Below are positions 1-64,000 of a stretch of DNA of 64,000 nt, piece after piece. The stretch's first letter is position 1, and every line of letters starts with the position of its first letter. The position numbers and the translations under genes are program-made. Source of the DNA: Flaviaestuariibacter sp. (GTDB lineage Bacteria; Bacteroidota; Bacteroidia; Chitinophagales; Chitinophagaceae); NCBI GenBank assembly GCA_025963645.1, contig JAOQAI010000013.1:124001-188000 (forward strand), read 5' to 3'. The notes beneath the pieces are model-generated. The model worked only from the letters and a program-made list of their open reading frames with translations, ran no database searches and was not told the DNA's origin.

Positions 1-1
1 A

Positions 2-1255
2 ATATTGGGCACTAAGCGGCAGGAAGCATTGGGCAATACCTTTTGGGACATACTTCCAAAAGGTATAGAGAAAGATCATTTTTTCAATGAATGTCATAGG
101 GCCTTGTCCCAAGGTGTGGCCATTGAATTTGAAAACTACACGCCTCAATACAAAATTTGGTTTGAAAACCGGATATATCCTTCTAATGACGGGTTATATA
201 TCTTCTTTCAAAACATTGATGAAAAGAAACAAGCTGAAACAGAGCTGCAGCGGTTATCATTGGTAGCAAAAGAAACAGAGAACGCTGTCGTGTTTATCAC
301 ACCAGACCGGAAAACAACATGGGTGAATGCCGCCTTTACCCGAATGACCGGGTATGCTCCTGAAGAAGTGATAGGAAATACCCCAGCCAAACTTTTAGAA
401 GGCCCGGGTACTGATCCTGTCACAGTAAAATTTATCCACGAGCAATACAAGACAGAAAAACCTTTCCAGGTGGAGATACTGAATTACAAAAAAAGCGGTG
501 AACCCTTTTGGTCAGAACTTCATATCCAGCCCCTTTTTGATGCAACAGGAAAGTTGGAGCAGTTCTTTAGTTTGCGAAAGGATATTACCAAACGGAAAGC
601 CCTGGAGAAAGAACTGGAAGTGCAACAAAAGAAAACAACAGCTGCAGTAATTGCTGCGCAGGAAAAGGAGCGGGCACAAGTAAGCCTGGAACTGCATGAT
701 AATGTAAACCAGGTATTAACCACGATAAAGCTCTACATGGAGCTTTGCAGGGATGGCGTTGGAAATACACAGGAGATACTGGAACGCAGCATCGGGCTCA
801 TGCAGGAATCCATCACTGAAATTCGCAGTCTTTCCAAACGCTTGTCGGCTCCTTCGCTTGGTAATATCAAGTTGCAGGAATCAATAAAAGATCTGCTGGA
901 CACGGTGGCTGCTACCGGCAAGCTCGTTATCTCGCTGGATATGGAGGATATGAGTGATGTGGATGTAAACCAGGAGGTACATCTTGCCTTGTACCGTATC
1001 TTACAAGAGCACCTGACCAATATCCTGAAACATGCCAAAGCTCAAAGTGTGCAAGTAATCCTACAAGATTCGAAGGGCACGATTCAACTGGTAGTGATAG
1101 ACGACGGGCAAGGCTTTGACATACAAAGGAAGCGCAATGGCATTGGCATCACCAATATGATAACCCGGGCAGAAAATAGTAAAGGCATGCTTAGTCTAAA
1201 CAGCGCCCCGGGCTGTGGCTGTGAATTGAAAGTGAGTATTCCCCGATTTGGGTGA
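2..1255 (+). CDS. PAS-domain sensor histidine kinase, NarL/LuxR-partner type (5' truncated by window edge)
   Basis: The reading frame is open to the left edge, so the true start lies outside. Visible order: remainder of a PAS fold (residues 1-75 from the first possible TTG at 5), a complete PAS domain (about 85-195, motif RMTGY then EEVIGN, ending DITKRKALE), a HisKA_3 dimerisation helix with phospho-acceptor His in LELHDNVNQ (about residue 231) and a HATPase_c domain with DDGQGF and GIGITNM. HisKA_3 kinases normally phosphorylate LuxR-type response regulators; none lies downstream in this window. No transmembrane segment is visible in the part present, so it could be cytosolic or have its sensor upstream. 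A PAS Cys of LOV type is absent. A terminator follows 110 bp after the stop. Confidence 0.9.
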   Translation: MLGTKRQEALGNTFWDILPKGIEKDHFFNECHRALSQGVAIEFENYTPQYKIWFENRIYPSNDGLYIFFQNIDEKKQAETELQRLSLVAKETENAVVFITPDRKTTWVNAAFTRMTGYAPEEVIGNTPAKLLEGPGTDPVTVKFIHEQYKTEKPFQVEILNYKKSGEPFWSELHIQPLFDATGKLEQFFSLRKDITKRKALEKELEVQQKKTTAAVIAAQEKERAQVSLELHDNVNQVLTTIKLYMELCRDGVGNTQEILERSIGLMQESITEIRSLSKRLSAPSLGNIKLQESIKDLLDTVAATGKLVISLDMEDMSDVDVNQEVHLALYRILQEHLTNILKHAKAQSVQVILQDSKGTIQLVVIDDGQGFDIQRKRNGIGITNMITRAENSKGMLSLNSAPGCGCELKVSIPRFG

Positions 1256-1364
1256 AACCTAAAAAAGGTCAGGAATAATATTTACAGCCATTTACAGTCG
1301 AAATTTTAAAAGCGGTATTATTATTGCATTATAAATATTCTCATAAGCAGTTAGTTTTGGTTGC

Positions 1365-1394
1365 GACCCCTGTTTCCACAGGGGTCTCTTTTTG
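1365..1394 (+). terminator. Rho-independent terminator after the PAS kinase gene
   Basis: GACCCCTGT, loop TTCC, ACAGGGGTC form a perfect 9-bp stem followed by TCTTTTTG. It is about 110 bp downstream of the kinase stop; the AT-rich stretch between (1256-1364) holds no gene I can support. Confidence 0.8.
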
Positions 1395-1501
1395 TGCATA
1401 AGCAAGGTTGACGCTCTCCGAAGAAGTATTAAGGTTCTATTAGCATATAGCAGAAAATAAATATGGGTGGTTTGTGTTTATAGGGGCTCAATCCACGCTC
1501 C

Positions 1502-2071
1502 ATGAAGAAATTGATTTTCCTGCTTCCGTTGCTGTTTATTGCGACGTTTTCTTTTTCTTTTCGTAAAGCGCCTTCCCGTGCAAAAGTGTCCATTGCATCG
1601 GTTAGCCGGTCACTGGCTTTCCCCGTTGCGGGAACTAAGAGCAAGATAAAGGATCAATGGGGCGCCAGCCGTGGCGGTGGCATCCGCCGGCATAAAGGCA
1701 TTGATATCCATGCCCGCAAGGGAACGCCATTAATTGCCGTGTGCGATGGGGTGATCGTAGAAAAGGCACATACGCCAATCGGTGGAAAGACCTTATGGCT
1801 AAAATCAGCCAAACACGGATGGACAGCCTATTATGCGCACCTGGATAAGCAATTGGTGAAAGAAGGGCAGCGTGTGAAGAAGGGACAAGTTATTGGCACG
1901 GTGGGAAATACAGGTAATGCCCGCTTAACTCCACCTCACCTGCATTTTGGCATTTCAGGGGGCAGGGGCTGGGTGAACCCAATGCCATATGTGAAGAATG
2001 CTCCGAAAGTGGCTGCACCGAAGGTTAAAAAGAAGGTTTCAACCTCAAAGAAGAGGAGCCGGAGACGCTAA
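1502..2071 (+). CDS. M23 family metallopeptidase (LytM/peptidoglycan endopeptidase)
   Basis: 189 residues. An N-terminal hydrophobic segment (MKKLIFLLPLLFIATFSFSF) indicates export. The peptidase M23 domain spans about residues 50-160 with the zinc-ligand motif HKGID (His64, Asp68), the central YAHL (His113) and the HLHFG motif (His146, His148), so the catalytic set looks complete. The family cleaves peptide cross-bridges of murein in the periplasm or at the outer face of the wall. The C-terminus is a short Lys/Arg-rich tail (KKKVSTSKKRSRRR), likely electrostatic wall or nucleic acid binding rather than a domain. ATG at 1502 is the first start compatible with the signal sequence. It is a stand-alone gene. 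Confidence 0.9.
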   Translation: MKKLIFLLPLLFIATFSFSFRKAPSRAKVSIASVSRSLAFPVAGTKSKIKDQWGASRGGGIRRHKGIDIHARKGTPLIAVCDGVIVEKAHTPIGGKTLWLKSAKHGWTAYYAHLDKQLVKEGQRVKKGQVIGTVGNTGNARLTPPHLHFGISGGRGWVNPMPYVKNAPKVAAPKVKKKVSTSKKRSRRR

Positions 2072-2298
2072 GATATAAAGGAGTGCTCTACTTTGTCTGT
2101 GCAATTGTTCATGTATGTGCAGGGATAACATTCCCGTAACATTGCCATCACGATTCCTTAACGGTGACGTAATACTGCGATAATGCCCGAATGAGTCCTT
2201 TGCGGAAAGAATAACACTCATGTTGCTCCGCGTAATTCATCTCTTTTTTCTGGTTCTTTTGTTAAGTTCAATTGCATCCGCACAAATTATAAAACTTA

Positions 2299-2324
2299 AC
2301 CGCTTGCCCTTGCAAGTGGTTTTT
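2299..2324 (+). terminator. Probable terminator upstream of the DUF5690 gene
   Basis: ACCGCTTG and CAAGTGGT form an 8-bp stem with one G-T-type mismatch, followed by TTTTATTT. It sits between the M23 gene and the DUF5690 gene, inside a small ORF with an orphan signal peptide (from 2220), which argues against that ORF being a full gene. Confidence 0.5.
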
Positions 2325-2385
2325 ATTTCTATCATAACAATGATTCTTTTGGAAAGCTTTCTCTATATTGAAACAAACTTGTCTC

Positions 2386-3657
2386 GTGCCAAAACAACCT
2401 GCTGCCAATTCTGTTCTTCATTCCGTATTTGCCGCCATTGTGTGCTTTGCCGCTTATGCCTCCATCACTGCTTTTCGCAAGGCTTTTAATGTTGCTTCTT
2501 TTGAAGGCGCCCGGCTTTTTGGATTAGAGTACAAGACCGTGCTGGTCATTACGCAAGTGATCGGCTATATGCTCAGCAAGTTTTATGGCATTGCGTTCAT
2601 CAGCGGACTGAAACGATATGGCCGTGCAAAATTGATCTTTCTGCTGGTTGGTATTTCCTGGATTGCCTGGTTGTTATTCGCTGTTATACCGGCGCCCTAT
2701 AACTTCTGGACACTGGCGTTGAATGGCTTTCCGCTGGGTATGTTGTGGGGCATCGTGTTTTCGTATGTGGAAGGGCGGCGGGCTACCGATTTCATAGCGG
2801 CGGCATTGGCTGTCAGCTTCATTTTTGGTCCGGGGCTGGCAAAGTCGGTTGCGCTCTGGGTGATGAGTGATTGGGGCGTAAGCGAATACTGGATGCCTTT
2901 TATGACGGCGCTGGTTTTCCTGCTGCCATTGGTTTTGTTTGTGTGGCTGCTGGAAAAAATTCCGCCACCGGATGCTAACGATGTAGCCCACCGTACTGCA
3001 CGGGTACCGATGACGGCTGCCGACCGAAAGGCGTTTCTGAAAACCTTTCTTCCCGGTGTAGTCTTACTGGTGATCATCTATATTTTCGTGACCGTGCTTC
3101 GCGAAGTGCGGGATGCTTTTATGGCAGACATGTGGCGCTCCAGCGGCGAAGTGTTTCAGCCAAGTGTATTTGCCCAAACCGAGATGATCATTTCGATATC
3201 TATTTTAATTCTCATTGCCAGTATGGTGGCGGTGCGAAACAACCAGAAAGCCTTCCTAATGGCACAAGGTATTATGCTGGCAGGTTTTATATTGTCCGGT
3301 ATGATGACCTTGCTGTATCAGCAAGGTAGTGTTTCTACTTTCTGGTGGATGACCAGCATGGGACTAGGGTTGTACATGACCTATATTCCTTACAATAGTA
3401 TCCTGTTCGATCGTATGCTGGCTTCGTTTAAATACGCGGCGAATGTGGGCTTTCTTATTTATGTGGCGGATGCCTTCGGCTACCTCGCCAGCATATCGGT
3501 GCTGCTTACGAAAACGGTTTTGAAACTACAAGTGGATTGGTTGCATTTCTATTCCTCGCTGGTGTTGTTTACTTCGGTTACGGGCACCGTGGCCATCTGC
3601 TGTTCGCTGGTTTATTTTCACCGGAAGCACAAGAAGCATTTTACAGTTAGTCATTAG
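2386..3657 (+). CDS. DUF5690 family multi-pass membrane protein (MFS-like)
   Basis: About 423 residues with some twelve hydrophobic segments and the AFRKAF motif after the first helix, typical of the DUF5690 family of Bacteroidota, which resembles major facilitator transporters. The substrate is unknown. Neither start is ATG: TTG at 2368 and GTG at 2386 are both in frame; I prefer GTG because TATATTG at 2364-2370 looks like a weak -7 box that would place the transcript start after the TTG. A soluble loop with alternating charge (around residues 190-220) separates two halves, as in MFS proteins. It appears monocistronic and is followed by convergent transcription of the next histidine kinase gene. 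Confidence 0.75.
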   Translation: MPKQPAANSVLHSVFAAIVCFAAYASITAFRKAFNVASFEGARLFGLEYKTVLVITQVIGYMLSKFYGIAFISGLKRYGRAKLIFLLVGISWIAWLLFAVIPAPYNFWTLALNGFPLGMLWGIVFSYVEGRRATDFIAAALAVSFIFGPGLAKSVALWVMSDWGVSEYWMPFMTALVFLLPLVLFVWLLEKIPPPDANDVAHRTARVPMTAADRKAFLKTFLPGVVLLVIIYIFVTVLREVRDAFMADMWRSSGEVFQPSVFAQTEMIISISILILIASMVAVRNNQKAFLMAQGIMLAGFILSGMMTLLYQQGSVSTFWWMTSMGLGLYMTYIPYNSILFDRMLASFKYAANVGFLIYVADAFGYLASISVLLTKTVLKLQVDWLHFYSSLVLFTSVTGTVAICCSLVYFHRKHKKHFTVSH

Positions 3658-3677
3658 CTTACAGATAGTAAAGAAGC

Positions 3678-4727
3678 TTAATCTTTTCTGGCATTCAGTG
3701 TAAAGCCAATGGTAGTACCTACGCTTTCGGTGCTACGTACATGAATACTGTGGCCATGCGCTTCTATGATATGCTTGCAAATGGCTAAACCTAAGCCACT
3801 GCCTGTCACATCTATACTTCGGCCTTCCTGGGTACGGTAGAAGCGTTCAAAAATGCGGGGTAAAAAGGGCTCGGGAATCCCGATGCCGTCATCGCTGATC
3901 TCCACCAGGATATGCTTTTCGTCGGTGTTGTACATACTGGCGGTTACCGAGCCGCGGTTCTTGCTGTACTTAATAGAATTAGTGACCATATTAATGATCA
4001 CCTGCCGGATCTTTTCCTTATCCGCATACACGGTTAACGGTTGCTCGCAACCTTTTTTGATAGATAAGTAGAGCCCGTTTTTTTCAGCCATCAGCGACAA
4101 GCTTTCATAAACATCACGAACCAGGTCCTGGATAATAAAGTTCTGTTTGCGGAGCTTCAGTTCGCCACGCTCTAACCTGGATATGGAATCCAGGTCTTGT
4201 ATCAGGTGTGCCAACCGCTCTACGTTCCTGGTGGCTTTTTTCAGAAAACGTTCCGCTACTTCTGTATTGTCCATTGCACCACCCAACAGGGTTTCCAGGT
4301 AGCCTTGGATCGCAAAGACAGGCGTCTTGAATTCGTGCGACAGGTTCTGCAGGAACTCTTTGCGAAAGGTTTCGTTTTGCTTCAGCGCTTCAATCTCCCG
4401 TTGCTGACGCTCGCCCCAGGCTTCCACGTCTTCCCGCACCTCGTCAATGCTCTTTTGCGGCAGGATGTATTTATAATAGGTTTCCTGCTTTTTGCTGGCT
4501 TTGGTCTGGTAGATGAATTTGTAAATAAGCTTGATCTTGCGGTAGATGAATTGCTGGATGATAAAGAGAATCAGGAAGTACGATCCGGCCAGAATAATGA
4601 GAAATGAAATGAGCCCTTCTTTCCAACTATGACCTAAGACTAAAAACCCGCAGCCTATAGGAATGGAAAGCACCACTGCGGTAAACAGTGCTAATTGGCG
4701 GGGGGAGAGGTTTTTAGTTTGAAACAT
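3678..4727 (-). CDS. Sensor histidine kinase, PhoR-like
   Basis: 349 residues. Two N-terminal membrane helices (about residues 12-32 and 38-60) with a very short outside loop, a linker coiled coil, a HisKA domain with LSHEFKTP (His131), and HATPase_c with N-box NMVTNSIKYS, DDGIGIPE and GSGLGLAI. A kinase of this compact form probably senses the membrane or works with another protein. Its natural partner is the OmpR-type regulator at 5774-6451 on the same strand; two toxin-antitoxin-like genes lie between them. The start is 10 bp after the AbiEii-like gene stop, so kinase transcription probably depends on read-through from the promoter of that module. Confidence 0.9.
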   Translation of the reverse strand: MFQTKNLSPRQLALFTAVVLSIPIGCGFLVLGHSWKEGLISFLIILAGSYFLILFIIQQFIYRKIKLIYKFIYQTKASKKQETYYKYILPQKSIDEVREDVEAWGERQQREIEALKQNETFRKEFLQNLSHEFKTPVFAIQGYLETLLGGAMDNTEVAERFLKKATRNVERLAHLIQDLDSISRLERGELKLRKQNFIIQDLVRDVYESLSLMAEKNGLYLSIKKGCEQPLTVYADKEKIRQVIINMVTNSIKYSKNRGSVTASMYNTDEKHILVEISDDGIGIPEPFLPRIFERFYRTQEGRSIDVTGSGLGLAICKHIIEAHGHSIHVRSTESVGTTIGFTLNARKD

Positions 4728-4737
4728 AAAGGCAGGC

Positions 4738-5400
4738 TTAGAGGTTAGCGGCTTCTTTGATTATTCTTTCTTTAATTTCTTCCCAACGATGGTTGCGTAA
4801 ACAAATAGGGTCGGGCATTTCTTCTGCCACTTCAAATTGGCACAGGCCTTTAAAGATCGCTTCTACGGGTAAAAATGGATATAGTTTTTCGTAGATGTCT
4901 AATAAGTGCAACAGTGGGTAGTCCTCAAGTATCGCCACCAAATCCCAAAAGTCTTTTTTGCGGCCACCTCTTGAAATGACATCCAGTTTCATGGCACCTA
5001 TTTCTTCAACAGACGCCATCCGTATACCCTCTTTCAGCAGCGGGCGGTTAAAAAATTCAACATCCCAGTACAGGATATCTGTCTTTATAAGCGCCGCTTT
5101 TTCATCCCCGATCATTAATTTTAAACCGTCATTGTTCCGCAACGATTGTAAAGCAGGAAAAGCTTCAGCCGGGCTTTTTACTATAGGAAATATTTCTTTC
5201 AACCGAAAAAGAATAGCCCCAAAATCAGTAGTGCCATACGTTTGGTTAGTAAACAGATCAATATCATCTGACCGACGGTGTCCTTTCATCAGGCTTAGGG
5301 CTGTGCCGCCAACTAAACGAAAGTTGTCTAGTGCCGGCAATTCCATCAAACGCTTTAATACCTTGAGGAGTTCCGGAGTGGCAGTGTGTTTTTGCAGCAT
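4738..5400 (-). CDS. Nucleotidyltransferase, AbiEii/AbiGii toxin family
   Basis: 220 residues. The nucleotidyltransferase signature is clear: FRLVGGTALSLMKGHR followed by SDDIDLF, and the downstream motif RGGRKKDFWDL that in AbiEii carries the third/fourth catalytic motif. AbiEii enzymes are the toxin half of type IV toxin-antitoxin systems and can cause abortive phage infection; the substrate in characterised members is tRNA 3' ends or nucleotides. It overlaps the upstream DUF6922-like gene by 46 bp, the usual sign of a coupled pair. The upstream partner is not AbiEi, so calling it a defence system is inference. It is translated ahead of the histidine kinase gene in the same apparent transcript. 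Confidence 0.85.
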   Translation of the reverse strand: MLQKHTATPELLKVLKRLMELPALDNFRLVGGTALSLMKGHRRSDDIDLFTNQTYGTTDFGAILFRLKEIFPIVKSPAEAFPALQSLRNNDGLKLMIGDEKAALIKTDILYWDVEFFNRPLLKEGIRMASVEEIGAMKLDVISRGGRKKDFWDLVAILEDYPLLHLLDIYEKLYPFLPVEAIFKGLCQFEVAEEMPDPICLRNHRWEEIKERIIKEAANL

Positions 5401-5666
5401 TTGAAATCAGCATCAGAAAGGTGAAGCAGGCGCTTAGCCCATTCCCTGGCAATAGGTTGCAGGGTAGGCATATTAATTAATACGGAGCGGATTTTTTGAG
5501 CGCCATAATAAGAAAGTAAAGCTTGTTGGTCGCTTTCACTGCCCCGCTCAAAAACACGGGTAATGATAAAACGTTCATAACGGTCAAAATCAAGTGATGA
5601 TAGGTCTGCATCCCAAAAAGCGCTTTTGGATAGAAGAGGTTTCTGTTTTGAAATGCGCTTTATCAT
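5355..5666 (-). CDS. DUF6922-like small protein, presumed antitoxin partner of AbiEii
   Basis: 103 residues. It carries the pattern FWDADLSSLDFDRYERFII...RVFERG...YYG near the start and ends with a FKC motif, as I recall for the DUF6922 family that precedes AbiEii-type nucleotidyltransferases in Bacteroidota. No enzyme motif is visible; it is likely helical. It overlaps the toxin gene by 46 bp, implying translational coupling. Its ATG at 5666 follows the -7 box at 5681-5688 by a few bases, so the pair has its own promoter. Antitoxin function is inferred from position only. Confidence 0.65.
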   Translation of the reverse strand: MIKRISKQKPLLSKSAFWDADLSSLDFDRYERFIITRVFERGSESDQQALLSYYGAQKIRSVLINMPTLQPIAREWAKRLLHLSDADFKCCKNTLPLRNSSRY

Positions 5667-5680
5667 GATAAGGAAAGTTA

Positions 5681-5688
5681 CAAAGATA
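5681..5688 (-). promoter_or_regulatory. Promoter -7 box of the DUF6922/AbiEii module
   Basis: On the minus strand this reads TATCTTTG, an exact match to the Bacteroidota -7 consensus TAnnTTTG, 14 bases before the ATG at 5666. It shows that the module, and probably the kinase gene after it, is transcribed independently of the response regulator gene. Confidence 0.65.
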
Positions 5689-5773
5689 ATTCCAAACGGA
5701 GCTTCAGGAGAATATCTGCCCTCGTCCCTTGCGTCCCTTTGTGTGTGGTCTTTTCCCTCTTGTGCCTTATTCC

Positions 5774-6451
5774 CTACATCTCAAACTTATACCCAACCCC
5801 CTTCACCGTCGTAATGCAGTCAATCCCCAGCTTCTGGCGGATCTTGCGGATATGCACGTCAATGGTGCGGTCGCCCACGATCACGTCGGCGCCCCAAACC
5901 TGGCTAAGGATCTCGTTGCGGAGAAACACCCGGCCCGGCTTTGTGGCCAGCAGGTGCAATAGCTCGAATTCTTTTTTTGCCAGCAGCATGTCCTTTCCTT
6001 CATACTGCACTATGAAGCGTTCGGGATCAATGGTCAGCCCGTTAACCGTTAATGCTTTGTGATCTTCACGCCTGGCGCGGCGAAGTAGCGACTGCACCTT
6101 GCTGACAAATACTTTTGGAGAAATGGGCTTCGAAATATAATCGTCCGCGCCGGTGGTGAGGCCTTTTATCTGCGTTGCCTCATCGTTCAAGGCCGTAAGA
6201 AACATGATCAAGGTATCCTTCAATGCCGGTTGTGCCCGCAGGATCTCGCAAACTTCCACACCTGTTTTGCCGGGCATCATGATGTCCAGCACCACCAGGT
6301 CGGGCACTAGTTGCAGCGCTGTAGCAACGGCCTCATTGCCGTCAGCCGCTGTTGTGATGCTGTAGCCTTCCTTGGAAAGGTTGTATTTCAGGATTTCCAG
6401 AATGTCCGGCTCGTCGTCTGCAATCAGCACTTTCCAGGATCGGTTGTCCAT
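5774..6451 (-). CDS. OmpR/PhoB-family response regulator
   Basis: 225 residues from the ATG at 6451. Receiver domain with the acidic pocket ADDEPD, phospho-acceptor Asp56 in VVLDIMMPG, Thr in FLTALN and Lys in DDYISKPI; then a winged-helix Trans_reg_C domain with RTIDVHIRKIRQKLG and the terminal VKGVGYKFE hairpin. It should bind DNA when phosphorylated by the kinase at 3678-4727. A longer frame to 6511 exists but would begin upstream of the -7 box at 6471-6478, so 6451 is the better start. Its separation from the kinase by an AbiEii module is unusual; PhoB/PhoR-type pairs are normally adjacent. Confidence 0.9.
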   Translation of the reverse strand: MDNRSWKVLIADDEPDILEILKYNLSKEGYSITTAADGNEAVATALQLVPDLVVLDIMMPGKTGVEVCEILRAQPALKDTLIMFLTALNDEATQIKGLTTGADDYISKPISPKVFVSKVQSLLRRARREDHKALTVNGLTIDPERFIVQYEGKDMLLAKKEFELLHLLATKPGRVFLRNEILSQVWGADVIVGDRTIDVHIRKIRQKLGIDCITTVKGVGYKFEM

Positions 6452-6470
6452 GCGGTTTGTAAATGTGCGG

Positions 6471-6478
6471 CAAACGTA
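6471..6478 (-). promoter_or_regulatory. Promoter -7 box of the response regulator gene
   Basis: Minus-strand TACGTTTG matches TAnnTTTG, 20 bases before the chosen ATG at 6451. It rules out the longer in-frame start at 6511. Confidence 0.6.
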
Positions 6479-6555
6479 CAGGAAAAAGGACTGCTTCTTT
6501 CCTAAGGTCATTCTGTTTAGAGAGAGTTAATGAAAACTTAATAGTAAGAGCCATA

Positions 6556-6634
6556 GGTTGGAAGTTAGGGGTTGGATGTTGACCCCTATTGACTCGCAAG
6601 TGATACTTTAACTTCGAACCTCCAACCTCCAACC
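6556..6634. repeat. Low-complexity word-repeat spacer with inverted copies
   Basis: The left part contains GGTTGGAAGTTAGGGGTTGG and the right part AACCTCCAACCTCCAACC, i.e. the same short word in opposite orientations, with an inner TAGGGGT...ACCCCTA stem. It is intergenic between divergent genes; no coding sequence is evident. Confidence 0.5.
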
Positions 6635-6713
6635 GTCTCTGCAACGAATACCTTTCAAAAGAAGTCTATCTAAAGCGAAAACACCTATAACATCCTTTTA
6701 AAGGAGTGGGTAT

Positions 6714-6721
6714 TAAATTTG
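6714..6721 (+). promoter_or_regulatory. Promoter -7 box of the large secreted protein gene
   Basis: TAAATTTG matches TAnnTTTG. The first ATG (6726) would be practically leaderless, so the second ATG at 6735 is preferred. Confidence 0.5.
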
Positions 6722-6734
6722 CACTATGGGGCCC

Positions 6735-8951
6735 ATGCACTCGACCTTACGAATCACCTTATTATCTATATTTCTTTTCACCACCGCCAGCAGTTTTGCT
6801 CAAAAAAAGAACGAAACGACCGGGTGCAAGCCGCCTATTAACCGCCAGCTTCGCCATGAATATATAGACCGGGAACAAAAAAATGCTTTAAAAGCGGATG
6901 GGAAGGCCGACAACCAGTTCTATGCCTCGCCGGATGACGACATGAATTTCCTGATCACCAAAGCATTGGTACAACAGATTGATAACCTTCAGTGCGTAGT
7001 GGAAATGGATACGGCGGTCAATAATAATAAGAAGGTGCAATACCTGACCGGAATGGAGCGGATGCTGCGGAATTTCGTCTCGTCTTTCAAAAGCCGGCGT
7101 ATAGCGGCTGCTAACCTGCCTTCTATCATCAATACCTATGAAGCGGCGATGAAGCGGGACCGCGTAGGAGAGTCTGTTGAACCACTGATTGAAAAGAGCT
7201 CTTATGAAATAGGCAGCATCGTAATGAGCAGTACGGCCTTCGACAGTAACCCGGGAGTGAAGGCGTCAAAGAACATTCTCCTCAGTAAGTATATGTTCCT
7301 TCACCCGGAACGTATTCTACCTACATTAAAAGACAACCCCGATCTCCCGAACCGAGACAGCCTGATCCTGTTGGCCGGTTATAAAAACCCGGCAAAATTG
7401 TATGATTACGCGGCGGCAAGCAATAGGCTGTCTTCTGCTATCCGCAAGATTGAAGATCCGCTGATACAAGCCGTGGCAAAAATGGCAACCAGCAATAACG
7501 GGCAGTGGTATTTTCCTTTCCTGGATAATATCGTGAGTGGACGCCAGACCCTTGCCGGTATTGATTCTGTTAAGAATGATCCCGTTCAGTACTACAAATT
7601 ATTGGTAAGGACCCGCATTGACTATGTGGAAAGAGCAATAAGAAAAGACTCGGTGCGGGAGATGGAAAGCCTGGGCAAACGCATTCGGACGAAAGGTGAA
7701 GAGACGTTTATCAAGGTGATCAACGCCCTGCACGAAGAGCCGAACCCCGTGCGGTTCAAGATATTGCAGCAACTAAATGCGCAGGAATTGTATTACCTCG
7801 TAGTGTATGGCGACGACCAGATGTACACCTCGAGTTTTGTGCAGGGCATTTACCCGCAAATGATGCAAAAGCTGGGCAACCGCGGCGATTCGGTTCTGAT
7901 GCTGGTGAACTTCGACCGCTTTAAAAAATTTGTGCGGGTGGCTGCAGGTTATAACATGCTTAGCCATTTCCTCAGTTCGTTTCCAAAGCCCGAACATGCT
8001 GAAAAGCTAATGACCGCCTTTGTGAGCGGATTGGAAAAAACCACTACGCTGGAAGACGGTGTGGATGTAGCGGATTCGTATGCCTCTATCGCCGAAACCA
8101 TTAAGCCGCTGGCGGCTAAAATGCTGGAAAATGTAAAGACCAACTACGAAAGCAACGTCGCACAAAACAATTCCCGCGGGAAAATTATTTATAACTTATT
8201 GTACAAGCTTTTTCTCTCCGCCGATTCCACTAATAAAATTGATCTCTCCAGGGAGTTTGGTATTCCGCCGGTCTATAGCGTCAGCTATGCATCGCTGCTG
8301 AACGAGGACAGTGTAGGTAAGGTAGTGCAGCAGGTTTTCTTTTATGGCGATGCTGATGGAAAGATGAATTACAACGGCTTTGTTACGGGCATGGGCGCTG
8401 GCTGGAAGAAAGTAGAAGACAAAAAATACTGGATCGCTTATGCCACCACCAAAGGCAAGCCAATGATAATTTATGCCAACAAATGGATGGATGATGACAA
8501 GGCCCCCGGCGAGCTGGAAAAGGGGCAGGCCGCATTGAGCGACTATCTTTCTGAAAAAGGCATACAGCCCTCCGTGGTGGTGCACCGCGGGCACAGCTAT
8601 TGGGTCAATTCAACGATTGAGCAGATTCAGCCTTCAGCCAAGCTCGTGCTGCTCGGAAGCTGCGGCGGTTACAATGTTATATCCGAAGTGCTGAAGAAAG
8701 CGCCGGATGCCCACATCATCGCGTCCAAGCAAACGGGCAAGATCAAGATCAATGAGCCGTTTACACAAATCATGAACGAGAAGCTCCGTAATGGTGCTAA
8801 CATAGACTGGGTGCCCTTCTGGAGCGAGTTCAAGGGAAAGGCCGGTAAGATCGAAGGGTTTGATGACTATATTCCACCTTACAAGAACCTCGGCGCCCTC
8901 TTCATCAAAGCTTACAATAGCCAAACCGGCACGACGGAAGAGGAAATGTAG
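6735..8951 (+). CDS. Large secreted protein of unknown function with a possible caspase-like C-terminal domain
   Basis: 738 residues. A signal peptide (ending SSFAQ) indicates export. The long middle is helical and unlike any family I can name. Near the C-terminus there is HRGHS, about 22 residues later GSCGGY, with a predicted helix and strand between (WVNSTIEQIQP, AKLVLLGS). A His-Gly motif followed by a hydrophobic strand ending in Cys is the catalytic layout of clan CD (caspase-hemoglobinase fold: CHAT, gingipain, clostripain). His is residue 620 and Cys 643 in this numbering. The spacing is shorter than in most such enzymes, so the assignment is tentative. It is monocistronic. Confidence 0.7.
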   Translation: MHSTLRITLLSIFLFTTASSFAQKKNETTGCKPPINRQLRHEYIDREQKNALKADGKADNQFYASPDDDMNFLITKALVQQIDNLQCVVEMDTAVNNNKKVQYLTGMERMLRNFVSSFKSRRIAAANLPSIINTYEAAMKRDRVGESVEPLIEKSSYEIGSIVMSSTAFDSNPGVKASKNILLSKYMFLHPERILPTLKDNPDLPNRDSLILLAGYKNPAKLYDYAAASNRLSSAIRKIEDPLIQAVAKMATSNNGQWYFPFLDNIVSGRQTLAGIDSVKNDPVQYYKLLVRTRIDYVERAIRKDSVREMESLGKRIRTKGEETFIKVINALHEEPNPVRFKILQQLNAQELYYLVVYGDDQMYTSSFVQGIYPQMMQKLGNRGDSVLMLVNFDRFKKFVRVAAGYNMLSHFLSSFPKPEHAEKLMTAFVSGLEKTTTLEDGVDVADSYASIAETIKPLAAKMLENVKTNYESNVAQNNSRGKIIYNLLYKLFLSADSTNKIDLSREFGIPPVYSVSYASLLNEDSVGKVVQQVFFYGDADGKMNYNGFVTGMGAGWKKVEDKKYWIAYATTKGKPMIIYANKWMDDDKAPGELEKGQAALSDYLSEKGIQPSVVVHRGHSYWVNSTIEQIQPSAKLVLLGSCGGYNVISEVLKKAPDAHIIASKQTGKIKINEPFTQIMNEKLRNGANIDWVPFWSEFKGKAGKIEGFDDYIPPYKNLGALFIKAYNSQTGTTEEEM

Positions 8952-9125
8952 GATACAGGAGGCAAAAGGACCGCTCACACTGTACTGCCTATTCTCTTCC
9001 CTATCTCATTAGAAATCTTTGCCTTGCTCACCCAGGAGCAGGCAAGCGCACCGCTATACGGAAGCGGGCAGAAACCCGTAACCGGCTGCAAAAAAGGCAT
9101 CGGGGTAAGTAAATACCCGTCTAAA

Positions 9126-9419
9126 GCCATTCTATTACCTGCGGATAGCATCCTTGAGGCCGAAGTCGCCATCCTTGAAGCCGGGAATGGCATCCTTGTC
9201 GTTGCGAACGCCATCCTCAGGGAAGAAAACGCCATCCTCAAGGAAGAAAACGCCATCCTTGACGAAGAAAACGCCATCCTTGACGAAGAAAACGCCATCC
9301 TTGAAGGAGAAAACGCCATCCTTGAGGGCGAAAACGCCATCCTTGAGGGCGAAAACGCCATCCTAACTCCCGGGAATGGCATCCTTGAAGGCGCGGACGG
9401 CATCCTTGCGTTTGTAGAA
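9126..9419. repeat. 21-bp tandem repeat array, 14 units (heptapeptide-period)
   Basis: Units start every 21 bp from 9126 to 9399 with core GCCATCCTTGANGNNGAAAAC; the middle nine are nearly identical and the outer ones diverge. The period equals seven codons, and several frames stay open on both strands: plus strand reads AILEGEN heptads in an ORF 9024-9428 that begins with TTG; minus strand reads RMAFSSS heptads. I cannot decide whether any frame is translated: there is no recognised promoter or signal peptide for either. The 570-bp gap 8952-9522 contains this array and nothing else that I recognise besides the promoter at its end. Confidence 0.85.
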
Positions 9420-9497
9420 AGGTATTAAGCCGCACTTTAACATCGGCAGGTGAAAAAGATTGACCTGCCTATACCGCCCGGCCGGGGGCGAGGTGGC

Positions 9498-9505
9498 TAT
9501 CTTTG
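9498..9505 (+). promoter_or_regulatory. Promoter -7 box of the ABC transporter gene
   Basis: TATCTTTG, exact TAnnTTTG match, 17 bp before the TTG start at 9523. Confidence 0.6.
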
Positions 9506-9522
9506 CACCCTAAATTATTGGT

Positions 9523-11280
9523 TTGGCGAAAAAGGAGTCTAAAAAGTCGTTCGATCTGAAAGTGCTGCGCCGGGTGCTGCGCTTTGCGGCGCCTTACAAG
9601 AAGAAGTTCTACCTGTCTATTGCCTTCACTATTATACTGGCGTTGTTTACGCCCGTTCGTCCCTACCTGATCCAGCTTACGGTGGACGATTATATTACCA
9701 ACCAGGTGGTGCGGCTTATCATTAATGTCACAATTATCCAGATTCTTTTCCTGTTGCTGGAAACCGGCCTACGCTTTTATTTCTCCTACATCACCTCCTG
9801 GCTGGGGCAGGCCGTGGTAAAGGACATGCGGGTGGCCACTTACAAAAAAGTGCTGAACCTGAACCTGCGCCAGTTTGACAAAACACCCATCGGCACCCTT
9901 ACCACCCGAACGGTGGATGACATCGAGCGGGTGAACGATATTTTCGCCGATGGGCTGATCCCCATCATTGCCGACCTGCTTTCCATTGTCTGTGTGCTGG
10001 GTTATATGTTCTGGGCCGACTGGCAACTGACCCTGATCTGTCTTATCCCTTTCCCCATTCTTATTGTCGCCACCTATTATTTCAAGGAAAGCGTGAACAG
10101 GTCTTTCCACCGGGTGCGCAGCGCCGTTTCCTACCTCAACGCTTTTGTGCAGGAGCATATCACGGGCATGTATATCGTGCAGGCCTTTGCCGCGGAGAAC
10201 CGCGAATTTGATAAGTTTAAAAAGATCAATGGGGAGCACCGCGATGCGAATGTCAAAGCCATTTTTGCGTATTCTGTATTCTTTCCTGTGGTGGAGATCG
10301 TACTCGCCACTTCTATCGGCTTGATCGTTTGGTTTGGCTCCAAGCAGCAGGTAAATGCCGGGCTCATCATGTCGTTTATCCTCTGCCTGAACCTGCTTTT
10401 CCGCCCCCTGCGCATTATTGCCGATAAATTCAACGTGCTGCAGATGGGGCTGATAGCCGGAGAGCGGGTATTTAAAGTGCTGGACAATCCTGATTTTGCC
10501 GCGAATGACGGCGCCTATGCGCCGGAAGCCGTACAAGGAAAAATTGATTTCCAGGGGGTCTCGTTTGAATATATCGAAGGCAGTCCGGTATTGAAAGATG
10601 TCAGTTTCAAGGTAAGTCCCGGGCAAACCCTGGCGATAGTCGGGCACACGGGCAGTGGCAAATCCACGATCATCAGTTTGCTTAACCGGCTTTACCACAT
10701 TAAAGAAGGCGAAATACGCATTGATGATGTGAAGATAGAAGAATGGGAGCTGGGTGCTTTGCGCAGCAATATTGGTGTGGTTTTGCAGGACGTGTTCCTG
10801 TTCGCCGGTTCGGTGCTGGATAATATCACGCTGCGCAATGCCGCTATTCCAAGGGAGCGGGTGGAGGAAGCGGCGAAACTCATTGGGATGCATGACTTTA
10901 TTTTGCGGTTGCCGGGCGGCTACGATTACAATGTGATGGAGCGCGGCGCCACGCTTTCGCTTGGGCAACGGCAATTGCTTTCTTTCATCCGAGCCTTGCT
11001 CTATGATCCTGCTATTCTTATTTTAGATGAAGCCACTTCTTCCATTGACACCGAAAGCGAGCAGCTCATTGAAGCCGCCATTCAAACCCTCATAGCCGGA
11101 CGTACCTCTATCATTATAGCGCACCGCCTTTCTACCATCCAGCGTGCCGATACGATTCTGGTGCTGGACAAGGGTATTGTAAAGGAGCGGGGAACCCATG
11201 CGGAACTGTTACAAAAAGGCGGCTTTTATACGAAGTTGTATGAGATGCAGTTTCAGAAAAGCGCAATATCTGCCCGTTAG
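9523..11280 (+). CDS. ABC exporter, fused permease and ATPase (MsbA/MdlB-like)
   Basis: 585 residues, the normal length for a half-transporter of the type I exporter fold. Six membrane helices (about residues 28-310) precede an ATPase domain with Walker A GHTGSGKST, Q-loop VLQDVFLF, Walker B ILILDEATSS and the switch His in IIAHRLST. The signature reads LSLGQ rather than LSGGQ, a variant known in lipid/drug exporters of this group. It likely works as a homodimer exporting a lipid or hydrophobic compound. The start is TTG directly after the -7 box; no nearer ATG fits the usual N-terminus. No partner gene is adjacent. Confidence 0.9.
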   Translation: MAKKESKKSFDLKVLRRVLRFAAPYKKKFYLSIAFTIILALFTPVRPYLIQLTVDDYITNQVVRLIINVTIIQILFLLLETGLRFYFSYITSWLGQAVVKDMRVATYKKVLNLNLRQFDKTPIGTLTTRTVDDIERVNDIFADGLIPIIADLLSIVCVLGYMFWADWQLTLICLIPFPILIVATYYFKESVNRSFHRVRSAVSYLNAFVQEHITGMYIVQAFAAENREFDKFKKINGEHRDANVKAIFAYSVFFPVVEIVLATSIGLIVWFGSKQQVNAGLIMSFILCLNLLFRPLRIIADKFNVLQMGLIAGERVFKVLDNPDFAANDGAYAPEAVQGKIDFQGVSFEYIEGSPVLKDVSFKVSPGQTLAIVGHTGSGKSTIISLLNRLYHIKEGEIRIDDVKIEEWELGALRSNIGVVLQDVFLFAGSVLDNITLRNAAIPRERVEEAAKLIGMHDFILRLPGGYDYNVMERGATLSLGQRQLLSFIRALLYDPAILILDEATSSIDTESEQLIEAAIQTLIAGRTSIIIAHRLSTIQRADTILVLDKGIVKERGTHAELLQKGGFYTKLYEMQFQKSAISAR

Positions 11281-11360
11281 TTACGTTTTTCCACCTGTTG
11301 CCACCGGCACAAGCTTTAAATAATTGTAGTTTTATCCCAAATTTTAATACCCCTTTCTTT

Positions 11361-12689
11361 ATGCGCAAGAATCTATACCTATTAACACCGCTTCTATTAT
11401 GGTTTTTTTTCTCTTGTCAGAAGGAAAGGAGTTTTGAGGTTGGTGCCCCCGGGGCAGGCTCGCTAAGAGACCTGGGAGGAGAATGCTCGCCCAAAACAGT
11501 GGGCGGCAGTTATGTAGCCGCCCGGCCGTTAACCGACAGCAATTTTATGGATGTAGGGGTTCATGTCAGTAAAAAAGGCACTTATACTATCAGCTCTAAC
11601 GCCGTCAACGGGTATTCTTTCCGGGGCAATGGCAGCTTCACCGATACAGGACTTGTGGTAGTGCGGCTAAAGGCAAACGGCATTCCATTGGCGGCAGGCT
11701 CCGATGTGTTCACAATTACCTATGATTCAACGTCCTGCACGGTTTCTGTAACCGTATTGCCTGCGGGCAGCACCGGTGGCGGTACCAACGGAACCTGCAA
11801 TGCAACAGTAAATGGAACCTATGTCAAGAATGTAGCCTTAACATCTGCTAATACCGTGTCGCTGCAACATACTTATACGGCAGCCGGCACCTACACAGTT
11901 ACTACTGATACGGTAAATGGTTATAGCTTTAAGAAAGTGGTGACCGCTACAGCCGGAGCGCCTGCTACCATTGTTTTGGATGGCGCCGGAACGCCGTTAG
12001 TGGAAGGCACGAACCGCTTCAAGGTAAAGTTTGGTACGGGAGTCGCCAGCGATACCTGCAGTTTTGATGTGGCGGTGAACGCAACTGCCCCACCTCCCGG
12101 CGGCAATACGTATTTCCCGCTTTCACTCAATAGCTACTGGACGTACAAGGATCCGGCAGGTGCCAACACAGATGATACGCTTAAAACAACCAATGTAGGC
12201 ACGGCAGCATTCAACAATGTTGTTTATAGCTGGTTTGTCACCGTGAACAAAACAGGCGCTCCTGTAGACTCGAGCTATTACCGCAAGGAAGCGGCGACCA
12301 ACTCATTCTACCGCTACCTCAACCTCAGCGATTATACCACTATTATAACCTTTGCCCAGCCAAATGTTGAGGTGATGTTTTTAAAAGAAACGGTGACCAC
12401 TAACGAAACCTGGACCTCTGCCACCTTTAGCGGTACCCAAGGAGCGCTCACTTTACAGATGCGGTTTTCTTTTAAGGTCATTGATGCAGCCGCTACAACT
12501 ACCCTGAATTCAAATACGTTTAACGAGGTATATCATATCAGGATGACGCCGGAAATAAATATGCCAGGTGCCGGATGGTCTCCTGTTGGCCAGACCTATG
12601 ATTTTCAGTTCGCTAAAAATGTAGGACTCATTAATTATATTGATCCGATACTGAATCAAACGCCTATTCGTTTCTGGAAAATAAATTAA
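11361..12689 (+). CDS. Lipoprotein with two Ig-like repeats, function unknown
   Basis: 442 residues from the ATG at 11361, which opens a lipoprotein signal peptide with lipobox FFFSC; the longer frame from 11298 has no signal. Two similar beta-rich repeats of about 85 residues (each starting near a Cys and containing GTYT...TVNGYSF or NAVNGYSF, ending with a Cys-containing strand) are followed by a Pro/Gly linker and a C-terminal domain beginning YFPLSLNSYWTYKD. Such proteins sit on the outer membrane of Bacteroidota; ligand unknown. The gene ends at a strong terminator and precedes the ATP synthase operon, but a separate promoter shows they are not co-transcribed. Confidence 0.75.
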   Translation: MRKNLYLLTPLLLWFFFSCQKERSFEVGAPGAGSLRDLGGECSPKTVGGSYVAARPLTDSNFMDVGVHVSKKGTYTISSNAVNGYSFRGNGSFTDTGLVVVRLKANGIPLAAGSDVFTITYDSTSCTVSVTVLPAGSTGGGTNGTCNATVNGTYVKNVALTSANTVSLQHTYTAAGTYTVTTDTVNGYSFKKVVTATAGAPATIVLDGAGTPLVEGTNRFKVKFGTGVASDTCSFDVAVNATAPPPGGNTYFPLSLNSYWTYKDPAGANTDDTLKTTNVGTAAFNNVVYSWFVTVNKTGAPVDSSYYRKEAATNSFYRYLNLSDYTTIITFAQPNVEVMFLKETVTTNETWTSATFSGTQGALTLQMRFSFKVIDAAATTTLNSNTFNEVYHIRMTPEINMPGAGWSPVGQTYDFQFAKNVGLINYIDPILNQTPIRFWKIN

Positions 12690-12708
12690 AACCGCGATCT
12701 CGATTTTC

Positions 12709-12740
12709 AAACGAGGGCTTTTTTATAAGCCCTCGTTTTT
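12709..12740 (+). terminator. Rho-independent terminator
   Basis: AAACGAGGGCTT, loop TTTTAT, AAGCCCTCGTTT then further T residues: a 12-bp perfect stem with a U tract, just after the lipoprotein gene. Confidence 0.9.
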
Positions 12741-12784
12741 GTTAAACAAGTTTCATTTTATCCCATTTTTTACCCGCTGCCACT

Positions 12785-12792
12785 TATCTTTG
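12785..12792 (+). promoter_or_regulatory. Promoter -7 box of the ATP synthase operon
   Basis: TATCTTTG, exact TAnnTTTG match, 20 bp before the first ATG of atpB and downstream of the terminator at 12709-12740. Confidence 0.65.
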
Positions 12793-12812
12793 CGCCAAAT
12801 TTCGGGAAGGGT

Positions 12813-14066
12813 ATGATGAACAGACGTGTCAAAAGCTTATTGGTAGCGGCTTTCAGCGCATTTTGCCTCTCTTTTTCACTGAACGCAACTGCCCAGCATG
12901 AACAACATGGTGGCGTAGGTGGCGGCATTGGCGATACTGTAGTGCACCAAGACCCGCATGAAGCTTCAAAAGCAGCTGATAAGCCTATGTTCGATGCCAA
13001 CGAAGTGATTTTTGGTCACGTTCTGGATGCGCACCAATTCCATTTTTTCTCTTACAAAGGCTCCGATGGTCACGAACACCATGTAGGTATTCCGCTCCCG
13101 GTGATCGTTTATTCAGAAGGTCGCGGCTTGTCCATGTTCTCTTCTTCTCAATTTCACCACGGTGAGCATTCGTACAAGGGTTATCGCCTTGTTACACCAG
13201 CCTATAAAGAGCACCTTTCCAAATTTTACAGCGCTGCCGACATGATGAAGTTTCGCAATGAAACCATTATCGCAGTGGATGAAGCGGATATGCCGGTGCC
13301 GGGTGCTTCGGTGTATGATCTTTCGCTGACACGTAACGTCGTGCAGATGCTGATCGCCCTTACTGTTTTAGTAGTAATTATGTTAGGTGTTGCTAAGAAA
13401 TACCGCCAGGGACAAGGCATCACCACAGCTCCAAGAGGCATGCAGAATGCAGTAGAGCCGGTCATTACTTTCATCCGCGACGAAGTAGCAAAACCAAACA
13501 TCGGCCATGGCTATAAGAAGTTCATGCCGCTGCTGCTGACCATCTTTTTCTTTATCCTGATCAATAATATTTTCGGGTTGATCCCGGGTTCGGCGAACGT
13601 AACCGGTAATATCGCTTTTACGGCGGTGTTGGGTGTGATCTCCGCGTTGGTGATCAACTTCAGTGGTAACAAGCACTACTGGGGGCATATTTTCAATCCG
13701 CCAGTGCCTTTCGGTATTAAGTTCATCATGGTGCCGGTAGAGATCCTGTCGATCATTACCAAGCCATTCGCCCTTATCATTCGTTTGTTTGCGAACATGC
13801 TGGCGGGTCACATTATCATTATTTGTTTGATCTCCCTCATCTTCATCTTTGGCTCGCTAAGCAAAGGTGCCGGTTGGGGTTTTGCACCGATATCCATTGC
13901 GTTCGCGGTTTTCATTTTCGTGATCGAAGTATTGGTAGCTTTCATCCAGGCGTTCATCTTCACCAACCTGACAGCGGTTTTCATTGGTCAGGCTACCGAA
14001 GATCATCACCAGCATGAAGGCGATGCGCATCATGGCAACCCGGCAACGGAACCAGTGATCATTTAG
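12813..14066 (+). CDS. atpB: F0F1 ATP synthase subunit a
   Basis: 417 residues, the long form typical of Bacteroidota: a signal-peptide-like start (ending NATAQ), a His-rich extracytoplasmic N-terminal domain of about 170 residues, then the membrane domain. The proton-channel helix with the essential arginine is visible as LIIRLFANMLAGH. It forms the stator channel beside the c-ring. The C-terminal tail is His-rich (EDHHQHEGDAHHG). It heads an operon atpB-atpE-atpF-atpH-atpA. atpI is not upstream here. Hairpins lie in the next three spacers. Confidence 0.95.
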   Translation: MMNRRVKSLLVAAFSAFCLSFSLNATAQHEQHGGVGGGIGDTVVHQDPHEASKAADKPMFDANEVIFGHVLDAHQFHFFSYKGSDGHEHHVGIPLPVIVYSEGRGLSMFSSSQFHHGEHSYKGYRLVTPAYKEHLSKFYSAADMMKFRNETIIAVDEADMPVPGASVYDLSLTRNVVQMLIALTVLVVIMLGVAKKYRQGQGITTAPRGMQNAVEPVITFIRDEVAKPNIGHGYKKFMPLLLTIFFFILINNIFGLIPGSANVTGNIAFTAVLGVISALVINFSGNKHYWGHIFNPPVPFGIKFIMVPVEILSIITKPFALIIRLFANMLAGHIIIICLISLIFIFGSLSKGAGWGFAPISIAFAVFIFVIEVLVAFIQAFIFTNLTAVFIGQATEDHHQHEGDAHHGNPATEPVII

Positions 14067-14069
14067 TAG

Positions 14070-14414
<345 letters not shown>

Positions 14415-14453
14415 TGGAATTTGGAATACGCCGGAAGGCATGTTCTACCAAAC

Positions 14454-14490
14454 TAATGGCGCCTAAAGCACAGGGCGGCGGGCGCCATTA
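14454..14490 (+). promoter_or_regulatory. Hairpin between atpE and atpF
   Basis: TAATGGCGCC and GGCGCCATTA are perfect 10-bp arms around a 17-base GC-rich loop; no U tract follows. Possibly stabilises the upstream atpE message. Confidence 0.6.
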
Positions 14491-14525
14491 ATCTCAAATT
14501 GAAAATCTCAAATCAGAAATCTACC

Positions 14526-15020
14526 ATGGATTTACTCATACCTTCCTTCGGGCTTATCTTCTGGACACTCCTTGCGTTCCTGATCGTATTCTTCCTGCTG
14601 CGCAAATACGCCTGGGGACCCATATTGGCTTCATTGAACCAACGCGAAAGGGGCATCGCCGATTCGTTGGAGACAGCGCAGCGTGTGAAAGCGGAAATGG
14701 CGCAAATGAAGAACGAGAACGAAGAACTGATGGCCCGTGCCCGTGAAGAGCGTGCCCAGATGATCAAAGAAGCCCGTGAAACCCGTGATAAGATGGTGAA
14801 CGATGCCAAGGAAATGGCGAAAGTAGAAGCCAACAAGATCGTAGCCGAAGCCCAGGTGCAGATCAATGCGCAAAAGATGGCGGCGTTGACTGATGTAAAG
14901 AACCAGGTTGGCAAATTAGTTGTGGAAGTGACGGAGAAAGTATTGCGCAAGCAGCTGGCTTCTTCTGAAGCGCAAGAAGCGCATATCAAACACCTGATCG
15001 GGGAAGTAAAACTGAATTAA
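14526..15020 (+). CDS. atpF: F0F1 ATP synthase subunit b
   Basis: 164 residues from ATG 14526 (MDLLIPSFGLIFWTLL). One N-terminal membrane helix followed by a long charged helix (coiled coil) rich in Glu, Lys, Ala and Arg, the peripheral stalk that links subunit a to delta and alpha. The longer frame from 14499 runs into a repetitive spacer (CTCAAAT words) and is unlikely to be coding. Fourth position in the operon order B-E-F-H-A. Confidence 0.93.
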   Translation: MDLLIPSFGLIFWTLLAFLIVFFLLRKYAWGPILASLNQRERGIADSLETAQRVKAEMAQMKNENEELMARAREERAQMIKEARETRDKMVNDAKEMAKVEANKIVAEAQVQINAQKMAALTDVKNQVGKLVVEVTEKVLRKQLASSEAQEAHIKHLIGEVKLN

Positions 15021-15046
15021 AGAAAAGCAGTTAGCTATTAGCTTCG

Positions 15047-15083
15047 AGCTGTGAGCTTTTAAGCTCGCTCAAAGCTCACAGCT
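15047..15083 (+). promoter_or_regulatory. Hairpin between atpF and atpH
   Basis: AGCTGTGAGCTTT and AAAGCTCACAGCT are perfect 13-bp arms around an 11-base loop. The whole spacer 15021-15100 is made of repeated AGCT-type words. Confidence 0.65.
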
Positions 15084-15104
15084 AAACGCTCAAAGCTCAA
15101 AATT

Positions 15105-15668
15105 ATGCTCAATCCACGTGTAGCCTCAAGATATGCCAAATCACTCCTCGACCTCGCGGTGGAACGGGGAGAGTTGGAGCAGGTGTATGGCGATATGCAA
15201 TACCTGCAGGGGGTAATCAAGCAAAGCCCGGAGTTTGCGAATCTCCTGAAAAGCCCTGTTGTAAAAGCCGATGCAAAGATCAAAGTGGTGCAGGCGGTTA
15301 CGGTTGGGAAAGTAGGAGAGATGACGGCAGGCTTTATCAACCTCGTCATCACTAAAGCACGTGAGGCGGTTTTGCCGGAAGTAATTAGTTCTTTTATCAC
15401 GCAATACAAGGGTCATAAGAACATTCACACCGTAAAGCTGACAACCGCGGTTGCTATCTCTGATATCGTTCGCGATTCGATCATTGACCGCGTTCGCCAA
15501 ACCAGCGATATGCAAAACATCGAAGTGCAAAGCATTGTGGACCCAGCCATCATTGGCGGTTTCGTACTGCAGGCTGGCGATAAGCTGGTAGATGCCTCAG
15601 TTGCTTACGAGCTAAAAGAAGTATCAAGAGAGTTCGAGAAAAACGATTTTATTTATAAAGTAAGATAG
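15105..15668 (+). CDS. atpH: F0F1 ATP synthase subunit delta
   Basis: 187 residues, full length for the OSCP/delta family. N-terminal helical bundle (MLNPRVASRYAKSLLDLA) and C-terminal domain with the conserved IIGGFVLQAGDKLVDASV segment. It joins the peripheral stalk to the top of the F1 head. The ATG at 15105 follows the hairpin spacer. The downstream spacer (15669-15720) is AT-rich with repeated TTTACATTTTACATTTT words. Confidence 0.93.
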   Translation: MLNPRVASRYAKSLLDLAVERGELEQVYGDMQYLQGVIKQSPEFANLLKSPVVKADAKIKVVQAVTVGKVGEMTAGFINLVITKAREAVLPEVISSFITQYKGHKNIHTVKLTTAVAISDIVRDSIIDRVRQTSDMQNIEVQSIVDPAIIGGFVLQAGDKLVDASVAYELKEVSREFEKNDFIYKVR

Positions 15669-15720
15669 TGAGTCGTCAAGGGCTGTTCAATTTTACATTT
15701 TACATTTTTAATTAAGCTAT

Positions 15721-17298
15721 ATGCCAGAAATAAAACCAGATGAGATCAGTGCCATCCTGCGTCAGCAGTTAGGTGGCATCAACACCGGCGCCGAACTAGA
15801 AGAAGTTGGCTCCGTATTGCAAATGGGCGATGGTATTGCCCGTGTTTACGGCTTAGGCAATGTGCGTGCCGGTGAACTAGTAGAGTTTGAGAATGGTGTT
15901 CAGGGTATCGCCTTGAACCTCGAAGAAGATAACGTGGGTGTGGTATTGATGGGAGAGATGGGAACCCTGCAGGAAGGTGCGAAAGTGCGTCGTACGGGCC
16001 AGATCGCCTCTATCAAAGTAGGTGAAGGAACCGTAGGTCGCGTAGTAAACACGTTGGGTGAGCCAATCGATGGTAAAGGCCCGATCGAAGGCGAGCGTTA
16101 TGAAATGCCGCTGGAGCGTAAAGCGCCGGGTGTTATTTATCGCCAGCCGGTAACCGAGCCGCTGCAAACAGGTATCAAAGCGATCGATGCGATGATCCCG
16201 GTAGGTCGCGGACAGCGGGAACTGGTAATTGGTGACCGTCAGACCGGTAAAACCGCCATCTGTATTGACACCATCATCAACCAGAAAGAATTCTTTGAAG
16301 CGGGTAAGCCGGTATATTGTATTTATGTAGCGATCGGTCAGAAAGCTTCGACCATTGCCGGTGTAATGCAAACCCTGCAGAACGCAGGTGCCATGGCGTA
16401 TACAACCATCGTAGCCGCTTCGGCTTCTGACCCAGCGCCGTTGCAATTCTATGCACCATTTGCGGGTGCTGCCATTGGCGAATTCTTCCGCGATACCGGA
16501 CGCCCGGCCCTGATCATTTATGATGACCTGTCAAAGCAGGCCGTTGCATACCGTGAAGTTTCGCTCCTGTTACGTCGTCCGCCGGGCCGTGAAGCTTACC
16601 CGGGTGATGTATTCTATCTGCATAGCCGTTTGCTGGAGCGTGCCGCGAAAGTGATCAATAACGATGACATCGCCCGCCAGATGAACGACCTGCCGGCTTC
16701 TATCAAGCATTTGGTGAAAGGTGGCGGTTCCCTGACAGCCCTTCCGATCATTGAAACACAGGCCGGTGACGTATCGGCCTATATCCCAACAAACGTGATC
16801 TCCATCACCGATGGCCAGATCTTCCTGGAAGGTAACCTGTTCAATGCCGGTATCCGTCCGGCGATCAACGTAGGTATCTCCGTGAGCCGTGTGGGTGGTA
16901 ATGCGCAGACTAAGTCGATGAAGAAAGTGGCCGGTACACTGAAATTGGACCAGGCGCTTTACCGCGAGCTGGAAGCCTTCTCTAAATTTGGTGGTGATAT
17001 GGATGCCGCTACAAAATCGGTGATCGACAAAGGTGCCCGTAACGTGGAGATCCTGAAGCAGCCGCAATATTCTCCGATGAAAGTGGAGAAGCAGGTGGCG
17101 ATCATTTACCTCGGTACACAAGGCTTGCTGCGTGATGTTCCGGTGAGCAAGGTGAAGGAGTTTGAAGAGCATTTCCTGATGGAGATGGACAATAAGCTGC
17201 CCGATGTACTGGCTGAATTCAAACGTGGTGCTTTACCGGAGGATGGATTGAAGAAAATGGTGGAATTGGCGAATGGGTTGATTCCGCAGTATAAATAA
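15721..17298 (+). CDS. atpA: F0F1 ATP synthase subunit alpha
   Basis: 525 residues. N-terminal beta-barrel, then nucleotide-binding domain with Walker [10 protein letters not shown], the [25 protein letters not shown] stretch near the catalytic interface in part visible, and the alpha signature. Alpha subunits hold the non-catalytic nucleotide and the arginine finger. It is the last gene before a bidirectional terminator; atpG, atpD and atpC, which with it make the F1 head, are not in the window. In many Bacteroidota atpG directly follows atpA, so its absence here is notable. Confidence 0.96.
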
Positions 17299-17314
17299 AA
17301 TTCATCAATATGAT

Positions 17315-17347
17315 AAAAAAGCCTCCCGGTTCATGGGAGGCTTTTTT
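17315..17347. terminator. Strong bidirectional terminator after atpA
   Basis: AAAAAAGCCTCCC, loop GGTTCAT, GGGAGGCTTTTTT: 13-bp perfect stem with A tract and T tract. It closes the ATP synthase operon. Confidence 0.92.
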
Positions 17348-17448
17348 ATATCCTAGTGCTAATAGTGTTTAAACGTTGAAAACGGGGTTTTCACCGAAAG
17401 GTTTGAAAGGGGGCTGTTAGGCATTCTATTTGTATAGTGATAAACACT

Positions 17449-17456
17449 TACTTTTG
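17449..17456 (+). promoter_or_regulatory. Promoter -7 box of a small secreted protein gene
   Basis: TACTTTTG matches TAnnTTTG; a TTTG at 17429-17432 may serve as -33 box (16-bp spacing, slightly short). It supports the ATG at 17472 over the longer frame at 17430. Confidence 0.5.
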
Positions 17457-17471
17457 TTAAGTGAAAGAATT

Positions 17472-17888
17472 ATGAAGCACCTTCTTTTTATACTGTTTTT
17501 TTTACCTGCTTTTTTACTCGTGCAACAGGCAAAGGCTCAGGGTGTGTTCACAGCAAGTGACTACAGTCATGTGAAGGTGCCTAAAACCATCTCCGATCAC
17601 TCCACTTATTCCCCGGCAACCGATTCAACTGAAATAAAGTTAAGGGCAAAGCAAAGTGCCTTGAAAAGCCTTAAAGACCTTCAGCAGTTTAATGCTGCTT
17701 TTGCGAAAAACAGCCGGACCGTATTTCTGGAACCTTCTGTTTCAAAAATTGAACATCAATTCACCTCCACCACAAACACTAAGGTGATCGTAACGCTGCC
17801 CAAATACATAACCAATGTGCTGGTGATTGATCTATCTAAGCACGAGGCATCTGCCGTTCCTTCTCTTATCACCTTTACCAGGGAATAA
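17472..17888 (+). CDS. Small secreted protein, unknown function
   Basis: 138 residues with a good signal peptide (MKHLLFILFFLPAFLL, cleavage after AKAQ). The mature part is about 115 residues with no recognised domain; its C-terminal half alternates beta-prone segments (TKVIVTLPKY, VLVIDLS). Start chosen from the promoter position and the signal peptide. Monocistronic; followed by a 310-bp intergenic region. Confidence 0.65.
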   Translation: MKHLLFILFFLPAFLLVQQAKAQGVFTASDYSHVKVPKTISDHSTYSPATDSTEIKLRAKQSALKSLKDLQQFNAAFAKNSRTVFLEPSVSKIEHQFTSTTNTKVIVTLPKYITNVLVIDLSKHEASAVPSLITFTRE

Positions 17889-18003
17889 CCTGTCTTTTAA
17901 ATTAAACATAAGTCGTTCATTTTCAACGGTGAAAATGTACTGTTTACCGAAGCAATAGAAATACGGTATTCCATTTCTTCAAAAAACTAGGCATCCTTAT
18001 CGA

Positions 18004-18020
18004 AAGGTATGTTATACCTT
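18004..18020. promoter_or_regulatory. Palindrome AAGGTAT-GTT-ATACCTT
   Basis: Perfect 7-3-7 inverted repeat in the 310-bp region upstream of the TonB receptor gene, size and form of a dimeric regulator site. No further support; the rest of 17889-18130 holds nothing I recognise. Confidence 0.35.
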
Positions 18021-18136
18021 AGGAAGCAACAAGTTAGCGGCCGTTTAGCGGGACGAGGTTTCATTACCTTTCTATAACCGGGTTACTGCCCCACCATGAC
18101 TAACGAAATTTACCGGGAAGGGGTCTTAAAGAAATA

Positions 18137-18169
18137 GTTTATAAAAATAAATTGGTTTATAAAATAAAC
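18137..18169. promoter_or_regulatory. Tandem palindromic operator overlapping the TonB receptor promoter
   Basis: Two copies of one inverted repeat: GTTTAT-AAAA-ATAAAT (18137-18152) and GTTTAT-AAA-ATAAAC (18155-18169, perfect arms). The second lies between the -33 TTG and the -7 box, where a bound protein would block transcription. The winged-helix regulator encoded at 22826-23110 in the same cluster is a candidate ligand. Confidence 0.55.
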
Positions 18170-18182
18170 TACTTTACATTTG
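18152..18182 (+). promoter_or_regulatory. Promoter of the TonB receptor gene (-33 TTG, -7 TACATTTG)
   Basis: TTG at 18152-18154, 20-bp spacing, TACATTTG at 18175-18182: a textbook Bacteroidota sigma-ABfr promoter, 16 bp before the ATG at 18199. Confidence 0.75.
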
Positions 18183-18198
18183 CTGAACAATCACTGTT

Positions 18199-20445
18199 AT
18201 GAGACCTTTATACATACTCTTCTTGTTATCACTGCTAACAATCACCAGCTTTGCTCAAAGGATCACCGGAACCTTAAAAGATGTGAAAGGCCTGCCTATT
18301 GAAGGTGCCAGCATCACTATTAAAGACAGCTACGATGGCGGCACTTCCGACTCTGCCGGCAAGTTTTCTTTTTCTACTATGGAGAAGGGAGAAAAAGTTA
18401 TTATCGCCACAGGAATAGGTTATAAGGCTTTTGAGCAAGCCGTTAAGTTGGATAAAGAAGCAATTGCACTCAGCATCGTTTTAAAAGAAGAGATCACCGA
18501 GCTAAAAGCGGTGGTAATTACGGCAGGTTCTTTTGAAGCCAGCGACAAAAAGAAAACAACCGTTCTCAATTCCATTGACATTGTAACCACCGCTTCTGCC
18601 AATGCCGATGTTACCGGGGCGGTAAAAACCCTTCCCGGTGCGCAGCAAGTGGGCGAAAGCGAAGGCTTGTTTGTACGCGGCGGCACGGCTGCAGAAACCA
18701 AAACCTTTATTGACGGCACCCTGGTAAATAACTTTTTTTACAGCAGCGTACCCGGCATTGCCCAGCGCGGCCGCTTTTCTCCCTTTTTATTTAAAGGAAC
18801 AGTGTTCAGTGCCGGCGGTTATTCCGCACTGTATGGCCAGGCACTTTCCTCTGCCCTGATCCTCGAATCCATTGACCTGCCCGACCAGGCATCGGCAAGT
18901 GTAGGTGTTTCGGTAATTGGTGGCAATGCCGGTTACCAAAATCTTTCGAAAGACAAGCGTTCTTCCTGGGGTGTTGGTTATGGATATACCAATCTTGCAC
19001 CGGCTTTTGCGGTCATCAAGCAAAAGCAGGAGTTCAGCCGCATTCCTGACTATCACGCCGGCGACGCCAACTTTCGTATCAAAACCTCTAAGACCGGCAT
19101 GTTGAAATATTATGGCTATTTCAGCCAAAACGCTCTTGGCATTCGCACCAATAGTATTGATACGCTAGGATATAAAGACGCCTTCAGGCTGAAGAACTTT
19201 AATATGTATCATAATGTAGCGTGGCGCGAAAACCTGGGTAAAGGTTGGAAATTAAACCTCGGCGCTTCGTATGCTAACAACCTGGATGATATCAATGGCG
19301 CTTTGCTAAATGGCACAAACGAAGAAGTGAGCTTATCCGGCTTTGAAACAAAGAATTTCGGACTCGAGACCAAAGGCACTTATGTAAATGCAAAAGCCGT
19401 GGTGGAATATCGCCTGCAGGGATTGAGCGCCATCCGTTTTGGTTCGGAATACAACTACAGCAATGACAGGTCAGATTATACGCTATTCACCGGGAATAAA
19501 TATCCCGGCAAAGTAACCGAGCATCTGAAATCTCTTTTTGCCGAAGGCGATGTTTACCTTACAAATAATATAGCCGCAAAAGTCGGTGGACGAATGGAAC
19601 ACTCTGCGTTGCTGGACAAAGTGAACCTTGCACCACGCTTGTCCTTAGCCTATAAGTTGGGTACTAACAGCCAGGCCTCCGTAGCCTATGGCATTTTTTA
19701 TCAAAATCCGGAACGCCGCTTTTTACCCGCAGTGGCAAACCTCGATTTCGCGAAAGCCACGCACTATATAGCGCAATACCAAAAGACCACGGCACTTCAA
19801 ACCCTGCGGGCGGAAGTATTCTACAAGAAATACCAGAGCCTGATAAAGACAGGTGTGGCGAACGGGCAGGAATCAGCCATCAGCAACAATGGCTACGGCG
19901 ATGCGAAAGGCTTTGAACTGTTTTGGCGCGATAAGCAAACGGTCAAGAATTTCGACTATTGGATCTCTTATTCCTTCCTTGATACCAAGCGTGACTTCCA
20001 GAATTTCCCTACCGCCATCGAGCCTAGCTTCGCGGCAAAGCACACGGCAAGCCTGGTGATGAAGAAGTTCGTTACGAAGATGAAAACGCAATTCAATGCG
20101 TCCTATACCTACGCTTCCGGTCGTCCTTACTATAATATCCGCTACAACAATACGGCTAATAAGTTCGCCATCTACGATAGGGGCAGAACCATTGATTACA
20201 ACAGCATGAGCCTTAGCGTGAACTACCTGCCGAATGTTTTCAAGAAAGGCGCCGGTAAGTTCTCTGTGCTGGTGTTTTCCGTAACGAATGTGCTGGGCCA
20301 GAACCAGGTGTTTGGCTACAATTATTCATACAGTGGCCACCGTAAAGAAGCGATTGTGCCGCCTTCTAAGATGTTTGTTTTCCTTGGCGCTTTCATCACA
20401 TTCGGTGTAGATCGCACGGATGATATTATCAATAGCAATCTTTAG
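18199..20445 (+). CDS. TonB-dependent outer membrane receptor
   Basis: 748 residues. Signal peptide (ending SFAQ), an N-terminal carboxypeptidase-regulatory-like beta domain (RITGTLKDVKGLPIEGASI, about residues 20-95), a plug domain (about 110-225, with EGLFVRGGTAAETKTFIDG) and a C-terminal beta-barrel of about 500 residues rich in aromatic strands. It imports an unknown ligand across the outer membrane using TonB energy. No SusD-like lipoprotein follows, so a glycan utilisation locus is unlikely; small size favours a metal chelate, vitamin or peptide. Expression is probably controlled at the tandem palindromes in its promoter. Confidence 0.92.
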   Translation: MRPLYILFLLSLLTITSFAQRITGTLKDVKGLPIEGASITIKDSYDGGTSDSAGKFSFSTMEKGEKVIIATGIGYKAFEQAVKLDKEAIALSIVLKEEITELKAVVITAGSFEASDKKKTTVLNSIDIVTTASANADVTGAVKTLPGAQQVGESEGLFVRGGTAAETKTFIDGTLVNNFFYSSVPGIAQRGRFSPFLFKGTVFSAGGYSALYGQALSSALILESIDLPDQASASVGVSVIGGNAGYQNLSKDKRSSWGVGYGYTNLAPAFAVIKQKQEFSRIPDYHAGDANFRIKTSKTGMLKYYGYFSQNALGIRTNSIDTLGYKDAFRLKNFNMYHNVAWRENLGKGWKLNLGASYANNLDDINGALLNGTNEEVSLSGFETKNFGLETKGTYVNAKAVVEYRLQGLSAIRFGSEYNYSNDRSDYTLFTGNKYPGKVTEHLKSLFAEGDVYLTNNIAAKVGGRMEHSALLDKVNLAPRLSLAYKLGTNSQASVAYGIFYQNPERRFLPAVANLDFAKATHYIAQYQKTTALQTLRAEVFYKKYQSLIKTGVANGQESAISNNGYGDAKGFELFWRDKQTVKNFDYWISYSFLDTKRDFQNFPTAIEPSFAAKHTASLVMKKFVTKMKTQFNASYTYASGRPYYNIRYNNTANKFAIYDRGRTIDYNSMSLSVNYLPNVFKKGAGKFSVLVFSVTNVLGQNQVFGYNYSYSGHRKEAIVPPSKMFVFLGAFITFGVDRTDDIINSNL

Positions 20446-20581
20446 GAAATGGAGAATGATAGAAGTGGGCAGATAACAGTTGATAGTTGGCAGTATGCCG
20501 ATCCCCTTGTGTCTTGTTTCTTAGTTCTGGAATCTTTAAACAAATAAACAAATAAAACAATCACGCATAAACTTTTAAACC

Positions 20582-20875
20582 ATGTACTACGGACCCACAC
20601 CCGAAGGCAAAGACCCGCAACTCTGGCAACTGGCGCAACGCCGCGCAAGCTTCCAACGCCACCTTGCTACTTATGTTATTGTCAACATTTTTCTATGGAC
20701 CATCTGGTATTTCTCCGGTGCGCACAACTACGGTGGTGGCATTCCTTGGCCAGCCTGGTCTTCGTTGGGCTGGGGCATTGGCCTGGCATCGCATTATGCC
20801 GGCGCTTACCTCACCACAGGGCCAACTTCTATTGATAAAGAATACGATAAGCTCAAAAACTCTCAAAACAAATAA
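20582..20875 (+). CDS. 2TM domain-containing protein
   Basis: 97 residues. The 2TM domain is recognisable: an N-terminal AQRRASFQRHLATYVIVN helix, a second membrane helix after a Trp-rich turn (WPAWSSLGWGIGLASHY) and a short charged tail. In Bacteroidota such domains often accompany histidine kinases or regulators, but as a stand-alone protein its role is unknown. First gene of a close run ending in a winged-helix regulator. Confidence 0.8.
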   Translation: MYYGPTPEGKDPQLWQLAQRRASFQRHLATYVIVNIFLWTIWYFSGAHNYGGGIPWPAWSSLGWGIGLASHYAGAYLTTGPTSIDKEYDKLKNSQNK

Positions 20876-20889
20876 TTAAATCAACGATC

Positions 20890-21558
20890 ATGAAAAAGTA
20901 CATCTTATCCAGCCTCTTCTTACTTGCTGTTAGCACCGGTTTTGCGCAAAGCGAAAAAATGGTAAAAGCCATGGAAGCAAAAGTGGCAGCCATCGATACC
21001 ACCCGCAACCCTGCAGCCCTTGTTGAATTGGCCAACACATTTGAGCGTATAGCGGAAGCAGAGAAAACGCAGTGGCTGCCTTACTATTATGCGGCGCTGG
21101 CGCAGATCAACTCGGGCTATATGGGCATGAATGGCGCCAACGCGATGAAAGGTGGTCTGACAGCAGTAGTAGACCCGATCGCTGACCGGGCGGAAGTGCT
21201 TCTGAACAAAGCAGAAGCCCTAAGCAAAGACAATTCGGAGATCTATGTCGTGAAGAAAATGATCGCCGGACTGCGAATGATGGGCGACCCGATGAACCGC
21301 TACATGACTTTTGGTTCGCAAGCTGCCGAAGCGTTGGAAACGGCTAAGAAGTTGAATAAAGAAAACCCTCGCATCTATTACCTCGAAGGACAGGATAAAT
21401 TTTACACTCCCGAACAATTTGGTGGCAGTAAAGCTGAAGCAAAAAAGCTGTTCGAACTGGCGCTGCAAAAGTTTGAAACCTTCAAGCCGGAGAATTCCAT
21501 TGCGCCGAATTGGGGCCGTGGCAATACGCAATACTTTTTAAGCCTCGCTTCCAAATAG
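20890..21558 (+). CDS. Secreted TPR-like helical protein
   Basis: 222 residues with a signal peptide (ending STGFAQ). The rest is Ala/Leu-rich helix pairs with TPR-like spacing (for example ALVELANTFERIAEAEKTQWLPYYYAALAQ cut into two helices), so probably a periplasmic scaffold. No catalytic motif. It starts 14 bp after the 2TM gene stop and is likely co-transcribed with it. Confidence 0.7.
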   Translation: MKKYILSSLFLLAVSTGFAQSEKMVKAMEAKVAAIDTTRNPAALVELANTFERIAEAEKTQWLPYYYAALAQINSGYMGMNGANAMKGGLTAVVDPIADRAEVLLNKAEALSKDNSEIYVVKKMIAGLRMMGDPMNRYMTFGSQAAEALETAKKLNKENPRIYYLEGQDKFYTPEQFGGSKAEAKKLFELALQKFETFKPENSIAPNWGRGNTQYFLSLASK

Positions 21559-21632
21559 GTTCAGGTTAGACCTATCTTAGCCTCTCATCCTGGCAACTGT
21601 GTCGGCAGTTGCCAGGATCTCAATTGTTCTAT

Positions 21633-22211
21633 ATGCAAGACGAAAACTTCTCGCCACAGGAAAGCTTCCAGCTCATTCAATCCATGATCGGAAAGACCCG
21701 CTCTAACCTGAGCGAGAACCGTATTTATTTTTTGCTGTGGGGTTGGGCGTCCTTCCTCGCTATCGTTAGCCAGTTTATACTCAAAGTATGGGTGGGCTAC
21801 GAGCGGCATTACCTTGTATGGCTTATTACGATCCCAACCGCCATTTATACAATGATCTATACGTCCCGCAAAGAAAACAGGCGGCCGGTAAAGACCTATA
21901 TTGGCGACAGCATGAGCTCGCTTTGGACCGGCATCGGCATTTCGTTTTTCATTCTGAGCGTTATCGTTACCCGGCAACCCACGGGCTGGGCGGGAGCGTG
22001 GCCGTTCTTTATCTTATTCTATGGCATGGGTACATTTATCTCTGGTCGCTTATTGCAGTTCCGTCCGTTGGTCATTGGTGGCATCTTTAATTGGGTATTG
22101 GCCATTACATCAGTTTTTGTGGCGTACGATTACCAGTTGCTACTGGCCGCTGCCGCTATTCTTACCTCCTATATCATTCCCGGCCACCTATTGAAAAACA
22201 TAGATAAATAA
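21633..22211 (+). CDS. Integral membrane protein, paralogue 1 of a tandem pair
   Basis: 192 residues from ATG 21633; an upstream TTG at 21609 lacks support. A soluble N-terminus with SPQESFQLIQSMIGK is followed by five or six membrane helices and the terminal motif SYIIPGHLLK. The next gene has the same layout and the same GYIIPGH ending, so they arose by duplication. Function unknown; context suggests membrane partners of the adjacent regulator. Confidence 0.75.
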   Translation: MQDENFSPQESFQLIQSMIGKTRSNLSENRIYFLLWGWASFLAIVSQFILKVWVGYERHYLVWLITIPTAIYTMIYTSRKENRRPVKTYIGDSMSSLWTGIGISFFILSVIVTRQPTGWAGAWPFFILFYGMGTFISGRLLQFRPLVIGGIFNWVLAITSVFVAYDYQLLLAAAAILTSYIIPGHLLKNIDK

Positions 22212-22216
22212 GCCTT

Positions 22217-22816
22217 ATGGAAGAAAAAGAACTGACACATTCCGACAGCATGCGTCTCATCGAACAGATGATACATACCGCAAAGCAGGAGCAGAAGGAC
22301 GATGGGAAAGGCTGGATCATCTGGGGCTGGCTGCTATTCCTGGCTTCCGTGCTTACCTTCATCAACCTGCGCACCGAGTGGTTCAATGCCTTTTATTTCT
22401 GGAACCTGTTCGGGCTGGCTTCGCTGCTGCTGCTGGCATACGAGATCGTTAGGTATTTCTTCTTCAAACGAAAAGAACGGGTAAAGACCTATACGCAAGA
22501 CCTGTTCTCCAAGCTAAATACCGGCTTCTTCATTTCGCTCATGCTCGTTATCTTTTCCATGAACCTTGGCGTACTGCCCATAAAAGGTTTTGCATTACTG
22601 TTAGGGCTCTATGGTTTTTGGATATTGATCTATGGCGCGGTGCTTAATTTCAGGCCCTCCATCATTGGCGCATACATCACCTGGGGGTGTGCCTTCGCTT
22701 CGCTTTTGGTGCTGAAGTTCGAGCACACGATGCTGCTTCATGCCGCTGCCGTACTGTGCGGCTATATCATTCCCGGGCATATTGCCAACCGCGAATTCAA
22801 CAAACAAAAAGGGTAG
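22217..22816 (+). CDS. Integral membrane protein, paralogue 2 of a tandem pair
   Basis: 199 residues, starting 5 bp after its paralogue. Common features: N-terminal DSMRLIEQMIHTAK, a WGWLLF-type first helix, a basic loop ERVKTYTQ and the terminal CGYIIPGHIA. Five to six predicted membrane helices. The conserved short N-terminal cytosolic helix in both copies may bind a common partner. Function unknown. Confidence 0.75.
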   Translation: MEEKELTHSDSMRLIEQMIHTAKQEQKDDGKGWIIWGWLLFLASVLTFINLRTEWFNAFYFWNLFGLASLLLLAYEIVRYFFFKRKERVKTYTQDLFSKLNTGFFISLMLVIFSMNLGVLPIKGFALLLGLYGFWILIYGAVLNFRPSIIGAYITWGCAFASLLVLKFEHTMLLHAAAVLCGYIIPGHIANREFNKQKG

Positions 22817-22825
22817 GGCGCACCA

Positions 22826-23110
22826 GTGTTTAAAGACCTTGATCCCATATTACATTCCCAGCTCCGGCTTGCCATCATGTCGCTCTTAATCGGTGTGAAG
22901 GAAGCGGAGTTTACGTTCATTAAAGAGAAGACCGCGGCAACGGCCGGTAACCTTTCCGTGCAGGTGCAGAAGCTGAAAGAAGCGGGTTATATAGAAGTGA
23001 CCAAGCAGTTTAAGGATAACTACCCGCAAACCCTTTGCAAGGTTACCCCGGCAGGCATCAACGCTTTCGAGGCGTATGTGAAAGTGCTACAGGAGTATAT
23101 TAAGAAGTAG
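22826..23110 (+). CDS. Winged-helix transcriptional regulator (HTH_34/MarR-like)
   Basis: 94 residues, GTG start, 9 bp after the upstream gene. A single winged-helix domain: DPILHSQLRLAIMSLL, then TFIKEKTAATAGNLSVQVQ recognition region and the wing LCKVTPAGINAF. Small stand-alone HTH_34 proteins of Bacteroidota commonly sit with membrane proteins in one operon. It has no effector domain, so it may respond to a small molecule or to the two membrane proteins. Candidate binding sites are the GTTTAT...ATAAAC palindromes at 18137-18169. Confidence 0.85.
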   Translation: MFKDLDPILHSQLRLAIMSLLIGVKEAEFTFIKEKTAATAGNLSVQVQKLKEAGYIEVTKQFKDNYPQTLCKVTPAGINAFEAYVKVLQEYIKK

Positions 23111-23293
23111 GATGGGAAGTGCTTTCACTTTAAAGGGTGCCCTGCTTGTGTTCCCATAAGCAAGTCAAGAAGGCTACACTTTTTCTGCGCTTCCTTCCCC
23201 GGAAGGACCACCTTCAATCATATAGGGAATACAAAATTTTCTGCGTGACCGCATATGGGAAGGAAAACGTACACCCCTTTTGATGGAAAGAAT

Positions 23294-24688
23294 TTAACTG
23301 CCAGCTCCCACACCCGCTTTTTCAAAATGCGGCAGCAGCACGAGGTCGTCTTTGATCACAAACGAAAGCCGGTAAAAATCGATGTATTGCGCAATCCACG
23401 GGTCGTACACCTTCCAGTCGCGGAAGGTGTCGTTGCTTACCAGCAGGCAGCGTTCTTTTTTCACGTACTCGATCAAGAAAGCATCGGCAGTGGTTTCTGC
23501 CGGTGCTTCCATGTACGACACCTGGTCTTTCAGTTCCGGCAGCCGGTCGGCATCTTCCAGCCGGTGCCGCAGCGAAGCGTCGGCAATCACCACAATATCG
23601 GAAAAGCCCAGCCCTTTCAGCTCCGCTACCAGCCGCATAATATTGGCAACCACCGGCTTCGAGCGGCTGTTGCCGTTGGAGTTGTGGGCCACGTTGCTGC
23701 CATCCACAATCACCTTGCGGGTCTGCAACCGGGTCGTTTCAAAGTATTCGCCATCAGGGTCATAGGTGCCATACACCCGGGCATTGGAATTTGTTTCCAA
23801 GAATTTTGGAAACGCCTGGCTGCTGTCCGGCGTAGCGCGAAACCATGAGGGCAGCCTACCATCCTCTTTCTTATAAGTTTTCAGCTCCTCTTCAAACAGT
23901 TCTCCCAGTTTTTTAAGCGAGACCTTTTTCTTTTCCGGCAGCTTGGAAAGCAGCACCAGCAGCAGGCGTTCGTCGTGGGCGAGCTCACTTGGCAGCAGCT
24001 CCAGTTCCCGCCACTGTTCCCATTCGGCGCGGCTGTCAATGCCTTGTTTTTGCGCCGCCTTCCATTCGGCGGCATTGCCGAAAAGCCCGGCCTCGCCAGC
24101 CCCGAAGTCCACCGCGTTGTCGTAGCCCTTACCCACTGCCAGGTTATACTCTATGGCATTGATGAAGCCGGCTTTCAGTGCTTGCGAAAAGATAGTGAAA
24201 TCATCAAACCCGCCGCTTTTGGCCCATTGATACAGGTCATGCGAGTTGCGGATGCTCACGCCATCTGGCAGCAGGGCGTGCCATTTAGCGGCCACTTCCC
24301 ACTGCGTAAAGCCTTGCACAAAGCCGGTGGCCCGCATGGCGCTCACCAGGTCGGGATCGGTAACACCGGCTTCTTTCAGCAATACATAATCCTCGTAGGA
24401 TTTGCATTGCAGCGTCTGCGCTTCGTAATAAGATGCGGCATCGGGATAGGCGGCGGCGGGGCGCACATCCTCCAGGCACCGAAAGCCCTCGGCCGGCTGC
24501 TGCACCAGCAGTCCTTCATGAAAGGCGGCAAAATGGGTAGTGGCGCCGGCAGCGTCTTTCAGCACAAAGACCGATTTGCAATGATGGCTTTGCAAAAAGC
24601 GGCAAAACTCCGGCAGCCCGGAGAGCTGCAGCTTTTGCGAGTGCTCGATGACGGCGGCGTTAAAATATTTATAGGTAGTTCCGTTCAT
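23294..24688 (-). CDS. NYN-domain ribonuclease (Zc3h12a-like) with helical repeat N-terminus
   Basis: 464 residues. The C-terminal third (about 325-455) is a PIN-like NYN/RNase_Zc3h12a domain: VIVDGSNVAH (Asp329), VVIADAS, TTADAFLIEY and VSNDTFRDW supply the acidic metal-binding residues. The N-terminal two thirds contain short helical repeats of about 20 residues (SYEDYVLLKEAGV, DLYQWAKSGGF, NAVDFGAGEAG types) that probably bind RNA or protein. The family cleaves RNA in eukaryotes; bacterial members are little studied. It follows the gene at 24707-25810 by 18 bp on the same strand, so the two form a unit. Local G+C is high and the antisense frames are long shadows. Confidence 0.85.
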   Translation of the reverse strand: MNGTTYKYFNAAVIEHSQKLQLSGLPEFCRFLQSHHCKSVFVLKDAAGATTHFAAFHEGLLVQQPAEGFRCLEDVRPAAAYPDAASYYEAQTLQCKSYEDYVLLKEAGVTDPDLVSAMRATGFVQGFTQWEVAAKWHALLPDGVSIRNSHDLYQWAKSGGFDDFTIFSQALKAGFINAIEYNLAVGKGYDNAVDFGAGEAGLFGNAAEWKAAQKQGIDSRAEWEQWRELELLPSELAHDERLLLVLLSKLPEKKKVSLKKLGELFEEELKTYKKEDGRLPSWFRATPDSSQAFPKFLETNSNARVYGTYDPDGEYFETTRLQTRKVIVDGSNVAHNSNGNSRSKPVVANIMRLVAELKGLGFSDIVVIADASLRHRLEDADRLPELKDQVSYMEAPAETTADAFLIEYVKKERCLLVSNDTFRDWKVYDPWIAQYIDFYRLSFVIKDDLVLLPHFEKAGVGAGS

Positions 24689-24706
24689 GACGATCTGTTT
24701 AAGGGG

Positions 24707-25810
24707 TTAATCAATCACCAGCGACCGCTTGGTAACGGTGGCGGCTTGGTCTTGTGTGAAATTGCTCTGTGGCGCCACATCGGGTATGTGGTGGCGAGTG
24801 CAAAAGAATAGCTCCAGCGCTCCGCTTTTTTCTTCAGCCGCTTGCAGCACCTCCCAGGTAGCATCGGGTATAGCGCCGTGATGGCGCAGGTGTTGCCAAA
24901 TAATACCCAGTGGCGCTACGCCAACCAGCACCTCCAGCTTATCGGGCAGGTGTTGGTAAGGCTTCAGGGTGAGGCTGGCGTCAATGGCGGCGGCAAAGGC
25001 CTCGCCGGCAGGCTGCACCGCATTTTTGAAAAGGGCCTGATGCCCGGCATCGCTGGACTGTTGGCAGGCTTCCCACCATTCCTGCACCGCTTTGTGGAGC
25101 GGGGTGGCGGCTTCTTTCAGCTCGCCACGCAGCACCTTCAGCTCGGGCGCCGAAAGCACATTGAGGTTGGGCACTGAAAAAAGCGGGGCAACAAAAGGAA
25201 CCGTTGGGGACACTTCACCGGCGCTGCGCAAAGCGGCGCCCGGACCATCGGTAAAGAACTTGGGGGTAAGACAATCGTGGTATAAAAGGTCGCTCTCCGC
25301 TTCTTCTGCTTCGCCTAAAAAAAAGCGGCTTAGCGGTTCCTTTCCCTCAGCTATCTCTTCCGGATCTTCCACCTGCGCTAACATGGTACCGAACACTTTT
25401 TCTTCCAGTAGCGGAAGCATCATATTGTAGTGGGCGCAATAGCGTTGGTCGCCCAGGCTTTGCACCATCTCCGGGTACATGTTAAGAAATTGCTGCTCAA
25501 ACTTCCGGAAGGCGATAATTTGCTTTGCACTGGGGTGCTTCACCTGCTGGTGTTTTTTTAGCGTTTGCGCCATTTCTTTAAAGGTGCGCACTTCGTCCAC
25601 CCACCCGTGGGCCTCGGATATCCGAATTAGGAAATCCAACTTGTTTCGCACCGTTTTTTGATTGAAGCCTAACTGCTGCATCAAAAAAAGAGCAGGCGAA
25701 GTGCCGGCGCTGATTACTTGCCCGGCAAAAAGGTAGATCGTTTTGAGCACCTGCGATTCATGATGGAGCGGGATGTCGGACTCGAGATGATTGTAAACAA
25801 GCAGTCGCAT
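24707..25810 (-). CDS. Unknown protein co-transcribed with the NYN ribonuclease
   Basis: 367 residues, no signal peptide or membrane helix. It begins MRLLVYNHLESDIPL and looks mostly helical with an acidic middle (EDPEEIAEGKEP). No family is recognised and no catalytic motif stands out. The 18-bp gap to the ribonuclease gene suggests a partner, regulator or inhibitor. Upstream (25811-26022) nothing is recognised. Confidence 0.65.
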   Translation of the reverse strand: MRLLVYNHLESDIPLHHESQVLKTIYLFAGQVISAGTSPALFLMQQLGFNQKTVRNKLDFLIRISEAHGWVDEVRTFKEMAQTLKKHQQVKHPSAKQIIAFRKFEQQFLNMYPEMVQSLGDQRYCAHYNMMLPLLEEKVFGTMLAQVEDPEEIAEGKEPLSRFFLGEAEEAESDLLYHDCLTPKFFTDGPGAALRSAGEVSPTVPFVAPLFSVPNLNVLSAPELKVLRGELKEAATPLHKAVQEWWEACQQSSDAGHQALFKNAVQPAGEAFAAAIDASLTLKPYQHLPDKLEVLVGVAPLGIIWQHLRHHGAIPDATWEVLQAAEEKSGALELFFCTRHHIPDVAPQSNFTQDQAATVTKRSLVID

Positions 25811-26022
25811 CGTTGTTTGGTTTTTGGTAGCTACAAGATAAAAATAAATTTGGCTATTTTATTTTGGAATCTCAAAAAGGAGGCACTTGCGGCTCGATAA
25901 AAGAAAACTTACCCTATCAATTCAAGGGCTATGGTTGCCGCATTATCAAAGGTTTGATAACCCAGCTTTTGTACAATGGCTTTAGCGGTACATTGTCCAA
26001 TACCCCAAAACATAAAAAAGGT

Positions 26023-26211
26023 AGTTCCGAGCCACCTTTTTATAGCTCAGGACCTATTTTAATACCCTCCGAGCCACCTTTTATACCCTTGGAACACCTT
26101 TTTTGTGGTTCGAGGCTACCAAAAGGGTTGTTCCGAGGGTGCTTTTTCTACCTCCGAGGGTATTCTTTGGTGTTCCGAAGCTGTTTTTTGGTGTTCGGAA
26201 GGTATTTTGCC
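26023..26211. repeat. Degenerate 21-bp tandem repeat, 9 units
   Basis: Units of exactly 21 bp start at 26023 and every 21 bp to 26191; typical units are GTGTTCCGAAGCTGTTTTTTG and TACCTCCGAGGGTATTCTTTG trimmed at their ends (core TTCCGAGGNTNTTTTT). Translated frames give heptapeptide-period sequence on both strands. Sequence differs from the array at 9126-9419 but period and T/A-run architecture agree. It occupies the 478-bp gap 25811-26288, which otherwise holds no recognised gene. Confidence 0.7.
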
Positions 26212-26288
26212 GCTTTAACAGCAGGGTCATCCGCATAAAAAGCCATACGGTGAGTATGGCTCTACGAATGAAAAGCGAACGCTGTGGC

Positions 26289-26780
26289 TTATTGCTCCAG
26301 CGGGATCGGGTTTTTAGCTTTGGCTGCGACCCTGGGGCGGCCGGGGAAGCGTTTTTTCAGGTCGTCGTAAATAGGGCGGGCGCCTGCCACACCGGTTTCG
26401 GCTGCCTGCTTCACACCATTATAATACATCAGCGATTGTTGCATGGCCTCACCACCGCACACCATCAGGGTATCGTTGATGTTAGCGGCCGTTTGGTCGG
26501 CCCGCTGTTGCAAGGGTCCGAGCACTTTAATGTTATCAGCATCCACTTTAAGGTCGGGAATAGACATGTAGAAAGGCGCTAGCTGGGGTGCCGTGCCGGT
26601 GTATTCTACCACTTTGTTCACCAGTGGCTCATTGCCATCGCCCATTTTAAGGCGTCTCTTCCGCTCTTCGGCTGTCAGCGGGGTAATGTACGGTCTTAGT
26701 TCGTCGTCAATGGCATCGAAGTGGCCCTGTACACGCTTGACCACGTCGTCGGGGATAGGAACGGCAGCTACATTTTCCAT
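26289..26780 (-). CDS. Conserved hypothetical protein of Bacteroidota
   Basis: 163 residues, soluble, helical. It matches from memory a common unnamed family in this phylum: an N-terminal segment ending LTAEERKRRLKMGDGN, a central segment with ...VNKVVEYTG and PDLKVDAD, and a basic C-terminus (DDLKKRFPGRPR). No catalytic residues can be assigned. Monocistronic. The 250-bp gap to the next gene (26781-27031) shows nothing recognisable. Confidence 0.7.
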   Translation of the reverse strand: MENVAAVPIPDDVVKRVQGHFDAIDDELRPYITPLTAEERKRRLKMGDGNEPLVNKVVEYTGTAPQLAPFYMSIPDLKVDADNIKVLGPLQQRADQTAANINDTLMVCGGEAMQQSLMYYNGVKQAAETGVAGARPIYDDLKKRFPGRPRVAAKAKNPIPLEQ

Positions 26781-27031
26781 ATTTTTTTGATTTGAAAATG
26801 AATAAATAAAATAGCACCCGAAAGATAAAAAGTCCTTTTTGAAAAAACAACCCTGTATTTATACGGTAAGCATGTGGCTTTTACGATGTGCGTGGATAAG
26901 ATGTGAATAAGGGGAGGGGTTTGGGGTTGGCGACGCGGAGAGTATAGGGTCCCGACTGTCGGTCGCGTTAATGGCTGATTAAGTTAGATACTGCTGCGGT
27001 AACCCGGCTGGGAACGAAAAGTGAAGTGGTA

Positions 27032-27853
27032 TCAACTTCGCCTTTCATGTCTAAAAGAATAACCAATAGAAATCCCTATCCGAAATCCGGGAAGTAGCCC
27101 TTTATAAGAGGCAGATATGTTTCTGTTAACATCGTCACGACTGGTATTAAGTTTATTTCCGAGAATTGGAAGCTTTTTGTAGTCATTAATGCTTTTCTGG
27201 GCATCTACAGACTGAGAAGAATTCCAAGCTCCTTGTGAGGTAATATCATGTAATAGTATATTAGTATTAGTATTATTTATTTCTGGGCCAATAAGGAAAG
27301 CGTCTACAATAAAACGCTGATTAATATGAAATTGATACCCCAATTGTATTCCAAATCCAACCCCAGAATACTTGCTAACAGACGAAAAAGTTACCTCGGA
27401 AGTAGTAGTAGTTGATGTGGCAAGATTTGTATTAAATGTATCGGATGTTGAATTGCTAAGATATTTTAGATACGGTTCAAAATATAACCCTGATATTTCT
27501 CCAGGGAAATCAAATCCATTCACTACAAAGACCCGATAGCCAATCATTGCTGAGAATGTTTTCATTCTAAGCTTACGATCTTTTTTGTTTATTATATAGT
27601 TCTGTTCATGTTCAATAGGTATTCCAATTCCAAAGGTGATAGATCTTGAACGCCCATTATGGCGCCAGTTATTAGAGCTGTATTCTCCAAACAAACTCAC
27701 TTTACCAAAATACACACTTGCTGGGTTTAGTTTTACTCCATACCATTTTCTGATTGCCGGGTAAAAGTCAAAGTTTCGCTGGCTCGATGTGTCTTGTGCA
27801 CAAATCTCAATGCCGCTGTAGATCAGGAAAATGATCGCAAAAATCTGTCTCAT
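27032..27853 (-). CDS. Predicted outer-membrane beta-barrel protein
   Basis: 273 residues with a signal peptide (MRQIFAIIFLIYSGIEICAQ). The mature protein alternates short amphipathic strands ending in aromatic residues (VSLFGEY, ITFGIGI, FGIQLGYQF, FRIGISIGYSF), as in 8-12 strand barrels of the DUF3575/OmpA-like kind. Base composition is clearly more AT-rich than neighbours, and Ser/Asn/Thr codons abound, which may mean recent acquisition. Function unknown. Confidence 0.65.
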   Translation of the reverse strand: MRQIFAIIFLIYSGIEICAQDTSSQRNFDFYPAIRKWYGVKLNPASVYFGKVSLFGEYSSNNWRHNGRSRSITFGIGIPIEHEQNYIINKKDRKLRMKTFSAMIGYRVFVVNGFDFPGEISGLYFEPYLKYLSNSTSDTFNTNLATSTTTTSEVTFSSVSKYSGVGFGIQLGYQFHINQRFIVDAFLIGPEINNTNTNILLHDITSQGAWNSSQSVDAQKSINDYKKLPILGNKLNTSRDDVNRNISASYKGLLPGFRIGISIGYSFRHERRS

Positions 27854-28050
27854 TGTTTACATGTTACGTTTCCAACCAAGTTCCCTGCAACTGGTACTTC
27901 GAAAGTAAAGAAAATAGAAGCGGGAACTCGGCGAAAAGCAGATAACCTTTCCCTCCTTCATTTGTTACAACCCCGTACAACAGCCTAATCCTGTTTTAGT
28001 TTCGCTCCATTCATGACACCCCTCATAGAAGTATAGCATCTATCCAAACA

Positions 28051-28245
28051 TTATAAGAATCTGGCGGCTGTTAACGACCTGTCGTTCAGCGTACCGGTGC
28101 AGCCTTGTGCTTCTCTTACGTTGGCGCCGATAGAAGTGCCGCTACGAAACAATTGATTGGCTAAATTGAATTTCTTTTCTGCTTGCAATCTTTCTGTAAA
28201 AGGATCACATCCAGTGAAAACTGGAAGCTTAAGCGAAGAATCCAA
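28051..28245 (-). pseudogene. Remnant of a four-helix-bundle (23S rRNA IVS-type) protein gene
   Basis: The frame contains AEKKFNLANQLFRSGTSI then GANVREAQG, the diagnostic core of the four-helix-bundle family associated with 23S rRNA intervening sequences. Normal members are about 115-125 residues; here the first helix is unrecognisable and the third and fourth are missing after AQG. So this is a truncated relic. The adjoining 28246-28295 is made of CATATCTGC-type words; the rest of the 440-bp gap 27854-28295 shows nothing else. Confidence 0.7.
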
Positions 28246-28295
28246 TTATCTTTTCAATCATCTGCATATCTGCTCATTTGCATATCTGCACATCC

Positions 28296-29381
28296 TTAAC
28301 CAATCGTCTCATCAATCCGCTCATCCTCCACGTTCCGTAGAATTTCACCAGTCACTTTGCGCAAGGGGTTCTTCGTGCGGTCTTCGTAGTCCGCTCGCCT
28401 GTTAATGATGTCTATGCATTCAAAAACGGCGGTAGTAAAAGAAGAAGCGTCGGCAAGATTTTTACCTGCAATATCAAAAGCGGTTCCATGGTCCGGTGAG
28501 GTGCGCACAAAAGGCAAGCCGGCTGTAAAGTTCACGCCTTCGCCACCGGCAATGGTTTTAAAGGGAATCAATCCCTGGTCGTGGTACATGGCCAGCACCG
28601 CGTCAAATTGCAGGTAAGAGGCGCGGGCAAAAAACGCATCGGCGCTGTAGGGTCCGAAGGCTAATACATTGTGCTGCTTTGCATCTTTGATCGCCGGCTT
28701 TATCATCCCTTCTTCTTCATTGCCTATCAGTCCTTCGTCCCCGGCATGAGGGTTCAGTCCCAGCACAGCGATTTTCGGCTTATCAATACCAAAATCTTTA
28801 CGCAGGCTTTGTGTCAGCAGTTTCATTTTACCGATGATGGCTTGCTTCGACAGGTTAGCGGCCACTTCCTTCACCGGTAGGTGCTCGGTTACAAGAGCCA
28901 CTTTTATAGTATCGGCATACAGCAGCATCAAAACATCCGGTACGCCTGCCGCATCTTTTAAAAACGGGGTGTGCCCGGTATACCTGAAACTTTCCGATTG
29001 CACATTCTTTTTATGTATCGGCGCTGTTACTAATCCTTGTAGGTGCCCTTCGTTCAATGCCTGCACCGCTGCTAGTAGCGAAATCACAGCGTATTTACCA
29101 CCGTCATCTGTTAGTTCTCCGGGAGTGATGGCTACATCCTCATCCCAGCAGTTATACACATTCACCTGCTTGTGGTTGATGTTAGAAAGATCCTTCAGTG
29201 TTTGATACGTAAAGTTGATTTCAGGAAGCCCTTTTTTATAAAAATTAACCAGCTTGCCCGAGCCGAAGATCACCGGGGTGCAATGGTCCAGCAGCCGATG
29301 GTCTGCAAAGGTCTTGATGATCAGTTCCGTTCCAATTCCGTTGAGATCACCACAGCTAATGCCAATAACAGGTTTATGCAT
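28296..29381 (-). CDS. pdxA: 4-hydroxythreonine-4-phosphate dehydrogenase
   Basis: 361 residues, normal length. It oxidises 4-phosphohydroxy-L-threonine with NAD+ in the DXP-dependent pathway to pyridoxal phosphate. Recognised by the N-terminal GISCGDLNGIG, the substrate/metal histidines in YTGHTPFL, GLNPHAGD and MYHDQGLIPFK, and the terminal TSPDHGTAFDIAG. Metal ligands are all present. ATG at 29381 has CACCTTTG just upstream, one base from a -7 consensus. Stand-alone gene; no pdxJ nearby. Confidence 0.95.
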   Translation of the reverse strand: MHKPVIGISCGDLNGIGTELIIKTFADHRLLDHCTPVIFGSGKLVNFYKKGLPEINFTYQTLKDLSNINHKQVNVYNCWDEDVAITPGELTDDGGKYAVISLLAAVQALNEGHLQGLVTAPIHKKNVQSESFRYTGHTPFLKDAAGVPDVLMLLYADTIKVALVTEHLPVKEVAANLSKQAIIGKMKLLTQSLRKDFGIDKPKIAVLGLNPHAGDEGLIGNEEEGMIKPAIKDAKQHNVLAFGPYSADAFFARASYLQFDAVLAMYHDQGLIPFKTIAGGEGVNFTAGLPFVRTSPDHGTAFDIAGKNLADASSFTTAVFECIDIINRRADYEDRTKNPLRKVTGEILRNVEDERIDETIG

Positions 29382-29454
29382 GGCGCAAAGGTGGGGAAAA
29401 TAGGTGAGTAGTGAGTGGTGAGTTGTTTCAAAAACTTTGTTCCTGTATTATTCA

Positions 29455-29537
29455 CGATTAAGGATTTACCAGTTACTCTTCATCCCTAATTCCTCTAATG
29501 CTTAGTATATATACTGCCTACCTGTAAATCCTTATCG
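29455..29537. repeat. Inverted repeat with 54-bp spacer
   Basis: CGATTAAGGATTTAC (29455-29469) and GTAAATCCTTATCG (29524-29537) are complementary with one bulged base. It lies between divergent genes, upstream of the promoter at 29562. Function unknown. Confidence 0.5.
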
Positions 29538-29561
29538 TAAAAAAAACACCAAGAAGTACTC

Positions 29562-29592
29562 TTGTGTGCATCAATCATGCAGTCTATTTTTG
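29562..29592 (+). promoter_or_regulatory. Promoter of the GEVED protein gene (-33 TTG, -7 TATTTTTG)
   Basis: TTG at 29562, 20-bp spacing, TATTTTTG at 29585-29592. It predicts a long leader of about 165 bases before the ATG at 29765; I see no riboswitch or strong hairpin in that leader. Confidence 0.6.
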
Positions 29593-29764
29593 TTAGTAGT
29601 CTAAGGGAGGTGCCCAAGGGAATGCCCGTTAGATGACCTACAATCCGTTACTCACCAAGAAGTTGCCAGTCAACATCCTACTATCATCTGTAGATAGTAC
29701 TGCGTATCTTCTAAGTGACTGATTGCAAGGTTTTAGCATCAATCCAATATAAACCCTACCGACT

Positions 29765-32269
29765 ATGAAAAGACTTTTACGCCTTTTGATCTTGGCCGTA
29801 TTAGCGCCCGGATTTCTTTTGGCTCAAACCTGCCCTGCCGGTTATACAGCTTCCTCCCTTAATTGGGATGCGTTGGATTTCCTTACCACGAATGGCATGT
29901 ATGCTACTTATGTTAGCGCAGGAGCGGCTGCCACGCAAAAGTTTGCCTTGGGCACCCAGGTTGCTACCATCACCCACAATTATACCGGAGCCAATGCAGT
30001 GGGCGAGAATACAACCCACACCGGCGAAGCGGGTTCCAATGCCACCGGCGCCGATGTACAATTCTCAGGCAATGGTACCATCACAGTGACGTTTGAATCG
30101 GCTGTGCAAAATGTAATGTTTTCCTTGTACGATATCGACAGAAGCCAGCGGGCCGCGTTTAGTGCTTCCAACGGCATCGTTCCTGCTACTATCAATCTGG
30201 CTACGCTTGGCGCAACGATCCTCACAATCAGCAATAATAATTTGTTTAATGCCAGGGTAGACGCCTCGAATACCTCGAAGGGCAACACATCGGTAGATGC
30301 TGCTGTGAATGTGTCCATCACGGGTCCTATCACATCTTTTACCATCACTATTTCAAACACCGGCTCCGACCCTAATCTTTGGTTGTCGGATATTGCCGCA
30401 TGTTCGGCCGCCGCCGCTTTTCCAACAAATTACTATTCGGTGAGCCAGCCTTTTACCGGGCAGCCAGGCTATGTGCTGGTGTCTGCCAACAATTCTGTTT
30501 ACCAGGTAAGTCCCACAAATGGGGCCAGCAAACTATTGTTTACAGATCCTTCGGGCAGCAATATTAATTCGATGGGCTATGATCCCTATAACAGGATATT
30601 GTATTACACCTATAGTTTAACCGGTTCGCCGGCAACCGATAAGAAAGTGATGAAGTATAGCTTTGTAACCGAAACTATCACCACAGCCATTACCGACGTA
30701 ACTTCATTAGGGGTCATCACCTACGAGAATGGGGTGGAATCAGGTGCCGCCGCTTTTTATAACGGCAGCCTGTTTTTAGGAATTGAAGGTTACAACAATG
30801 CTAACGCAAGCACTGCCAGAAAATCAATTGTCTGGCGTATTGATTTCAATGGATCGGGTATGGCTACAGGGGCTACGCAGGTTTATGGTGTTACGGCAGA
30901 TGATGGCAGCAATACCATACATGACTGGAGCGACATAGGTATCAATAACGGTATTTTATATGATTTTGACGGTTCTACCAGCGGTGAGGATGTTTATCAT
31001 TATAATATGCAAAGCGGTGTTCTTGCCAATTATAACCCTACCTGGCGGCCTAGCCAGGTAGCTGTAAACTGGACGGGACAAGTGTACAATATGGACAGCA
31101 CCATTACGCCTTATAATGGCACCACCGCTATTACTATGGCGCAGCGTTATACCATAACGGCCTCGCCAACCATTCCGACAGGTACCAGTTTTGGAGATGC
31201 GGCGGAAGCTTTTCGCCCGGATGCGGATTTTGGAGATGCACCAGCTACTTATGACCCCATAGCTCTTTCTCCGGCATTACATGAGTATAGTACCAATCTT
31301 CGGTTTGGGAGCGGCGTTAATGATGAATATGCAAAAAAGACATCGGCGCTGGCAGATGGAGATACCGATGATGGCATGCCTTTCGTTGCTATTGTGAACC
31401 AGGGGGGTAATTACCTGGCAAACGTCAATGTGTTCAATAATACCGGCTCGAATGCCACCGTATGTGCCTGGGTAGATTTTAATAACGATGGTGTTTTTGC
31501 TACGTCGGAAGGCATCTCGGTAACCGTTCCAAGCAGTGCTGTCTTACAAAACGTTGACTTGTTTTGGCCCTCGCCAAATAATACTTTAGCGCCACATTCC
31601 TATACGTTCCTACGTGTTCGTGTAACCTCTCAGTCCAATGGAATGACCGCCTCCAACCCGACCGGCTATTATAGCAATGGAGAAGTGGAAGATTACCGGG
31701 TGCTGGTTAATTCTTCAGTTTTGCCGCTGGATCTGATCAGCTTTTCCGCTAAAAAAACACAGGCCGGACAAGCATTGGTGACATGGGAGATCGCCGACGA
31801 ATTGCCTGGTGCTATTTACGAGTTGGAGCGAAGTGCAGACTCTCGTAACTGGGTCACCATTAATAAGCAGCATGCAACAGCAAAAACAAATAAGGCAGCT
31901 TATGAATTTGCAGATGCAACTTGTGAAAGTGGGTATAATCATTATCGCCTGAAGATCATAAAGCCTACCCGCAACTTTATCTACAGCCCGCTTCAGACAA
32001 TCTATTTTGATAAAGCGATTCAATTCGTGGTGGCTCCAAACCCGCTGCTCCAAACTTCGCGCATTATTATTCACTCGTCCATGAAGGGTGAAGGTTTATT
32101 CCAGTTAATGGATATGACCGGCAAAGGCGTATACCAAACCCATATTTTAATACCGGAAGGCGCAAGCTCCATTCCATTTCTCTATTCCCATCAGCTTCCT
32201 GCAGGAACGTATGAAGCACACCTATGGATAGGAAAACAACGATTGTCCCAACGAGTGATCATACGATAG
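29765..32269 (+). CDS. Secreted GEVED-domain protein with T9SS sorting domain
   Basis: 834 residues. Signal peptide, a beta-rich N-terminal domain (about 25-220), a beta-propeller-like middle (residues 230-480, with VYQVSPTNG and similar repeats), a GEVED domain (about 490-650, WVDFNNDGVF then SNGEVEDYRV) and a C-terminal type A sorting domain (about 750-834, starting VVAPNPLL and ending in a short basic strand). The tail marks it for the type IX secretion system and surface attachment. The role of GEVED is probably adhesion or ligand binding. The next gene starts 35 bp later and has the same secretion tail. Confidence 0.85.
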   Translation: MKRLLRLLILAVLAPGFLLAQTCPAGYTASSLNWDALDFLTTNGMYATYVSAGAAATQKFALGTQVATITHNYTGANAVGENTTHTGEAGSNATGADVQFSGNGTITVTFESAVQNVMFSLYDIDRSQRAAFSASNGIVPATINLATLGATILTISNNNLFNARVDASNTSKGNTSVDAAVNVSITGPITSFTITISNTGSDPNLWLSDIAACSAAAAFPTNYYSVSQPFTGQPGYVLVSANNSVYQVSPTNGASKLLFTDPSGSNINSMGYDPYNRILYYTYSLTGSPATDKKVMKYSFVTETITTAITDVTSLGVITYENGVESGAAAFYNGSLFLGIEGYNNANASTARKSIVWRIDFNGSGMATGATQVYGVTADDGSNTIHDWSDIGINNGILYDFDGSTSGEDVYHYNMQSGVLANYNPTWRPSQVAVNWTGQVYNMDSTITPYNGTTAITMAQRYTITASPTIPTGTSFGDAAEAFRPDADFGDAPATYDPIALSPALHEYSTNLRFGSGVNDEYAKKTSALADGDTDDGMPFVAIVNQGGNYLANVNVFNNTGSNATVCAWVDFNNDGVFATSEGISVTVPSSAVLQNVDLFWPSPNNTLAPHSYTFLRVRVTSQSNGMTASNPTGYYSNGEVEDYRVLVNSSVLPLDLISFSAKKTQAGQALVTWEIADELPGAIYELERSADSRNWVTINKQHATAKTNKAAYEFADATCESGYNHYRLKIIKPTRNFIYSPLQTIYFDKAIQFVVAPNPLLQTSRIIIHSSMKGEGLFQLMDMTGKGVYQTHILIPEGASSIPFLYSHQLPAGTYEAHLWIGKQRLSQRVIIR

Positions 32270-32304
32270 ACCCGACCTGAACCAAATCCAATATTCACCT
32301 GATT

Positions 32305-35055
32305 ATGAACCGAGCCAGCCTGTTCGTTCTATGCCTATTGTTTGGCGCACTGCCTCTTACTTGCTTATGCCAGGAAAAATACAGCAAGTTGCTTATTCCT
32401 GTTCCTACCGCTGCTGTTAAGCAGTTTATGCTGGATAATTTAGAGTTAGACCATTATGAAGCCAGGGAGGGAAATATTATCGTGGTGCTTGACCAGGACG
32501 AAGTAGCAATTGTAAAGGCATCAGGGTATAAGTACCAGGTGTTGGTGGATGATGTAGTGGCATACACAACCGAATTTAATAGGCGTGAAGAAAGCAATGG
32601 AAGCAGCGCTTCAAAAGCAATACTGCAATATACCTGCGGCACTGCTGGCAGTATCATTCAAACACCATCGCTTTTTGGCACGGGCGGGTCACTGCGGTTA
32701 GGTGCAGCATCGGGCACAGGATATTTTAAGTATACCGAGATGGTGACTAAAATGCAAGCCCTGGCTACTGCCTATCCCACCCTGGCTAAATTAGAAACGG
32801 TCGGCACATCGGAAAACGGCACCACGATCTATGGTATAAAGATCTCTGATAACGTTACTTCTGATGAAGCCGAACCTGAAGTGCTTTACACGGCCTTGCA
32901 GCATGCACGTGAAGCTATTGGCGGCACGAGTATGATCTTTTTCATGCAGTACCTGATGGAGAATTATGGCAGCAATTCCAAAATAAAAAACCTGGTAGAT
33001 AACCGCGAGATATTCATTATCCCCTGTGTGAATGTGGATGGGTATGCTTATAACTACAGCGGCGCCAGCTCGTCATACCCAACTACCGGCGGAGGCTTAT
33101 GGCGCAAGAACCGCCGCTTGATATCCGGCTCTACCTATGGTGTGGACCTGAACCGGAATTATAGCGTGGATTGGGGTAATTGCGCAGGTGCCAGTACAAG
33201 CTGCGGCTCCAGCACCGCTACCCAGGATACCTATTACGGGCCTTCTGCTTTTTCGGAAAAGGAAACACAGGCTATCCGCAGTTTTGTATTCTCGCATCGG
33301 TTTGCCGCCGCTATTGACCAGCACTGTTTTGGCCCTTATTACTCTTTGCCATTTGGCCGGCCTTCCTTGCATACGATGGGTGCACTTGACACTAAATTTT
33401 ATGAGTATGTGCCTGCGCTCATGGGAACTTACAATTGCCACCGGGCTGGCAATAGCCCGGAAACAGTGAACTATGAAGTGGCAGGTGGTATAAAAGATTG
33501 GTTGCTCATGGGTGATATATCCTCCAAGGGGAAAGTATATGGCATGACGGGCGAAGCCGGGGGCGATGCGTTCTGGGCGCCTGTTTCGCAGATAGAAAGC
33601 CTGTGCAAAGGGTTGTGTTACCAAAACCTGCAGCTGGCATTTGCAGCCGGTTCCTACTTCAACCTTGAAGATGAAAATGATATCAGCATCGCCACTACCA
33701 ACGGAAATTTTGCTTTCAAGGTTCGTAATATAGGGTTGGCGGTCAACCCGGTTACCATTTCCATTGAACCTATTGAAGGGTTAAAAGCAGTGGGAACTGC
33801 CGTTACAACCACGCTTAGCAATTACAACGATACCTATAGCGGCAATATCGGCTACGAATTGCCGTCAGGTGTTCAGAGTGGCCAACGTATCCGTTTTGCG
33901 TGGAAGGTGGAATCAAATGGTATTGTATCCTACGATACCATAGCGAAGATTTACAACCCCACCACGTTGTTAAGCGATGATATGGAAGGAACATTTGGCG
34001 ATAACTGGACAGCAGTCAGCAATGTTTCCGGCGCCTCCAACAAATGGGCATTTACAAGCACGGCTGCTTATGCAGGAACTAAATCCATGACAGAGTCCGC
34101 CAGCGGCAATTATACCGCCAGCAGCACCCGCACCGTTACCTACAACGGCACCTTTGATTTAAGCAATGCTACAAATGCTTATTTAAGTTTTTGGGTAAAG
34201 CACCGATCCGAGAATTGCCACGATAAACTGCAGGTCCAATTCTCCACGAATGGAACAAGCTATACCGCTATTTGCGGCACACATACTATTTCAGAAAATG
34301 ATGGTTCCTTAGCCGGTCAACCATCTTTGACAGGCATCCGCGACAATTGGACACGGGAAATATTTGACCTTAGTGCCTATAAAGGAGAGCCTGAAGTCTT
34401 TATGCGGTTTCAATTTACCTCGGATGCCGCAGTGACAGATGGCTTCGAATACCAGTTGGATGATGGGTTCTATATTGATAATGTAAAACTGGTAAAAACC
34501 GCAATGACCGCCATGGTCTTAGGTGTAAAATTTCTGAAGGTTAGGGGCCATCTAAAAGCCGATAATAAAGTGTATCTCGATTGGGAAGCGGTGACAGATG
34601 AACAACACGACTATTTTGAAGTGCAGCGATCCGCTAACGCCACTGATTTTGTCAGCCTTGGCAAAAGCAACCGTCTGCCGCCGTATAAGTTTATTGATGC
34701 ATCGCCGGTTATGGGCGCTAATTATTACCGTATCAAGCAGGTGGACAAGGATGGCAAGATCACCTATAGCCAAACAGTATTGATTGAACTAAAGCATCGT
34801 ATAGCGCTATCCCTATACCCCAACCCGGTAAAGGATAAGCTGGCATTGAGTATTACCACTACAAAACCCGAACTGCTGCGTTTTGAAATATCCGATAATG
34901 AAGGCCGGACCATTTATAGCAAAATCCAGTCTGTAGAAACCGCTACCAACACCTTACATATTCCCATGCTGCAATGGAGCGCCTCGGTCTATATCTTAAA
35001 AGTGGTTGCCGCTGATGGCTCAATCATCAGTACGCAAAAGATCATCAAATTATAG
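32305..35055 (+). CDS. Secreted M14 zinc carboxypeptidase with T9SS sorting domain
   Basis: 916 residues: signal peptide (ending TCLCQ), pro-like region, peptidase M14 domain (about 145-445), a beta-sandwich, a MAM/Ig-like jelly-roll module (about 550-740) and a C-terminal T9SS sorting domain (starting SLYPNPVKD). Zinc ligands His200 and Glu203 in QHAREAIGG and His340 in IDQHCFG; catalytic Glu417 in GMTGEAGG; substrate-binding VDLNRNY. It should remove C-terminal residues from peptides outside the cell. Probably co-transcribed with the GEVED gene upstream. Confidence 0.92.
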   Translation: MNRASLFVLCLLFGALPLTCLCQEKYSKLLIPVPTAAVKQFMLDNLELDHYEAREGNIIVVLDQDEVAIVKASGYKYQVLVDDVVAYTTEFNRREESNGSSASKAILQYTCGTAGSIIQTPSLFGTGGSLRLGAASGTGYFKYTEMVTKMQALATAYPTLAKLETVGTSENGTTIYGIKISDNVTSDEAEPEVLYTALQHAREAIGGTSMIFFMQYLMENYGSNSKIKNLVDNREIFIIPCVNVDGYAYNYSGASSSYPTTGGGLWRKNRRLISGSTYGVDLNRNYSVDWGNCAGASTSCGSSTATQDTYYGPSAFSEKETQAIRSFVFSHRFAAAIDQHCFGPYYSLPFGRPSLHTMGALDTKFYEYVPALMGTYNCHRAGNSPETVNYEVAGGIKDWLLMGDISSKGKVYGMTGEAGGDAFWAPVSQIESLCKGLCYQNLQLAFAAGSYFNLEDENDISIATTNGNFAFKVRNIGLAVNPVTISIEPIEGLKAVGTAVTTTLSNYNDTYSGNIGYELPSGVQSGQRIRFAWKVESNGIVSYDTIAKIYNPTTLLSDDMEGTFGDNWTAVSNVSGASNKWAFTSTAAYAGTKSMTESASGNYTASSTRTVTYNGTFDLSNATNAYLSFWVKHRSENCHDKLQVQFSTNGTSYTAICGTHTISENDGSLAGQPSLTGIRDNWTREIFDLSAYKGEPEVFMRFQFTSDAAVTDGFEYQLDDGFYIDNVKLVKTAMTAMVLGVKFLKVRGHLKADNKVYLDWEAVTDEQHDYFEVQRSANATDFVSLGKSNRLPPYKFIDASPVMGANYYRIKQVDKDGKITYSQTVLIELKHRIALSLYPNPVKDKLALSITTTKPELLRFEISDNEGRTIYSKIQSVETATNTLHIPMLQWSASVYILKVVAADGSIISTQKIIKL

Positions 35056-35118
35056 ATTTCATTCCCGCCATCAAAGGCGGGGATTATTGGTGCTTTATTA
35101 TGACCGTACTTTGCGGCT

Positions 35119-35871
35119 ATGTACACGCTGAAGAAATCATTAGGTCAGCATTTTTTAAAAGATGAGGCGATATGCCAGCGCATTGTTGGTGTGCTGTCGG
35201 ACATGCCTTGTAAAAGCCTGTTGGAAGTTGGCCCCGGCGGCGGAGCTTTGACCAAGTACCTGGTAGAGCTGCCCGATATTGATTTCAAGGCGGTAGAATT
35301 AGACGATGAGAAAGTGGCATTTTTAAAAAAGACTTATCCGCAACTCCGGGATAAGATCATTCACCAAAGCTTCCTGGACATTGGTAAGCCTTTTGACGAT
35401 CGCTTCACGGTGATCGGTAATTTTCCGTATAATATCTCCACCGAAATTGTTTTTAAGGTTGTTGAGTGGCGCGATTCGGTGGAAGGAATGATCGGAATGT
35501 TTCAAAAAGAGGTAGCACAGCGGCTGGCAGCGGGCGAAGGCAGCAAAGTGTATGGCGTAACCTCTGTTCTGACCCAGGCTTTTTTTGATGTGGAATATCT
35601 CTTTGACGTGGACCCGCAGGCATTCACGCCACCGCCAAAAGTTATGAGTGGGGTATTGCGGTTCATTCCTAAAAAGCAGCCCGTGGAAATTGCTTCTGAA
35701 CAAAAGCTATTCTTATTGGTTAAAGCAGCATTTGGCCAACGCCGGAAGACCTTACGGAATGCAGTAAGAAGCCTGTTTGGTGAAGAAATGCTGAAAGAAG
35801 AGCTTTTTAATAAACGTGCCGAGCAGTTAAGCGTGTCGGACTTTGCCGCCTTAACCTTTCGAATGCCATGA
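35119..35871 (+). CDS. rsmA: 16S rRNA (adenine(1518)-N6/adenine(1519)-N6)-dimethyltransferase
   Basis: 250 residues. It dimethylates two adjacent adenines in the 3' terminal helix of 16S rRNA with SAM. Hallmarks: [11 protein letters not shown] at the start, SAM motif [14 protein letters not shown], the catalytic NFPYNIST (NxPY) motif and the C-terminal [13 protein letters not shown]. Length is normal. The stop overlaps the next gene's ATG by four bases (ATGA), so the two are translationally coupled. Confidence 0.96.
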
Positions 35872-36803
35872 GAAAAATCATTATTTCCGCACCCGCGCAC
35901 CCGGTTCTAAAAGACACACTTTATGCGAAGGGATTTACCGTGGTCTATGAACCGGGCATCTCCTATGAAGGCCTGGAAGCGATCATTGGCGATGCGGAAG
36001 GGCTGGTGGTAACCACGCGGCTGAAGATCGACAAGTCCATTATAGATAAGGCAACAAACCTTAAATGGATCGGACGTTTGGGCAGCGGTATGGAATTGAT
36101 AGATGCCATTTATGCCGAAACCAAAGGCATCACCTGCATCAGCACACCAGAGGGCAACCGTAATGCAGTGGCTGAACATGCTTTAGGGCTCTTGCTGAAT
36201 TTATTGAATAAGATTTCCCATGCTTATAGCGAAGTGAAAGCCGGTAAATGGCTGCGGACGGAAAACCGGGGCACTGAGCTTCGCGGCAAAACGGTTGGTA
36301 TTATCGGCTATGGAAATACCGGCTCCTGCTTTGCTCACCTGCTCTCGGCATTTGGGGTGCGGGTGTTGGCGGCCGATAAGTACAAGACCGGTTTTAGCGA
36401 AAATTATATTGAAGAAGCATCATTGGAGCAGCTAAAAGAGAAGGCCGATATAATATCGGTACACCTGCCCCTTACCGATGAAACTTTCCACATGGCAAAT
36501 GAAGCTTTCTTTTCTTCCTTACTGCAAAAGCCATATTTTATTACTACCTGCCGCGGCCCTATTACCGATACAGCCGCACTGGTAAAAGCATTGGAACGGG
36601 GCTGGATCGCAGGTGCTGCATTGGATGTTTTGGAAAATGAAAAGCTCTCAACACATTCCCCGGCAGAGGCGGTTCAACTGGCCTGGCTGATGCGACAACC
36701 CAACGTGATCATCACGCCGCATATTGCCGGTTATAGTTTTGAAGCGTACCATCGTATGTCGGATGTGTTGCTGCAAAAGTTGACAGCTGCGGGATTTATC
36801 TAA
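35868..36803 (+). CDS. D-isomer-specific 2-hydroxyacid dehydrogenase family protein
   Basis: 311 residues. The NAD-binding Rossmann motif is [12 protein letters not shown] (GxGxxG type); catalytic residues expected of the family are present: Arg in TTCRGPI, Glu in LDVLENEK and His in [10 protein letters not shown]. This layout matches phosphoglycerate dehydrogenase-like enzymes of Bacteroidota that lack ACT domains; the actual substrate cannot be told. It is coupled to rsmA by ATGA overlap, which is not a known functional association. A promoter for greA begins 8 bp after its stop. Confidence 0.88.
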
Positions 36804-36811
36804 AAACATTT

Positions 36812-36819
36812 TATATTTG
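36812..36819 (+). promoter_or_regulatory. Promoter -7 box of greA
   Basis: TATATTTG, exact TAnnTTTG match. The predicted transcript starts near 36824, immediately before the hairpin at 36826. Confidence 0.6.
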
Positions 36820-36825
36820 TGAAGA

Positions 36826-36866
36826 AGCAACGCTTTGGTGAGAGCCAGGGCGTTGCTCTTTTTTTC
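36826..36866 (+). terminator. Terminator-like hairpin inside the greA leader
   Basis: AGCAACGC and GCGTTGCT form an 8-bp stem, with an inner TGG/CCA extension, followed by CTTTTTTTC. It follows the greA -7 box by only a few bases and precedes the greA ATG by 21 bp. It may be the terminator of the upstream dehydrogenase gene, an attenuator, or both. Confidence 0.7.
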
Positions 36867-36887
36867 AATAACCCCAAACAACCGAAC

Positions 36888-37361
36888 ATGAGTGGTATTC
36901 AATACGTGACGAAAGAAACCCTGGAGCAAATGAAGCAGGAACTGCAGCAACTGAAAGGTGTGGAGCGGCCCGCTGCGTCACGGGCTATTGCCGAAGCAAG
37001 GGAAAAAGGCGACCTGAAAGAGAACGCGGAATATGATGCGGCCAAAGAAGCACAGGGATTGCTGGAAGCGAAGATCTCTCAACTGGAAGGCTATGTGGCC
37101 ACTGCCCGCATTGTAGATGAGACCACCATTGACATCAGCAAGGTGACTATTCTCACCAGGGTTAAAGTGACCAACCTTGCCACTAAAAAACAAATGACCT
37201 ACCAGATCGTCAGTGAAACGGAAGCCGACCTGAAGCTGGGAAAGATCTCCTCTACCTCGCCAATCGGCAAAGGCTTACTGGGCAAGACGGTGGGAGAAAT
37301 AGCGGAAGTGACGGCGCCTGCAGGCGTCATTAAATTTAAAGTGGAAGAAATTAGTATCTGA
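36888..37361 (+). CDS. greA: Transcription elongation factor GreA
   Basis: 157 residues from ATG 36888; the longer frame from 36819 starts inside the -7 box. N-terminal coiled coil with the acidic tip DLKENAEYDAAKEAQ that enters the RNA polymerase secondary channel and stimulates cleavage of backtracked RNA; C-terminal FKBP-like domain with STSPIGKGLLGKTVGE. Normal length. A promoter-proximal terminator-like hairpin sits in its leader, reminiscent of the greA leader in E. coli. Confidence 0.95.
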   Translation: MSGIQYVTKETLEQMKQELQQLKGVERPAASRAIAEAREKGDLKENAEYDAAKEAQGLLEAKISQLEGYVATARIVDETTIDISKVTILTRVKVTNLATKKQMTYQIVSETEADLKLGKISSTSPIGKGLLGKTVGEIAEVTAPAGVIKFKVEEISI

Positions 37362-37362
37362 T

Positions 37363-37455
37363 TTGATGATTTGATGATTTGGTAATTTGATGATTTGCTG
37401 ATGCGGCTGTCATTCATTATCAAATCTTCAAATCCTCACATTATCAAATTGCTTC
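37363..37455. repeat. Word-repeat spacer (TGATTTGATGATTTG) with inverted half
   Basis: The left half repeats GATTTGATGATTTG-type words; the right half repeats TCAAATCTTCAAATCC, their complement, so the spacer can fold into an imperfect hairpin. No coding content; it separates greA from the HIT gene. Confidence 0.6.
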
Positions 37456-37457
37456 TT

Positions 37458-37850
37458 ATGTCTATCTTTTCAAAAATCATTTCCGGTGCCATTCCTTCGT
37501 ATAAGATAGCGGAGAACGAAACCTTCTTTGCGTTTCTGGATGTGTTCCCGCTGCGGCACGGGCATGTGTTGGTGGTGCCGAAAGCGGAAGTGGATAAGCT
37601 TTTTGACCTACCGGAAAGCACCCTCTCACAAATGCTGGTGTTTGCACAACCCATCGCGAAAGCTATCGAAAAAGTGTTTCCCTGCAACCGGGTGGGCATT
37701 ACGGTGATTGGGTTGGAAGTGCCGCATGCGCATCTTCACTTGATTCCTATAAATAGTTCGAACGATCTGAATTTTACGCAGCCGAAATTGAAAGTGACGG
37801 AAGAGGAGCTGAAGGCGGCGCAGGAACGGATTTTAAATGCTTTGAAATAA
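37458..37850 (+). CDS. HIT family hydrolase (HINT-like)
   Basis: 130 residues from ATG 37458, which gives the usual MSIFSKIISGAIPSYKI start; the longer frame reads into the repeat spacer. The catalytic HIT motif is HAHLHLIP (His-x-His-x-His). It hydrolyses nucleoside phosphoramidates or acyl-adenylates in characterised HINT enzymes. Housekeeping; likely own transcription or read-through from greA. Confidence 0.93.
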   Translation: MSIFSKIISGAIPSYKIAENETFFAFLDVFPLRHGHVLVVPKAEVDKLFDLPESTLSQMLVFAQPIAKAIEKVFPCNRVGITVIGLEVPHAHLHLIPINSSNDLNFTQPKLKVTEEELKAAQERILNALK

Positions 37851-37863
37851 GGTTGAAAGTCTT

Positions 37864-38517
37864 ATGCACTTTAGCAATAAAATATATTTTCTTTTATTTC
37901 TTTGTGCTGGATGCTACTCTTCAGAGCATACTGAAAAAGAGGCAAATATAAGACTAGAGATATCCCCACCTGAACCAGATAAAGACCTAAGAGAAAAGTA
38001 CGAAGCAAATCTTAAAACTGAGAATGGCTGTAGCTTTTCAAACCCCGATACTTCTGTTTACAAAATTGAACTACTTGATCAAGCCAGCTCAAGTAGGGTT
38101 GTTGGAAATGATTATAAGTTAGTTGAGAATAATGTAGATATGCCACATGTAAGTTTCAATTCTAGCGATAACAAGCAGATTTTGACACTCTTTTTTCATT
38201 ACGGTGGAGCAAGAAATAGCTTTTCGGAATTTCAGGTTCAAATAAATAACGGGCTACAAAAAAACAGGCCTGTCAACACGCAAATTTTTGCTACAAACAA
38301 TAATATTAAGCTTGGGTTGACGAAAGAAAGCCTAATTCAAATACTTGGAAGTTGTTACACTGCTAGTCTAATCAATGATAAAGAAGTGCTGAAATACATA
38401 ATCGATGATAGCATGTCTTCTTTTTTGAAATTATATAACTATCCCAGTTATTATGGTCACTATGAGTTTAAGGCCGGTCGCTTGGTAAAATTTCGATTTG
38501 GATTTGAATATCCGTAG
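37864..38517 (+). CDS. Lipoprotein of unknown function, AT-rich
   Basis: 217 residues with a lipobox (LLFLCAGC). No domain recognised; the middle is Ser/Asn-rich, the C-terminus aromatic (YNYPSYYGHYEFKAGRL). Composition is markedly more AT-rich than the adjoining HIT and ruvC genes, with frequent ATA/AAT codons, which points to recent acquisition. It begins 13 bp after the HIT stop. Confidence 0.65.
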   Translation: MHFSNKIYFLLFLCAGCYSSEHTEKEANIRLEISPPEPDKDLREKYEANLKTENGCSFSNPDTSVYKIELLDQASSSRVVGNDYKLVENNVDMPHVSFNSSDNKQILTLFFHYGGARNSFSEFQVQINNGLQKNRPVNTQIFATNNNIKLGLTKESLIQILGSCYTASLINDKEVLKYIIDDSMSSFLKLYNYPSYYGHYEFKAGRLVKFRFGFEYP

Positions 38518-38551
38518 AGTGTAAATAATTAATAGTTCTTACATTTCCCTC

Positions 38552-39127
38552 TCACCCCACTCTCCCTGGGTTATCACTCGCAAATTGCTCCCAGCTCGAA
38601 GCGCTTTTCTTTTTCTTGGGACCGGTGGCTTTTGGTATCAGTAAACCTTCGGAGAAATAATGACAAACCGCCACGGATAGCGCATCCGTCGCATCGAAAT
38701 ACTTCGGCTTTTCGTCAATGCCGATAATGGTTTGCAGCATCTTCCATACCTGCTCTTTGTCAGCATTGCCGTTGCCTGTAATAGATTGCTTAATGCGGCG
38801 CGGTGAATATTCGGTCACCGGCACATCATGGTTCATCGCAGCAGCGATCGCCACGCCCTGTGCCCGTCCCAGCTTCAGCATGCTCTGTACGTTCTTACCA
38901 AAAAAGGGCGCTTCAATCGCCATTTCATGCGGCTTGTGCAGCTTTACCAGCTCCGTTATTTTTTGGTGAATGAGGTAAAGCCGTCCGTAGTTATCCACCT
39001 TGGTAGGCAATTTCAAAACGTCTATTTCTTTTAGCGTAATGATGTCGTTCTTCACCGCGATGACACTGTAACCCATAATGATAGAGCCGGGGTCAATGCC
39101 TAATATGATTTTCTGGTGCTTTTGCAA
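38552..39127 (-). CDS. ruvC: Crossover junction endodeoxyribonuclease RuvC
   Basis: 191 residues from a TTG at 39127 (reading LQKHQKIILGIDPGS). The RNase H-like fold with catalytic acids is seen in GIDPGSIIMGY (Asp), IEAPFFGKN (Glu) and FDATDALSVAVCH (Asp pair). It cuts Holliday junctions with RuvAB; ruvB is in this window at 57865. A longer ATG start at 39184 would begin upstream of the minus-strand -7 box at 39161-39168, so TTG is preferred. The C-terminal tail contains a degenerate palindromic repeat fragment (DNPGRVG). Confidence 0.93.
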   Translation of the reverse strand: MQKHQKIILGIDPGSIIMGYSVIAVKNDIITLKEIDVLKLPTKVDNYGRLYLIHQKITELVKLHKPHEMAIEAPFFGKNVQSMLKLGRAQGVAIAAAMNHDVPVTEYSPRRIKQSITGNGNADKEQVWKMLQTIIGIDEKPKYFDATDALSVAVCHYFSEGLLIPKATGPKKKKSASSWEQFASDNPGRVG

Positions 39128-39149
39128 GGGGGAGTTATTTTTACCGGGA

Positions 39150-40133
39150 ATGCGGCTCAACAAAAATATCAAAATCTTTATCAACTATTTTTTGGGGCCG
39201 GCATTGTTTATCTGGCTGCTCTTTTCTATTTACCAACAGGTCCGCTACCAGCCGCACCTGGAAACCTCCTACCATCAAATTTCCGGAGCGTTTACTTCGT
39301 CGCGAAGCCTTTACTTATTGGGCATTTTTGGATTGATGCTCGTCAACTGGGGATTGGAAGCCGCTAAATGGCGTCTGTCAGTGAACCTGGTTCACCCTGT
39401 TAGTTTCTGGCAATCGTTCAAAGCGGTTCTATCCGGCGTTTCGTTTTCGGTTACCATGCCCAACCGCGTTGGTGATTATTTAGGACGTATCCTTTACCTG
39501 CCTGATGGCAAGCGGCTTAAAGTGATATCACTTACCGTTATTAGCAGCATTAGCCAATTACTGATCACGTTATTGGCGGGTACTGTTGGATGTCTCCTTT
39601 TAAAGAGGCAACTGATCTCGGGCGGCATTCTTAACCCGATCACTTTCCAATTCGCAGTATTTGGATTAGAGGTAGGGTTGTTAATTTTAACACTGTTTTA
39701 TTTCAACCTGGGTATCATTCAGATTACGTTGGAGAAGTGGTTTCGCAGCAGTTCTTACCTCTATCTCATTGACTCGATCCGGTCGTTCGGGATGCAACGC
39801 TTAATACGTTTGTTGCTTCTTTCTGGTGCCCGGTACGCCGTTTTTATCAGTCAGTACATTTTGGCTTTTCGTTTATTCGGGGTTGATGTATCATTGTTAA
39901 ACGCGGTATGGATCATGAGCCTGGTATTCCTGGCGCTTGCCGTTATTCCAAGCATTGTGTTGCTGGAAGTAGGCATCCGTGGACAGGTAAGCCTTCAATT
40001 GGTCGGGTTGTTTACCGCCAATAGTTTGGGTATCTTGTTAACTTCCGTCACCATTTGGGCCATCAACCTGATGATACCGGCTATAGTGGGCAGTATTTTG
40101 ATCTTAGGTATAAAAGTTTTTAAACGTCAGTAG
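39150..40133 (+). CDS. Lysylphosphatidylglycerol synthase transmembrane-region family protein
   Basis: 327 residues from ATG 39150. About eight membrane helices and the family motif SGVSFSVTMPNRVGDYLGRI characteristic of the flippase part of MprF (PF03706, formerly UPF0104). Without the synthase domain it may flip or transport a lipid. The stop and the next ATG are adjacent (TAGATG), so it is coupled to the DUF3108 gene. Divergent from ruvC with a 22-bp gap. Confidence 0.85.
   Translation: MRLNKNIKIFINYFLGPALFIWLLFSIYQQVRYQPHLETSYHQISGAFTSSRSLYLLGIFGLMLVNWGLEAAKWRLSVNLVHPVSFWQSFKAVLSGVSFSVTMPNRVGDYLGRILYLPDGKRLKVISLTVISSISQLLITLLAGTVGCLLLKRQLISGGILNPITFQFAVFGLEVGLLILTLFYFNLGIIQITLEKWFRSSSYLYLIDSIRSFGMQRLIRLLLLSGARYAVFISQYILAFRLFGVDVSLLNAVWIMSLVFLALAVIPSIVLLEVGIRGQVSLQLVGLFTANSLGILLTSVTIWAINLMIPAIVGSILILGIKVFKRQ
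39161..39168 (-). promoter_or_regulatory. Promoter -7 box of ruvC
   Basis: Minus-strand TATTTTTG matches TAnnTTTG and lies inside the 5' end of the opposite-strand gene; it fixes the ruvC start at TTG 39127 rather than ATG 39184. Confidence 0.45.
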
Positions 40134-40961
40134 ATGAATCGAAAATTACTCTTGGCTCTTGGTAGCAGTTTTTTAATACTTGCTTTGAATGCCGGCAATC
40201 AGCAAACACAGGTTCAGGTGGCAGGCCCCGACGACTTTTGCAATACCAGGAATACCACTTTTCAGAATGGTGAGGGTCTTGGTTTTGTAGTGTATTATTC
40301 GCTGGTGGGGATTTATGTAAACGCAGCAAATGCAACGGTGAACGTCACTACAGAGCGCTTGAATAATAAGCCGGTTTATCACATCGTTGCCGAAGGCAAA
40401 ACAAATTCTTCCTACGATTGGATATCCAAAGTGAACGATAAATATGAAAGTTATATAGATACCGCTTCTATGTTGCCGGTAAAGTTTGTGCGCAAAGTGG
40501 AAGAAGGTCGCCACCGCAATTTCGAATCCATTTCATTCAACCGGATTGCAAATACAGTGGTTACCAATCAAGGTGTTTATAAAGTGCCCGCCTGCATTCA
40601 GGATGTATTGAGCTCGCTGTATTATGCCCGCAATATCAACTTTGATAAATACAAGCCGGGTGACAAGATCGCGTTCAATATGTTTATTGATAACGAGGTC
40701 TATGCCATGTATATCCGCTACGTGGGCCGCGAAACCGTGAAGACGCGGTATGGTAAGTTCAAAGCGATTAAATTCAAGCCCTTACTGATAAAGGGAACCG
40801 TATTTGAAGGCGGAGAGAAAATGAATGTCTGGGTGAGCGATGATGCCAATCATATTCCGTTGCGGGTAGAAAGTCCATTAAGTGTAGGTAGTATTAAGGT
40901 GGATATGATGAGCTACCGCAACCTACGGTATCCGTTGACCTCGTTGAAGAACCTGAGATAA
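40134..40961 (+). CDS. DUF3108 domain-containing exported protein
   Basis: 275 residues. A signal peptide (MNRKLLLALGSSFLILALNAG) and a single DUF3108 domain: GEGLGFVVYYSLVGIYVNA near the start, then long beta strands with YESYIDTASMLPVKF and the end ...VDMMSYRNLRYPL. The family is periplasmic beta-rich and of unknown function. It starts on the base after the upstream stop and so is translationally coupled to the lipid-flippase-like gene, suggesting envelope work. Confidence 0.88.
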   Translation: MNRKLLLALGSSFLILALNAGNQQTQVQVAGPDDFCNTRNTTFQNGEGLGFVVYYSLVGIYVNAANATVNVTTERLNNKPVYHIVAEGKTNSSYDWISKVNDKYESYIDTASMLPVKFVRKVEEGRHRNFESISFNRIANTVVTNQGVYKVPACIQDVLSSLYYARNINFDKYKPGDKIAFNMFIDNEVYAMYIRYVGRETVKTRYGKFKAIKFKPLLIKGTVFEGGEKMNVWVSDDANHIPLRVESPLSVGSIKVDMMSYRNLRYPLTSLKNLR

Positions 40962-41032
40962 TTTCTGATTTCTCGCGGACCAGAGAACGCTACGTTTTGG
41001 AATTCTCTGCGCTCCCTCTCTCTGCAAGAAAC

Positions 41033-41896
41033 TCACAACTCGCTCAACGCAAAGCTATTTCCTGCCTTTATCCCTTTTTCCGTTTGTACTAAATCACAGC
41101 ATTCCCATTGTGCATCATGTTCAAAAAATAGCACATAATTCTTTTCCGTAGCCTCAGTTAGAAAACGTTTTTTCTCTCCCAGTGTTGTCAGCGGAAACAT
41201 GTCATACGCCATTACATATGGCAACGGAATATGCCCCGCAGAAGGTAGGAGATCTGCCATGAAAACAATAATCCGGTCTTTGTAAGTGATCTGCGGCAGC
41301 ATCATACTTTCCGTATGTCCGTAGGTAAACCGCACATCGAAATTATTAGCAAACGGCGCCAGGGGCAATGCATCTACATCCTGGTGTTTCGGCTGACTTA
41401 CAAATTTCAATTGCCCACTCTTTTGTATCGGGATGATATTCTCTTTTAAAAACGAAGCTTTCTCACGGTCATTCGGCGACACCGCCCATTCCCAGTGCCT
41501 TTCGTTGCTCCAATAGGTAGCATTTTTAAAAGCCGGCACCAGGTTTTCGCCATCGCGGATGATGGAACCACCACAGTGATCAAAATGCAAGTGCGTCAGG
41601 AATACATCCGTAATATCATCCCGGTGAAAGCCATCCTGCGCCAGCGATCCATCCAGTGTGGCATCGCCATGCAGGTGGTAATGCCCGAAGAATTTTTCAT
41701 CCTGCTTATTGCCAATGCCGTTGTCAATAAGGATCAGCCGGTCGCCGTCTTCTACCAGCAGGCAACGCATTGCCCAGGTGCATAGATTGGCCTCATCCGC
41801 TGGATTGATCCTGTTCCAAAGGCTCTTGGGCACCACGCCAAACATGGCGCCGCCATCGAGTTTGAAGTTGCCGGTATTAATGCTGTATAGTTTCAT
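41033..41896 (-). CDS. MBL-fold metallo-hydrolase
   Basis: 287 residues. Metallo-beta-lactamase fold with HLHFDHCGG (HxHxDH motif) about residue 103 and downstream His/Asp ligands (GHTES, ADLLPS). Such enzymes hydrolyse lactones or thioesters; this one resembles the quorum-quenching lactonase-like branch only loosely. No signal peptide. It overlaps the upstream MFS gene by 20 bp, so both are one transcription unit. Confidence 0.88.
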   Translation of the reverse strand: MKLYSINTGNFKLDGGAMFGVVPKSLWNRINPADEANLCTWAMRCLLVEDGDRLILIDNGIGNKQDEKFFGHYHLHGDATLDGSLAQDGFHRDDITDVFLTHLHFDHCGGSIIRDGENLVPAFKNATYWSNERHWEWAVSPNDREKASFLKENIIPIQKSGQLKFVSQPKHQDVDALPLAPFANNFDVRFTYGHTESMMLPQITYKDRIIVFMADLLPSAGHIPLPYVMAYDMFPLTTLGEKKRFLTEATEKNYVLFFEHDAQWECCDLVQTEKGIKAGNSFALSEL

Positions 41897-43202
41897 GCGA
41901 TACGCTCTTTAAACGATTTTGTTTGGATAGTGCTGCCAGTAGCCATATAAGTCCTAATGTAAAGAATACGATCAATGACAGTACCGAGTTGCGCATATCA
42001 TTCGTCCATTCTTCAATCAGTCCAAACAAACTTAGACCGATTACAATCGCGATCTTCTCCGTCACATCATAAAAGCTAAAAAAAGACGCCGTGTCTTCTG
42101 TTACCGGCATCAGCTTGGAATAGGTAGAGCGGCTCAGGGCCTGTATGCCGCCCATCACCAATCCAACAGCGATAGCGATGGCATAAAAGTGATATTCGGT
42201 TTGCATCAGGTAACCGGCGATGCAAATGAGAATCCAGAAAAGCACCACACCGATCAGCACTTGGAAGTTGCCGAATTTGCCGGAGAGCCTCGCCATTAGG
42301 TGCGCCCCGGCAATCGCCACTAACTGTATCAATACAACGGTAATGATCAATTTGGTGGAAGGCAGGTTCAGCACTTTAGAACCAAAATTCGTAGCGGCCA
42401 GCATGACGGTTTGCACACCCATATTATAAAAGAAAAAGGCGAAAAGGAACCGCTTCAATACCGGCATCTTCATTAGCTGCCGAAATACTTTTTGCAATTC
42501 AGAAAAGCCCCCGGTAATGAAGTTCTTGCGCTGTTCGGTTGTCTTGATCGCATTGCCTACAGGCAAGCGTTTAAAGGCAATTTGCGCAAAGCCAAACCAC
42601 CACAAGCCAACGAGTAAGAATGTGAGGCGCACCGCATCACCGGCACCATTAAAGAAGGGAATCTTTTCCCAAAACAGCACCAGCAGAAAGCCAATGATCT
42701 GCATCAACACACTACCTATATAACCATAGGTAAAGCCTTTAGCGGAGATTCGATCGCGGTCCTTCTCGGCTGCAATTTCGGGCAGGTACGAATTATAAAA
42801 CGGCAGGCTGCAATAGAACCCGAATGCGGCGATCATCATACAGATGATCCCTATGGAAAAATATTGCGGCGTGAAGAAATAAAGACTGCTGCAGGCTACG
42901 GCGCCAACCGTGCAAAAGACCTGCATGAAACGCTTTTTGTTTCCTTTATAATCCGCAACTGATGTAAGTATAGGAAGAAGAATAGCCACCAACAAGTAGG
43001 TAGCTGCCAGTGCATAATTATACAAGGCGGTATTCACATACGTTCGACCGAGGAAACTCACTTGTCCATTAAAAGGCGAAGCGCCGGTCATCTCCGTATA
43101 ATACACCGGGAAAAAAGTAGTGGTGATGACCAGGTTATACACGCTGTTGGCCCAATCGTACATCGCCCACCCGTTAATGACCTTTTTGGAAGCTGTTTGC
43201 AT
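41877..43202 (-). CDS. MFS transporter, UMF1 (ATG22-like) family
   Basis: 441 residues, about 12 membrane helices. The N-terminal KVINGWAMYDWANSVYNLVI signature marks the UMF1/ATG22 branch of the major facilitator superfamily, which includes the fungal vacuolar amino acid effluxer. Substrate unknown in bacteria. A central cytosolic loop is present. Its 3' end overlaps the metallo-hydrolase gene. Confidence 0.9.
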   Translation of the reverse strand: MQTASKKVINGWAMYDWANSVYNLVITTTFFPVYYTEMTGASPFNGQVSFLGRTYVNTALYNYALAATYLLVAILLPILTSVADYKGNKKRFMQVFCTVGAVACSSLYFFTPQYFSIGIICMMIAAFGFYCSLPFYNSYLPEIAAEKDRDRISAKGFTYGYIGSVLMQIIGFLLVLFWEKIPFFNGAGDAVRLTFLLVGLWWFGFAQIAFKRLPVGNAIKTTEQRKNFITGGFSELQKVFRQLMKMPVLKRFLFAFFFYNMGVQTVMLAATNFGSKVLNLPSTKLIITVVLIQLVAIAGAHLMARLSGKFGNFQVLIGVVLFWILICIAGYLMQTEYHFYAIAIAVGLVMGGIQALSRSTYSKLMPVTEDTASFFSFYDVTEKIAIVIGLSLFGLIEEWTNDMRNSVLSLIVFFTLGLIWLLAALSKQNRLKSVSHETIQH

Positions 43203-43250
43203 GCAGTTGGTTTATGAGGCTAAAAGTAAGAAGAGAACCGGTGGAATAGC

Positions 43251-44117
43251 TTATAAATAACCGGCGGCGATCATGGCCAGTAAGATGATGCCTAAGGCAA
43301 TGCGGTAGATGCCAAATACCCGGAAGCCGTACCGTTTCAAAAAGGAGATGAAAAACTTGATCGCTATTAACGCTACCGCAAACGCCACCACATTGCCCAC
43401 TGCAAATGCGGTAAGATTTTCGGATGAAGCCGTGATCAACTCGTAGCCTTTTTGATCTCCGCCTTCTACCTTCCAGTCTTTTAAAAAGACAGAATATAAG
43501 GTTGCTGCCAACATAGTAGGAACGGCGAGAAAGAAAGAGAATTCCGCAGCGAAGTTGCGGGAAAGCTTTTGCTGCATGCCGCCAATGATAGAAGCCGCAC
43601 TACGGCTTACACCTGGCACCAATGCCAACACCTGCCAAAGCCCAATGATAAAGGACTTGCCATAGGTCAGGCGGTTGTCTGCTTCTATCAGTTCACCGGC
43701 GGTTGTTTCCGTCGCTAAAAGATCGGGCTTCGCAGGCTGTGGCTGCTGGAAAAGCTTATCAATAAAGACAAGTACAATACCGCCAACTAATAAGCTTACC
43801 GCTACAATGACTTGGCTGCTTAGCATTTGATCAATGGCATCGTTGAATAAAAACCCAAAGATCAAAGCGGGTATCACACCTACAACCAGTTTGGCATAGA
43901 ACTCCCACTGGTTAAATTGAAAGAATTTTCGCCAATACACCAGCACCACTGCCAGGATAGCGCCCAGTTGGATGGCGACTTCAAAAAGCTTGGTGAAGGC
44001 ATCATCACCGATGCCTAAAAAAGAGGAGGCAATGACCATGTGGCCGGTAGAAGAAACCGGCAGGAATTCGGTCAGCCCTTCAACAATAGCAATGATGATT
44101 GCTTCCAGTATGCTCAT
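43251..44117 (-). CDS. uppP: Undecaprenyl-diphosphatase (UppP/BacA)
   Basis: 288 residues, multi-pass membrane enzyme that dephosphorylates undecaprenyl diphosphate to recycle the lipid carrier for peptidoglycan and O-antigen. Conserved motifs: EGLTEFLPVSSTGH near the N-terminus and PGVSRSAASIIGG in the second half; both needed for catalysis. It belongs to the ftsX - DUF3098 - uppP run conserved in the phylum. Confidence 0.96.
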   Translation of the reverse strand: MSILEAIIIAIVEGLTEFLPVSSTGHMVIASSFLGIGDDAFTKLFEVAIQLGAILAVVLVYWRKFFQFNQWEFYAKLVVGVIPALIFGFLFNDAIDQMLSSQVIVAVSLLVGGIVLVFIDKLFQQPQPAKPDLLATETTAGELIEADNRLTYGKSFIIGLWQVLALVPGVSRSAASIIGGMQQKLSRNFAAEFSFFLAVPTMLAATLYSVFLKDWKVEGGDQKGYELITASSENLTAFAVGNVVAFAVALIAIKFFISFLKRYGFRVFGIYRIALGIILLAMIAAGYL

Positions 44118-44125
44118 GGAAAGCC

Positions 44126-44410
44126 TTAATCAATTTGGCGCTTCGGCTGGCGAAAGATGGCGAAGATCTCGATGATCAGTCCGATGATGATCACGATAGG
44201 AGCGATGGTGATCCGCACGGTGCTGTACACTTCGTCCTTATTAAAAACATTGGGGTCTTCGCTGCGTCCGCCAGACATCAGCAGGTAGCCGATGATCATA
44301 ACCACCAGTCCGGCGATCATCCAAGTGATATTCTCCTTCCCAAACAAGGGCTTGGCGCTTGAGCGGGCGATGTCTTTTTCTACGACTACAGGTGCTTTCT
44401 TACTTTTCAT
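44126..44410 (-). CDS. DUF3098 small membrane protein
   Basis: 94 residues from ATG 44410; an upstream in-frame ATG at 44455 would begin in the repeat element. Two membrane helices separated by a short loop (GGRSEDPNVFNKDEVYS), with LFGKENITWMIAGL before the first. It always sits between ftsX and uppP in related genomes, from memory, which suggests a cell-envelope or division role. It starts 40 bp after a palindromic repeat. Confidence 0.88.
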   Translation of the reverse strand: MKSKKAPVVVEKDIARSSAKPLFGKENITWMIAGLVVMIIGYLLMSGGRSEDPNVFNKDEVYSTVRITIAPIVIIIGLIIEIFAIFRQPKRQID

Positions 44411-44449
44411 TAGTAACACTTTAAAGAGGCGGCAAGATAGGAAAAATAA

Positions 44450-44588
44450 CCTCACCTTAACCCTCTCCTGCGTGTAGAGGGAAACAGCCGCCGCACAGAC
44501 CCGGATCGTGCAGTAGGCTTTTAGTTATGGATAAATAAGTTGGCCTCTGCGTAGAAGCTCCTCGCCTTCAGGAGAGGCGGGGGTGAGG
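44450..44588. repeat. Composite palindromic element, copy A
   Basis: 139 bp between ftsX and the DUF3098 gene. Outer halves CCTCACCTTAACCCTCTCC and GGAGAGGCGGGGGTGAGG face each other; inner halves GCCGCACAGACCCGGAT and TGGCCTCTGCG are conserved with copies B (50269) and C (58918). Unlike them it lacks the central terminator-like stem. Confidence 0.85.
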
Positions 44589-44591
44589 TCT

Positions 44592-45464
44592 TTAATACAA
44601 TTCATCCAGCTTCATTCGCAAATATTTGCGAACGCTCATATAGGTGCTGATCAGGGTGATAGATATGCCGATCAATAATAGTATCGCAAAAAGCCCAAGG
44701 AACATCTGGGTATCATACAATGCGCGGAAGCCAGGGTAAAAACTTTCAGCACCTTTGATAATTGCCCATAAAGCAATTATGGCAATCACCGCACTAATCG
44801 CACCATTGATGATAGCGCGGATATTCAATGGCTTGGCAATAAACCCGCGGGTAGCGCCCACCATCTGCATCGTTTTGATGAGGAAGCGGTTAGAGAACAT
44901 CGCCAGGCGAATGGTATTGTCGATCAAAATAATAACGAGTATGCTGACAATTATGGCAACACCAATTAATACGATACTTATTGTACGAAAGTTTTTTTCC
45001 ATCTTATCTACTACCGCTGTTGGATAGCGGACTTCATCTACCGCGGCATTTTGCAACAACTGCTGCTTGATCGAAACCAGTTGTGCCGAGTCCACGAATT
45101 GCTCTTTTAAGGTAAAATCAATTGAGGCGGGCAGCAGGCTGTTCTCCAGGAACTCGCTAAAATCCTCACCACCCGATTTTACCCATTCCTGCTTCGCCTG
45201 TTCTTTATCGGTATAGCTAACCGTATTTACATAAGGTCGTGCTTTTAGTGAATCCTGCAAGGCAATGCGGTCCGCCTCTTTAATATTTTGTTTTAAAAAC
45301 ACCTGCACCTGCACGCTTTCCTTAAAGTTCTGCATCAGCTTGCGGGAATTGATGCCCAGCCAACCTAATACGCCCAAAAGAAAAAGAACAAGGGTCACTC
45401 CAAGTATGGACATGAAATAAGAAGGTTTGCCCCTCTTGGATGATGCTTTACCGAATTGCGCCAT
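44592..45464 (-). CDS. ftsX: Cell division protein FtsX
   Basis: 290 residues. One N-terminal membrane helix (about 20-40), a periplasmic domain that binds cell-wall hydrolase activators, and three further helices with the FtsX domain (KTMQMVGATRGFI). With FtsE it forms an ABC-type complex that regulates septal murein hydrolysis; ftsE is not in this window. The stop is 3 bp from the repeat copy A, which separates it from DUF3098 in an otherwise conserved operon. Confidence 0.95.
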   Translation of the reverse strand: MAQFGKASSKRGKPSYFMSILGVTLVLFLLGVLGWLGINSRKLMQNFKESVQVQVFLKQNIKEADRIALQDSLKARPYVNTVSYTDKEQAKQEWVKSGGEDFSEFLENSLLPASIDFTLKEQFVDSAQLVSIKQQLLQNAAVDEVRYPTAVVDKMEKNFRTISIVLIGVAIIVSILVIILIDNTIRLAMFSNRFLIKTMQMVGATRGFIAKPLNIRAIINGAISAVIAIIALWAIIKGAESFYPGFRALYDTQMFLGLFAILLLIGISITLISTYMSVRKYLRMKLDELY

Positions 45465-45488
45465 GGTTCAATAGAATTAAGAAGTAAA

Positions 45489-45496
45489 CAAAAGTA
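45489..45496 (-). promoter_or_regulatory. Promoter -7 box of ftsX
   Basis: Minus-strand TACTTTTG, exact TAnnTTTG match, about 25 bp before the ATG at 45464. Confidence 0.55.
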
Positions 45497-45563
45497 GCCC
45501 TTTGCAACAAAAGTCGGTGGCAGTGTTGCCAAAGCTTTGTCAAAACGGAAGGTTCAGATGGCT

Positions 45564-45571
45564 TATTTTTG
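45564..45571 (+). promoter_or_regulatory. Promoter -7 box of leuS
   Basis: TATTTTTG, exact TAnnTTTG match. It predicts a leader of about 155 bases made largely of ACCACAAAGACACGAAG and CTCTGTGCGCCTCTGTGG, which are imperfectly complementary. Confidence 0.5.
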
Positions 45572-45730
45572 TCACTCTAACGATTGCCTGTCAAAGAATA
45601 TTGCCACAAGGCGGCGAACCACAAAGACACGAAGAACGAAAAGCGTCACAAAGGATTTCTCTGCGGTACTCTTATTCTCTCTGTGCGCCTCTGTGGGCAA
45701 TCATTTCAAATACCAAATTTCAATTCGTTA

Positions 45731-48700
45731 ATGGAGTATAATTTCAGACAGATCGAACAAAAGTGGCAGCAGAAATGGGTGGATGACGGCGCTTATAAAG
45801 TGCCGAATGTTTCCGATAAGCCCAAGTATTATGTGCTGGATATGTTTCCGTACCCAAGTGGCGCGGGACTGCATGTGGGTCATCCGCTAGGCTATATTGC
45901 CTCCGATATTTTTGCCCGCTACAAGCGCCTGAAAGGCTTCAATGTGCTGCACCCGATGGGTTATGATGCTTTTGGATTGCCGGCGGAACAATATGCCATT
46001 GAGCACGGCGTGCATCCGGCTGTTTCCACCGCAAAGAACATCAGCACCTTTCGCAGCCAGTTAGATAAGATCGGCTTTTCGTTCGACTGGAGCCGCGAGG
46101 TAAATACTTCTCACCCCGGCTATTACAAATGGACGCAGTGGATCTTCCTGCAATTGTTCAAAAGTTTTTATAACCGGCAAACGCAAAAGACCCAACCAAT
46201 AGATGGCTTAATAAAGTTGTTTGAGACCGAAGGCAACAAGCAGCACCCGATTCCTAACCCGGTATTTCAAATTCCAACCTCCGGCTCGCAAACCTTTAGC
46301 GCTGACGATTGGAAATCCTTCGACGAAGCCACCCAGCAAGCCATCCTTATGGAATACCGTGTCGCCTATTGCGGGTATGGCGAAGTGAACTGGTGCGAGG
46401 CTTTAGGTACCGTATTGGCGAATGACGAAGTAGTGAATGGTGTCAGCGAACGGGGCGGTTACCCGGTAGAAAAGAAGCGTCTTCGTCAATGGTACCTGCG
46501 CATTACCGAATACGGCGACCGCCTGCTGCAAGGCCTGCAAACCGTGGACTTCAGCGATGCGATGAAGGAAATGCAGAGCAATTGGATCGGTAAGAGTAGT
46601 GGGGCTGAGATAGAATTTCGCCTCACGCCCAGCTCCTCTCCACAAGTGGAGAGGAGAGAAGAACCAACCTTGGAAGAACCTTATCCCAAATACGGCGTTA
46701 CGGATCGACTCCAATATGAGAATGCACGAAAGAACCGTAAGGGCAGCACAGAAGCAGAAGCAAAACTTTGGGATGTGCTTCGCAACAGCAAAACCGGATA
46801 CAAATTTCGTAGACAACATCCTGTAGATAGCTTCATGGCTGATTTTGCATGCTTGCAAAAAGGATTGATTATAGAAGTAGATGGTGGTTATCACAACTAT
46901 CCTGATCAAAAAGAATATGACGCGTATAGAACTACTGTTTTAGAAAGCAAAGGATTTATCCTCCTTCGTTTCACCAATGAAGAAGTGTTGGCAGATGTTT
47001 ATGTAGTTCGTAACAAAATAAAAGAAGTACTTACTAATCTAAACGAAGCAAAAGCCGAAAGCGACCCAGCTCCCCTCTCCAACAGAGTTGAAGAGGGGCT
47101 GGGGGTGAGGTGCTACACCACCCGCCCTGACACCATCTTCGGTGTGGATTTCATGGTGCTGGCCCCCGAACATGAGTTGATTGAGAAGATCACTATCGGC
47201 GAGCAACGCAGCGCTGTGGAAGAATACATCGCGTATGTAAAAAGCCGAAGCGAACGCGAACGTATGTCCGAAAAAAAGATCAGCGGGGTCTTCACCGGTG
47301 CACATGTGGAGCATCCGTTTACCGGCAAACCCATTCCAGTGTGGATTTCAGAATATGTGCTCGCAGGTTACGGCACCGGCGCTATCATGGCCGTGCCAAG
47401 TGGCGATGAACGCGATCATAAGTTTGCACAGCATTTCGGTATTCCCATCACCAATATTTTCGGTGAAGCTTACACCGGCGAAGAGGCCGTCACCTCGAAA
47501 GACCTGGTGCTGCACGAAAGTGATTTTGTGAATGGTTTAAAATACAAAGAGGCTGCGGAGATCGTTATCAACAAATTGGAAGAAGAAGGCATTGGCAAAC
47601 GCAAAGTGAACTTCAAGATCCGTGATGCGGCCTTTAGCCGCCAGCGTTATTGGGGCGAACCGTTTCCTATTAAGTGGATCAATGGCATTGCGTATCCGTT
47701 GGATGAAAGAGAGCTGCCATTGGAGTTGCCGCATGTGGATACGTACAAGCCCGGACCAGAAGGCGAAGGTCCGCTGGCGAACATTCCGGAGTGGTACCTC
47801 ATCCCTAACCCTTCTCCGCAGGCGGAGAAGGGAACCGATAGCGGAGAGGCTGCTACTCCCCTCTCCAACTTTGTTGGAGAGGGGCTGGGGGTGAGGGAGA
47901 CAAACACGATGCCAGGCTATGCAGGTTCATCCTGGTATTTCCTGCGTTACATGGACCCGCACAACGATGCTACTTTTTGCAATAAAAACATTAGCGATTA
48001 CTGGGGGCAAGTGGACCTGTATGTAGGTGGAACCGAGCATGCCGTTGGGCATTTGCTTTACAGCCGCATGTGGACGAAGTGCTTGTATGATCTGGGATTA
48101 ATCTCTTTTGATGAGCCGTTTAAAAAATTGTTGAATCAGGGGATGATCACAGGAAAATCATTCTTTGTTTCGAAAGCAAATTACAGAGCGATTGGGAGCG
48201 GTGAATCAAAGCTTTGGATTACCTCACTCAACCCAGAAAGTGAATTTCAAAGCCCTAGATCTTTTCAAGAAAAAGACTGGATAAAAGATGCTGGAATTGA
48301 GACGCAGAGATTAAAAAATGCACATAAGTATTTAGATGCTTATGGAAGACTAACTAAATCAATGTGGGAAAAATATAAGCGTGATCATGAAGATTTAGAT
48401 CCAGACATTGAGGTCGATTTTGAAACAGATAGTGAAAATAATGGTGAGCAATTCATCTCGGGTATGGTTATCGAGAAGATGTCCAAATCAAAGTTCAATG
48501 TTGAGAATCCTGATGACATTGTTCTTCAATACGGCGCTGACACTTTTCGCATGTACGAGATGTTCCTCGGTCCGGTAGAAATGAGTAAGCCCTGGGATAC
48601 CAAAGGCATCGAAGGTGTTCACCGTTTCCTCAAAAAGCTATGGCGCTTGTTTGCGGCTGAAAGCGGATCATTGATAACCACTGATACCGCTACACCTGCC

Positions 48701-49162
48701 GAACTGAAAGTGCTCCACAAGACCATCAAAAAAATAGAAGAAGACACCGAACGGTTTTCTTTCAATACTTGTGTGAGCGCCTTCATGGTTTGCGTGAACG
48801 AACTGACGGATCTGAAATGCAGCAAGAAAGAAGTTTTGGAGCCGGTACTGATTTTATTGACGCCGTATGCACCGCACATCGCTGAAGAACTCTGGCACTT
48901 CCTCGGAAACACAACTTCTATTTTAGATGCTTCCTTTCCGAAACTCGAAGAAAAATATCTGGTAGAAAGCACCAAAGAATACCCGATCTCCGTCAATGGC
49001 AAACTCCGTACAACGATCAATATTGAACTTTCTGCCGATGCCCACGAAGTGGAAAGCATCGTGCTGCAAAACGAGGTGGTTCAGAAATGGCTCGAAGGCA
49101 AGCAACCGAAGAAGATCATTTTTGTAAAAGGCAAGATGGTGAATGTGGTTACCTCACCCTAA
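45731..49162 (+). CDS. leuS: Leucyl-tRNA synthetase carrying two palindrome-bounded in-frame inserts
   Basis: 1143 residues from ATG 45731; Bacteroidota LeuRS is normally about 930-950. Class I catalytic motif HVGH (48-51) and KMSKS (916-920) are intact, as is the editing domain (TTRPDTIFG, GDERDHKFA). Two inserts explain the excess: residues about 298-460 (DUF559 nuclease domain, nt 46621-47110) and about 689-722 (nt 47797-47897). Removing them leaves about 946 residues. Both inserts lie at the base of the CP1 editing domain, a site that can loop out. The segment before KMSKS (nt 48241-48420) is AT-rich, about 33% G+C by hand count, and unlike the usual sequence. The last residues (VTSP) and the stop come from a palindrome. 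Confidence 0.95.
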   Translation: MEYNFRQIEQKWQQKWVDDGAYKVPNVSDKPKYYVLDMFPYPSGAGLHVGHPLGYIASDIFARYKRLKGFNVLHPMGYDAFGLPAEQYAIEHGVHPAVSTAKNISTFRSQLDKIGFSFDWSREVNTSHPGYYKWTQWIFLQLFKSFYNRQTQKTQPIDGLIKLFETEGNKQHPIPNPVFQIPTSGSQTFSADDWKSFDEATQQAILMEYRVAYCGYGEVNWCEALGTVLANDEVVNGVSERGGYPVEKKRLRQWYLRITEYGDRLLQGLQTVDFSDAMKEMQSNWIGKSSGAEIEFRLTPSSSPQVERREEPTLEEPYPKYGVTDRLQYENARKNRKGSTEAEAKLWDVLRNSKTGYKFRRQHPVDSFMADFACLQKGLIIEVDGGYHNYPDQKEYDAYRTTVLESKGFILLRFTNEEVLADVYVVRNKIKEVLTNLNEAKAESDPAPLSNRVEEGLGVRCYTTRPDTIFGVDFMVLAPEHELIEKITIGEQRSAVEEYIAYVKSRSERERMSEKKISGVFTGAHVEHPFTGKPIPVWISEYVLAGYGTGAIMAVPSGDERDHKFAQHFGIPITNIFGEAYTGEEAVTSKDLVLHESDFVNGLKYKEAAEIVINKLEEEGIGKRKVNFKIRDAAFSRQRYWGEPFPIKWINGIAYPLDERELPLELPHVDTYKPGPEGEGPLANIPEWYLIPNPSPQAEKGTDSGEAATPLSNFVGEGLGVRETNTMPGYAGSSWYFLRYMDPHNDATFCNKNISDYWGQVDLYVGGTEHAVGHLLYSRMWTKCLYDLGLISFDEPFKKLLNQGMITGKSFFVSKANYRAIGSGESKLWITSLNPESEFQSPRSFQEKDWIKDAGIETQRLKNAHKYLDAYGRLTKSMWEKYKRDHEDLDPDIEVDFETDSENNGEQFISGMVIEKMSKSKFNVENPDDIVLQYGADTFRMYEMFLGPVEMSKPWDTKGIEGVHRFLKKLWRLFAAESGSLITTDTATPAELKVLHKTIKKIEEDTERFSFNTCVSAFMVCVNELTDLKCSKKEVLEPVLILLTPYAPHIAEELWHFLGNTTSILDASFPKLEEKYLVESTKEYPISVNGKLRTTINIELSADAHEVESIVLQNEVVQKWLEGKQPKKIIFVKGKMVNVVTSP
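46621..47110 (+). mobile_element. REP-bounded DUF559 nuclease element inserted in frame in leuS
   Basis: The insert starts with CCTCACGCCCAGCTCCTCTC and its inverted partner GAGAGGAGA, and ends with CCCCTCTCC...GAGGGGCTGGGGGTGAGG. Between them is a DUF559 domain (Vsr-like, PD-(D/E)XK): NARKNRKGSTEAEAKLWDVL, FRRQHPVDSF, Asp371 in MADFAC, Glu382 and Asp384 in IIEVDGGYH (His388) and VLRF-like ILLRFTNEEV. Catalytic positions look complete. Edge peptides LTPSSSPQVER and PLSNRVEEGLGVR are nearly repeated at the second insert. There is no start codon or promoter of its own, so it is made only as part of LeuRS. Confidence 0.85.
47797..47897 (+). repeat. Short palindromic element inserted in frame in leuS
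   Basis: 101 bp made of two hairpins: CCCTTCTCCGC-AG-GCGGAGAAGGG and CCCCTCTCCAAC-TTT-GTTGGAGAGGGG, closed by GGGGGTGAGG. It adds about 34 residues (LIPNPSPQAEKG ... PLSNFVGEGLGVR) just before the conserved TMPGYAGSSWYF. Same reading frame and end peptides as the DUF559 insert, but no nuclease. Confidence 0.85.
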
Positions 49163-49197
49163 CCCTCTCCTTGAAAAGGAGAGGGTTAGGGTGAGGT
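49151..49197. repeat. Perfect palindrome shared as the 3' end of two convergent genes
   Basis: Two exact 22-base arms around the loop GAA. The top strand supplies the leuS TAA (49160-49162) and the bottom strand supplies the TAA of the convergent gene (49186-49188); both proteins therefore end in TSP. The stem lacks a U tract but could terminate or protect both messages. Confidence 0.9.
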
Positions 49198-50232
49198 TTT
49201 CTTCAACCGTATCACCGCACTGCTATTCTCGGTGCTGGCCAGTTTTGCCGAATACCGTTTGCCTTCCACCGTTGCTACCATGTAAGAAGTGTTGGGTGGA
49301 ATGGCACCGAGGTTTTCTGCGACCATCGTCAACTCATTATCGGCACTTAGGTCTTTCGTCGAGAGCTTAATGATGTAAGGTTTATCAGTCAAGCGAATAT
49401 GTTGAAATAGCAGGCGGTCATTTAAAAACAGCGAGATCGAATCGCCGTCCACTTCTGCGTTGTCATAAAAATGCAGCTCGATGGAATCCCCGGTAACTGG
49501 GATATCCATCACGAAAGTTTTCTGCCGTGTCGTAAACTTTTCTTCAATGGTTTGCGGCTTTACTACAGCTACTTCCGGCTGCGGTTCTTTGACTGGTTCT
49601 GCTTTCCGTTTCGGTGCCGGCATCGGTGGAATCGAAACCATGCTGGGTCGACGGTTGCGCACCAATACAGGCTCCGGCTTTTCTGTGGGTGGAGCAGCCG
49701 GCTTAGGACCAAGTGCTACGAGTTCAATGCTGTCAATAATGTCTGGGTCATTGCTACCGATCGTATAATTGTCAATCACATAATCCCATTCATCGGGAAA
49801 GTTCGGTCCCGATGCTTTGGTCAGGTCAACCGGGCTCTTTGAGCTTTCTGTGTTCTCTTTAGGAGTCGCCTTTCCTTCCAAGTACATCTTACCACCACCC
49901 GGGCAGTTAAAGTCTGCCACCGAAAGCTGCGGTTCGGTCTTCCCAAACAGAAGCCGCCCTTTCTCATCTAGCAGTTGGTCATCCCACCAAACCACGCTGT
50001 TGTCTCGTGCATCAAAATACCCCTTAATGCTGTAACGCTTGTAGTTATTGGCGGTTTCAAAATAGTAGGCCGTGCCGGTCAGGCTATCGCCGTTCTGTAT
50101 GATCTTCAACTCCACTTTCTTCTTATCGATCCGCCCTTTCCAAACACCGGTGATCTGCTGTGCAGAAAGCGAAGTGGTGCCAACCAAAAACAGTAGCACA
50201 AAAAGTATAGGGTGAGCTTTCAACAGGTGCAT
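49186..50232 (-). CDS. Secreted protein of unknown function
   Basis: 348 residues from ATG 50232, which opens a signal peptide (cleavage near LSAQQ). An N-terminal beta domain (ITGVWKGRIDKKKVELKI, lipocalin-like strand pattern) of about 120 residues, a Pro/Lys-rich linker (about 190-235, PAPPTEKPEPV and PKRKAEPVKEPQP), and a C-terminal beta domain (VMDIPVTGDSIELHFYDN). Function unknown. Its last codons are inside the palindrome shared with leuS. Confidence 0.7.
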   Translation of the reverse strand: MHLLKAHPILFVLLFLVGTTSLSAQQITGVWKGRIDKKKVELKIIQNGDSLTGTAYYFETANNYKRYSIKGYFDARDNSVVWWDDQLLDEKGRLLFGKTEPQLSVADFNCPGGGKMYLEGKATPKENTESSKSPVDLTKASGPNFPDEWDYVIDNYTIGSNDPDIIDSIELVALGPKPAAPPTEKPEPVLVRNRRPSMVSIPPMPAPKRKAEPVKEPQPEVAVVKPQTIEEKFTTRQKTFVMDIPVTGDSIELHFYDNAEVDGDSISLFLNDRLLFQHIRLTDKPYIIKLSTKDLSADNELTMVAENLGAIPPNTSYMVATVEGKRYSAKLASTENSSAVIRLKKTSP

Positions 50233-50268
50233 GAAGCTATAAACGAAACAATGCGGAATTAATTGCGA

Positions 50269-50447
50269 CCTCACCCCCGCCTCTCCGAAGGAGAGGAGCC
50301 AGCCACCACACAGACTCGGATCATGCTGTCACTGTCCCAGAATAGAAAAAGCCCTAACATGAAGATCTGTTAGGGCTTTTGATTATGTTCTGCTAAGCTG
50401 GCCTCTGTGCGGCAGCGAAGTCCCTCCTTCGGAGGGACTTAGGGAGG
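50269..50447. repeat. Composite palindromic element, copy B
   Basis: 179 bp. Left half CCTCACCCCCGCCTCTCC-GAAGGAGAGG, inner ACAGACTCGGATCATGCTGT, central terminator-like stem (50347-50380), inner CTAAGCTGGCCTCTGTGCGG, right half GTCCCTCC-TTCGGAGGGAC. It fills the space between the secreted-protein gene start and the tricorn gene stop. Confidence 0.85.
50347..50380. terminator. Terminator-like stem in the middle of copy B
   Basis: AAAAGCCCTAACA, 8-base loop, TGTTAGGGCTTTT: symmetrical, so usable in both directions. Copy C has the same stem with one inserted base pair (GCCCTCAACA/TGTTGAGGGC at 59003-59028). Confidence 0.75.
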
Positions 50448-50449
50448 TC

Positions 50450-53400
50450 TCAGAACCCCTTCTTCTCCTTCTGCCGCTTCACTTCCTCCTGCATTTCTTT
50501 CACCGCTCTTTCCAGCTGCGCATCCTTGCCTTTCAGTATCGACTTATAATCATTCTGCACTTTAATGTCTGGCTCTAGTTGCAGGTTCTCCGTTGGGCGG
50601 CCTTCCGCGCCAATGGTAGCCACCATCGGGATGCCGAACACCAGCGATGGATCAATTTGTGTTTCCCACCAAACCGCCGTACCCGTGCCCGGCACCGGCA
50701 TACCAATCGTTTTACCAATACCCAATTGCTTGTAGGCATACGGGAAAATGAAGGCGTCGGAATAGTTCGCTTCGCTCATAAGCACGGTAGATGGATTGCT
50801 CCATTTATTAGCGGGCTCACTAGTAGTTGGCGTAGCACCTTGTGGCGAAAAGCTTAGGTATTTCTTGCCGCTCAGGAAGGTCACCAGGTCATCATGCAAC
50901 CAACCGCCGCCATTGAAGCGGGTATCTACGATCAGCGCTTCTTTGCCGGCTGCCTTGCCCAGCACATCTTCGTAGGTGGTGCGATAGCTCGCATCGTTCA
51001 TGCCCTGCACATGCACGTAGCCTACTTTGCCGCCGGAGAGTTCTTCTACTTTCTTGCGGTTGTTCGCTACCCAACGTTTATAAAGCAAACCTTGTTCTTC
51101 ACCTTGTGTGATAGGTTTTGTTGTTTCATCCCAACGTTGCTTTGTTTCAGGGTCATACAGCGATAGCAATAGGTTCTTTCCGTTCTTGCGGTTCAGGAAG
51201 CGTGCCCAGTCACCATCATTGCCAATGGTTTCGCCATCGATCTTTTCAATGATCACGCCTTTTTTGATCTTGGTGCGGGCATTGATGAACGGTCCGCCTT
51301 CCAGCACTTCCATTACTTTCAAGCCGTCACCAGTAAAGGTTTCATCATACAGCATTCCCAGCGAAGCAGTATTGTCGGCGGTTTGTGCACCGCCACCGGC
51401 TGCAGGATTGAAACGTCCACCGGTATGCGATGCGTTCAACTCTCCTAAGAACTCGCTCAGTAATTCCTGGAAGTCATAGTTGTTATTGATATGCGGCAAG
51501 AACTTCGCGTAGGTATCGTGGTAGCCATTCCAGTTCACGCCACCGAGCTTCGGATCGTAAAACTTCTTCGTTACTTGCCGCCAGGTATGATCGAAAATAT
51601 AAGCCCGTTCGGCACCGGACCGCAGCACCATTTCACCATTCACGGTGATAGGCGATACCTTGCCACTTTCGGCATCTACTTTCACGATCTTGCCATCGCT
51701 TACCACAAATAAGGACTTGCCATCTTTCGATACATCCAGTCCTGCCGGACCGCCATCCATCTTGGCTACCAGCTTTGTTTCGCGGGTGCGGGGATTGGTC
51801 ATCCACAGGTCGTAGCCTTTCTCCATGCGGGCGGCAAAGAATAGCTTATCGCCATCGGTGTTCATCACATAATCCGAGATATTACCGGGGTTGATCGTAA
51901 GGCGCAGCTTGCGGTTGTCCAATCCTTCAAACAGCGGCTCCCAGCCTTTTTTCGGAGCAGTTATCTTCAGGCTTGTATCTTTTTTTGCCTCCTCTTTATC
52001 CTTGTCCTCCCGCTCTTTCAGCAGGGCAAATTCATCCTTAGTTAGTTTGAAACGGTCAAACGCATCCTGGTCAAAGAACATGGCATACACATCCACTTCA
52101 TGCTCTCCCTGAAATGCTAACGGTTTCTTACCATTGCGATCCGTTTCCCATAGCAACGCCTTTCCGCCAAACGCCCATTTTGGCGAGCCATCCGTAAAGC
52201 CGCTATTGGTTAGGTTCATGCGTTCACCACTGCCATCGGCACGCATCAGGGCTACTTCGTCCTCGCCCCAGCGCCCTTCGGAGGAATTAAACGCCAGCCA
52301 TTTGCCGTCCGGCGACCAGGTAAAATATTGGTCCCCGTCGGCATACGAAAAATTGATGCCTTTGGGTACAATGGTGCGGCTTTTCTTCGTGGCCAGGTTC
52401 ACCACTTTTAAAATATTGCGTTCTTCCAGGTAAGCGATCTCCTTGCCATCCGGCGAAAGCTCGGGTTGAAATTCATCCGCGTCAGTGGCTACTACGGGTT
52501 CTTCTTTTACTACGGTTGAAGCATAGAAATAAGCCTCCTCTTTCCGGTCGATTGAAGCGCGGTAAATATCCCAGCTGTTGCCGCGTTCGGTAGAGTAATA
52601 GATCGAACGTCCATCGGGGCTGAACTTCACGTTGCGCTCCTGTTGCGGTGTGTTGGTAATGCGCTTGGTAAAACCACCTTCTACAGAGGTCACAAACACT
52701 TCACCACGTACGACGAATGCGATCTCTTTACCATTAGGCGAAAGCGCTGTTTGCGTTACGTTCGCATTCACCGGAAGTATCTTATCGTCGTTGCCACGGA
52801 TATCGGCATTGATGCGGACGTCCACTTTCTGTGGTTGTCCGCCTTCCCGCATCGTGTACAATTCACCATCATTGGTAAAGCAAAGTGTGCCATCACCGGC
52901 GCGGCTCAGGAAGCGCACAGGATTGTCTTTTAGTTTAGTAAGCTGCGTTACTTCTTTACTGGCAAGCGAGCCTTTGTAAAGATTTTGATTACCGCCTTTT
53001 TCGCTTAAAAAGTAGAAGCTGTTATCATCGCTACCCCACACCGGGTCGCGGTCTTCGCCTTCGAAAGTGGATACCTGCGTGTATTCATCCTTCTTCGGAT
53101 CATATACCCAGATGTCGCGGGTTACAGACGAAGTATGGTGCTTGCGCAGGGCATCTTCATAACCCTTGCGGTCCTGGAAAATAAGTTTGTCGCCCTTGCT
53201 GTTGAAGCGGGCAAACTCGGCGCCGGCAGAGTTGAACATAATAGATCGTCCCCCCGTTACCGGTACCTGGTAAAGCTTTTGAAACAGCCCGCGATTTGGA
53301 AAGCGTGCCGAGGTATAAACATCATTACGATTGGTGCCGAACAACACCGTCTTCCCATCCGGCGCAAAATCATACGGCACATCGGCGCTTGAGTTGAACG

Positions 53401-53710
53401 TCAGGCGCTTCGCTTCACCACCAGTTGCAGGCATCACAAACACATCGAAGTTGCCATAGCGATCTGATGCAAAGGCCAGCCATTTACCATCGCGGCTCCA
53501 GACCGGCATATAATCATAAGCTTCGTGCATGGTGAGCGGCGTGGCATCGCCGCCTGAAGAAGGTACTTTGTACAAGTCGCCTTTGTAGCTGAAGACGATC
53601 GTTTTGCCGTCCGGCGCAATAGAAGGATATCGCAGCCACAGGGGCGCTGTTTGGGCGATGCTTTGGAGGCTTGCTACAACAGCCCCGATCGCCAGCAGTC
53701 GTTTCATCAT
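50450..53710 (-). CDS. Tricorn-like protease (propeller + PDZ + S41 peptidase)
   Basis: 1086 residues with a signal peptide. Two beta-propellers of WD40/TolB-like repeats (about 25-680, repeated SPDGK motifs: SPNGKEIAFV, SPDGRSIYYS, SPDGKEIAYL, SPDGKWLAFN), a helical bundle, a PDZ domain (about 825-890, GVIIEKIDGETI) and a C-terminal S41 peptidase with the nucleophile Ser984 in EANYSDAF and DTRFNGGGWLHDDL preceding it. Tricorn homologues degrade oligopeptides; here it would act in the periplasm. Length and order are normal. Divergent to the M23 gene. Confidence 0.94.
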   Translation of the reverse strand: MMKRLLAIGAVVASLQSIAQTAPLWLRYPSIAPDGKTIVFSYKGDLYKVPSSGGDATPLTMHEAYDYMPVWSRDGKWLAFASDRYGNFDVFVMPATGGEAKRLTFNSSADVPYDFAPDGKTVLFGTNRNDVYTSARFPNRGLFQKLYQVPVTGGRSIMFNSAGAEFARFNSKGDKLIFQDRKGYEDALRKHHTSSVTRDIWVYDPKKDEYTQVSTFEGEDRDPVWGSDDNSFYFLSEKGGNQNLYKGSLASKEVTQLTKLKDNPVRFLSRAGDGTLCFTNDGELYTMREGGQPQKVDVRINADIRGNDDKILPVNANVTQTALSPNGKEIAFVVRGEVFVTSVEGGFTKRITNTPQQERNVKFSPDGRSIYYSTERGNSWDIYRASIDRKEEAYFYASTVVKEEPVVATDADEFQPELSPDGKEIAYLEERNILKVVNLATKKSRTIVPKGINFSYADGDQYFTWSPDGKWLAFNSSEGRWGEDEVALMRADGSGERMNLTNSGFTDGSPKWAFGGKALLWETDRNGKKPLAFQGEHEVDVYAMFFDQDAFDRFKLTKDEFALLKEREDKDKEEAKKDTSLKITAPKKGWEPLFEGLDNRKLRLTINPGNISDYVMNTDGDKLFFAARMEKGYDLWMTNPRTRETKLVAKMDGGPAGLDVSKDGKSLFVVSDGKIVKVDAESGKVSPITVNGEMVLRSGAERAYIFDHTWRQVTKKFYDPKLGGVNWNGYHDTYAKFLPHINNNYDFQELLSEFLGELNASHTGGRFNPAAGGGAQTADNTASLGMLYDETFTGDGLKVMEVLEGGPFINARTKIKKGVIIEKIDGETIGNDGDWARFLNRKNGKNLLLSLYDPETKQRWDETTKPITQGEEQGLLYKRWVANNRKKVEELSGGKVGYVHVQGMNDASYRTTYEDVLGKAAGKEALIVDTRFNGGGWLHDDLVTFLSGKKYLSFSPQGATPTTSEPANKWSNPSTVLMSEANYSDAFIFPYAYKQLGIGKTIGMPVPGTGTAVWWETQIDPSLVFGIPMVATIGAEGRPTENLQLEPDIKVQNDYKSILKGKDAQLERAVKEMQEEVKRQKEKKGF

Positions 53711-53721
53711 ATTGTTTCCTT

Positions 53722-53729
53722 TAGTTTTG
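53722..53729 (+). promoter_or_regulatory. Promoter -7 box of the M23 peptidase gene
   Basis: TAGTTTTG matches TAnnTTTG, about 37 bp before the ATG at 53766, in the 55-bp gap between divergent genes. Confidence 0.5.
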
Positions 53730-53765
53730 AAGTGTGAAGTGCTTTAAAGATATAAACGGAATAGC

Positions 53766-54605
53766 ATGAACGATAAAAAATTGGAAGAGCGGTTGCAGGC
53801 TTACGCAGGTACATTTCATCCCGTAGTGCCTTTTGGGAAAGAAGACGGTTTGCTACTGATGGATTTTACCGCGGCCAATACTGAACTAACGCCTGAAATA
53901 CTAAATGATACAGAGCGCTTTAGCCAGTATGTAAGGCAAAAGCTGCAAGCTGCTGGCGCTACCTATGGCATTGGCGGGTACGGCGAGCACCGTACGATCT
54001 ACAGCCGCAGTACTGTCTTTGATGCAAAACCGACCTCCTCAAACCCCTCCGAAGGAGGGGCTTTGCCACCCCACCATGGCCTGCTTACCTACGAACACGA
54101 TATAAATTTTGACTCGTCGCAAAGCGGGCCCAGCGAGAGGGCTTCTCCCCCGTTGGGGGAGCCGAAGGGGGCTCCCCGCCGTTTGCATTTAGGCATCGAC
54201 ATCTGGGGACCTGCCGGAGTGCCTATTTACGCACCTTTGGAAGGCACGGTACATAGCTTTGCCTTTAATGATGCTTACGGCGATTACGGCGCTACGCTCA
54301 TTCTGCAGCACGAGTTGGAAGGTGTCATCTTTCACACGCTCTATGGGCACCTGAGCCTGCATTCCATTGAAGATAAGCGGGAAGGACAGGACATTGCTAA
54401 AGGCGATTGGATAGCTGCTTTTGGAGAGCCGGCCGAGAACGGCTACTGGCCGCCGCACCTGCATTTCCAGGTGATACAGGACATGCGGGGGATGAAAGGC
54501 GACTTTCCGGGTGTGTGTAAGTTTTCAGAAGGAGAAAGTTATTTAGCGAATGGTCCTGATGGGGATTTGATATTGGGGATGGTGAAATATGCAGTAGCGC
54601 AATAA
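53766..54605 (+). CDS. M23 family peptidase with a palindromic in-frame insert
   Basis: 279 residues, no signal peptide visible, so probably cytosolic or released by other means. Zinc motif HLGID (His141, Asp145), YGHLSLH and HLHFQ (His231, His233) are complete. Between the N-terminal alpha domain (residues 1-88, ending IYSRSTVFDA) and the catalytic domain lie about 50 low-complexity residues (SSNPSEGGALPP ... RASPPLGEPKGAPRR) encoded by two palindromes (54031-54180), which looks like an insertion just ahead of the active-site domain. Confidence 0.9.
   Translation: MNDKKLEERLQAYAGTFHPVVPFGKEDGLLLMDFTAANTELTPEILNDTERFSQYVRQKLQAAGATYGIGGYGEHRTIYSRSTVFDAKPTSSNPSEGGALPPHHGLLTYEHDINFDSSQSGPSERASPPLGEPKGAPRRLHLGIDIWGPAGVPIYAPLEGTVHSFAFNDAYGDYGATLILQHELEGVIFHTLYGHLSLHSIEDKREGQDIAKGDWIAAFGEPAENGYWPPHLHFQVIQDMRGMKGDFPGVCKFSEGESYLANGPDGDLILGMVKYAVAQ
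54031..54180 (+). repeat. Palindromic element inserted in frame in the M23 gene
   Basis: Two hairpins, ACCCCTCC-GAAGGAGGGG near 54042-54061 and CTCCCCC-GTTGGGGGAG followed by CCGAAGGGGGC near 54144-54173, 80 bp apart. The sequence between codes for HHGLLTYEHDINF and neighbours. Different arm sequence from the leuS elements, but the same style (C/T-rich left arm). Confidence 0.75.
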
Positions 54606-54768
54606 AATAAGCGAACAAGGCATTAAAGCACCTCAACGATACCGTAGTGATTAACTCCAACGAAGCCTGCCCAAGTTCCTATGTAGTAAGACAATCCTGC
54701 AAAGCGAAAATGCCAATAGGAAAGCCCGCGAAAATAAAGCCTATTATTGTAAATAATTTAAATACCAA

Positions 54769-55206
54769 ATGAAAAACATTTTTCTTGCTGAAGACGATGC
54801 GGACGATCGGAATTTTTTTGAGGACGCGCTACAGCAAGTAACAATTCCAACTCATCTGACCCTTGCAAATAATGGTCTGGAGTTGATGAATAACCTTAAA
54901 ACCGTTACCGAACCGCCGCCACCACATATTGTTTTCTTAGACCTGAATATGCCCTTGAAAGATGGCTTTCAGTGTTTGGAGGAAATAAGAAATACTCCCA
55001 AGATTAAAGGCATTCCCGTAGTCATATTCTCAACCACAGCCTCTGAGGACGCAGTAAATAAAACATACGAGCTGGGGGCAAATTATTATATCTGCAAACC
55101 GCGTTCCTTTGACCTTTTAGTAAAAGCTATTCAAACGGTATTGTCTCTAGAAATGTGGCAAGAGCCTCAGCCACGTAAGGAAAAATTTGTATTATCAATA
55201 ACCTGA
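54769..55206 (+). CDS. Single-domain response regulator (Rcp1-like)
   Basis: 145 residues, receiver domain only: acidic residues in LAEDDADDRNFF, phospho-acceptor Asp58 in VFLDLNMPLKDG, Thr/Ser in FSTTAS and Lys in YICKPRS. No output domain. The next gene is a histidine kinase starting 1 bp later, so it is probably that kinase's receiver, as in phytochrome/Rcp pairs. Upstream 54606-54768 holds no other gene. Confidence 0.92.
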   Translation: MKNIFLAEDDADDRNFFEDALQQVTIPTHLTLANNGLELMNNLKTVTEPPPPHIVFLDLNMPLKDGFQCLEEIRNTPKIKGIPVVIFSTTASEDAVNKTYELGANYYICKPRSFDLLVKAIQTVLSLEMWQEPQPRKEKFVLSIT

Positions 55207-55207
55207 T

Positions 55208-56986
55208 ATGCCGGAAAAAAAATTATCTGATGCCATCCGGGAACTTGCTTTTGAAATTGAGGAGAGGGAAAAAAGGGCGGCAGAATTAGTTGTTTCCAAT
55301 AAGGAGCACAGCTTACAATACGAGGAGAGCTTAAAGGAAACGTTGGATTATAAATATGCGCTTGACCAATCATCCATCGTTGCTATTACAGACCAGAAGG
55401 GCATTATAAAATATGTAAATAGTAATTTTTGCAAGATCTCAAAATATAGCTCTAACGAACTGATAGGGCAGGACCACCGCATTATTAATGCAGATTATCA
55501 CCCCAAAGAATTCATCCAGGATCTATGGGTGACCATAGCTAACGGAAAAATCTGGAAAGGAGAATTAAAGAACAAGGCAAAAGACGGCAGCATTTACTGG
55601 GTGGACACCACGATCGTTCCATTCCTTAACGAAAACAATAAACCTTACCAGTATATTGCCATAAGGGCAGACATAACTGAGCGAAAGAAGGCCGAAGCGC
55701 AAATTATAGCTAACAAGGAGGAGAAGGAGAAGCGAGCCGAAGAACTGATCATAGCGAATAAAGAGCTGCTTTTTCAAAATGAAGAAAAAGAAAAGCGTGC
55801 CGCCGAATTAATTATTGCAAACAAGGAACTTCTTTTCCAGAATGAGGAGAAGGAAAAGCGTGCCGCCGAACTAATTATAGCGAATAAGGAACTGCGTTTT
55901 CAGAACGAAGAAAAAGAAAAAAGAGCAGCAGAGTTAGGCATAGCCAATATAGAACTTGCTTTCCAAGATGAAGAAAAGGAAAAAAGAGCTGCGGAATTAG
56001 TTATAGCAAATAAGGAGCTGATCTTTCAAAACGAAGAGAAAGAAAAGCGGGCGGAAGAACTTGTCATTGCTAACAAGGAACTGCGTTTTCAAAATAGTGA
56101 GAAGGAAAAACGAGCTGCTGAACTGATCATAGCCAACCAGGAATTGCTTTTTCAAAGCGAAGAAAAGGAAAAGCGAGCAGAAGAATTGATCATTGCCAAT
56201 AAGGAACTCCTTTTCCAAAATGAGGAAAAAGAAAAGCGGGCAGCAGAATTAGCCTTTGCTAATAAAGAATTGGAATCATTCAATTACATTTCGAGTCATG
56301 ACCTGCAAGAGCCCTTACGGAAGATACAAACTTTCTCGACCCGTATTATTACAGACGAACTAGAAAACCTTTCTGACAAAGGCAAAGAATATTTTTTACG
56401 GATTAATGATGCAGCCAGCCGTATGCAAACCCTTATTGCTGATCTGCTTGCCTACTCCCGGATAAGTACAGCCAAACGAAAATTTGAGAATACCGACCTC
56501 GACGCCATAGCACAGGAAGTAAAAAAAGATTTCAAAGAAGTCATCGCTGAAAAAAATGCAACCATTGACATAGGCAAAATGGGTGCGGCGAATATTATAC
56601 CTTTTCAGTTTCGGCAACTTATGCATAACCTTATTGGCAATGCACTTAAGTTTTCTCGTGCTGGTGTATCACCACAAATCACGATAAGAAGGAAAAACGT
56701 AAAAGGCAGTGAAGTAAAAGACCAAAAGCTTTTACCCGAAGAAGACTATTGCCATATTACGGTTGCGGACAACGGCATTGGCTTTGCCCCGGAATACAAA
56801 GAGCACATCTTTGAAATATTCAAGCGTCTTCACGACGCTGAAAAAATAACGGGCACAGGCATAGGGCTCACCATCGTAAAAAAGATCATTGCTAATCACA
56901 ACGGTATCATTACGGCAACAGGAGAACTAAATAAGGGAGCAACCTTTGATATTTATATTCCATTTCTTCCCCCGCCGGTTTCCTGA
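55208..56986 (+). CDS. PAS-domain histidine kinase with long heptad coiled-coil linker
   Basis: 592 residues, no membrane helix. Short N-terminal helix with one EKRAAELVVSNKEHSLQ copy, PAS domain (about 50-160, ending ADITERKKAE), then nine tandem units of 21 residues (EEKEKRAAELIIANKELLF type) at about residues 169-358, HisKA with SSHDLQEPLRKIQTFS (His364) and HATPase_c with DNGIGF and GTGIGLTIVKK. The 21-residue unit is three heptads, so it forms a rigid signalling coil. It starts 1 bp after the response regulator gene; the two form an operon. Confidence 0.93.
   Translation: MPEKKLSDAIRELAFEIEEREKRAAELVVSNKEHSLQYEESLKETLDYKYALDQSSIVAITDQKGIIKYVNSNFCKISKYSSNELIGQDHRIINADYHPKEFIQDLWVTIANGKIWKGELKNKAKDGSIYWVDTTIVPFLNENNKPYQYIAIRADITERKKAEAQIIANKEEKEKRAEELIIANKELLFQNEEKEKRAAELIIANKELLFQNEEKEKRAAELIIANKELRFQNEEKEKRAAELGIANIELAFQDEEKEKRAAELVIANKELIFQNEEKEKRAEELVIANKELRFQNSEKEKRAAELIIANQELLFQSEEKEKRAEELIIANKELLFQNEEKEKRAAELAFANKELESFNYISSHDLQEPLRKIQTFSTRIITDELENLSDKGKEYFLRINDAASRMQTLIADLLAYSRISTAKRKFENTDLDAIAQEVKKDFKEVIAEKNATIDIGKMGAANIIPFQFRQLMHNLIGNALKFSRAGVSPQITIRRKNVKGSEVKDQKLLPEEDYCHITVADNGIGFAPEYKEHIFEIFKRLHDAEKITGTGIGLTIVKKIIANHNGIITATGELNKGATFDIYIPFLPPPVS
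55712..56281 (+). repeat. 63-bp coding repeat, nine units, inside the PAS kinase
   Basis: First unit 66 bp, then eight of 63 bp starting at 55778, 55841, 55904, 55967, 56030, 56093, 56156 and 56219. The protein sequence is nearly constant while third codon positions vary widely, so the units are old and held by selection on the coil rather than being recently copied. Confidence 0.9.
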
Positions 56987-57078
56987 AACTGCTTGCAATA
57001 ACGTGCATGCCGCTGTGTCTCCACAAGTCCATCGTTCCTGGTTTATCCATCTGTTGTTGTAGCAGAACGACGCAAAAT

Positions 57079-57738
57079 TTAATGGACCACCTTGAAATTA
57101 AAAAGCGGTGTGTGCAGTGATTGCATTACCTGCACCCAAAACGGCACAATGGCTTCCATGCCCCGGGCAGCGCTGATGTCGCCAAGGTCCACCAGGTTTG
57201 TGCGGGTCCAGTAAAAGTTATCAGCTAACAGGTCCTTTATGGTTTCCTTAGCCGTTACATCATTGCCGCATAGGTAAAGCGTATGGTCGCCGCCATTCAC
57301 GACCCGGGCATCTACCATCACTTTATAATTCAGCGTATTCAGGGCTTTTACGATCCGGGCGCCAGGCAGCGCTGCCTGCAATTGCTCGCCCAAAGAAACA
57401 TTGCGATACGCTTCCAAAATGCCGGGCGGCATGCCCCCTGAAAAGTCCAGGGGATTAGTGGTATCGATCACTGCTTTACCTGTCACATGTTCCTGCGCTA
57501 TTTGGGCCGCCGCCTCCAGCGCAAAAGAACCATTCAGGCAAAAGAACAGGAGTTCGCCGTAAGCAGCGGTATCATCAAAGTTGCCTATTTCGGCATTTGT
57601 GGGCTGACTCGCCTGCCAGCTAACCGCTTTTTCATTCCCCGCCGTACGGCTGCCCATCATCACGCTATGTCCTGCCTTTACCAAAGCCGTTGCAATCGCT
57701 TGTCCTACACTGCCCGTTCCTAACACCCCTATTTTCAT
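57079..57738 (-). CDS. NADPH-dependent reductase of the F420:NADP oxidoreductase-like family
   Basis: 219 residues from ATG 57738. A Rossmann motif [13 protein letters not shown] at the very N-terminus and GSRT for NADP 2'-phosphate binding; a catalytic helical part follows ([15 protein letters not shown]). The fold is that of NPD/coenzyme F420-dependent reductases and pyrroline-carboxylate reductase-like enzymes; substrate unknown. A longer frame from 57780 lies upstream of the -7 box at 57754-57761. Divergent to ruvB. Confidence 0.85.
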
Positions 57739-57753
57739 CTGCCATTTTGTGGG

Positions 57754-57761
57754 CAAAAGTA
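57754..57761 (-). promoter_or_regulatory. Promoter -7 box of the reductase gene
   Basis: Minus-strand TACTTTTG matches TAnnTTTG, 16 bp before the ATG at 57738, which sets the start. Confidence 0.55.
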
Positions 57762-57864
57762 CGGCGTGGTGCAGGCGCATTTCCTAAATACCCGTCAGGA
57801 CTTTAAGCTTTTTTGTGCTAAAAAATTTGGGAAATTGATTAGCTTTACCACCATTCAAACAAGC

Positions 57865-58914
57865 ATGAGCAACCCGAATTTATCATCTGGAAAAGAAGGT
57901 CTTTCCGCCGCCGAGAAAGAGTTCGAGAACGGTATCCGTCCTACAGAGATCGAGGACTTTTCCGGCCAGCCCCAGATCATTGAGAACATCAAGATATTCA
58001 TCAAAGCCGCTAAGATGCGCGGCGAAGCCTTAGACCACGTGCTTTTTCACGGACCTCCCGGTTTAGGAAAGACAACGCTCTCCCGTATCGTCGCCAACGA
58101 ACTCGGCGTGAACATCAAAGAAACCTCCGGGCCAGTCATCGAAAAGCCCGGTGATCTTGCTGGCTTGCTTACCAACCTCCAGCCGAATGATGTGCTGTTC
58201 ATCGACGAGATCCATCGCCTTTCTACTGTTGTGGAGGAATACCTCTACTCCGCGATGGAGGATTATAAGATTGACATAATGATCGATACGGGTCCCAATG
58301 CCCGCTCCATCCAGATCAACCTGAACCAGTTTACGCTGATCGGTGCTACCACCCGCAGCGGCTTGCTGACTGCACCGCTGCTATCTCGCTTTGCTATCAA
58401 ATCGCGGCTCGAATATTATGATTCCAAAACCCTCCAAAAAATTATCCTTCGTGCAGCCGATATTTTGAAGGTGCCGATCACTACAGATGCGGCTGGTGAG
58501 ATCTCCCGCCGCAGCCGGGGCACACCGCGTATTGCCAATGGTTTGCTGCGCCGCGTTCGCGATTTTGCACAGGTGCTCAACGACGGGCAGATCGATTTCG
58601 GTATTACGGAGCACTCCCTCAAAGCCCTGAATGTAGATGTACACGGATTGGACGATATGGACAACCGCATCCTTTCCACCATCATTGATAAGTTCAAAGG
58701 TGGCCCGGTCGGGATCACCACCATTGCAACTTCCGTAGGCGAAGAATCTGGTACGATTGAAGAGGTGTATGAGCCATTCCTTATCCAGGAAGGCTTCCTA
58801 ATGCGGACACCGCGAGGTAGAGAAGCCACCGATAAAGCGTACAAGCATTTAGGAAAAATAAGACCACTGTATAGTTCGTCGGGTTCGTTGTTTACGCAGG
58901 GGGAGGACCTGTAA
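57865..58914 (+). CDS. ruvB: Holliday junction branch migration ATPase RuvB
   Basis: 349 residues from ATG 57865. AAA+ ATPase: [15 protein letters not shown], Walker [14 protein letters not shown], Walker [11 protein letters not shown], sensor 1 [17 protein letters not shown] and the arginine finger region, then the C-terminal winged helix with [15 protein letters not shown]. Drives branch migration with RuvA. ruvA is not adjacent; ruvC is at 38552. The longer frame from 57766 is not supported by family length. It ends 3 bp before composite repeat C. Confidence 0.96.
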
Positions 58915-58917
58915 ACA

Positions 58918-59102
58918 CCTCACCCTAACCCTCTCCTCGCAGGAGAGGGAACAGCCACCGCACAGACCCGGATAGTACAGTCTTCATTATGAAATAGAAA
59001 AAGCCCTCAACAGATTTGTGTTGAGGGCTATATATTATTATCGTTGCAAAGCTGGCCTTCTGTGCGTAGAAGCCCCTCTCCTTCAGGAGAGGCGGGGTGA
59101 GG
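58918..59102. repeat. Composite palindromic element, copy C
   Basis: 185 bp filling the gap between convergent ruvB and a response regulator gene. Left CCTCACCCTAACCCTCTCC-TCGCAGGAGAGGG, inner ACAGCCACCGCACAGACCCGG, central stem GCCCTCAACA...TGTTGAGGGC (59003-59028), inner AAGCTGGCCTTCTGTGCG, right CCCCTCTCC-TTCAGGAGAGGCGGGGTGAGG. Inner CGCACAGA pairs with TCTGTGCG. Confidence 0.88.
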
Positions 59103-59103
59103 T

Positions 59104-59814
59104 TTAGGCACCCGGCGTATCCTGCACCACCAACCTAAAACCGTTACCATGAATATTCACGATCTCGATCTTCGGGTCTTCCCGCAGGTACTTACGCAGC
59201 TTGGCAATATACACGTCCATACTGCGACCGTTGAAATAGGTATCGCTGCCCCAAATGCGCTTCAATGCCTGCTCTCTTGGTAAGAGGTCGTTCAGGTGCT
59301 CGCAAAGCATTTTCAGAAGCTCGTTTTCTTTAGGAGAAAGGGTTTGTGTTTTGCCTTCTACCGTTAGCTGGCGCAGCTTTGGATTGAAATGGTAGGTAGA
59401 AAGATCGAACTCTTTATTATCCGCTTCGCGGTTCAGTTCTTCGTTGCGCTTCAGGATCGCTTTGATCTTATGCAGCAGCACTTCCGAATCAAAAGGCTTG
59501 GTGATATAATCGTCTGCACCCAGTTTATAACCTTGAATGATGTCTTCCTTCATGGTTTTAGCGCTCAAAAAGAAGAGCGGCACGTCCGGATTGATATCGC
59601 GGATCTCTTCTGCTAAGGTGAAGCCGTCCATATTGGGCATCATCACATCCAGCAGGCAGAGTTCAAAGCTTTCGCGTTGAAAAGCTGCCAAGCCCAGGCG
59701 GCCATCCCGCTCCAGCGTTACATCATAATCGTTCAGTTCCAGGTAATTCTTCAGTACACTCCCCAGGTTCGGATCATCCTCGCATAATAAAATTTTCGCT
59801 TTCTTTCCTTCCAT
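59104..59814 (-). CDS. OmpR-family response regulator (RprY-like)
   Basis: 236 residues from ATG 59814. Receiver domain with LLCEDDPNLG, Asp56 in LCLLDVMMPNMDG and Lys in DDYITKPF; Trans_reg_C domain with SMDVYIAKLRKYLREDP and the GNGFRLVV hairpin. This matches the single OmpR-type regulator widespread in Bacteroidota (RprY). The cognate kinase is not adjacent. The annotated longer start at 59865 adds a leader without homology. Its stop lies 2 bp from repeat C. Confidence 0.9.
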   Translation of the reverse strand: MEGKKAKILLCEDDPNLGSVLKNYLELNDYDVTLERDGRLGLAAFQRESFELCLLDVMMPNMDGFTLAEEIRDINPDVPLFFLSAKTMKEDIIQGYKLGADDYITKPFDSEVLLHKIKAILKRNEELNREADNKEFDLSTYHFNPKLRQLTVEGKTQTLSPKENELLKMLCEHLNDLLPREQALKRIWGSDTYFNGRSMDVYIAKLRKYLREDPKIEIVNIHGNGFRLVVQDTPGA

Positions 59815-59977
59815 GACTAATGGGTTTTTAATTGCAATAAAATTAGTGTATTCTGTTCTAAACACCGTTTCATTCCATATCGATCATCACTTATGCAAAA
59901 ACGGCACCAGCATACATGGTTATCCTATGGATGATTGGGTGCAGGGTAGCAGGCAGAAATACAATTGGGACAGGTGC

Positions 59978-61879
59978 TTAGTTCAGTTGTAATAACCCTT
60001 TGCTATCCACTCTTATTTTGTTTTCAGCCTGCAAAAATTCAATAGCCTTCCAGGCTTTCTCTTTCTTAAAGCCTTTTAACTGAAGCAAGAGATCTGGTGC
60101 GGTATAAGCGTTCCGGGAAAGCAGTTCTTGTATTGAAATGAAGAGAGCATCGGCTTCTTCTCTGGTGAGTTCGGCACCTTTTGCCCGCAGGCAATTGTCA
60201 CAAATGCCGCAGGGCTTTGTATCTGCATCACCAAAATATTGATTAATAAAAAGACTTCGGCAGTCCTCGCTTTTCGCATAAGCGATCATCTTTTCCACCC
60301 GCTCCACAAACGCTTTTTTTCGTTCGATAAAGGGCGCCATGCTGATGCTGAACTCGTTCACTGGCACCCGGTGCTTTTGGAAGATGATCTGAGGGGCATC
60401 ATTCGTAGGAGCATAGCGGATCTGCCCAAACGCATGTATTTCTTGTAAGGATTGCTTGATGTCAGTTTCGCTTTTTCGAAGCAGTCCGGCTAATACTTTC
60501 TCAGAGATGGTAACCGGTAGGTCAAAAATGCCGCTATACGTTCGGAGTAAAGTTGTCAGTAGTGGCTCGTGTTGTGGATAGCTGGACTGGAAGTTCTCCA
60601 GCCCAGCTTTATTACCAGTAAAGACAACCGTAGACGGGGTAAAGCTTTTCTCATTAAAGTTCAGCCAGCCATCTTGTTCAATGGCTTTTAATGCATATAG
60701 CGCCGTTGTGCTGTTCAATCCAAAATTGCGCACAAAGGGCTCAAAGTGGAAAGTGAACGAAGTTTCATCGCCGGTGTAAGAGGGGATTTGTAGATGATTT
60801 ACCAAAGCACTGTACACATTGCGTATCGCATCCAGATCGGGAAAGCGCTTGAGGTGCGCTCCGGACAGCTCTGTTATATCTTCTTCATTGTATAGCAAGA
60901 CCGAATACGACTTCTTGCCATCCCGGCCAGCACGCCCTGCTTCTTGGTAATAACTTTCCAGGCAATCAGGCAGGTCCACGTGCACTACTAATCGTACATC
61001 CGGTTTGTCAATGCCCATACCAAACGCATTGGTGCAAACGATGATCGCCGTTTTGCCATCGATCCAATCCTGTTGCCGTTGCGACCGCTGTTCGCCAGGT
61101 AAACCCGCATGGTAATGCTGCGCAGATAATCGGTGCATGGTCAACAGCTCCGCGATCTCTATAGTCCGGCGGCGGCTCTTGCAATAAACAATGGCCGAGC
61201 CTTTTACTTTTGAAAGGATATCCACCAGCTTGCTCAGCTTTGAGTCGGGCTTAAAGACAGAATAGGAGAGGTTGGCGCGGGTGTAAGATTGGCGAAAGAG
61301 TTGAGTGGATTGCATATCCAGCTTCTCACAAATATCTTGTTGCACCGCTTTGGTTGCGGAGGCTGTTAATGCTAGTATAGGTACGTTCGGCAGTTCCTTT
61401 CTCAATGCAGCAATGCGCAGGTAAGAAGGGCGAAAGTCATAGCCCCATTGCGAAATGCAATGGGCTTCGTCCACGGCGATCAGGTTAATGCCCAATGCCG
61501 GCATGTATTCTTTGAAGAGGGAAGTTTCCAATCGTTCAGGAGAAACATAAAGCAGCTTGTAAGGTCCAAACGCTACATTTTTTAAGGTTTGCACCACCAT
61601 CCGCCGCGACATGCCAGAGTAAATGGCAGCCGCTAAAATGCCTCGCTTGTTGAGGTTCTCCACCTGGTCCTTCATCAAGGCAATAAGCGGTGAAATGACG
61701 AGGCAAATGCCTTCTTGCGCCAACGCCGGCACCTGATAGCAAACCGATTTGCCACCACCGGTTGGTAGCAGTGCTAATGTGTCCTTGCCGGAAAGAACCG
61801 AGGTGATGATGTCTTCCTGCAAAGGACGGAACGTGTCATAGCCCCAATAGCGTTTTAATATTTCCTGAATGGCTTCCAA
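59978..61879 (-). CDS. recQ: RecQ-family ATP-dependent DNA helicase
   Basis: About 633 residues. Helicase motifs: WGYDTFRPLQ (motif 0), LLPTGGGKSVC (I), TVDEAHCISQWGYDFR-type motif II (DEAH), ALTASA (III), CTNAFGMGIDKPDVR (V) and QEAGRAGRDGK (VI). The zinc-binding domain has Cys residues in CRSLF and CGICDNC, followed by a winged helix; no HRDC domain. 3'-5' helicase for recombination and fork repair. The start is either TTG at 61888, which lies in a -7 box, or TTG at 61879; I prefer the latter. Confidence 0.93.
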   Translation of the reverse strand: MEAIQEILKRYWGYDTFRPLQEDIITSVLSGKDTLALLPTGGGKSVCYQVPALAQEGICLVISPLIALMKDQVENLNKRGILAAAIYSGMSRRMVVQTLKNVAFGPYKLLYVSPERLETSLFKEYMPALGINLIAVDEAHCISQWGYDFRPSYLRIAALRKELPNVPILALTASATKAVQQDICEKLDMQSTQLFRQSYTRANLSYSVFKPDSKLSKLVDILSKVKGSAIVYCKSRRRTIEIAELLTMHRLSAQHYHAGLPGEQRSQRQQDWIDGKTAIIVCTNAFGMGIDKPDVRLVVHVDLPDCLESYYQEAGRAGRDGKKSYSVLLYNEEDITELSGAHLKRFPDLDAIRNVYSALVNHLQIPSYTGDETSFTFHFEPFVRNFGLNSTTALYALKAIEQDGWLNFNEKSFTPSTVVFTGNKAGLENFQSSYPQHEPLLTTLLRTYSGIFDLPVTISEKVLAGLLRKSETDIKQSLQEIHAFGQIRYAPTNDAPQIIFQKHRVPVNEFSISMAPFIERKKAFVERVEKMIAYAKSEDCRSLFINQYFGDADTKPCGICDNCLRAKGAELTREEADALFISIQELLSRNAYTAPDLLLQLKGFKKEKAWKAIEFLQAENKIRVDSKGLLQLN

Positions 61880-61885
61880 GTGGAA

Positions 61886-61893
61886 CAAAAATA
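61886..61893 (-). promoter_or_regulatory. Promoter -7 box of recQ
   Basis: Minus-strand TATTTTTG, exact TAnnTTTG match, overlapping the longest possible start; implies a very short leader. Confidence 0.4.
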
Positions 61894-61999
61894 ATGGCCA
61901 CGCGGTAGACGCTGGATTGGAATTTGAAAACTGTAAGTATAAAGCTAAAAGTTACTTGCCAGTAGGTTCTTGATTTCAAAATAGCCTAATTTTAAGTTT

Positions 62000-62218
62000 A
62001 TGAATGCATTGACAGTACATCCACTCACAGAAGCACAGGAAAATGCATTGAAGATCGTTTTTGAAGCAATGGGGCTTTCTTATGAAGAAGAGCCATTGGT
62101 AGATGCAACTGATCATTTAATGTCAACCGAAGCAAACCGGAATGCGTTAAACAAGAGCATGAAGCAGGCAGAAGAAGGGAAGGTTACCTCTGTAAAGATT
62201 GAGGATTTGTGGAAATAG
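62000..62218 (+). CDS. Antitoxin of the DUF2683-like family
   Basis: 72 residues, acidic: MNALTVHPLTEAQENALKIVFEAMGLSYEE at the start and a C-terminal helix VTSVKIEDLWK that typically contacts the toxin. Members of this family precede Txe/YoeB toxins in Bacteroidota. The stop overlaps the GTG start of the downstream toxin frame by eight bases, as expected for a coupled pair. The antitoxin is intact although the toxin is not. Confidence 0.8.
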   Translation: MNALTVHPLTEAQENALKIVFEAMGLSYEEEPLVDATDHLMSTEANRNALNKSMKQAEEGKVTSVKIEDLWK

Positions 62219-62466
62219 CATTTACAGAACAGGCACTTGATGAACTTCATTTCTGGAGACAATCAGGTTATAAAAGAATACAAAAGCGAATTCAACAACT
62301 TCTTGTCTCAATCTCAGCAACACCTTATGAAGGTATTGGAAAACCTGAGCGACTTAAGCATTCTTTAGCAGGTAAATGGTCGCGGTGAATCAATAAGGAA
62401 CACCGGTTAGTGTATGAAGTGGAAGAAGGACGGGTGATAATCCTACAAATGCGCTTTCATTATTAA
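62209..62466 (+). pseudogene. YoeB/Txe-type toxin with nonsense codon
   Basis: The frame from GTG 62209 reads 59 codons (EIAFTEQALDELHFWRQSG ... GIGKPERLKH ... GKWSR), then TGA at 62386, then INKEHRLVYEVEEGRVIILQ and MRFHY to TAA 62464. Related toxins have WSRRIN here, so TGA most simply replaces CGA by one C-to-T change. The catalytic Glu (KPER) is before the stop; the catalytic Arg (EHRL) and the terminal His-Tyr are after it, so the product should be inactive unless read through. The end overlaps the P-type ATPase stop. Confidence 0.85.
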
Positions 62467-64000
62467 ATTACTTTCTTAAAAGACAGCCGCACTGAGTTAG
62501 CAGCCAGCACCACATCACTAAGCCCCATCACCAGCGCTCCGAAAGTAGGAGTTAAGAAGCCTAATGCGGCAACAGGTATCGCTACAATATTGTAGAAGAA
62601 AGCCCAGAAAAGATTTTGCTTGATGGTCAGATAAGTGTGCCTTCCCAGCCCCAATGCGGTAGGTAGTTTGGTTAATCCGCTATTCATTAATACTACCTGT
62701 GCGCTTTGTACAGCAACCTGTGTGGCTTCACTCATCGAGATGCCGACGGTAGCTTTTGCCAATGCCGGCGCATCGTTGATGCCATCACCTACCATCACAG
62801 TCGGTTGTTGTGCTGTTAATGCCGCCACCGTTTGCAGCTTTTGCTCCGGTGTTTGTTCGGCTATTACTTCATCAATCCCTAATGCATCACCAATGGCTTT
62901 TGATTTTGCATAGCGGTCGCCACTGAGTAAAATGGTTTTGATGCCTTTGCTTCTTAAATAGTTGATAACTGAGCCTGCTTCTGGCCGTAGTTCGTCCTGC
63001 AGGTCAATCGTACCAATCAATTCGCCATTGCGCAGCACATACATATTGTGCAAATCATCCTGCGTTAATTCCGCAGCAATGGTGTACGAGCCCACGTGGT
63101 AGCGGACTCCGTTAGCATCGGTTGCCTGCATACCCAATCCCTTTATTTCTTCTATGTTTTTCCATCGAATTTCTGAGCCGACTTTCCAATGCGCCGCAAT
63201 GCTTTTCGCCAATGGATGCGTCGAGTATTTTTCAAGAGAGTAAACGATGCGTTTGAATTCCTCAGTATCAATGCTGGTTGTAAAATCAGCAATGGCAAAC
63301 TTTCCGGTTGTCAGCGTGCCGGTTTTATCAAACACCACCTGCCGGATGTCTTTAAATACTTCGAGGCTTTTGGCATTGCGAAACAAGATGCCGTTGCGGG
63401 CGGCTCTTCCCAATCCGACTGCAATAGCTGCCGGCGTCGCCAATCCCATGGCACAAGGGCAGGCAATCACCATAACGGCAATGCTGCGCATGAGGGCAGG
63501 TGTGAATTCACCTAATACAATCCAGTTGATCGCTAAGGTTAGAAGTGCAATGATCAATACGGCCGGGACAAAAATGGCGCTGATGCGATCGGCCATTTGC
63601 TGCACGGGCGGCTTCTCGCCTTGCGCCTGCTTTACCAGGTTTAGTATGTTCGATAAAACCGTATCGTTACCGACAGCCGTCACTTGCGCTTTGGCTGTTC
63701 CTTCTTCCACTAAGCTGCCGCCAATGAGTACGTCTTTCTTGGCTTTCGCTATTGGCAAGCTTTCACCGGTTAGTAAGGCTTCATTCACCTGCACATCACC
63801 CCATAATATCTTGCAATCTACCGGCACTTGCTCACCGGTTTTAATTAGGATAAGATCGCCAACTTTCAGCTGTGTATTTTCAATCGGGAAAATATGCTCC
63901 TGGTGCTGGTCGTCAAAAGCGATCATATTCGCCATTATCTTTTGCGACTTCACCAAGGCTTTGAGTGCCCGCTGGGTTGATTGCACGGACAGATGCTCCA
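62463..64000 (-). CDS. Copper-type P1B ATPase, C-terminal part (N-terminus beyond the window)
   Basis: More than 510 residues; the frame continues past 64000 on the minus strand (HLSVQSTQRALKAL). Actuator motif LLTGES, metal-binding CPC in VIACPCAMGLATP, phosphorylation site DKTGTLTTG, ATP-binding HP in YSTHPLAKS and GDGINDAPAL are all present; the terminal helices end FLTPTFGALVMGLSDVVL. CPC with this surrounding is typical of Cu+ exporters. No metallochaperone or regulator is visible in the window. Confidence 0.93.
   Translation of the reverse strand, partial: EHLSVQSTQRALKALVKSQKIMANMIAFDDQHQEHIFPIENTQLKVGDLILIKTGEQVPVDCKILWGDVQVNEALLTGESLPIAKAKKDVLIGGSLVEEGTAKAQVTAVGNDTVLSNILNLVKQAQGEKPPVQQMADRISAIFVPAVLIIALLTLAINWIVLGEFTPALMRSIAVMVIACPCAMGLATPAAIAVGLGRAARNGILFRNAKSLEVFKDIRQVVFDKTGTLTTGKFAIADFTTSIDTEEFKRIVYSLEKYSTHPLAKSIAAHWKVGSEIRWKNIEEIKGLGMQATDANGVRYHVGSYTIAAELTQDDLHNMYVLRNGELIGTIDLQDELRPEAGSVINYLRSKGIKTILLSGDRYAKSKAIGDALGIDEVIAEQTPEQKLQTVAALTAQQPTVMVGDGINDAPALAKATVGISMSEATQVAVQSAQVVLMNSGLTKLPTALGLGRHTYLTIKQNLFWAFFYNIVAIPVAALGFLTPTFGALVMGLSDVVLAANSVRLSFKKVI

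Follow-up and report, generated by a model that had tools for sequence, protein, structure and literature searches.

The window analysed here, a stretch of 64,000 nucleotides, contains leuS, encoding leucyl-tRNA synthetase (LeuRS), at 45731..49162 (+) as a single frame of 1143 aa, which runs from an ATG at 45731 to the stop codon at 49160-49162 and scores 888.5 bits against TIGR00396 (cut-off, 548.4). At site 1, this host gene carries an in-frame insert of 490 bp (46621..47110, +), located between EIEF and CYTTRPDTIFG of the protein, with inverted ends, hairpins, and a nuclease domain; the same site is empty in relatives. The left end (46621..46642, +) is 86% complementary to the right end (47089..47110, +), the two forming an imperfect 22-nt inverted repeat, and C-first hairpins are present both on the left (46633..46656, +; perfect 11-bp stem) and on the right (47072..47098, +; 12-bp stem with one mismatch, 92%). 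The DUF559 nuclease domain, of the Vsr/EDxHD fold (46715..47032, +), is recognized by Pfam (PF04480, 104.8 bits; cut-off, 20.6), by its predicted fold, and by its catalytic residues, with Glu343, Asp371, Glu382, Asp384, His388, and Asp397 all present. A preliminary description had reported an in-frame DUF559 insert in this 1143-codon gene, with palindromic ends and catalytic residues in place, which the Pfam match, the inverted repeat, and the hairpins confirm. As 490 bp is not divisible by three, either the flanking bases were altered at insertion or the true ends are slightly different.

Missing from that description were (i) a second in-frame element at leuS site 2 (47797..47896, +), composed of two hairpins with a 25-nt spacer, lacking a nuclease and resembling the site 1 element in appearance, and (ii) a 47-nt palindrome (49151..49197), perfect and with arms of the same sequence type, which supplies the leuS stop codon. 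Site 2 holds full elements at other loci (L029, L044, L128, and others), and two full nuclease elements, one per site, were seen within one leuS in L029, L128, L185, and L192. The window also contains two related repeats (44449-44589 and 58917-59103) in which common non-coding DNA is enclosed by C-first hairpins and by ends of the form ACCTCACC...GGTGAGGT; these are apparently MITE-like, and similar hairpin pairs occur on other contigs of the same genome. That genome (2.57 Mb, 63% complete) has four DUF559 matches; besides the one in leuS, one splits ispG in frame (L001), and the other two occupy frames of 150 codons.

Of the 117 family genomes, 114 yielded a leuS segment, and 16 have frames of at least 1060 codons; the remaining complete-looking frames span 914 to 1047 codons, some of them ending at a contig edge. 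DUF559 was present at site 1 in 7 of 30 loci (one locus per genome), and both sites were empty in the same-genus genomes G104 and G004, the sister-species comparison that the preliminary description had suggested. Judged from these empty sites in congeners, the leuS insert is an insertion. The pattern set against it beforehand, a palindrome-free domain in LeuRS of all Bacteroidota, is not what was observed, since empty sites and hairpins were both found. In genus g86 (7 genomes), aroC carries the element in G215, G086, G163, and G347, is occupied with broken frames in G322, and is empty in G294 and G260. Leucyl-tRNA synthetase site 1 of genus g28 (12 genomes) is more varied, comprising a type A nuclease (L114, L179, L183, and L189), a type B nuclease (L182, L185, and L188), a solo hairpin (L184), a short relic-like loop (L180), and empty sites (L181, L186, and L187). 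The solo hairpin is in frame, and its arms resemble the outer ones of type A elements; scar-like remnants were seen in L179 and L188 and, by peptide, also in L116 and L129. Together with the clean empty sites of congeners (leuS in L181, L186, and L187; aroC in L173 and L174), the solo hairpin and the remnants contradict the earlier proposal that loss of the element would be lethal.

Scans for DUF559 were positive for 209 of 394 genomes of the family and for 222 of 395 of the phylum. The best-scoring matches, which were those listed and fetched, gave 202 distinct domains, 145 embedded in frames of at least 230 codons and 57 free-standing. Sorted by flanking peptides over all fetched loci, the embedded copies fall into leuS site 1 (26), leuS site 2 (12), aroC (10), three sites of metH (20), ileS (8), cinA and metG (7 each), recG (6), lhr and hsdR (4 each), valS (3), adeC, TDO, and icmF (2 each), and ispG, acs, miaB, mcm, and priA (1 each); the other 27 were assigned to none of these genes, and some of them lie in frames barely above 230 codons. 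Pfam confirmed examples of the hosts leuS, TDO, aroC, cinA, metH, metG, ispG, an amino-acid kinase, trpA, icmF, recG, priA, a hisF-type gene, hsdR, and lhr, as well as class I synthetases of which one was read as ileS and one as valS, while adeC, acs, miaB, mcm, and other host names were assigned by eye. In argB-like, trpA, and hisF-type genes, DUF559 is fused N-terminally and not inserted. The suggested search of the phylum for DUF559 frames in other host genes was productive, with 145 of 202 domains embedded in many genes, and on comparison of these loci the element is a family recurring in many different genes of Bacteroidota. With its intact nuclease, its lack in close relatives, and its occurrence in further genes, it matches the protein-compatible, inserted palindromic element that had been proposed.

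All but two of the best 80 of 574 confirmed loci in named genomes look, by title, like Bacteroidota, a bias partly due to the Bacteroidota query; the exceptions are an Aminicenantes bin and an Anaerolineales bin. A plasmid search returned 38 records, none of which reached 60% identity. Class I tRNA synthetase genes (leuS, metG, ileS, and valS) hold 56 of the 145 embedded copies, several of them close to where the editing or connective domain starts or stops. The G+C content of host-embedded nuclease domains is lower than that of the flanking genes (mean, 0.37 versus 0.44). One hsdR frame (L021:106-3318) encodes not only DUF559 but also, in the same frame, a GIY-YIG domain (PF01541 in Pfam; residues 265-331), a second, unrelated homing-type nuclease within one protein, a combination for which no second copy was seen among the fetched loci.

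The ends of the element were evaluated with a rule that scores a C-first perfect stem of at least 6 bp within 160 nt of the DUF559 domain, under which the right hairpin of the window, having one mismatch, counts as a miss. Embedded copies carried such a hairpin upstream in 121, downstream in 123, and on both sides in 110 of 145 cases, free copies in 33, 44, and 30 of 57, and control windows from the same loci in 52 of 2020. By this rule, 24 of the 145 embedded copies lack the upstream and 22 the downstream hairpin (e.g., metH L216, L243, and L264). A first score, set against a shuffled null, reached the 99% level on both sides in 43/145 embedded and 11/57 free copies; because it fits short stems badly, the stem rule and real control windows were chosen. 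Terminal inverted repeats were above chance in many, not all, of 100 domains tested. The loops are mostly 3 nt, and the median hairpin-to-hairpin span is 456 bp. Stem sequence varies from copy to copy with pairing retained, and at leuS site 2 compensatory changes (CAC/GTG and CGC/GCG) were seen by eye. One palindrome is translated as LTPNPSPKERG, TSPLTPLQGRG, or PHPWPLSKGEG, appearing in three reading phases on the left (13, 10, and 2 of 25) and on the right (25, 9, and 1 of 35). Since the same palindrome yields differing peptides, the recurring entity is the DNA and not the peptide. In pairs from different host genes, hairpin-arm similarity tracks nuclease identity (r = 0.26; maximum of 1000 permutations, 0.11). 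Inspection by eye revealed no target motif at the element sites. Nor was a target-site duplication, as in a classical IS or MITE, seen by eye, the flanks being too diverged.

The nuclease itself appears to be well preserved. In 128 domains, a sample biased to high-scoring, intact ones, D371 is kept in 127, E382 in 128, D384 in 125, H388 in 128, and D397 in 128 (window numbering), which is not the degradation of catalytic residues in most copies that the preliminary description had named as counting against it. Fourteen same-site pairs had a dS below 1; for the nuclease, dN/dS was 0.05-0.15 in 11 of them and 0.48-0.62 in the remaining 3, which are distant leuS site 1 pairs. These values indicate that the nuclease is under selection in most close pairs. 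For a model of the DUF559 domain (pLDDT 86.9), Foldseek placed two PDB entries foremost, the endonuclease-like 3hrl and I-Bth0305I, a homing endonuclease (3r3p_B; E 1.7e-4, TM 0.59 by query), with a weaker match to E. coli Vsr (1vsr; E 0.042). The model of whole LeuRS was poor (pLDDT 65.7, pTM 0.47) and was used for the insert alone; in it, the palindrome-coded linkers are predicted to be disordered and the nuclease well ordered. As to how the nuclease is made, a left hairpin precedes 121 of the embedded copies, and the stretch from that hairpin to domain residue 20 offers an in-frame ATG in 60 of them, GTG or TTG alone as a possible start in 38, and no start codon in 23; the window copy, examined by eye, lacks an ATG between hairpin and domain and has a TTG. 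The earlier claim that the nuclease is expressed only within the host enzyme accordingly holds for some copies only, given the available ATG in 60 of 121 and the free frames in 57 of 202.

Taken together, these observations very probably describe a mobile, nuclease-carrying palindromic element residing in frame within essential genes, and its mobility over evolution is well supported by the comparison of sites. The movement itself is probably homing-like and driven by the element's own nuclease, which would make the element autonomous, as had been proposed. The reading that we favour, and think rather likely to be right, is a homing-like, nuclease-carrying palindromic element retained where a protein loop tolerates insertion. 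The element, about 0.46 kb long, consists of a stop-free DUF559 nuclease frame enclosed by two inverted, C/G-rich ends that form hairpins, and its cycle may be outlined as follows: (i) the nuclease, produced as one domain of its host protein, would nick or cut an unoccupied or hairpin-bearing site; (ii) repair would copy the element into the cut site, as in homing; (iii) copies would be retained when they are in frame in a tolerant protein loop, with the host gene paying for expression; and (iv) the element could be lost in frame, perhaps by deletion between hairpins whose arms repeat each other, leaving behind a solo hairpin that would then decay.

The strongest competitor to a homing-like element takes the structure for two REP palindromes, paired as in a REPIN and mobilized by a REP-associated tyrosine transposase (RAYT, Y1 family), with the nuclease as cargo or hitch-hiker, which we regard as unlikely on the following evidence. 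Of 174 genomes with a strong DUF559 match (E < 1e-10), 66 contain the exact hairpin CCCCTCTCC-N3/4-GGAGAGGGG, against 12 of the 220 genomes lacking one (odds ratio, 10.6), an association only, as some of the hairpins are DUF559 ends and related genomes are non-independent; the reversed control pattern gave 0. When only DUF559 genomes are considered, the hairpin is found more often alongside a strong Y1 match (53/118) than in its absence (13/56), as a RAYT mover would predict, and strong Y1 matches were found in 40 of the 58 carrier genomes listed. Moreover, 25 such hairpins are present in G039, a genome without any DUF559 match, and 34 in G233, which has one weaker DUF559. Both contain many REP-like repeats with the same hairpin, and those of G233 share long conserved tails; the 16 loci inspected there (L270-L285) are REP-like with a one-sided tail, several with TTAG, GTAG, or GGAG before CCTCAC. 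The element therefore has this hairpin in common with REP-type repeats. On the other hand, hairpin and DUF559 associate in genomes without strong Y1 as well (13/56 versus 3/110 without strong DUF559) and not only in those with it (53/118 versus 9/110). Of the 58 listed carriers, 12 have weak Y1 matches only and 6 have none (G000, G052, G289, G130, G012, and G367), of which G052, G289, and G130 are 99-100% complete; the window genome, which is 63% complete, is one of the six. Finally, as to the GTAG tag of REPs moved by RAYTs, a TAG immediately precedes CCTCAC in just 3 of the 41 left ends with a CCTCAC-type hairpin among the DUF559 elements. On this genomic evidence, the case for RAYT as the necessary mover is weakened, although RAYTs may still have a part.

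A second alternative, which we find quite improbable, is that the element has no mobility of its own and that transfer of whole host genes with recombination spreads a few ancient insertions. Site labels do cluster strongly in the nuclease tree (35 label changes versus 87.9 in shuffles), in which 67 of 125 inner branches are unresolved and at least one label is wrong (L049, an aroC copy labelled metH_C), and inheritance would give such clustering of same-site copies too; for the leuS site 1 label, well-supported branches force just one change. Embedded and free copies are largely separate in this tree, with an 83-row part (SH-aLRT 95) holding none of the 34 free rows. Type B elements of genera g28, g30, and g13 also occupy one identical leuS site, and in a silent-site comparison for recent transfer the silent sites were near saturation. 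Against a spread by host genes alone, related nuclease-hairpin pairs reside in different genes, the palindrome at the aroC site is read in two phases, and L114 and L182 have similar hosts (90% identity over 200 LeuRS residues beside the site) and yet differing nucleases (42%). Least probable of the three is a recruited domain retained for useful host work such as repair or defence. The purifying selection noted above would suit it, as would the Caulobacter DUF559 protein VsrA, proposed to act in very short patch repair (PMC12907096); its patchy presence, unrelated host functions, hairpin ends, and scars, as well as weak PADLOC matches (E 4e-4 to 4e-6) for the two proteins tested, argue otherwise. 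As to a defence system, PADLOC gave the same two proteins weak matches only, including one (E 1.5e-5) to a model named "homing endonuclease". Three further candidates were rejected: an intein, the window protein having no intein family among its Pfam matches; a group I or II intron, the frame being open throughout and 45500-49300 giving no Rfam match; and chance or assembly error, as the pattern occurs not in metagenome bins alone but also in isolate-titled records, including Dysgonomonas sp. PF1-14 (leuS), Winogradskyella (metH), Marinilabilia (ileS), Pedobacter chinensis (hisF), and Flavobacterium difficile, Tenacibaculum larymnensis, and Aequorivita todarodis (all recG).

The homing-like element could, as a tentative proposal, represent a new class of mobile element, hairpin-ended and splice-free, whose nuclease would persist as a lasting domain of essential host proteins, whose in-frame deletion scars would be one source of orphan palindromic repeats, and in which DUF559 would move palindromic repeats lacking a known transposase. 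No description of such an element, and no paper linking DUF559 with leucyl-tRNA synthetase, was found in the open literature, where none of the 14 papers mentioning DUF559 is, by title, about it; subscription journals and bioRxiv lay largely outside this search, so that a description may exist in print. If correct, the proposal would (i) show a nuclease living inside essential enzymes without splicing, in translation, metabolism, and repair genes of one phylum; (ii) offer a candidate enzyme for palindromic repeats of unexplained movement, for example the CGTC REPs, whose mover is left open in PMC3733652; (iii) account for annotated synthetases of unusual size and for strange linker peptides; and (iv) mark protein loops able to accept a whole extra domain.

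To conclude, the element shares features with several known systems. A 2022 paper already placed a DUF559 gene in the EDxHD homing endonuclease family (PMC9403480), and members of this family are described within group I introns or inteins or as free-standing genes, with extended DNA-binding parts (PMC3943268). The predicted fold and the E/D/H/D-type residues of DUF559 resemble those of I-Bth0305I-type enzymes; the element differs in having no splicing part, and the nuclease would stay as part of its host. The palindromic elements of Rickettsia and intragenic REPs are translated palindromes within genes, including those for tRNA synthetases and repair, coding for some 20-82 residues (PMC3733652). 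The DUF559 element is likewise a palindromic repeat inserted and read in frame, with the difference that it carries a nuclease gene, which is unreported for those repeats in the sections of PMC3733652 that describe them. Inteins with homing endonucleases also place a nuclease domain in frame inside conserved proteins; the linkers of the DUF559 element, unlike theirs, vary in length, sequence, and phase, and no intein family is among the six Pfam families of the window protein. REPINs have a Y1 transposase, RAYT, as partner and are mostly intergenic. With them the element has in common inverted, C/G-rich hairpin pairs and mobility, and it differs in that its enzyme, a Vsr-like nuclease rather than a Y1 transposase, is encoded between the hairpins.
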